A stretch of 23,148 bases of DNA from a virus. Within the stretch, counting starts at the first letter, position 1, and each line of letters starts with the position of its first letter. A model generated the notes under the pieces. It saw nothing but the letters and a program-made list of their open reading frames with translations, did not search any database and was not told the origin of the DNA. Shown here in pieces: positions 1 through 23,148 of this stretch. A program made the position numbers and the translations under genes. The stretch is taken from positions 1 to 23,148 of IMG/VR virus record IMGVR_UViG_3300046007_004185. One strand, 5' to 3'.

Positions 1-55
1 AGAGGATCATGGCCAGCATCAGCTCGGCCCGTTCCCGCGCTTCTTGCTTGTTCAT
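1..55 (-). CDS. Hypothetical small protein, 3' part outside window
   Basis: Only the first 18 residues are in the window (M-N-K-Q-E-A-R-E-R-A-E-L-M-L-A-M-I-L). The ATG overlaps the TAA stop of the preceding gene as TAATG. The upstream leader AGGGAGCAAGAAC is the same one that precedes the next two genes (starts at 345 and 599). The leader and spacing make this a genuine start. It may be a third member of the same duplicated gene family, but too little is visible to compare. Function unknown. Confidence 0.6.
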   Translation of the reverse strand, partial: MNKQEARERAELMLAMIL

Positions 56-345
56 TAGTTCTTGCTCCCTTGGTCCTTGTTGAACTGGTTTTGGATGGTT
101 TGGGCGGTGGACTGCTCGAGGCGGTCTAGGTGGATGTTGGCGTGCTCTTTGCACACCCGATTCAAGTGGCTGAGGGAAGCGCGGGCATCCTCAAACGCAC
201 GGATCACGTCTGGATGCAGACCGCGTGTAACACCAGACAGCTCGGTGAATCCCATGTTCGCGGTGAAGGCCACAGCGGTCACTCCCAAGAGGGAGGCGTA
301 GGCCAGGGAATCGTTCATTTCGACATAGACTTTGGGTTCGATCAT
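55..345 (-). CDS. Hypothetical protein, paralogue of the next gene upstream
   Basis: 96 aa. The ATG at 345 is chosen over the longer open frame (to 396) because AGGGAGCAAGAACCG lies directly before it. The protein is predicted soluble and mostly helical. It aligns end to end with the product of 360-599: both begin with K-V/L-x-V, have a L-A/T-Y-A-S/T segment, then a hydrophobic stretch, a P-D/E-D/V-V-R/I-x-A segment and a helical C-terminus with one cysteine (VCKEHAN versus VECGKFL). The two are therefore a diverged tandem duplication. Its own last codons (Q-G-S-K-N) double as the ribosome-binding leader of the gene starting at 55. I do not recognise the family. Confidence 0.7.
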   Translation of the reverse strand: MIEPKVYVEMNDSLAYASLLGVTAVAFTANMGFTELSGVTRGLHPDVIRAFEDARASLSHLNRVCKEHANIHLDRLEQSTAQTIQNQFNKDQGSKN

Positions 346-359
346 CGGTTCTTGCTCCC

Positions 360-599
360 TTAGGTGATGTAGACGGTGTCTAGAAACTTCCCGCACTCAA
401 CTTGACTGGCGGTGACCAGATTGGCCAGCGCCTCAACAGCCTTCCTATGGGCTTCCCGAACGTCCTCGGGCGTTTCCCGAACCATAGGCCCGAGGTCAGT
501 CAATGTCTTCATGGCCGCTCGGGCAGTGGAGAACGTGGTCAGGTGGGTTGCATAGGTGAGGGCCGCGTTTTGGTCGACGAGTTTGTTAGACCGCTTCAT
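360..599 (-). CDS. Hypothetical protein, paralogue of the gene at 55-345
   Basis: 79 aa, ATG at 599 preceded by AAGGGAGCAAGAACC; the longer open frame to 659 lacks such a site. It reads K-R-S-N-K-L-V-D-Q-N-A-A-L-T-Y-A-T at the start and is predicted helical. It is a diverged copy of the downstream gene, with the leader copied too. Its TAA stop (360-362) sits inside the ribosome-binding leader of the next gene, so the pair should be translationally coupled. Upstream lies the 83-bp tandem repeat that ends the DUF932 gene. Function unknown. Confidence 0.7.
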   Translation of the reverse strand: MKRSNKLVDQNAALTYATHLTTFSTARAAMKTLTDLGPMVRETPEDVREAHRKAVEALANLVTASQVECGKFLDTVYIT

Positions 600-635
600 T
601 GGTTCTTGCTCCCTTATTGGACTCGATGAAGAGGC

Positions 636-677
636 CAGCCCTGCCCCAAGAGGCTTCACATTCTTGAGACAGGACTG
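636..677 (-). terminator. Second, weaker copy of the hairpin
   Basis: This is the duplicate of the hairpin at 719-760 in the other 83-bp unit. Here CAGCCCTGCCCCAAG faces CTTGAGACAGGACTG, with three unpaired positions, so the fold is weaker. It lies about 40 nt before the start of the gene at 360-599. Confidence 0.35.
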
Positions 678-718
678 ACCGGGGACTTCTCACATCCCGA
701 ACTCACTCAGGAAGAGGC

Positions 719-760
719 CAGTCCTGCCCCAAGAGGCTTCTCATTCTTGGGACAGGACTG
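719..760 (-). terminator. Hairpin after the DUF932 gene
   Basis: The arms CAGTCCTGCCCCAAG (719-733) and CTTGGGACAGGACTG (746-760) are complementary except for one position, with a 12-nt loop. It begins 13 nt beyond the DUF932 stop on the minus strand. There is no T-tract, so it may be an RNA-processing or mRNA-stabilising hairpin, or a factor-dependent or phage-polymerase terminator, rather than a classical intrinsic terminator. Confidence 0.5.
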
Positions 761-772
761 ACCGGGGACTTC

Positions 773-1732
773 TCACATCCCGAACTCACTCAGGAGGAAG
801 CTGCGAACCTTCACCTTGAGGTCGGCACCCGACCCCAGAAGATTGCTCGCCGCCCGCTCCTGAACCTTGCCCCGCTTGTGATCCACCCAAGCGGTCACTG
901 CGTTGTACGCTTCCCAGAGGGACCCGTCAGCCTCATTGCCGAGGCGCGTGATCGGAGAGCGACGCAGGGCCGCCCACTCGCTCAAGATCGTGACCGCCTT
1001 GGCCTTTTGAGCATCCGTCTCAGGCGTGCCGTACAGGTGCTTATAGATGCGACCGAAGACCTCGTCGCGGGCTTGGATCTCGGCCATCAGGCGTGCCTGC
1101 CGCATATCCATCTCAGCGGCGTCGCAGGCCATCAGGATGCGACTCATGAGCAGGGGCACGTCGACGATCAGGCCAGAGGTGTGGCGGCGGCTCGTCATGG
1201 TGCGGTTCGTGATGCCCTCCATCAGGGCGATGCGCTCGGTGTTGGCGCACACGACCCGCTCATTAGCGGCCCAGACGCGCACCGACTGCTTACCATCGTG
1301 GCCGTTGGTGACGATGCCGTACTGGCGAACGATGTCGCCCTTGGCCACCTCGCCCTCACCGAGAGCGACGCAGACGACCACGGTGCGGCCGCCACGGAGA
1401 GAGCCCGCGCTGTGCAGGTAGACGCTGCTGCGACCGACTGCAGACGCAGCCTGCCGCACGTCCTCGAGCATCGCGTGATTCTGGTACGGGGTGTAATCCG
1501 CACCGACCACGGCCAGAGGCTCAGCGATGCCCTCGCGGACCACGGCGCGGTAGCCTTCGACAGGGACAGCGGAGGAGGAGACTTGGATCGGCTCAAGGGA
1601 GACCGTCCAGTCAAGGCCAGCTTGGGCGATGGCCTCGTCGATTGTGAAGGAACGATCGAGGACGATGCCCAGACCGTGCCAAGCGGGCTTGTTGAAGAGG
1701 AACGTGTCCGTTGAAGTGATTTCGTGCGACAT
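773..1732 (-). CDS. DUF932 family phage/plasmid-like protein
   Basis: 319 aa. The N-terminal segment K-P-A-W-H-G-L-G (residues 15-22), followed by an E-A-I-x-x-A-G-L-D-W segment (33-42) and later W-A-A-N-E-R-V-V-C-A-N-T (154-165), is the signature of the DUF932 / TIGR03299 family, found in many phages and plasmids. Its biochemical role is not established. Length is normal for the family. The ATG at 1732 follows AAGGACTTCTCACA. The gene stands alone between a structured leader (1733-1825) and a hairpin (719-760), with a GTACACTCGCA motif about 77 nt before the start, so it may be its own transcription unit. Its 3' end is duplicated downstream. Confidence 0.88.
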   Translation of the reverse strand: MSHEITSTDTFLFNKPAWHGLGIVLDRSFTIDEAIAQAGLDWTVSLEPIQVSSSAVPVEGYRAVVREGIAEPLAVVGADYTPYQNHAMLEDVRQAASAVGRSSVYLHSAGSLRGGRTVVVCVALGEGEVAKGDIVRQYGIVTNGHDGKQSVRVWAANERVVCANTERIALMEGITNRTMTSRRHTSGLIVDVPLLMSRILMACDAAEMDMRQARLMAEIQARDEVFGRIYKHLYGTPETDAQKAKAVTILSEWAALRRSPITRLGNEADGSLWEAYNAVTAWVDHKRGKVQERAASNLLGSGADLKVKVRSFLLSEFGM

Positions 1733-1750
1733 TGTGAGAAGTCCTTAGCT

Positions 1751-1796
1751 TGCTGGTAGTTGGTTTACGGTGTCGGCGGACCAGCATCCGTCGACA
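1751..1796 (-). promoter_or_regulatory. Structured 5' leader with possible pseudoknot or switch
   Basis: On the minus strand the leader contains TGTCG-A-CGGA / TCCG-C-CGACA (1771-1796), a 9-bp stem with one mismatch and the 6-nt loop TGCTGG. The loop is complementary to CCAGCA at 1751-1756, only a few nucleotides before the Shine-Dalgarno AAGGA (1742-1746) of the DUF932 gene; counting the neighbouring base gives 7 bp (1751-1757 with 1780-1786). The pairing could make a pseudoknot or an alternative hairpin that excludes the first. No known riboswitch class is recognised. Confidence 0.4.
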
Positions 1797-1808
1797 TCGT
1801 TGGATCGG

Positions 1809-1820
1809 TGCGAGTGTACC
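1809..1820 (-). promoter_or_regulatory. GTACACTCRCA motif upstream of the DUF932 gene
   Basis: The minus strand reads GGTACACTCGCA. The surrounding bases (TGACCTAAGG before, CCGATCCAACGAT after) are nearly identical to those of the copy at 2576-2587, upstream of another minus-strand gene. It is a candidate promoter for a phage-encoded RNA polymerase, inferred from recurrence and orientation only. Confidence 0.45.
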
Positions 1821-1846
1821 TTAGGTCAGGCGGGTCACGGTTTTGG

Positions 1847-2143
1847 TCATGGCGCCCGCTTGCGGTGGACGGTCGAACGCGCGACAACCTCGTCAACCGC
1901 GAGCAGATCGGCGCCGTACAGGGAGTACACCTCTCGCAGCATTTCCAGCCTGCGGCGGGCCTCGTCGGCGTGCGCTTCATACGTTCCGGCCGGGCTGTTC
2001 TGGTAGTCTCGAGGGTGCGGGAACACGGCCTCGGCCTTGCGTATCGCAAGATTCAGCGCCTCGCACGCTTCCCACGTGAAGTAGACCATTTCCGTGGGAT
2101 CGCCGCCGTTCAGATTTCCGTCTGGGCAGATGATCACGCTCAT
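1847..2143 (-). CDS. Hypothetical protein
   Basis: 98 aa. The ATG at 2143 overlaps the stop of the upstream gene as ATGA, with GGGGGA just before it, giving translational coupling. The sequence opens M-S-V-I-I-C-P-D-G-N and continues with a helical, charge-rich region (E-A-H-A-D-E-A-R-R-R-L-E-M-L). A competing frame at 1765-2049 lacks a site and was not chosen. No family recognised. Confidence 0.65.
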   Translation of the reverse strand: MSVIICPDGNLNGGDPTEMVYFTWEACEALNLAIRKAEAVFPHPRDYQNSPAGTYEAHADEARRRLEMLREVYSLYGADLLAVDEVVARSTVHRKRAP

Positions 2144-2550
2144 GACATCCCCCAGGACGGGTCATTCATCGGATCACAATCGGACACGAACATCTTGAGG
2201 CGGAGGAGTTCGACTCCGGGCCAGCCATGAACAGGGATGCCGCGCGAATCGAGGCCGAGCAGATCATTTCGCAAGTCGCGAGCGTCCACGATGTAGGTTC
2301 GGTGCATATCGTAGGCCAGCCAGCGCAGGATGTCGGCCGAGTCCACGCCGCCGTCGACGTGCTCAGTCGGCGCATCTTCATCGGTGGTGGCGATGCTTTG
2401 CGCAAGCATGATCAGCTCATGCAGGTCGGCCGCTGGGAGGATGTCGGCCGGGCCGCTGTGCGGGATCGCGATGATGAGCACAGGGTACTGCAGGCCGCTA
2501 ACATCGACTGGGCGGCTGCGTTGAGAGTGGGGCTCGTGAATTGTGATCAT
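2140..2550 (-). CDS. Hypothetical protein
   Basis: 136 aa, ATG at 2550 with AAGG nine bases upstream. It starts M-I-T-I-H-E-P-H-S and has a hydrophobic strand Y-P-V-L-I-I-A-I-P-H-S (22-32), then an acidic middle part. A GTACACTCACA motif (2576-2587) lies 26 nt upstream, so this may be the first gene of a two-gene unit with 1847-2143, with which it overlaps by 4 nt. No family recognised. Confidence 0.65.
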   Translation of the reverse strand: MITIHEPHSQRSRPVDVSGLQYPVLIIAIPHSGPADILPAADLHELIMLAQSIATTDEDAPTEHVDGGVDSADILRWLAYDMHRTYIVDARDLRNDLLGLDSRGIPVHGWPGVELLRLKMFVSDCDPMNDPSWGMS

Positions 2551-2575
2551 GGATTGTGCCTTATCGTTGGATTGG

Positions 2576-2587
2576 TGTGAGTGTACC
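2576..2587 (-). promoter_or_regulatory. GTACACTCRCA motif upstream of 2140-2550
   Basis: The minus strand reads GGTACACTCACA, within a longer stretch shared with the copy at 1809-1820 (TGACCTAGG before, CCAATCCAACGAT after). It overlaps the stop codon of the upstream gene (2587-2589) and sits 26 nt before the ATG at 2550. Candidate phage promoter or other leader signal. Confidence 0.45.
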
Positions 2588-2796
2588 TAGGTCAGGTCAA
2601 GCTGCTTGAGCTGCACCCAGAGACAGTCGGGCCTGTGGTACTTGGGATCATGGTGCCCGGAAAGATTCTTGCAGTACAGGCAGCGGTGGTCGCCCCATTC
2701 GTCGATGAAAGCGGGCTCCCCATAATCTTGGAACTTGCGTAGGAATTCGATGGCCTCGGCGCCGTTCAGCTTTTGGCTCTTGAGCTTCTTACCCAT
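2587..2796 (-). CDS. Small protein with a Cys/His cluster
   Basis: 69 aa, ATG at 2796. The middle holds C-L-Y-C-K-N-L, then H-H-D-P-K-Y-H-R-P-D-C, a plausible single zinc site (C-x2-C with a downstream His and Cys). The N-terminus is basic (M-G-K-K-L-K-S-Q-K). The leader is the recurring CCCCTGAAAAGTGAGTGAG stretch, which supplies only a weak ribosome-binding site (GTGAG). Function unknown; zinc binding is inferred from spacing alone. Confidence 0.55.
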   Translation of the reverse strand: MGKKLKSQKLNGAEAIEFLRKFQDYGEPAFIDEWGDHRCLYCKNLSGHHDPKYHRPDCLWVQLKQLDLT

Positions 2797-2808
2797 TGTT
2801 GGAACTCA

Positions 2809-2839
2809 CTCACTTTTCAGGGGTCTATGCTGGCCGTTT
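2809..2839 (-). repeat. Third partial copy of the Gp88 gene tail
   Basis: The stretch beginning CTCACTTTTCAGGGGTCTA (plus strand) matches the duplicate at 3060 for about 27 bases and then diverges. It fills the gap between the genes at 2842-3054 and 2587-2796 and provides the leader of the latter. Confidence 0.6.
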
Positions 2840-2841
2840 GC

Positions 2842-3054
2842 TCACTGTGCGGGCTCTTCCTTGACCCAGACACGCATTAACCTTTTGAAGATTGTTGAAC
2901 TCTTCGCGTCGTGGTATTCGACTAACTTGCGCCAATAGTCCACTTGCGCAGAGTCAGTGGATCGCATCATGCTTGCCACGGCGGATTCAAGATCCCTGTG
3001 GGCGTTGACTAGATCGGTCAGTAGATGGTCAAGTAGCTCTTGATGGGTGCTCAC
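2842..3054 (-). CDS. Hypothetical helical small protein
   Basis: 70 aa. The start is GTG at 3054, preceded by TGAGGACCT, a good ribosome-binding site. The sequence is amphipathic and helical throughout (Q-E-L-L-D-H-L-L-T-D-L near the start, Y-W-R-K-L-V-E-Y-H-D in the middle) and ends with acidic residues. No cysteines, signal peptide or membrane segment. It lies between the duplicated tail of the Gp88 gene and the Cys/His protein. No family recognised. Confidence 0.6.
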   Translation of the reverse strand: MSTHQELLDHLLTDLVNAHRDLESAVASMMRSTDSAQVDYWRKLVEYHDAKSSTIFKRLMRVWVKEEPAQ

Positions 3055-3059
3055 AGGTC

Positions 3060-3135
3060 CTCACTTTTCAGGGGTCTACGTTGATCGTTGGTGCAGAGAA
3101 CTCGGCACCACGGACGAATCCACGATGCTGGGCGG
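3060..3135 (-). pseudogene. Diverged duplicate of the Gp88 gene's 3' end
   Basis: This 76-bp stretch aligns without gaps to 3148-3223, the end of the Gp88-family gene plus its downstream bases, with about 59 of 76 positions identical by my count. The reading frame is kept: the copy would encode Q-H-R-G-F-V-R-G-A-E-F-S-A ending N-V-D-P-stop, against Q-H-R-G-F-V-R-E-A-E-F-T-A ending N-V-V-P-stop in the gene. It has no start codon of its own. Confidence 0.75.
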
Positions 3136-3155
3136 GTCTGGAACTCACTCACTTT

Positions 3156-3920
3156 TCAGGGGACCACGTTGCCCGCGGCCGCCGTGAATTCGGCCTCGCG
3201 GACAAACCCACGATGCTGAGCGGACTTGGCAATGCCCTTTTGGCGAAGCGCCACAACTACGCCCTTAGGCTGCACGAAAGTAGCGTCATGCTGGTCGCCG
3301 TCGACGATGTACACGCCGTTCCAAGTGAGTCCGCCGATGTCGGCATTTCGAGGGAGGTTGAAGGGTACTGCGACCCGGATGCCCTTGCCGACAAGCTCTT
3401 GAATTCGCTCGATTGAATCACGTTCGGACGCACTATATGTCCGGTCGACGCCGTCATCCGGCCATTGTTCCGGGGGCTTCTTCGAGTATTCGTACTGGAT
3501 TAGACGGACCCCCGAAGAGCGGGCCAGACCGTCGATCCATTGCCGCAATTCGATCGGCCATTCGATGTCGCTGGTGCCGTTCAGACGCAGGCTAACCGTG
3601 GGCGGGTTGGCCGGATCGCGACCCTTGCGCAACTTGCGGAAAGTTGCGACAAGCTCTTGCCCGAGCTGTTCGCGGAAGCGCACAGGATCGGTTTGCCAGA
3701 GGTCGAGCCTACGCTTCTGCGCTTGGCTAACGCTATCCATGCGGAAGCGGAAGCTCCCGAGAGCCTTGCTCCCGAAACATGCCGCCTTGCAACCCGGGGT
3801 TGCGTTTGGGCAGACATTCTTGCTGCCGGGCGGCAGGTAGAGGATAAGGGCGGCATCGACGATGCCAGCGGCGACAGTCTTGGCCGTCTTGCCAGACACG
3901 GTGAGGAGCTTAGTTGCCAC
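3156..3920 (-). CDS. Gp88-family protein
   Basis: 254 aa. The start is GTG at 3920, preceded by CAGGAG at good spacing and overlapping the end of the upstream gene by 11 nt; the frame stays open to 4127, but that extension is antisense-like and would overlap the upstream gene entirely. The N-terminal half has the cysteine pattern C37-x6-C44-x3-C48 in an N-V-C-P-N-A-T-P-G-C-K-A-A-C-F-G context, then R-L-N-G-T-S-D-I-E-W, as in the 'Gene product 88' family of actinobacteriophage and other phage proteins. Its molecular role is not known; the cysteines suggest metal binding. Part of its 3' end is duplicated downstream. Confidence 0.8.
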   Translation of the reverse strand: MATKLLTVSGKTAKTVAAGIVDAALILYLPPGSKNVCPNATPGCKAACFGSKALGSFRFRMDSVSQAQKRRLDLWQTDPVRFREQLGQELVATFRKLRKGRDPANPPTVSLRLNGTSDIEWPIELRQWIDGLARSSGVRLIQYEYSKKPPEQWPDDGVDRTYSASERDSIERIQELVGKGIRVAVPFNLPRNADIGGLTWNGVYIVDGDQHDATFVQPKGVVVALRQKGIAKSAQHRGFVREAEFTAAAGNVVP

Positions 3921-4134
3921 TGCTCTGCTCCTGCCGCAGGTAGGCTTCATAATCGAGACGCGTCCATCGATTGATGTCGTCAATCCATGCCAAAGCGCGA
4001 TTAGTTGCGTGCACCTCCGTCTCGCCGTGGAACATGACCTGCTCCCATCGGTTCGCGAGCTGCACGCCCCCATCGGGTGTGATGACGATGCAGACCCTGC
4101 GCACGGCGACAAGCCACATTCGCTCATTCATCAT
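3910..4134 (-). CDS. Hypothetical protein
   Basis: 74 aa from ATG at 4134, which has CGGAG nine bases upstream. The frame is open to a GTG at 4200, but that would overlap the small ORF at 4124-4225 almost fully. It has a hydrophobic strand (W-L-V-A-V-R-R-V-C-I-V-I-T) and a helical C-terminus. It overlaps the Gp88 gene downstream and the 33-codon ORF upstream, so the three are probably cotranslated. No family recognised. Confidence 0.6.
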   Translation of the reverse strand: MMNERMWLVAVRRVCIVITPDGGVQLANRWEQVMFHGETEVHATNRALAWIDDINRWTRLDYEAYLRQEQSSGN

Positions 4135-4225
4135 TGAAGCACACTCCGTGGCGATCGAGATAATCTTGAACGATCGCGGCATCATTTTGATCATCGTCAC
4201 CGATGATCAGGTCAGTAGGATTCAT
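4124..4225 (-). CDS. Very short ORF directly behind the hammerhead ribozyme
   Basis: 33 aa, very acidic (M-N-P-T-D-L-I-I-G-D-D-D-Q-N-D early, ending C-F-N-D-E). ATG at 4225. The ribosome-binding site is weak (GAGAG about 9 nt upstream) and overlaps the closing stem of the ribozyme fold. It overlaps the next gene by 11 nt. It may be a real leader peptide or small protein coupled to the downstream genes, or just a chance frame in a structured leader. Confidence 0.45.
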   Translation of the reverse strand: MNPTDLIIGDDDQNDAAIVQDYLDRHGVCFNDE

Positions 4226-4226
4226 G

Positions 4227-4341
4227 GTCTAAGCTCTCGTTTGATTGTGAGAAGTTTCGCCCATACCGTGGGCTCATCAGACCGGACAGTATCCGGTGAC
4301 CTAGGCCACGTGTACTAACCTACACGTAACCTAGCTTAGAC
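4227..4341 (-). promoter_or_regulatory. Larger RNA fold enclosing the hammerhead and the start region
   Basis: The minus strand has GUCUAAGCU (4341-4333) and AGCUUAGAC (4235-4227), perfectly complementary over 9 bp, flanking the hammerhead and ending one base before the ATG at 4225. Between the first arm and the cleavage site lies a second hairpin: CTAGG-cc-ACGTGTA / TACACGT-aa-CCTAG (plus strand 4301-4334), with loop CTAACC. The two stems share two bases, so they compete slightly. Together they could extend the short stem III or hide the translation start. Confidence 0.5.
4251..4303 (-). ncRNA. Hammerhead self-cleaving ribozyme (type III topology)
   Basis: Read 5' to 3' on the minus strand: GUC (4300-4298); stem I ACCGGA / UCCGGU (4297-4292, 4286-4281) with loop UACUG; CUGAUGA (4280-4274); stem II GCCCA / UGGGC (4273-4269, 4263-4259) with loop CGGUA; GAAA (4258-4255). 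All invariant core positions are present, including G10.1-C11.1, A15.1-U16.1 and C17. Expected cleavage is between 4298 and 4297. Stem III is short: A-U, C-G, a G.U wobble and U-A. Stem III is the open end, hence type III. Hammerheads are known from phage genomes, but activity here is inferred. Cleavage would leave the downstream mRNA starting with the stem I hairpin, about 70 nt before the ATG at 4225. Confidence 0.85.
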
Positions 4342-4606
4342 GTCGATTCTCGCGCGGGTTGGCTTGTTGCCTCTCGCCTTTTCCGCGCGTGCCCGCCTTG
4401 CTGCATCCTATTGCCCAGCGGGTTTTGAATTGGAAGACTCGATTCATCGGCAAAAACGCTGGCCCCAAGTGAAATTACTCAGAACTGCATTCTTGGCAGG
4501 CTCGATGCGGGTGGCGCCACCATGCGTCACCTATGATCCTGCGGGGTTGAAGAGCCGTCGATTAGGTCCCCCTGTCACAGGGACCCCACCGACACTATGC
4601 AACCGA

Positions 4607-4618
4607 TGTGAGTGTACC
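4607..4618 (-). promoter_or_regulatory. GTACACTCRCA motif upstream of the ribozyme
   Basis: The minus strand reads GGTACACTCACA. It faces toward the hammerhead and the small genes beyond it, 266 nt before the GTCTAAGCT arm. If the motif is a promoter, the ribozyme lies in the 5' untranslated region of its transcript. Confidence 0.4.
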
Positions 4619-4746
4619 GGATGGAGCCGGATTCGGGATCCGATCAGGGAGGATCGCGCGCGCGCGTGCGTCTATATATGTGCCGAACGTGTGCCCATGG
4701 GGGGGCCGCCATGCTCGTTCGTTCTATTAACCACTTCGGAATTTTG

Positions 4747-4785
4747 CTCCAAAAACCTTTGGAGACGAGGCCACGGTTAAGTGGC
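4747..4785 (-). terminator. Two hairpins after the tail fibre gene
   Basis: On the minus strand, GCCAC-TTAACC-GTGGC (4785-4770) is followed by CTCCAAA-GGTT-TTTGGAG (4764-4747) and then CAAAATTCC. They begin 46 nt after the tail fibre stop. The second has a 7-bp perfect stem but only a poor T-run after it, so termination is plausible rather than clear. Confidence 0.35.
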
Positions 4786-4830
4786 AAGGACGGTCACCGA
4801 TGAAACCGACCAGTAAACGCTGTAGACCAA

Positions 4831-5949
4831 CTACGGACCGAAGTCCATGAAGCACGCTGTGATGCTTCCCGTCGACCGGGACCAGGCTTCCGTGCCGTCG
4901 TAGGACGTCGGCGCTGCACTTTCGTACAACGCGACCGTAGCCCGCGGCAGGGTGGTCCCCGTGGGCACAGGAAAGCCCAGCCAGGACTGAGCACCGCCTA
5001 CAGGAAGTTGCCTGATCGTCACGGAGTTCTCCGTGTAGCAGGCGAGCCAGTAGACCCTGCAGGGCTCCAGGTCAGCGTTCAGGGTGAACGTGTAAACGCC
5101 CGGCGCGCTCAGGGGAAGCGTCTCACTGCCCAGGGCAGCCCCGTCGGGACGGAGGTCGTCCTGTACGAGCACGCCGTCCCCGTCGCTCTTGGAGTCGTAC
5201 ACGGCGATGGTCATGTCCCCGGTGGGCGAGCCCCCAGTGATCTGGATGTAGACGCGGACGAGGGTCCCACCACGACGAGGGCTGATGAACGGGATGAACT
5301 CAGTCCTGCCCGCCGTGCTCGAAGCGGCCGTCAGGGCGACACCGTTGATGCAGCCAGCGACGTAGGTTGCTTCGTACCCATTGCCAGTGGAGTCCTGGTA
5401 CAGGTCGGTCGCCGTAAAGTCTTTGCCGTAGCCAGGTTGCGTCCGAGCATCTGCTCCACTGAGCACAATGCTGTCCGCGGTAGGAGTCTCAGCGGGCAGG
5501 GGCCATCCAGTCCGAGTACCGTCAGCGAGGACGTACTGGGTGTGGTCGTCGTCCCCAAGGCCAGTCAGAGCACCGTGATCGGTGACACCACCGCTGACCG
5601 TACCCCAGGTTCCATTGCCCTTGAGCACGTCTGTGGCATTGCCAGACAGGGCAGGGAGCAGCCCTGAGGAGGTCGTGGTGGCATCGGGAATGACGTCCGC
5701 ACCACCAGTGATGTGCCTGTCGGAATGGTCATTGAACTCGACAGCGAGGGCGTCCACGTCATTCGTCAATGACAGGAGGGACCCATCCAGAGCAGTGAGT
5801 GCCTGGAGGGTTCCCTCAATTACTGACTGCTGACTAGCGTCGATAACGTCATTTGAATCAGCCCGAGCAATCAGTTGTTCGATCAGTCCGAGCAGGCGGG
5901 TCTCTACCTGTCGGACTTCATTCTTGTCTGCGGGTCGGGGGAGTCCCAT
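4831..5949 (-). CDS. Tail fibre / receptor-binding protein
   Basis: 372 aa from ATG at 5949, two bases after the stop of the preceding gene; the longer frame to 6162 would overlap that gene. Residues about 10-75 are helical and likely form a coiled coil. Then comes H-S-D-R-H-I-T-G-G-A-D-V-I-P (75-88), a G-N-G-T-W segment (111-115) and T-D-H-G-A-L-T-G-L-G-D-D-D-H-T-Q-Y (123-139), a motif common in phage fibre and collar proteins. The rest is beta-rich, Gly/Thr/Ser-rich and likely the receptor-facing domain. It lacks the T7 gp17 N-terminal anchor, so how it attaches is unclear. It is separated from the other virion genes by the terminase and repeat regions. No clear ribosome-binding site; it is probably coupled to the upstream gene. 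Confidence 0.8.
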   Translation of the reverse strand: MGLPRPADKNEVRQVETRLLGLIEQLIARADSNDVIDASQQSVIEGTLQALTALDGSLLSLTNDVDALAVEFNDHSDRHITGGADVIPDATTTSSGLLPALSGNATDVLKGNGTWGTVSGGVTDHGALTGLGDDDHTQYVLADGTRTGWPLPAETPTADSIVLSGADARTQPGYGKDFTATDLYQDSTGNGYEATYVAGCINGVALTAASSTAGRTEFIPFISPRRGGTLVRVYIQITGGSPTGDMTIAVYDSKSDGDGVLVQDDLRPDGAALGSETLPLSAPGVYTFTLNADLEPCRVYWLACYTENSVTIRQLPVGGAQSWLGFPVPTGTTLPRATVALYESAAPTSYDGTEAWSRSTGSITACFMDFGP

Positions 5950-5951
5950 AA

Positions 5952-6266
5952 CTATTTGCCGTGCAAGAGGTGTTGAGCTAGTTGAGGGTTCTGACGGAGG
6001 GCAGCAATCACCGTTTGCTCGAGCACTTTGACCTGCGCTTCGGACAGCCCCAGCTCGTACAAATCGCTGATTCCGTGGAGGATTTCGTGCAGGAGAGTGC
6101 CTGCGACCTCCGAGTGGTGCTGGTTGCCCAGGGAGATTGTCGGACGGGGCCATTGAGTCCACGTTCCGAACTCAGCTTGACCGTCATTGAAGACCACTTC
6201 GATAGTGGTCCCACCCAGGACAATCGGATTGAGGAACCAAGGAGTTTGCTTTTTGCTCTTAGCCAC
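5952..6266 (-). CDS. Small HExxH metallopeptidase-like protein
   Basis: 104 aa. Start GTG at 6266 with an exceptionally good Shine-Dalgarno (GGAGGTGATC); a TTG at 6278 would place the site inside the gene. The motif H-E-I-L-H-G-I-S-D-L-Y-E-L-G-L-S-E supplies two zinc-binding His, the catalytic Glu and possible third ligands downstream. It resembles the short HExxH proteins common in phages, near the SprT / ImmA groups. It begins V-A-K-S-K-K and has a beta-rich N-terminal half, no signal peptide. It directly precedes and is likely cotranscribed with the tail fibre. Possible roles are processing of a virion protein, action on a host protein, or a structural role. Substrate unknown. Confidence 0.7.
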   Translation of the reverse strand: MAKSKKQTPWFLNPIVLGGTTIEVVFNDGQAEFGTWTQWPRPTISLGNQHHSEVAGTLLHEILHGISDLYELGLSEAQVKVLEQTVIAALRQNPQLAQHLLHGK

Positions 6267-6283
6267 GATCACCTCCAAACTTT

Positions 6284-6296
6284 GGGGCCGCGCCCC
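6284..6296. promoter_or_regulatory. GC hairpin before the metallopeptidase gene
   Basis: GGGGC-CGC-GCCCC forms a compact 5-bp stem immediately upstream of the Shine-Dalgarno of the gene starting at 6266. It may stabilise the 5' end of the mRNA. Confidence 0.3.
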
Positions 6297-6309
6297 GGCT
6301 CAGACGACG

Positions 6310-6600
6310 AAAACGGATTGACCTAAGTAAGTATATATGTATGATATATACTCCATGGTAGTCATTTTATAGAAGAGATTGTAATTGTTTATAGCTTGCT
6401 GAACAGTTCACAATAGTTAACTATAACTAACGTTAACTGGTCTTTCTTCTCTTCTTCTTCTGTCTTTCTGTCTTTCTTCCTTCTTTGTAGTAGTTCACCT
6501 TAACTCACTTTAGTTTAAGTATGGTTTAGTTAACTCAACTTAGGTAAGTTTAACTCAACTAAGGTTAGTTAGGGTGAGTTAAGTATATGTTTGCCCTGCC
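6310..6600. other. AT-rich intergenic region, candidate replication origin or control region
   Basis: This is the only clearly AT-rich stretch in a GC-rich window. It contains a perfect dyad GTATATAT / ATATATAC (6331-6351), palindromes GTTAAC, a pyrimidine tract made of TCTTTC/TTCTTC units (about 6441-6487), and repeated TTAACTCA-type elements, some inverted (CTTAACTCAC at 6499-6508 against GTGAGTTAAG at 6574-6583). No gene fits. Such composition is typical of origins or promoter clusters in podoviruses, which is inference here. Confidence 0.5.
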
Positions 6601-6659
6601 CGAAACCGTATCCCCTCCGTAAGTCCTTGTTTTGCAAGGGGTTAGGACTGAAGTGAACT

Positions 6660-7215
6660 GGCTTCGAGCAGGAGTCAGGACTGGTCTTCCTGATTGAGCT
6701 TGGGGTCAAGCTGGCTCTGAGGTCCTGATTAGACCTGGATTCAAGCTGGCTCTGAGGTCCAGACCGACCCCCTCGCTTCGCTCGGGATCGGTCTCCTTGC
6801 CGAGCAAGACTGGTCTTCCTGATTGAACCTGGGTTCAGAACCGGTCTCCTGATTGAACCTGGGTTCAGAACCGGTCTCCTGATTGAACCTGGGTTCAGAA
6901 CCGGTCTCCTGATTGAACCTGGGTTCAAGCTGGCTCTGAGGCCCAGACCGACCCCCTCGCTTCGCTCGGGATCGGTCTCCTTGCCGAGCAAGACTGGTCT
7001 TCCTGATTGAGCTTGGGCTCAGGACCGGTCTTCGAGATCGGTCTCCTTGCCGAGCAAGACTGGTCTTCCTGATTGAACCTGGGTTCAGAACCGGTCTCCT
7101 GATTGAACCTGGGTTCAAGCTGGCTCTGAGGCCCAGACCGACCCCCTCGCTCCGCTCGGGATCGGTCTCTTGCCAAGCAAGGCTGGTCTCCTGGTTGAAC
7201 CTTCAACCAACCTAC
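6660..7215. repeat. Mosaic tandem-repeat array
   Basis: The array is built from a few modules reused in varying order. One is a 30-bp unit beginning GATTGAACCTGGGTTCAGAA at 6821, 6851 and 6881, with a truncated copy at 6911 and others near 7071 and 7101. A second carries AGACCGA / TCGGTCT arms around CCCTCGCTTCGCTCGGG (6761-6794, 6945-6978, 7135-7168). Between them are GCAAGACTGGTCTTCCT and CAAGCTGGCTCTGAGG modules. The 30-bp unit has the near-palindrome TGAACC-TG-GGTTCA. The units are contiguous with no unique spacers. Frames crossing the array encode only low-complexity repeats. Confidence 0.9.
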
Positions 7216-7236
7216 CCTCACTGGGGGCTTTGGACT

Positions 7237-7363
7237 GTCGACTCCGTCTCCGGGTTTCGGACCTGTCTGTCCGTTGTCCGCTGTCCACCCCGAGCACGCG
7301 GTCGACTCTGTCTCCGGGTTTCGGACCTGTCTGTCCGTTGTCCACTCCGAGCACGCGGTCGAC
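7237..7363. repeat. 64/57-bp tandem duplication
   Basis: The two copies each begin GTCGACTC, at 7237 and 7301, and a third GTCGAC follows at 7358. Both read through TCTCCGGGTTTCGGACCTG and end CGAGCACGCG. The second lacks 7 bases of an internal GTCC repeat. It lies between the mosaic array and the zinc-ribbon genes and has no convincing gene. Confidence 0.85.
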
Positions 7364-7573
7364 TGGTTGGGCCCACTGGCTGGGTGCGGACCCCACCACT
7401 TCCGCAACTGCAGGGGGCGGTACCGGGCCAGCGTCCTCTGTGGCTGCGTGGGCTTGCGCAGGCTGCACTTTGAGGGGTGGGTGGCTACCCTAGGACCTTT
7501 TCCGCCCGAAATCGTTTATACGCGATCCTGGAGCGTTACAGAGGGTGCCCCTGTTTGGGCCCATTCTAGGGCG

Positions 7574-7585
7574 GGTACACTCGCA
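7574..7585 (+). promoter_or_regulatory. GTACACTCRCA motif before the first zinc-ribbon gene
   Basis: GGTACACTCGCA ends 13 nt before the ATG at 7599. The same motif ends 13 nt before the ATG of the paralogue at 7886. Here it is on the plus strand, matching the direction of the gene. Close to the start codon it may be either a promoter giving a very short leader or a translation signal. Confidence 0.45.
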
Positions 7586-7598
7586 CTTTGGGGTAAGC

Positions 7599-7889
7599 AT
7601 GACCATTCATGTCTGCCCTAAGTGTTCTGGTAGTACGGGTGGGGGCTTCGTAACTGCCAACCAAGTGCTGTGCAACACTTGCCGCAAGACGCACCGTCGA
7701 TGCCCAGACTGCGGACGGATTCTGCGACAACGGAGCTTCTCAAACCTCGGCATCTACTGCACTACGTGCAGTAAGGTGAGAGAGAAGAGCTTGCGAAGAC
7801 TTCGAGCTGAAGGGCGTGCCCGTAGCGGAGTTCAGACCCCCGTTCCAGGCTCCCCAACAAAGTACACTCGCACCCCCGGACAATCATGA
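7599..7889 (+). CDS. Zinc-ribbon protein, first of two paralogues
   Basis: 96 aa from ATG at 7599 (GGGGT upstream). It has two four-cysteine zinc sites: C6-x2-C9 with C25-x2-C28, and C35-x2-C38 with C54-x2-C57. The C-terminal third is basic and then Pro/Thr/Ser-rich. It is closely similar to the first 65 residues of the next gene (shared S-G-S-T-G-G-G-F, T-A-N-Q-V-L-C-N and T-H-R-R-C segments). It overlaps that gene by 4 nt (ATGA). Ribbons like these bind nucleic acids or proteins; similar ones occur at the N-terminus of phage endonuclease VII-type proteins, but no nuclease motif is seen. Confidence 0.75.
   Translation: MTIHVCPKCSGSTGGGFVTANQVLCNTCRKTHRRCPDCGRILRQRSFSNLGIYCTTCSKVREKSLRRLRAEGRARSGVQTPVPGSPTKYTRTPGQS
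7861..7872 (+). promoter_or_regulatory. GTACACTCRCA motif before the second zinc-ribbon gene
   Basis: AGTACACTCGCA ends 13 nt before the ATG at 7886, the same distance as in the first paralogue. It lies inside the coding end of the first paralogue (K-Y-T-R-T), so it was copied with the gene or is maintained for function. Confidence 0.45.
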
Positions 7890-8569
7890 CCACGCCCACC
7901 CGTACCTGCCTCAAGTGCTCTGGAAGCACAGGCGGCGGCTTCGCAACCGCCAACCAAGTCCTGTGCAACATCTGCTCAACGACGCACCGTCGATGCTCGG
8001 ATTGCAGACATGTTTTGCCCTTGCAGGACTTCAACAACCGCAGCGGTTACTGCCGTATGTGTAAGTCGGTCAGATCTACAAAGTCGCAAAGGGCTAAGGC
8101 GGGCAACTGTACCCAGTGCAACGGTCCTAAGTCCAGTGTTACCACTAGGTTATGTCAACGGTGCCACATCGGCAACTTACGCGAAAGTCGACGCCAAAAG
8201 ATGGCCGCCAAGTCCAAAACACTCTCTGCCAAGACGATCAAGGCGGTTGAGACTGTCCTGAACGACCCCATGTTGGGCCTCCCCGCGGGCACCAAAGCCA
8301 TCCTCAAGATGGTTGCGGCGAGGGCTACAGCGGCCGCAGACCGGGAGGCTTCCCCGTCGGATCAATCGCGTGCTAACGAGGACGTAGACCGGGCAGTCGC
8401 TGAGACCCCCGACTTGACTGCAACCACGACGGCTGAGGCTCAGGAGGCTTCCCCGTTGGATCAATCGCGTGCTCAAGGAACTGCTCCAGCTCCTTCTCCC
8501 ACAACTCTGCCTTTCGACGTGCAAGAGCCTCATCAACTGATGCTCCCATTCGCTCCACCCAGTAGTTGA
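7886..8569 (+). CDS. Zinc-ribbon protein, second paralogue, with long C-terminal tail
   Basis: 227 aa. Three zinc ribbons: C8/C11 with C27/C30, C37/C40 with C56/C59, and C75/C78 with C90/C93. A basic helical linker follows (R-Q-K-M-A-A-K-S-K), then a segment S-A-K-T-I-K-A-V-E-T-V-L-N-D, then a low-complexity Ala/Pro/Thr tail. The tail repeats E-A-S-P-S-D-Q-S-R-A / E-A-S-P-L-D-Q-S-R-A, reflecting a 99-bp spaced DNA repeat. The last 65 codons lie antisense over the large terminase gene, whose own C-terminal region is conserved; the tail is therefore probably shaped by terminase coding. Likely DNA- or RNA-binding regulator; exact role unknown. Confidence 0.72.
   Translation: MTTPTRTCLKCSGSTGGGFATANQVLCNICSTTHRRCSDCRHVLPLQDFNNRSGYCRMCKSVRSTKSQRAKAGNCTQCNGPKSSVTTRLCQRCHIGNLRESRRQKMAAKSKTLSAKTIKAVETVLNDPMLGLPAGTKAILKMVAARATAAADREASPSDQSRANEDVDRAVAETPDLTATTTAEAQEASPLDQSRAQGTAPAPSPTTLPFDVQEPHQLMLPFAPPSS
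8345..8473. repeat. 30-bp direct repeat with 99-bp spacing at the terminase / zinc-ribbon overlap
   Basis: GAGGCTTCCCCGTCGGATCA plus ten more bases at 8345-8374 recurs at 8444-8473 with a single difference. The first copy spans the stop codon of the large terminase (8373-8375); the second lies inside its coding sequence. A duplication here probably extended both overlapping genes. Confidence 0.8.
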
Positions 8570-10097
8570 CTGCGATGGCCAGGGAGTCCAGGCGGTCGTC
8601 GTGAATGAGCGACCCGCGATCCAGCGTGATGTGCGAAAGCTGGTACATTAGGCTGTACTTGAGGCGCTGTTCAACACCCAGCTCAGGGTGGTCGTCACGG
8701 ACAAACGCCAGGTCCTTCTCGATCAGACGGCGGTCGACGATCAGGTGGTGGCGGTTGATGATTGGCTCGAGCGTCTCGATGATCCGACGCTCCTTCTGGA
8801 CCGAGTGCTTGACCTCGGTCAGGGTGCAGGGGTAGATCTCCTTGAGGATCGGGGTGAAGATCTGAGCCCACATACCGTCCCCGAAGTTGGCCTCGTAGAT
8901 GATCTCATTGACCTGGTAGTCCTTGGCCAACTGGGCGAGCTTGGTCAGGTTTTCAACGGCGTAGCCTCCACGGAGTCCACCGTTCGCCAGTAAAACCATG
9001 TTGTGGGCGCTCTTGCCGAGCACGGTGTAGCCCAGCTCGTCCTTGCCCCGGCCAGAGGGGTCGATGGCGAGCACCCTGCCGTCGTGGGCAACGGGCTTAC
9101 CGATGCGCTCCAGGGGGCGGTAGTACCTGTCCCCCGAGAAGCCTACCGTCTCGATGTCCCAAGCCAGGGACTTGTCCGTGCTGTAGATGTACTTCTCGAA
9201 GCAGGTCGTGACGTCCAGGTCGTCCACGATCAGCTCGCTCAGCTTGAGGGGATAGCGATTGGAGTCACTGATCGACGTGTCGAGCATGAACTGCAGATTG
9301 AAGCCCGAGCGTCCATAGGACAGCTCACGCTCCTGCAGGTCGAGGTCGTCGAAGCGGTCGGGGTCGACAGGCTCACCTACCTCCAGCGGCAGCTCAGAGA
9401 TGTACGGAGCCAGCTTGTTGCCGTATGCACGACGCTGCTTCTCGTTGGGCATCCGAGCAGGCCAGATGCGGATCGTGTAGCCACGGTCTCCGAGCACAGT
9501 GTAGATGGACTCCCCACTCTGTGGGGTTCCCAGGAAGCAGATGCGGGAGGTCTCTCCCGGCTTGAGGACGGCGTCGAACTCCTTGATCGACTCCAGGAGC
9601 TTCTCGCGCATCCCAGGAGTCCAGGAGTTGTTCGCCACCTCGATGTCGTCCGGGATGATCAGGTCAGCACGGCTACCCGTGATCTGACCAGTGATGCCCA
9701 CAGACCGCACTGAGGGGGCGTGAGCAGGCGGTGCCCCGAACACGTCGAAGGCTACCTTGCTGCACCGCTGCTCACCCTGAGGGTACAGGTGGTTCAACCA
9801 CGCGATCTCGGTCAGGAGGCGCAGGGTGAACGTCGTGAAGTCGTCAGCCCGCTGCTTGCTCGCGGACACGACCAGGATGTTCAACGCTGGATTCCAGTAC
9901 AGGTTGAACACCACGAAGGCCGAAGCGATCCAGCTCTTGCCCACACCGCGGTACGCTTCGATCACTTGGCGCTTGGTCCCGTGCTGCATCGCATATGCAA
10001 TGTCGTACTGGACGGGCGTGGGATCGGGCAATCCCAACTCCTTCCACACAAGGTAGAGGAAGTTGCGGAAGTCCTTGAGCTTCTCGTTCTGGACCAC
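8373..10097 (-). CDS. terL: Large terminase subunit (T7 gp19-like)
   Basis: About 574 aa. The ATPase half has Walker A Y-R-G-V-G-K-S-W (49-56), Walker B D-L-I-I-P-D-D-I-E (145-153) and the coupling motif F-L-G-T-P-Q (188-193). The nuclease half has V-L-A-I-D-P-S-G-R-G-K-D (341-352), I-I-Y-E-A-N-F-G-D-G (398-407) and D-D-R-L-D-S-L-A-I-A (499-508), supplying the acidic metal ligands. It drives DNA into the prohead and cuts concatemers. Start GTG at 10097 overlaps the small terminase stop (TAGTG). The last 35 or so residues, Pro/Arg/Ser-rich, look like a late extension over the opposite-strand gene. Length is close to T7 gp19 (586 aa). Confidence 0.96.
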   Translation of the reverse strand: MVQNEKLKDFRNFLYLVWKELGLPDPTPVQYDIAYAMQHGTKRQVIEAYRGVGKSWIASAFVVFNLYWNPALNILVVSASKQRADDFTTFTLRLLTEIAWLNHLYPQGEQRCSKVAFDVFGAPPAHAPSVRSVGITGQITGSRADLIIPDDIEVANNSWTPGMREKLLESIKEFDAVLKPGETSRICFLGTPQSGESIYTVLGDRGYTIRIWPARMPNEKQRRAYGNKLAPYISELPLEVGEPVDPDRFDDLDLQERELSYGRSGFNLQFMLDTSISDSNRYPLKLSELIVDDLDVTTCFEKYIYSTDKSLAWDIETVGFSGDRYYRPLERIGKPVAHDGRVLAIDPSGRGKDELGYTVLGKSAHNMVLLANGGLRGGYAVENLTKLAQLAKDYQVNEIIYEANFGDGMWAQIFTPILKEIYPCTLTEVKHSVQKERRIIETLEPIINRHHLIVDRRLIEKDLAFVRDDHPELGVEQRLKYSLMYQLSHITLDRGSLIHDDRLDSLAIAVNYWVERMGASVDEALARRKAELWEKELEQFLEHAIDPTGKPPEPQPSWLQSSRGSQRLPGLRPR

Positions 10098-10351
10098 TAC
10101 TTAGCGTGCTTCTCTGCAAAGTTCGTACTGTGCATCTGGACGTTCTCCCGGTCGAACGGGAGGATCTTGCCCAACGTCGCCAGGCTGCTGTCAGGGGTGA
10201 TCGTGGCGTCGATGTTGTTGTCCTTGAGCAACTGGCGGGCGATGTTCAGGTCGGCACTGGTAGCCGTGCCTTCCGCGATCCGTCGGAGCAGCTCCTTGGT
10301 GAGAGCTTCCTGGATGTTGCTGAGCGTGTCTGCGACTTCTTTCTTACCCAT
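10097..10351 (-). CDS. terS: Small terminase subunit (T7 gp18-like)
   Basis: 84 aa from ATG at 10351, which overlaps the previous stop as TAATG and has GGGGAAA upstream; the longer frame to 10384 was rejected. An N-terminal helical segment (A-D-T-L-S-N-I-Q-E-A-L), then S-A-D-L-N-I-A-R-Q-L-L-K-D-N-N-I, a pattern typical of podovirus small terminases, then L-A-T-L-G-K-I-L-P-F-D. It lies immediately before the large subunit, as in T7. It would recognise the DNA and regulate the large subunit. T7 gp18 is 89 aa, so the length fits. Confidence 0.85.
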   Translation of the reverse strand: MGKKEVADTLSNIQEALTKELLRRIAEGTATSADLNIARQLLKDNNIDATITPDSSLATLGKILPFDRENVQMHSTNFAEKHAK

Positions 10352-10578
10352 TAGTGTTTCCCCATGATGAGGTTCGTGATCCAACTCGAGAAGGCTCCCG
10401 CGGCGATCCCAATGCCAATTAGCTTGGAGCGGTCCTGCTCGAGCGAGCCAATCCTACCATCGTGCTTTTCGTCGGTCTCCAGGAGCTTGTGCTGCTGAGC
10501 AGCCATTGCATCCAGCTTCCCTTCGATACGGCCGATGGCGACGAGTGCTTGGATCGTGTGGTCGTTCTTTTCGTCCAT
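10351..10578 (-). CDS. Small membrane protein, holin candidate
   Basis: 75 aa from ATG at 10578, two bases after the gp16-like stop. Residues 1-50 are charged and helical with heptad-like spacing (G-R-I-E-G-K-L-D-A-M, G-R-I-G-S-L-E-Q-D-R). One membrane segment follows at about 53-72 (L-I-G-I-G-I-A-A-G-A-F-S-S-W-I-T-N-L-I-M), and the protein ends K-H. This is the layout of XhlA-like small phage membrane proteins. Its place before the small terminase matches T7 gp17.5, the class II holin. No endolysin is visible nearby, so the lysis role is an inference from position and topology. Confidence 0.6.
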   Translation of the reverse strand: MDEKNDHTIQALVAIGRIEGKLDAMAAQQHKLLETDEKHDGRIGSLEQDRSKLIGIGIAAGAFSSWITNLIMGKH

Positions 10579-10580
10579 GA

Positions 10581-13500
10581 TTAGCGTGCGGTCAAATCAA
10601 CAATAGAGGGTGCGACACCGTACTTGGACGCCCGTGCTTGGCTGTCCAACTGCATCAGGGCCGCATTGAGAACCGGGCTCTCCTTCTTGAGTTGACGGAA
10701 GGCCCGTTGACGGTACTTGGAAAACAGAGCCCGCACCATGTAGACCCGCGGGGACTCAACCATGTCGGTCGAGTAGGCTGAGGCCTGCTGGTAGCGAGCA
10801 GAGGTCAGCAACTCCTGCATGGCCTCCTCGAGGTTGCGGCCGCCAATCCTGACTTCCCCGGCCAGCTCCTGGAAGCGGCCGTAAGCCGTGCGGTTGGGTC
10901 CGATGTCGATCTTCGTCAGGTCCAAGCCCTGCTGCATCTTGCTCGGAGCATTGAACGAGCGGCCCAAAGCCTCGAACTCCTTAGAGATGATGTCGTTCTT
11001 GACTGCCGTCGTGGCAATCGGGGACAGCACGTCAGGACCGAGCTGGTCAGCACGGAGGATGGGCTTACCGAACGCATCGCGGACGGGCTCATTGGTCGAC
11101 AGGCCTGGGATGCGGTTGACCACAGAGTCAAGGATGCCATCCATGAAGTCCGCGTCCACACTGCGACGGGTGGGGTCGATCGTATTGGCAAGGGTGCCAA
11201 CAGCCGATCCAAACGGCATCCAGCCGCCAGCCACCTGTTGCTTGGTCCACTTCTGGAACCGCGACGGGTCCTGCCCAGTGATCATTTCCAGGAAGGACTT
11301 GAAGCCCTGCAGGTAGCTCTTGTTGGTCAGGTTGTTAGTCGTGGAGAACCACAGAGCGTTCATCGCGTACGTCAGTTGATCCAGAGCTTCCTCGTCGTCG
11401 CGGGTGTACTGGGCAGCCATGAACAGGTCGGCCACCGACCCGAGCATCGTGCTCAGGGGGTCCAGGCGCGAGTACGAGAACCAAGTGTCCCCAACCCTCA
11501 CCGAGTATGGCTGGTTGCCCGCGGCGATCCACGTGATGCGCTCCTCGCGGTTCTTGGGACCGTGGCCAGTGACGATACCGCCCATCGCCAGGGTGTAGCC
11601 CAGACCGATCATGGCGGCTCCAGTGGCAGCACGGCCCTTGGCGTCGGCCACGATTGCGGGGTCCCCGCTGGACAGGTCCTTGTACATACGGGAGTGATTG
11701 TTCTTCAACCAGTCCATGGTCTTGGCCGGGAAGCCGAGCTTCTCTCCCACCTTGACCATCGCCCCATGGGAGTTGGTGACCTCCCCAATCAGGTAGGAGA
11801 TTGCCTGAGCAGGGGCCACCAGTCGGTCGCCCGCATAGAACAGCGCATTGATCGGCGTGCTCACGAACGGCAGGAACAGACGGGCAGGCGGGAAACGCTT
11901 GACCCCCGACTTGATCACTTCAGCGGCGTCGCCAAACATTCCACCCCGACTATCAGCCTGCAGAGTGACCTCCTTAGCCAGGAAGGTGGCACGGTCAGCG
12001 TGGTTGGTGAAGGTGGGGACAACGCCCTCCAGCTCATCCCACTTGGTCTTGCGATACGCCAGGGCCTTCCTCATCATGGCCTTGACGTCCTTGGGGTCGG
12101 TAGTCTTTGCAGCTTCCTGCCAGCCCTCCTGAATCAGGCGCTCGTTCGTCGCGAATTCGCCGTTGACGATGGCAATGTCCATGGCCTTCTGCATCTCAGC
12201 CGAGGCCGCGGTGCCGCTGATTCCCTGACGAGCAAGGCTGGCTTCCACGGCCGTCTTGAGCTGGGCACGATAGTTCAACTGCTTGAAGAACTCGTCGCCA
12301 GCCTGGATGCCCCGCAACGGGAACCCCAGAGCAGAAGTGGCAAAGTCGACGGGCTTTTCACCCACCTTGTTCGCCAGCTTTTGCAATGCCGGGATCGTTT
12401 TGCGGCTGATCGTCGGGGTCTGCAGGCCGTCGTAGCGGCGACCAAGACCAATCGGGCGGTTCTCCTTGAGGGCCGACTTGGCGATGTTCACCGACTCCGC
12501 GAAGCTGGTGATGTAGTGCTTGTAGAGCTTGAGGGCGTCCCCGAACCGACCACCCGCCGCTCGCTCCAGAGGAGCCAGGGCGGTCGTCAGGATGTTCGAG
12601 ATCATCTGGACACCGATGATCGTCTGACTGGACGACACCAGGTTGTTGATGAAGTAGGTGTTGTGGATGTCCCAGAAGCCCACCTTCTTGGCGTCATTGG
12701 CAATCTTCACCAGGTTGGCCATCTTCATGTAGGACTTGCCTGCCAGGGGGCCCGTGTTGGCATCCAGGGTCTCGCTCAGCTTGACGATGAACTTGACCGC
12801 CTGCTCCTTGCCCCCCACGCCTTCGAGCATGGCCTTCTTGGTAGCAACGTCCACAGTGCCGCTGCGGATCTTCTCACGGACCTTCTCCAGACCCTTGTCC
12901 AGGCTCAGAGACACGCCCTTGGAGTCGACCGGCAGATTCAGGGCCTGCAGGTAGCGGCCACCTTCCGAGGCCGCTCCAGAGACAGCCTGAGCCAGGTTAG
13001 CCACTTCATCCACTTCGAGCAGGACGTCCAGGACGACCTCATCGGGGAGGTTCTCCGCTCCAACCTCATCCGCCATCTTGAACAGGTCATGCAGCTTGGG
13101 AGTCAGCTCAGCGTTAGCCTGCACCAGGCGAATACGGGCGACACCCAGCGTAACCTTCAACTCGGCCAGGCTGTCCGCACCTCGAATAAGTTCGACCGCC
13201 GTGTCGTAGAGGTTCTGGCCAGTCATGGCAGCGTGCTCGCCGATCATGCTCTCCAGTTGTGGGAAGCCCACCTTGTCCAGGGCGGTAATGCCCTGGTCGC
13301 GGAGGCGCTTTCCGAACCCGAACTCTTCGAGCAGACGGAAGACACCAACCTCTTCGGCGGCGTTCAGGTTCATCCGGTTGAGGTTGATCCCGCGGTGGTG
13401 GAGGAACAGGCTAACCAGCTCGTCCTCATTGAGGTCGCGAGGGTTGATGTTCAGCTCTTGCCACTCCTGCTCGCTCCGTTCATTGACGGCACGACGCAGA

Positions 13501-16500
13501 TCAAGCAGGTCCTCGCTAGTGAGTGTACCTTTCTCAGAGCCCAGTTCGACCAGGCGCTTGGGCTTCCGAGGTTCACTCGGAGCTTCGGGTGCCTCCACCT
13601 TGGGCGGTTCGGGCGGCAGGAAGTCCTCAACCTTGTCTTCCATGGGAGGAAGTTCAGGCTCAGGCTCTTTCACAGGAGCGGGCTCCTCAACCGCTGCGGC
13701 CGCAGGAGGCGTGCTCGGGGGCCCATCGGGACCCTTAGTTTCGCTGTTCCCCCCGGCCTCCTGAGTAGAAACAGGGGCTTCCGTGGCCTCAGGAGGCGTG
13801 CTCGGGGGCTCATCGGGACCCTTAGTTTCGCTGTTCCCCCCGGCCTCCTGAGTAGAAACAGGGGCTTCCGTGGCCTCAGCCTTCGGGGTCTTAGCCTTCG
13901 CAGAGACCTCAGCACCCTCCTCAGCCTGGGCAGCGAGCAGGCGCTCTTCCGCCCGCTGGAGTTCGTCAAACTGACGACGAGCACGCCCGGCGAACGCATC
14001 CATGTCGGTATCGTTCAACTCACCCGCTTCGACCTTGGCCTGGATCTCCATGCCCTCTTCCATCAGGGCCTTCCGACGCTCAGCGATCGACTCAAGGGTG
14101 ACCTTGGCCGAAGCCTCACGGCTCCGCTTGACCTGCAGGACAAGCTCAGGCTTGCTGTACTCCAGCTTGGCGAGCACGGCCTTCACGTCCTGCTCAGTGA
14201 GCTGGATGTCCGCGCCTGCCAGGGAGGACCCGCGGCCGCCCTTCGACATGCCCGCTCCAGCTTCCGTACGCTTAGCCTTGGCGACAACCTCACCGGGGCG
14301 GGGCTTCCGAGTAGGGAAATCACCAGCCTCACCAGCCTCAGCGACCAGCGCATCCAGGTAGGCGTAGACCTTGTCCTGGACTTCGCGGGGTTCGTTCTCG
14401 AGGAAGTCCTCCACGAACGACCAGCCAGAGGTCTCACCAAGCTGGAGGCGTGACAGGGCACGCTGGTTCATCTCTTCCTGCTTGTCCAGGCCAAGCCCAA
14501 CAATGCTCTTGTCGGCCTCCGCCATATCGCTGAGCATCTCCTTGCGCCGCCTGGAAGACAGAGTAGCAGAGCCGCCACCATCGTCCTCACTGGCGTTGCG
14601 GATGAACGTCCTGCTACCGTCCTCGTCGACGATCACTTCACCGAGGGACAGCGATTCCCTGGACGGCTGAGAGGGGCCCTTGGCCTCACCAACCAGGAGT
14701 TCTTTAACAGCCTTCCGTTCAGCATCCAGGCGCGCCGTGAGCAGCTTCTCGGCGTCTTCCGTGACAGTCACACCCAGACGGCGGAGGTAATTCTCAACGG
14801 CCTCAGCCTTGGCACCGCGGTTGTTTATGGCGACAACCATGGCGTAGATCACGTTGGCACCAGGCGGGTCGTTGGGCACCTTCACGTCGACGGCGTTGTC
14901 GCCGCTGCCGTACTTGGGGTACTCCAGCGGAAAACCCGTAACGCGCTGCTGCCCATTGAGGGTGCGGGGGTAGGGGATGCTCGCAGCGAAGTCAGCACCG
15001 CGGAGACCCTGGCCATTGGCTTGCTCAGCGGCCTGGGAGATCGCGTCGAACTCTTCTTGGGTGACCTTGAAGGAGCGGGCGTAAGCCAGGTCCCCACGGC
15101 CCTTGAGGCGGGAGATCGAGGAGGCAGCTTGGCTCTTCCGACCGCCGAGGAAGTCCCCAACAATCGTGTCCAGATTCTTGCCGCCAAAGCGGGACCGCAT
15201 CATGGACACGAAGTCCGAGAAGACCTCACGGATGCGGAGTAGGGTGTTCTTGATGCCGCCCCCCTGCATCGCCTTGAGCTTGGCCAGGCGGGACTCGGTC
15301 AGGTCAGTGGCGTTGGTGGCGAACCACTCGGCCGGGGAGATGAACTCATACTCGCCAGCTTCGACGATCTCGTCAATCGCGTCCTCGGTCTGAGCAGGGG
15401 TCATTGCCGCCTTCAATTGCTCGAAGCGACGAACCGCCCCAGGAGAGTTCTCAAAGTGAGCCTTCCTGGCTTCGACGAACTGGGTCGTGATCTTCTTGGA
15501 CTCAGCCGGGGTGAGGCGTCCTTCCAAGCTGTGCCAGACTTCGTGCATCAGGTCCTTGCGGATCCTCCCGAGCTGGAAGCTCTCGCTGAGCAGGCTGATG
15601 GTCTTGTAGCGGTAGTCGAAGTTGGAGGCACCAGGAGTGGTGGGCTCGAAGCGAACAGAGATGTCGTCAAACAGCTTCGGTCCGACTTTCGTGATGAAGG
15701 TCTCGAACATCTCGCGGTCGGCTCCCTCGAGCTGGGTCAGGGCACCCGTCTTGGAGACAATGTCCGACAGCTTGGTGTTGCCGTACACCTGCTCGAAGCG
15801 CGGAGCACGGCCCTCAGCGACGCGCAGGTCGTGAGCCTTACGGTGCATCTGCTTCGTGAGCAGGCCGTCAATGGCCTCCTCGTAGTAGGTCGTGGCGGCC
15901 TTGGCAGCCTCAGCCTGAGTGACGCCGCTGCGACGGAGCTTGTTGTACGTCTTGGTGACCTTGCTCGCATGGAACAGGAGGTCCAGAGGGACACCGATGA
16001 TACCACCCTCAGCCAGGTTCTTGAGGCGGCCCTCGAACTCGCTGTCGTCCTCGTCGGTCTCGAGGTAGCGGCTGACGTCGTTCTCAAAGGCAGTGCCCTT
16101 GACCAGGTCGCTCAGGCGGCCGCTCGATCCCTCGAACACGGTGAAGTCGACAAGTGCTCCCGCGGCCACGTCTCCAGCGATGGAACCGCTGCCAAGGAAG
16201 CGGCCAACCTTGCCGAGCTGACCGATCTTTCCAAGGCGAGTCAGGCCAACGTACGGTACGACGAACTGGGTCAGGCCCTCGATCAGGCCGCCACTGATCG
16301 TGGAGCTTTCCCCGAGCAGGCGCTTGTCGTAGTTGGGCAGAGCATCGCCAACGACAGTGTCAGCCAGACCGTAGACAGACTTGATCGCCCCCTCGAGGCC
16401 CCGAACAGGAGCAAAGAGGTTGTCTAGAGTCAGGTCGGTGTAGTCTTTGGTGCTGAAGCCTCCACCCGTCTCGGGGGCACTCGGAGCCTCTTGGTAAGGA

Positions 16501-16547
16501 TAGGTCCCGGTGATCCACATGGTCCGTCCAGTAGTGTTGTCTTGCAT
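10581..16547 (-). CDS. Giant internal virion protein (T7 gp16-like ejection protein)
   Basis: 1988 aa, against 1318 aa for T7 gp16; assigned by position after the gp14- and gp15-like genes and by size. The N-terminal part has a zincin motif H335-E-V-W-H339 in the context D-L-M-H-E-V-W-H-S-L-E-G-R, with further acidic residues downstream; the transglycosylase motif of T7 gp16 is not apparent. A disordered Pro/Glu-rich linker follows, with two 29-residue copies of a segment starting T-E-A-P-V-S-T-Q-E-A. The C-terminal 900 residues are helical with several hydrophobic stretches, as expected for a protein that helps form the trans-envelope channel. ATG at 16547 follows the gp15-like stop by one base. 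An isolated GTACACTCACT lies within it (13518-13529, minus). Confidence 0.85.
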   Translation of the reverse strand: MQDNTTGRTMWITGTYPYQEAPSAPETGGGFSTKDYTDLTLDNLFAPVRGLEGAIKSVYGLADTVVGDALPNYDKRLLGESSTISGGLIEGLTQFVVPYVGLTRLGKIGQLGKVGRFLGSGSIAGDVAAGALVDFTVFEGSSGRLSDLVKGTAFENDVSRYLETDEDDSEFEGRLKNLAEGGIIGVPLDLLFHASKVTKTYNKLRRSGVTQAEAAKAATTYYEEAIDGLLTKQMHRKAHDLRVAEGRAPRFEQVYGNTKLSDIVSKTGALTQLEGADREMFETFITKVGPKLFDDISVRFEPTTPGASNFDYRYKTISLLSESFQLGRIRKDLMHEVWHSLEGRLTPAESKKITTQFVEARKAHFENSPGAVRRFEQLKAAMTPAQTEDAIDEIVEAGEYEFISPAEWFATNATDLTESRLAKLKAMQGGGIKNTLLRIREVFSDFVSMMRSRFGGKNLDTIVGDFLGGRKSQAASSISRLKGRGDLAYARSFKVTQEEFDAISQAAEQANGQGLRGADFAASIPYPRTLNGQQRVTGFPLEYPKYGSGDNAVDVKVPNDPPGANVIYAMVVAINNRGAKAEAVENYLRRLGVTVTEDAEKLLTARLDAERKAVKELLVGEAKGPSQPSRESLSLGEVIVDEDGSRTFIRNASEDDGGGSATLSSRRRKEMLSDMAEADKSIVGLGLDKQEEMNQRALSRLQLGETSGWSFVEDFLENEPREVQDKVYAYLDALVAEAGEAGDFPTRKPRPGEVVAKAKRTEAGAGMSKGGRGSSLAGADIQLTEQDVKAVLAKLEYSKPELVLQVKRSREASAKVTLESIAERRKALMEEGMEIQAKVEAGELNDTDMDAFAGRARRQFDELQRAEERLLAAQAEEGAEVSAKAKTPKAEATEAPVSTQEAGGNSETKGPDEPPSTPPEATEAPVSTQEAGGNSETKGPDGPPSTPPAAAAVEEPAPVKEPEPELPPMEDKVEDFLPPEPPKVEAPEAPSEPRKPKRLVELGSEKGTLTSEDLLDLRRAVNERSEQEWQELNINPRDLNEDELVSLFLHHRGINLNRMNLNAAEEVGVFRLLEEFGFGKRLRDQGITALDKVGFPQLESMIGEHAAMTGQNLYDTAVELIRGADSLAELKVTLGVARIRLVQANAELTPKLHDLFKMADEVGAENLPDEVVLDVLLEVDEVANLAQAVSGAASEGGRYLQALNLPVDSKGVSLSLDKGLEKVREKIRSGTVDVATKKAMLEGVGGKEQAVKFIVKLSETLDANTGPLAGKSYMKMANLVKIANDAKKVGFWDIHNTYFINNLVSSSQTIIGVQMISNILTTALAPLERAAGGRFGDALKLYKHYITSFAESVNIAKSALKENRPIGLGRRYDGLQTPTISRKTIPALQKLANKVGEKPVDFATSALGFPLRGIQAGDEFFKQLNYRAQLKTAVEASLARQGISGTAASAEMQKAMDIAIVNGEFATNERLIQEGWQEAAKTTDPKDVKAMMRKALAYRKTKWDELEGVVPTFTNHADRATFLAKEVTLQADSRGGMFGDAAEVIKSGVKRFPPARLFLPFVSTPINALFYAGDRLVAPAQAISYLIGEVTNSHGAMVKVGEKLGFPAKTMDWLKNNHSRMYKDLSSGDPAIVADAKGRAATGAAMIGLGYTLAMGGIVTGHGPKNREERITWIAAGNQPYSVRVGDTWFSYSRLDPLSTMLGSVADLFMAAQYTRDDEEALDQLTYAMNALWFSTTNNLTNKSYLQGFKSFLEMITGQDPSRFQKWTKQQVAGGWMPFGSAVGTLANTIDPTRRSVDADFMDGILDSVVNRIPGLSTNEPVRDAFGKPILRADQLGPDVLSPIATTAVKNDIISKEFEALGRSFNAPSKMQQGLDLTKIDIGPNRTAYGRFQELAGEVRIGGRNLEEAMQELLTSARYQQASAYSTDMVESPRVYMVRALFSKYRQRAFRQLKKESPVLNAALMQLDSQARASKYGVAPSIVDLTAR
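13704..13877 (-). repeat. 87-bp in-frame tandem repeat in the gp16-like gene
   Basis: The two units are nearly identical and encode 29 residues each, running T-E-A-P-V-S-T-Q-E-A, then G-G-N-S-E-T-K-G-P-D, then E/G-P-P-S-T-P-P-E/A-A. They fall in the disordered linker between the zincin-containing N-terminal part and the helical C-terminal part. Confidence 0.85.
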
Positions 16548-16548
16548 C

Positions 16549-19194
16549 TTAGCGACCTATGCGAGCTTTCACGGCAGCGAGTTGTGCCTCAAAGAATTGG
16601 GTGCGTACTTGTTCACTTTCAGGGTCCAGGCCAACGGCCCTCATGACCGAAGCGATTGTGGCGCGGACTTCAGGATCTACGTCGTAGCGATCCAGTAACT
16701 GCGTCTTTATCAGCTCGCTGGTGCCACCGTAGTCCATGAATAGAGGCGTGGTCATGGGGTTTAAGGCGCTCGGGTTGAATGGGGCGTACCCAGCCTTACC
16801 TTCAATCCCGATAGCACCTCGCAGCACTTCACTGGTCGTCACCCCAAACAACGCTGCGGCCCGAGTTGCGGCCTCCCTTTTGACCCTGATCGTGGCTTTG
16901 GGATTTGAGTCAAGGACGTCTTTCACCGCTTGGGCCCGACTGAAGTCCCAACTCTTGCGGACTTCGTTTAGGCCCCTGGTGTAGGCTTCAATCATGTCTG
17001 CTTGCTTGATGCCCCCATGACCATCAAGTGGAAGAAGAGACATGGTGGCGAGAACCACCTCGACCTCTTCATTGTTGATTCCAAGCCAGCTATCGAGACC
17101 ATCAGAGAGCTTCTCACTGACGTGCTCTCCCAGCCGAGACATCGTGTCGACGTCCTTCGAGGACTTGTTCTTACGCGCCTCCAGGAAGGGACGCAACTGC
17201 TCAGAGAAGCGTAGGTCCCGCAGGGCGACAGCATTCATCTCAGCAGCAGCCTGCTTAGTAGCCTCCTCAGGGGAGTACCCAGCGAGCATGGCCTCTTTGT
17301 ACTTCTTGTCTCCAAGCACGTACAGCTCCGTTTGGAATGCACCGAATTCGGGGGCAGCCTCCATGTCGCCTTCTTCTCGCAGGAGCTGCCCGAGGCTCTC
17401 AATCGCCGTAAAGGTCGTGCGCCCTTCAAGCGTGGCAGTCTGTAGGTTCTTCTCAAACCGGTTGTAGTTGCTACGGAGGTCTTCAAACCCAACCAACTCG
17501 CTCCGACTGAGGTACTTCTCAGCCTCAGCCCTCTGCTCAGGTGACGCCGTGGACGACGGGTTGACAACCAGGTCGAGCAGGGTCTTGCGGGACTTCTCCA
17601 CGTTGGCCGACCAGGTCACCGTAGCTTCCGTGGCGGCCTTCTTGCTGGCCTCCAGGGCGAGTTTCACAGCGGCTTGGCGTCGATCAGCGGGCAGCTTGTC
17701 GGCCGCCTGCAGCTCGACAGACAGGTCGTTGCGAATGGACAGGAGACGCGACTCCAGCTCATCGACACCCGCGGTGTTGCGGCCGATGCTCTGGATCAGG
17801 GTAGTCAACGGCTCCACCGCCTTGTTCACACCGGGGTCGTGGTCCTCCAACGCCTGCTGCTTCGACTCATAGTCGTTGTGAGTGCGGATGAGCATCGGGC
17901 CCTGATCAAGGGTGACACTCCCATTGGCCATCGCCGCGATGATCTCCCCGCGGGTGGTAGTGCCATTGAGGATGCCCACGTACAGGTTTCTGGCCACCGT
18001 CTGGTCGTCACCGCTCAAGGTCGTGCTCAGTTGCTGGAGGTTCGCGATTATCCCACCGATGATGATCATCTCCTCGGCAGGCATCTTCTCCTGAGCTGCA
18101 CGTTGTTGGAACCACTGACCGAGGGACTGGATTTCAATTCCAGAGGCCCTGGCTTCATCGATCAAGGTAAAGCCCTTCTTCTCGATGAGCTGCCTGCGGT
18201 CAACAGAGTTCTCCCGATCAGCGTGGTCGGCTTGCTGTTCAATATCAGCGAGGGCACCCTCCAGGCTCAATGCCAGCTCTTGGTTCTGCTCGAGCGTCGT
18301 CTTCCCGAACCTGACCTCCCCGGCCGTCTCGATGATCGCTCGGGCCTTCTCAAACATCCGCTGACGGCTCAGGGGGTCCGTGCTACGACGGGCCTCCATC
18401 ACAATCACCTGGGCTCGGGTGATGGCAGCTCGGGCCACAGCGGCCTGGACATCAGGCATACCCGCTTCACGGGCACTCTGGATCTCGCGGTCGAGCAGCT
18501 CAGAGTTCTGACCTTCATTGACAGTGAGGTCTTCGAGCAGGGTCCCAAACTTGTTCTGGATCTGAGTGAGACGCCACTGCTTGAGCTTCTCAGCTCGGGC
18601 AATGACAGCCTGAGACCGCCAGTTGTCCGTGATGTTGTTGCGGTTGGCCGCAGCCACTTGCTGAGCATAGAAGTCAGTGAAGATCGGGTTGCCCGCGATC
18701 TGCTCAGACCACACCTCGTTGGCGATCTCGTCAGCGTCCTTGGCGGGGTCGGCGAGCAGGTTGCCCTCGTCGTCCTCGATCCGCGTGTACTCCTCCATGC
18801 GGAGGTTGAGGGCATCCCGGTACTTCGCCAACTGGCCCTCAGCAGCCAGCTCAGAGATCTGCCGATAGAAGTGAGGGATCGCCCACTCGGGGATCTCCTT
18901 CTTCCTGGCCATCGCAGCGATCTTGTCGCGGGAGTCCTTGTCCTGCAAAGCACCGACAGTACCCGCAGGGTCCGTAGCAAACGTACTCGCGCCCTTCTGC
19001 TGTGCATCCGTGGAGACCTCCTGCCCGATGGCCTGGGCCATGTTGGCAAAGGAGTTCGACAGGGGCGACAGATCCAAGATCTGCTGCATGGCAGGGCCCT
19101 GGATGATGGGCGTCATGAAGCTGTCCACAGGGGTTGCCTGCGGACGCAACTGGCCCTCATCCTGAGGTCCTTGGATCACGAAGCGACGAGCCAT
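16549..19194 (-). CDS. Internal virion protein (T7 gp15-like)
   Basis: 881 aa, against 747 aa for T7 gp15. It opens M-A-R-R-F-V-I-Q-G-P and is almost entirely helical and charged, rich in Ala, Glu, Gln and Arg, with no membrane segment or signal peptide, as expected of the periplasmic-tunnel ejection protein. It lies between the gp14- and gp16-like genes, one base after the former's stop. Sequence divergence prevents naming a domain, so the call rests on order, size and composition. Confidence 0.8.
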   Translation of the reverse strand: MARRFVIQGPQDEGQLRPQATPVDSFMTPIIQGPAMQQILDLSPLSNSFANMAQAIGQEVSTDAQQKGASTFATDPAGTVGALQDKDSRDKIAAMARKKEIPEWAIPHFYRQISELAAEGQLAKYRDALNLRMEEYTRIEDDEGNLLADPAKDADEIANEVWSEQIAGNPIFTDFYAQQVAAANRNNITDNWRSQAVIARAEKLKQWRLTQIQNKFGTLLEDLTVNEGQNSELLDREIQSAREAGMPDVQAAVARAAITRAQVIVMEARRSTDPLSRQRMFEKARAIIETAGEVRFGKTTLEQNQELALSLEGALADIEQQADHADRENSVDRRQLIEKKGFTLIDEARASGIEIQSLGQWFQQRAAQEKMPAEEMIIIGGIIANLQQLSTTLSGDDQTVARNLYVGILNGTTTRGEIIAAMANGSVTLDQGPMLIRTHNDYESKQQALEDHDPGVNKAVEPLTTLIQSIGRNTAGVDELESRLLSIRNDLSVELQAADKLPADRRQAAVKLALEASKKAATEATVTWSANVEKSRKTLLDLVVNPSSTASPEQRAEAEKYLSRSELVGFEDLRSNYNRFEKNLQTATLEGRTTFTAIESLGQLLREEGDMEAAPEFGAFQTELYVLGDKKYKEAMLAGYSPEEATKQAAAEMNAVALRDLRFSEQLRPFLEARKNKSSKDVDTMSRLGEHVSEKLSDGLDSWLGINNEEVEVVLATMSLLPLDGHGGIKQADMIEAYTRGLNEVRKSWDFSRAQAVKDVLDSNPKATIRVKREAATRAAALFGVTTSEVLRGAIGIEGKAGYAPFNPSALNPMTTPLFMDYGGTSELIKTQLLDRYDVDPEVRATIASVMRAVGLDPESEQVRTQFFEAQLAAVKARIGR

Positions 19195-19195
19195 T

Positions 19196-19780
19196 CTATT
19201 GAACCTTGTTCTTCACGTAGTAGGTGGTGGCGTCCATGGATGCCTCCCCGATGCGCAACAGCGCGCCCAGGTAGTCAGGAGCCTGCACGGGCTTGGGAGC
19301 CGAGGCAGCGATGGCGGCCTGTTGGTTGGCCCGAACGGCGTCCATGTCCAGCTTCAACTGAGCACTCGCCCAGGTGGCGTTGCGGATCTGCGTCTGACGG
19401 AACCCCAGCTCTTGCTGACGGTACTCGTCGAGCAGGGCCGACACACTGTTACCAGCCGTGCCAACCTCTCCAGCGGACACACGGGCAGCCGCCGCGGCCG
19501 CCGCAGCCTTCCGACTGTTGGCGTCAATGGCTTGGGACGCCGCAGCGTTCTCTTGGTTCTGGCGATTGAGCAGTGCGCTGTACTGGCTGACAGCCGCCGC
19601 AGTGGCGTTGGCCTGGACTGCCGCGGACTGCTGCTGCTGCCACTTGGCCTGAGCAGCGGCGTTCTGCTGTTGCTGGACGACACCGTAGACGGTGCCCAGC
19701 GTTGAGATTCCAAGCTGCGTAGCTGCCGCCGTGGCAGGGGCCATAGCCCCGAGGGCGGTGATTAGAGCCGGGACGCACAT
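19196..19780 (-). CDS. Internal virion protein (T7 gp14-like)
   Basis: 194 aa (T7 gp14 is 196). ATG at 19780, two bases after the upstream stop, is preferred to the frame opening at 19930. It starts M-C-V-P-A-L-I-T-A-L-G-A-M, a hydrophobic segment, and continues with a Gln/Ala-rich helical region (Q-Q-Q-Q-N-A-A-A-Q-A-K-W). Many podoviral gp14 homologues share this hydrophobic N-terminus and Gln/Ala-rich middle. In T7 it forms the outer-membrane pore during ejection. Order and size support the call strongly. Confidence 0.83.
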   Translation of the reverse strand: MCVPALITALGAMAPATAAATQLGISTLGTVYGVVQQQQNAAAQAKWQQQQSAAVQANATAAAVSQYSALLNRQNQENAAASQAIDANSRKAAAAAAAARVSAGEVGTAGNSVSALLDEYRQQELGFRQTQIRNATWASAQLKLDMDAVRANQQAAIAASAPKPVQAPDYLGALLRIGEASMDATTYYVKNKVQ

Positions 19781-19782
19781 GG

Positions 19783-20256
19783 TTAGAGGATCATTCCTAG
19801 GTAGTAGTTGTTGAGGAGAACTTTGGTTGGGCGGAATCCCATTCGGAGTGCCCACTTGATGTGGGTGGTGTTCCTGATGTCGAAGTAGTTGAAGACCACA
19901 GGGCTGTGCTGCTTGATCTGCCCGAGCCACTTCTTGGACTCAATGAAGATCGACTTGTGGAAGGACTTCATAGCCGGGGTGCCGAGCATCCAGGGGAACG
20001 CTGTGCCGCCCTGGAAGAGGACACCTACGATCATGAACGGGACGCCCTTGTGCTTGACCACACGCGTCCCAGGAAGGTCCTTGACTCCCTCGAAGATCTG
20101 GCGAGCAGGCAGACCATGCGGATTGAACGGGCTCTCAGCCACCTCCCGCGCATCCTCAGTACGCAGGTTAGCGGCCAGGAAGTCCAAGTCCTCGTCGGTG
20201 GGCACCGAGATCGCTATTGAGCCCGAGGGAACCGGGTAGTAAACTCCGCGATCCAT
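19783..20256 (-). CDS. Acyltransferase-like protein at the gp13 position
   Basis: 157 aa from ATG at 20256, which has GGAG four bases upstream; an ATG at 20283 would give 166 aa but has no site. It overlaps the tail tubular B gene's end by about 43 nt. The segment V-P-T-D-E-D-L-D-F-L-A-A-N-L-R-T-E-D-A-R followed by a core with W-M-L-G-T-P and a late N-T-T-H-I-K-W-A-L-R-M-G-F segment is typical of GNAT-fold proteins found in podoviral virion clusters between gp12 and gp14 homologues. T7 gp13 is needed for assembly of the internal core. Whether it is an active enzyme is unknown. Confidence 0.7.
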   Translation of the reverse strand: MDRGVYYPVPSGSIAISVPTDEDLDFLAANLRTEDAREVAESPFNPHGLPARQIFEGVKDLPGTRVVKHKGVPFMIVGVLFQGGTAFPWMLGTPAMKSFHKSIFIESKKWLGQIKQHSPVVFNYFDIRNTTHIKWALRMGFRPTKVLLNNYYLGMIL

Positions 20257-23030
20257 TCGGCTCCAATCAGTGTGCTCGGCCATGGGGTGTTGTTGGTGAT
20301 GGTTACGGTGAATTCGTCGTTCCTGGCAAAGACCGGGAACCTGTACTGACCTTGGTCCAACTTGACCAGGGCGTTGCCGCCGCTGTTCCCCAGCGTTCCA
20401 GAGAACAGCATAGTTGATGCCGTCTCGCTGTCAATCTGGACGTCCACAGTGAAGTGGTTGGTGTTGACGTAGCGGATGGTGCCCCACTTAACCTGGTAGC
20501 GTCCTTCAGCGATGGGGATTCGACCACCGTTGGTAGCTTCCTCACGGAGGTCGGCTTTACCAAACTGGTAACGCATGGTGTAGAGGCTACCAAGGATCAT
20601 GCCCGTGGTGGCCGTCTGGTTGTTAGGTAGGCTGACCGTAGGGTTGGCGAACGGTAGGCCAGACACAGGGTCGGTCGTCTCGATGGTCGGGGAGGTGTAG
20701 CTCCCGATGGCGAACGTGATCACAGGGACGAACGGGGCATCCAGGTTGTACGACGCAGGCAGCGTTATGAAGGTTTTGTTTCCGGCAGGGTAGTACGTTT
20801 TGGTTGCGCTGTTCAGACTAATCTGGCGGTCCATCAGGGGAGCCGTGATCGTGCTGAAGTCGTCAGTGCCAAACTTGAAGTCCATGACCTCCAAGGCACT
20901 GGCGCTGTCCAGGCCCGCCATGATGTACAGCTTGTCACCGTAGAACTGGCAGCTCAGGACATCCCGGTCGAACGTGTACTTCGACCAGGCCGCTTGGAGC
21001 ACGCGGTCCCCGTCGATGAAGTATTTGTAGATGAACAGTGACGTCGGCTCTGCCGAGCTGAGCACAACGATCACACGCTCGCTCTCGCAGGCAGTGATCG
21101 TGGTGACACCCTGGGGGATGTACCGCGGGATCTGCAGGCTGATGTTCTGGGCGATGTAGCTTCCCTTGGCAATGTCGCTGGGGTCAGCGATCTGCTGGTA
21201 CTCCATCAGCGAGGCCCACTCCTGTCGGTCTGACACGAAGTAGGCGTTCTTGCCCACGACAATCGGGGCGACAGCCGTGTTGATCGGGTAGCTCGTCACG
21301 AACTGGATGCTCGCCGTCTTGGGGGTCAAGATCGGGTCCCCGCTCACGACGAACTGGGCCTGCTCAGCGAACACCAGCAGGCGCTCATTGAGGGGCACCG
21401 CGTGCTGGAGCTTGGCAACCTCAGTGTGGGCCGCCTGGATGTCGATCACGTCGCTGTCGAGCAACTGCCGTACGGTCGTGCGGAAGAAGTTGCCGTAGAT
21501 GCCTGCTTCGCTCATGCAGACGGAGCTTTCCGTCAGGATGCCAAAGCGGTTCTTGTGGAAGAAGATGTCGGTGATCGGCTTGCCAACGAAGCTGGGGGCG
21601 GGGTTGGTCTCAATGTCACCGGTCTGGCACTCCAGCCAGGGGTACTCCTCGAGCGAGAAGTAGATGGCGAAGGGGACAGTGGTGACGGTTCCCAGTGCAT
21701 CGTCCTGCTTACGGATCAGGACCAGCGGCATCTTCTTGAGAGCAACGGGGCGGTCAGGCCCAACGGCCTCACGCCACTCGCCCTCCCCGAAGGTGTTGGG
21801 TACGGGGGTCACGAAGCGAACATAGAAGTCATCCTCGTTCGCTTCCACGGCTCCCTGCACTTGCAGGACGGTGCCGTCCAAGCATCGAGGAGGCAGCTCA
21901 TCAAAGTTGTCCACGGTCAGGTGGTAGCCCTTGAGGGCGGTGTCCCCAACTGAGTCCGACGTGAAGATGCGGGTGATGTTGGCCGTACCATTGGTGATCT
22001 TGAGCACGCTGCCCGAGCGGGTAACCGTCCAGCCGCCACCATCGAGCTGCGTCCGAAGCTGCTCAGCGATGTCGTCGGTCTTGATCGAGTTGTACTCGGT
22101 GCCAGTGGACTCAGTGATTACCACAGTCGAGGCGATCCCCGCTCCCGAGTTGAGGACGGTTGGGGTGAAGGACACACCAGCCACGTCGGCCTTGATCCGC
22201 AACACGGCCGTGATGCCGGGGTTGGGCTGAGAGGCCGTGACAATGTCCTCCATCGAGTCCCCGCCGACTGCGGAGTTAATCGCCGCAGCAATGGAGGTCG
22301 CCACCTGAATCGGGGTAGGACTGCCGCTGACGGTGTAGGTCTTGGTGTAGCCCAAGACAGTGACCGTCCAGACAGTGCCGTTGGCTCCAGACGAGCTGAT
22401 CGTGGTCTGCCACTCTTCCTGGACAGGACCAGCCGCGGTGCCATTCCAGGTGGACACCTCAGCGGTCTTGCTCGTCGAGGCCGTGGACACTTCCACACGG
22501 TAGTTGGTCTTGTAGTTGCCCTGACGCACGTACAGGTACGCAGTCCGAGCATCCTGGGTGGGCGAGGGGTTGCCAGAGTCGACCTCGGGAACAATCGACG
22601 TGTTCACCAGGAAGGTGTAGTCGTTCACCGTGGTCCACTTGAAGTCAGCCAGGGAGTCGTAGCTGGGCACCACGTAGGTGTTGATCAGGGCAGTAGGTCC
22701 CACCCCACCCGTGTCGCTGATGAAGATGGCATTGCCCTGCAGGTCCCATGCCCGAATGGTCGCGGAGGTCCCACCACTGGTGCTAACGACTCCGAGCAGG
22801 TAACGCTCAGTCGCGTCTCGATTGACCCAGTGGTAGGAGCCTCCAACGAAGTCGTCACTGGGATCGGTCTCCAGCCCGTTCAACCAGAGCGTGCCAGGAC
22901 GCTTCTTGAGGCCTTCCTCAATCGTTCCGTAGGCGTTCTCCTGGATGCGACACTGACTCTCAAGACGGAGGTCGTCAGGTTGCTGAGACACACCGCCAAC
23001 CAGGTTGGGCTGAGACTTAGCGAGGAGCAT
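20214..23030 (-). CDS. Tail tubular protein B (T7 gp12-like nozzle protein)
   Basis: 938 aa, longer than T7 gp12 (794). The N-terminus Q-P-N-L-V-G-G-V-S-Q-Q-P-D-D, then E-N-A-Y, then G-L-K-K-R-P-G-T (39-46) is the family signature. The remainder is beta-rich, including K-N-R-F-G-I-L-T and Q-A-Q-F-V-V-S-G-D segments also usual in gp12 homologues. Residues roughly 205-310 form a Thr/Ser/Val-rich insert that probably accounts for much of the extra length. ATG at 23030 overlaps the stop of tail tubular protein A (TAATG). It forms the lower part of the tail tube. Confidence 0.92.
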   Translation of the reverse strand: MLLAKSQPNLVGGVSQQPDDLRLESQCRIQENAYGTIEEGLKKRPGTLWLNGLETDPSDDFVGGSYHWVNRDATERYLLGVVSTSGGTSATIRAWDLQGNAIFISDTGGVGPTALINTYVVPSYDSLADFKWTTVNDYTFLVNTSIVPEVDSGNPSPTQDARTAYLYVRQGNYKTNYRVEVSTASTSKTAEVSTWNGTAAGPVQEEWQTTISSSGANGTVWTVTVLGYTKTYTVSGSPTPIQVATSIAAAINSAVGGDSMEDIVTASQPNPGITAVLRIKADVAGVSFTPTVLNSGAGIASTVVITESTGTEYNSIKTDDIAEQLRTQLDGGGWTVTRSGSVLKITNGTANITRIFTSDSVGDTALKGYHLTVDNFDELPPRCLDGTVLQVQGAVEANEDDFYVRFVTPVPNTFGEGEWREAVGPDRPVALKKMPLVLIRKQDDALGTVTTVPFAIYFSLEEYPWLECQTGDIETNPAPSFVGKPITDIFFHKNRFGILTESSVCMSEAGIYGNFFRTTVRQLLDSDVIDIQAAHTEVAKLQHAVPLNERLLVFAEQAQFVVSGDPILTPKTASIQFVTSYPINTAVAPIVVGKNAYFVSDRQEWASLMEYQQIADPSDIAKGSYIAQNISLQIPRYIPQGVTTITACESERVIVVLSSAEPTSLFIYKYFIDGDRVLQAAWSKYTFDRDVLSCQFYGDKLYIMAGLDSASALEVMDFKFGTDDFSTITAPLMDRQISLNSATKTYYPAGNKTFITLPASYNLDAPFVPVITFAIGSYTSPTIETTDPVSGLPFANPTVSLPNNQTATTGMILGSLYTMRYQFGKADLREEATNGGRIPIAEGRYQVKWGTIRYVNTNHFTVDVQIDSETASTMLFSGTLGNSGGNALVKLDQGQYRFPVFARNDEFTVTITNNTPWPSTLIGAEWIAEFTTRFPRAQ

Positions 23031-23148
23031 TAGTAGGGACCGATGCCAGACAGCGGGGACAGGCGGTTCACGACACGCTGGACGGCCCAGGAGTCGAACA
23101 CAGTGTAGTCGGCGTCGGTGGCCTCCTGATCACGCAGGTCGAGCAGGG
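23030..23148 (-). CDS. Tail tubular protein A (T7 gp11-like), 3' end only
   Basis: Only the last 38 residues are in the window (L-L-D-L-R-D-Q-E-A-T-D-A-D, then Y-T-V-F-D-S-W-A-V-Q, ending L-S-G-I-G-P-Y). The call rests on its place immediately before gp12-like and on the overlap of stop and start; the fragment alone is too short to prove the family. The 5' part lies beyond the window edge. Confidence 0.75.
   Translation of the reverse strand, partial: LLDLRDQEATDADYTVFDSWAVQRVVNRLSPLSGIGPY

Follow-up and report, generated by a model that had tools for sequence, protein, structure and literature searches.

What could a hammerhead ribozyme do at the start of a small-gene operon in a T7-like phage? 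The question is raised by IMG/VR virus record IMGVR_UViG_3300046007_004185 (positions 1 to 23,148, the whole 23,148-nucleotide stretch analysed here and called the window), in which a hammerhead had been predicted from the sequence alone, on the minus strand and directly before an operon that includes a GP88-family gene.

The hammerhead ribozyme and its operon

Hammerheads share the core motif C3U4G5A6N7G8A9, G12A13A14 and A15.1-U16.1, and are cleaved at NUH. In the window this core is represented by GUC, CUGAUGA and GAAA within 4300-4255. Read on the minus strand from 4301 to 4255, the sequence starts with GGUC and continues without gaps, in the order of a type III hammerhead, through a 6-bp hairpin, CUGAUGA, a 5-bp hairpin and GAAA, and all of the parts named in the original prediction (GUC, 6-bp stem I, CUGAUGA, 5-bp stem II, GAAA) can be read in the order claimed. 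The full core, with a stem I of 6 bp, a stem II of 5 bp and a stem III of 4 bp, lies in 4302-4249 (minus strand).

Stem III is formed by AGGU (4299-4302) and ACUU, with one G-U among its four pairs, and leaves C4298 of the GUC unpaired. It is the open stem, while stems I and II are closed by hairpin loops. The stem I hairpin (4281-4297) pairs ACCGGA with UCCGGU around the loop UACUG; the core CUGAUGA follows (4274-4280), then the stem II hairpin (4259-4273), pairing GCCCA with UGGGC around the loop CGGUA, and finally GAAACUU (4252-4258), which comprises the GAAA (4258-4255) and the 3' strand of stem III. Loop I is complementary to loop II over 5 bases (one G-U), and the two could pair. From the position of the GUC relative to stem I and the core, and from hammerhead chemistry, the predicted cleavage site lies between C4298, the last base of the GUC, and A4297. 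As a separate observation, ACTTCTCACAAT is common to the 3' flank of the ribozyme (4255, minus strand) and the leader of the DUF932 gene (1742, minus strand).

None of 2000 first-order Markov shuffles of the window contained, on either strand, the strict form of the hammerhead (GUC, stem I of at least 6 bp, CUGAUGA, stem II of at least 5 bp, GAAA, short loops); a far laxer descriptor gave 17 matches in 400 shuffled windows. The Rfam family RF00008 (Hammerhead_3) matched 4249-4305 (minus strand) with 32.4 bits and an E-value of 2.3e-5 in a 301-base search against all Rfam families, and with an E-value of 4.3e-7 in a one-family search of the window record. In the RF00008 control, 3 of 14 control genomes matched at E ≤ 1, none of them above the cut-off. 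The Rfam covariance check proposed with the original prediction therefore yielded a match at a score below the gathering score of 48.5, which is why a scan of the window at the gathering threshold lists nothing. In the present analysis, several such elements went unreported in default Rfam scans.

A second covariance model (R2) was trained on 41 further type III hammerheads from phages, with the window and its near-identical relatives (L195) left out. R2 matched the same extent with 45.1 bits (E 3e-10), its sole match in the window at E ≤ 10; this score is below those of all 27 training members searched with R2 (53.0-69.2 bits). A model of the type II hammerheads of two related loci, L006 and L008 (R1), matched 4263-4336 with 19.5 bits (E 5.8e-4), and a second R1 match at 1950-1996 (E 0.33) was weak and was taken as chance. 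Covariation support is absent for the window copy itself because its own relatives are near-identical: in the 3000-5000 region, L009 shows no difference and L083 a single one, outside the element.

The hammerhead observation is confirmed, and its assignment to type III, as originally claimed, is supported by the sequence matches to R2 and, below threshold, to RF00008. A chance resemblance, in a region that would be merely a structured leader or terminator, is highly improbable given the shuffles and the E-value of a model trained on other phages, although the hairpin upstream of the ribozyme (see below) would also suit a transcription-stop or attenuator leader.

Sequence comparisons also support the T7-like nature of the source phage, in agreement with the original prediction. 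The terminase encoded in the window matches PF22530, of T7 type, and a T7-type RNA polymerase frame of 824 aa is present in the near-identical phage records behind L003 and L083; the L003 terminase is 100% identical to that of the window, while L083 has a 100% identical GP88 protein and the same element. The window record itself gave no match to a T7-type RNA polymerase, and this section of the genome seems to be missing from it.

The downstream operon lies on the minus strand and begins with a 33-aa ORF (4124-4225) that overlaps the start of the next ORF; it gave no Pfam family above cut-off (one weak match, E 0.038) and no PHROG match. The second ORF (3910-4131), without a Pfam or PHROG family match, encodes 73 aa and not 74 aa as first reported. 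The third encodes the GP88-family protein (3156-3920; PF17338, phrog_1617), with a GTG start at 3920 that overlaps the end of the 73-aa ORF; the frame 3156-4127 matched PF17338 with E 7e-23 and phrog_1617 with E 3e-37. Searches of named phages gave no match to the window region or to an L008 element, and all of the GP88 relatives found in them were less than 60% identical.

Several repeats were observed elsewhere in the window. The motif GTACACTC[AG]C, a candidate phage promoter, is repeated at 4618, 2587, 1820 and 13528 (minus strand) and at 7575 and 7862 (plus strand). The copies at 2587, 1820 and 7862 lie at most 90 nt before listed ORFs of the same direction, and the copy at 13528 lies inside a long ORF. 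Three copies of CCCCTGAAAAGTGAG are located near gene ends or starts (3161, 3073 and 2822, minus strand). Positions 628-793 hold an 83-nt tandem duplication (96% identical). The stretch 6569-7407 (minus strand) is rich in repeats, with overlapping repetitive ORFs and NPGSIRRPVL-like units, and aligns to the near-identical relatives in several pieces of lower identity.

Flanking helices and predicted folding

The ribozyme is flanked by three further helices, all on the minus strand. Directly upstream, folding predicts a 12-bp hairpin (Pa, 4303-4332), with which the upstream piece would terminate after the cut. In the near-identical L195, the 39-nt segment that closes with GGUC folds at -22.3 kcal/mol and ranks second in strength among the 42 phage elements surveyed below. 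An outer helix (P1) pairs GUCUAAGCU (4333-4341, 5' strand) with AGCUUAGAC (4227-4235, 3' strand) over a perfect 9 bp and ends one base before the start codon. A 3-bp hairpin (Pb, CUC/GAG, 4236-4251) contains part of the candidate Shine-Dalgarno sequence GAGAG. P1, Pa, stem III (4302-4299/4255-4252) and Pb abut one another in turn, which would suspend the hammerhead from a four-way junction.

Compared with its shuffles, the 136-nt region has the better fold (z -4.75); for the 71-nt core region by itself this is not the case (z -0.81). The full hammerhead fold was calculated at -45.8 kcal/mol against a minimum of -51.2 kcal/mol with a nearest-neighbour energy model, which ignores the core and the loop-loop contacts. 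Stem III is absent from the predicted minimum fold, with a pair probability near 0, as the program favours a longer Pa instead.

The position of P1 raises the possibility of a gated ribosome binding site, in which P1 and Pb would hide the Shine-Dalgarno sequence and spacer of the 33-aa ORF until self-cleavage frees the 5' strand and so switches on translation, or in which a ligand or protein would set the rate of cutting. Chance seldom produces a P1 of 9 bp (9 of 5000 shuffles do so), it stops one base short of the AUG, and the Shine-Dalgarno sequence and spacer are predicted to be almost fully paired in the precursor. However, most of this ribosome binding site is still paired in the predicted 3' cut product, which weakens the gated start, and co-folding leaves both cut pieces joined. 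The architecture also differs in L006 and L008, and P1-like helices reached p ≤ 0.05 in only 3 of the 42 phage type III elements, which is about chance. An outer helix was consequently rejected as a general feature of the class, and the 9-bp helix beside the start codon is uncommon in it. Overall, we consider a gated start unlikely.

Hammerheads in other phages

Viral contigs were scanned with a sequence pattern, and 111 stretches matched; 91 sites in 89 loci were checked, of which 42 distinct type III elements passed a filter of at least 5 bp in stem I and at least 4 bp in stem II. One of the 42 (L195) is the near-identical relative of the window that was omitted from R2. Stem I and stem II pairing in the covariation analysis is partly built in because the filter required it; no selection was applied to the loops, the structure upstream, the distance to an ORF, or stem III pairs after the first two. 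Covariation in the 41 other elements was nearer to the shuffles when counted as pairs and as pair types (63/500 and 13/500 shuffles as high). Loop I and loop II are complementary across the 42 elements to an extent reached by 0 of 1000 permutations with Watson-Crick pairs, and by 1 of 1000 with G-U allowed.

In most of the class, stem III has 3-6 bp. Of the 41 other elements, 41, 31 and 24 form the stem III pairs that the search pattern left free, and the G-U of the window sits where all 41 have G-C. This bears on the alternative of a degenerate, inactive hammerhead, a relic whose stem III is out-competed by Pa and which would have no present function. The weak stem III, the alternative minimum fold and the score below the Rfam cut-off would suit such a relic; yet all of the core bases and both hairpins are intact, the loop-loop complementarity is kept, the placement is that of the class, and a stem III of 3-6 bp is usual there. 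We regard an inactive relic as quite unlikely.

An ATG-started ORF of at least 40 codons begins within 70 nt after the GAAA in 39 of the 42 elements (median 23 nt), compared with 571/1613 random same-strand positions, 245/840 positions on the other strand and 590/1555 positions (38%) right after a stop codon in the same loci. With GTG and TTG starts allowed, the counts are 39/42 elements and 1037/1621 random positions; only the ATG figure is telling, since the controls reach 60-65% once the other starts are included. In L195 the ORF counted is not the 33-aa ORF, which falls short of 40 codons. Where an upstream stop codon was found (39/42), its median distance was 37 nt, a figure without a control. 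The claim that a location just before a start codon is unusual is not supported by these counts, nor by a halovirus hammerhead located 13 nt before a start codon (PMC3088659).

The class also shares structure before the cleavage site. Folding of the 39 nt up to and including GGUC gives a mean of -12.2 kcal/mol, against -8.2 kcal/mol for 1592 post-stop controls from the same contigs (p 5e-7), and 23 of the 42 elements reach -12 kcal/mol or lower, compared with 316 of the 1592 controls. Structure is thus enriched there, with terminators or other causes possible too. This additional structure just ahead of the cleavage site, seen in many type III hammerheads of phages, is a pattern that the survey contributes. 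Multiple type III matches within one contig, some of them weak, were seen in L204, L237, L233, L229 and L282.

Hammerheads of another type were found in the T7-like relatives L006 and L008, whose terminases are 69% identical to that of the window and whose GP88 proteins are about 34% identical. A descriptor scan gave three type II hammerheads in L006 and four in L008, and one of them in each locus opens the GP88 operon. The remaining ones stand in front of the DUF932 gene and of further ORFs, with 25-46 nt between them and the presumed true start codons. These elements were picked by the descriptor for stems I and III, leaving stem II unselected; stem II was 92.9% paired. Their covariation score was 0.395, against 0.174 when shuffled (0/500 shuffles as high), and two of five measures, the counts of pairs and of pair types, were not clearly above the shuffles (77/500 and 127/500 as high). 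Rfam at a relaxed threshold gave no hammerhead in the L006 and L008 leaders, RF02276 did not match these elements, and RF00008 overlapped two of them below threshold (E 0.05 and 0.85). As Rfam does not report them, they rest on the descriptor, the core and the covariation.

Common descent of the window element and these type II elements was not supported, because the flanks outside the shared core align like shuffles (53/300 as good, best of 6 comparisons). As a side observation, six of the seven type II hammerheads of L006 and L008 contain the element GGACACTCTCCG in their stem III. It occurs at 16700, 17253, 18935 and 20031 in L006 and at 9659, 10185, 10546 and 11641 in L008; the copies at 16700 in L006 and 10185 in L008 are free-standing. 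This element may be a promoter incorporated into the ribozyme.

Further T7-like loci with hammerheads are L059, L077 and L081 (type II) and L054 (type III, 50.1 bits with R2). A gathering-threshold Rfam scan of ten loci reported only L077 and L142, as Hammerhead_II; L059 scored 39.2 bits, above the cut-off, in a one-family search, though it is absent from the ten-locus scan. Overall, 25 of the 80 terminase loci extend for at least 3 kb past the terminase, and 7 of these 25 hold a hammerhead, one of the seven being L009, the near-identical relative of the window. The view that a hammerhead is unusual in a T7-like phage is weakened by this count.

L052 encodes a distant GP88 relative, and a descriptor scan revealed no hammerhead before that gene. 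Weak descriptor matches in L052, L057, L074 and L139 and one each in L037 and L041, alternative folds found by the descriptor in L090 and L100, and weak R2 matches in L098, L100, L008 and L005 were attributed to chance or to portions of other hammerheads. In other phages, type I hammerheads were observed between ORFs in L090 (3103), L098 (3493), L100 (3582) and L102 (3055), some hundreds of bases downstream of GP88 relatives; in 4/4 an ORF starts 19-22 nt past the hammerhead.

Proposed role and comparison with known systems

The reading that we prefer, with a probability of roughly 0.68, is that the type III hammerhead is a constitutive RNA processing site, an mRNA punctuation mark in a polycistronic T7-like phage transcript. 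It is based on the sequence, the fold signals, the model match, and the recurrence and position of such elements in other phages. Cleavage itself, the chemistry of the ends and the effect on stability and expression are what we infer, the account of constitutive cutting drawing on the position of the element and on hammerhead chemistry.

Read-through late mRNA would fold at 4341-4226, loops I and II would kiss, and the strand would be cut between C4298 and A4297. The upstream mRNA would be left ending in the 12-bp hairpin Pa and a 2',3'-cyclic phosphate. The downstream mRNA, encoding the 33-aa, 73-aa and GP88 proteins, would have its new end, a 5'-OH, at the foot of stem I and keep a 72-nt leader before the start codon. 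Trimming of this leader, part of the original prediction, is consistent with the position of the element and with its relatives. As hairpins would cap both new ends, we propose that decay would be slower and the two messages uncoupled.

A broader version of constitutive processing is tentative and less likely than not: the hammerhead and its upstream hairpin could be a general punctuation module of phages, ordered as a 3'-capping hairpin, self-cleavage, a 5'-capping hairpin and a ribosome binding site, and acting with or instead of host RNase III in some T7-like phages, with P1 here making the cut also gate the start of the GP88 operon. Since the T7-like transcription plan is simple, a ribozyme at the start of an operon gives a direct test of why phages keep hammerheads.

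In phage T7, RNase III sites lie between the genes of the polycistronic mRNA and leave stable ends. The window element would likewise be an intergenic processing site, but T7 uses a host enzyme whereas the window is predicted to use self-cleaving RNA. Compared with RF00008, the window matches the full model, and three stem III model positions are not standard pairs in the alignment. Phage PaP3 is a podovirus.

Intergenic hammerheads are described in PaP3 and Bcep176, and bacteria carry hammerheads of all three types (PMC3088659). According to the sections of the same study considered here, prophage hammerhead clusters flank genes and have a likely role in the processing of long phage transcripts, one prophage cluster showed cleavage in E. 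coli, and 14 of 18 consensus hammerheads tested were active and 4 inactive (PMC3088659, 2011). Bacterial hammerheads are enriched near genes of Mu-like phages, as stated in the part of a further paper considered (PMC10085705). Among the matches listed in a search of open-licence literature, no title or abstract start named hammerheads in T7-like phages or an upstream hairpin.

The window element joins an already published kind of hammerhead, in which its outer helix is uncommon. It differs from the hammerheads in the considered sections of Perreault et al. 2011 (PMC3088659) in that near-identical records of its phage hold a T7-type RNA polymerase gene, and in the 12-bp hairpin flush with the ribozyme and the outer helix that reaches the start codon. 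A similar element described there is the HHphage hammerhead of the haloviruses HF1 and HF2, lytic viruses of an archaeal host, in which the mapped 5' end is within 3 nt of the cleavage site (PMC3088659). Both elements lie before the first ORF of a polycistronic transcript, but the core in the window is fully consensus, whereas HHphage is described as a variant (PMC3088659).
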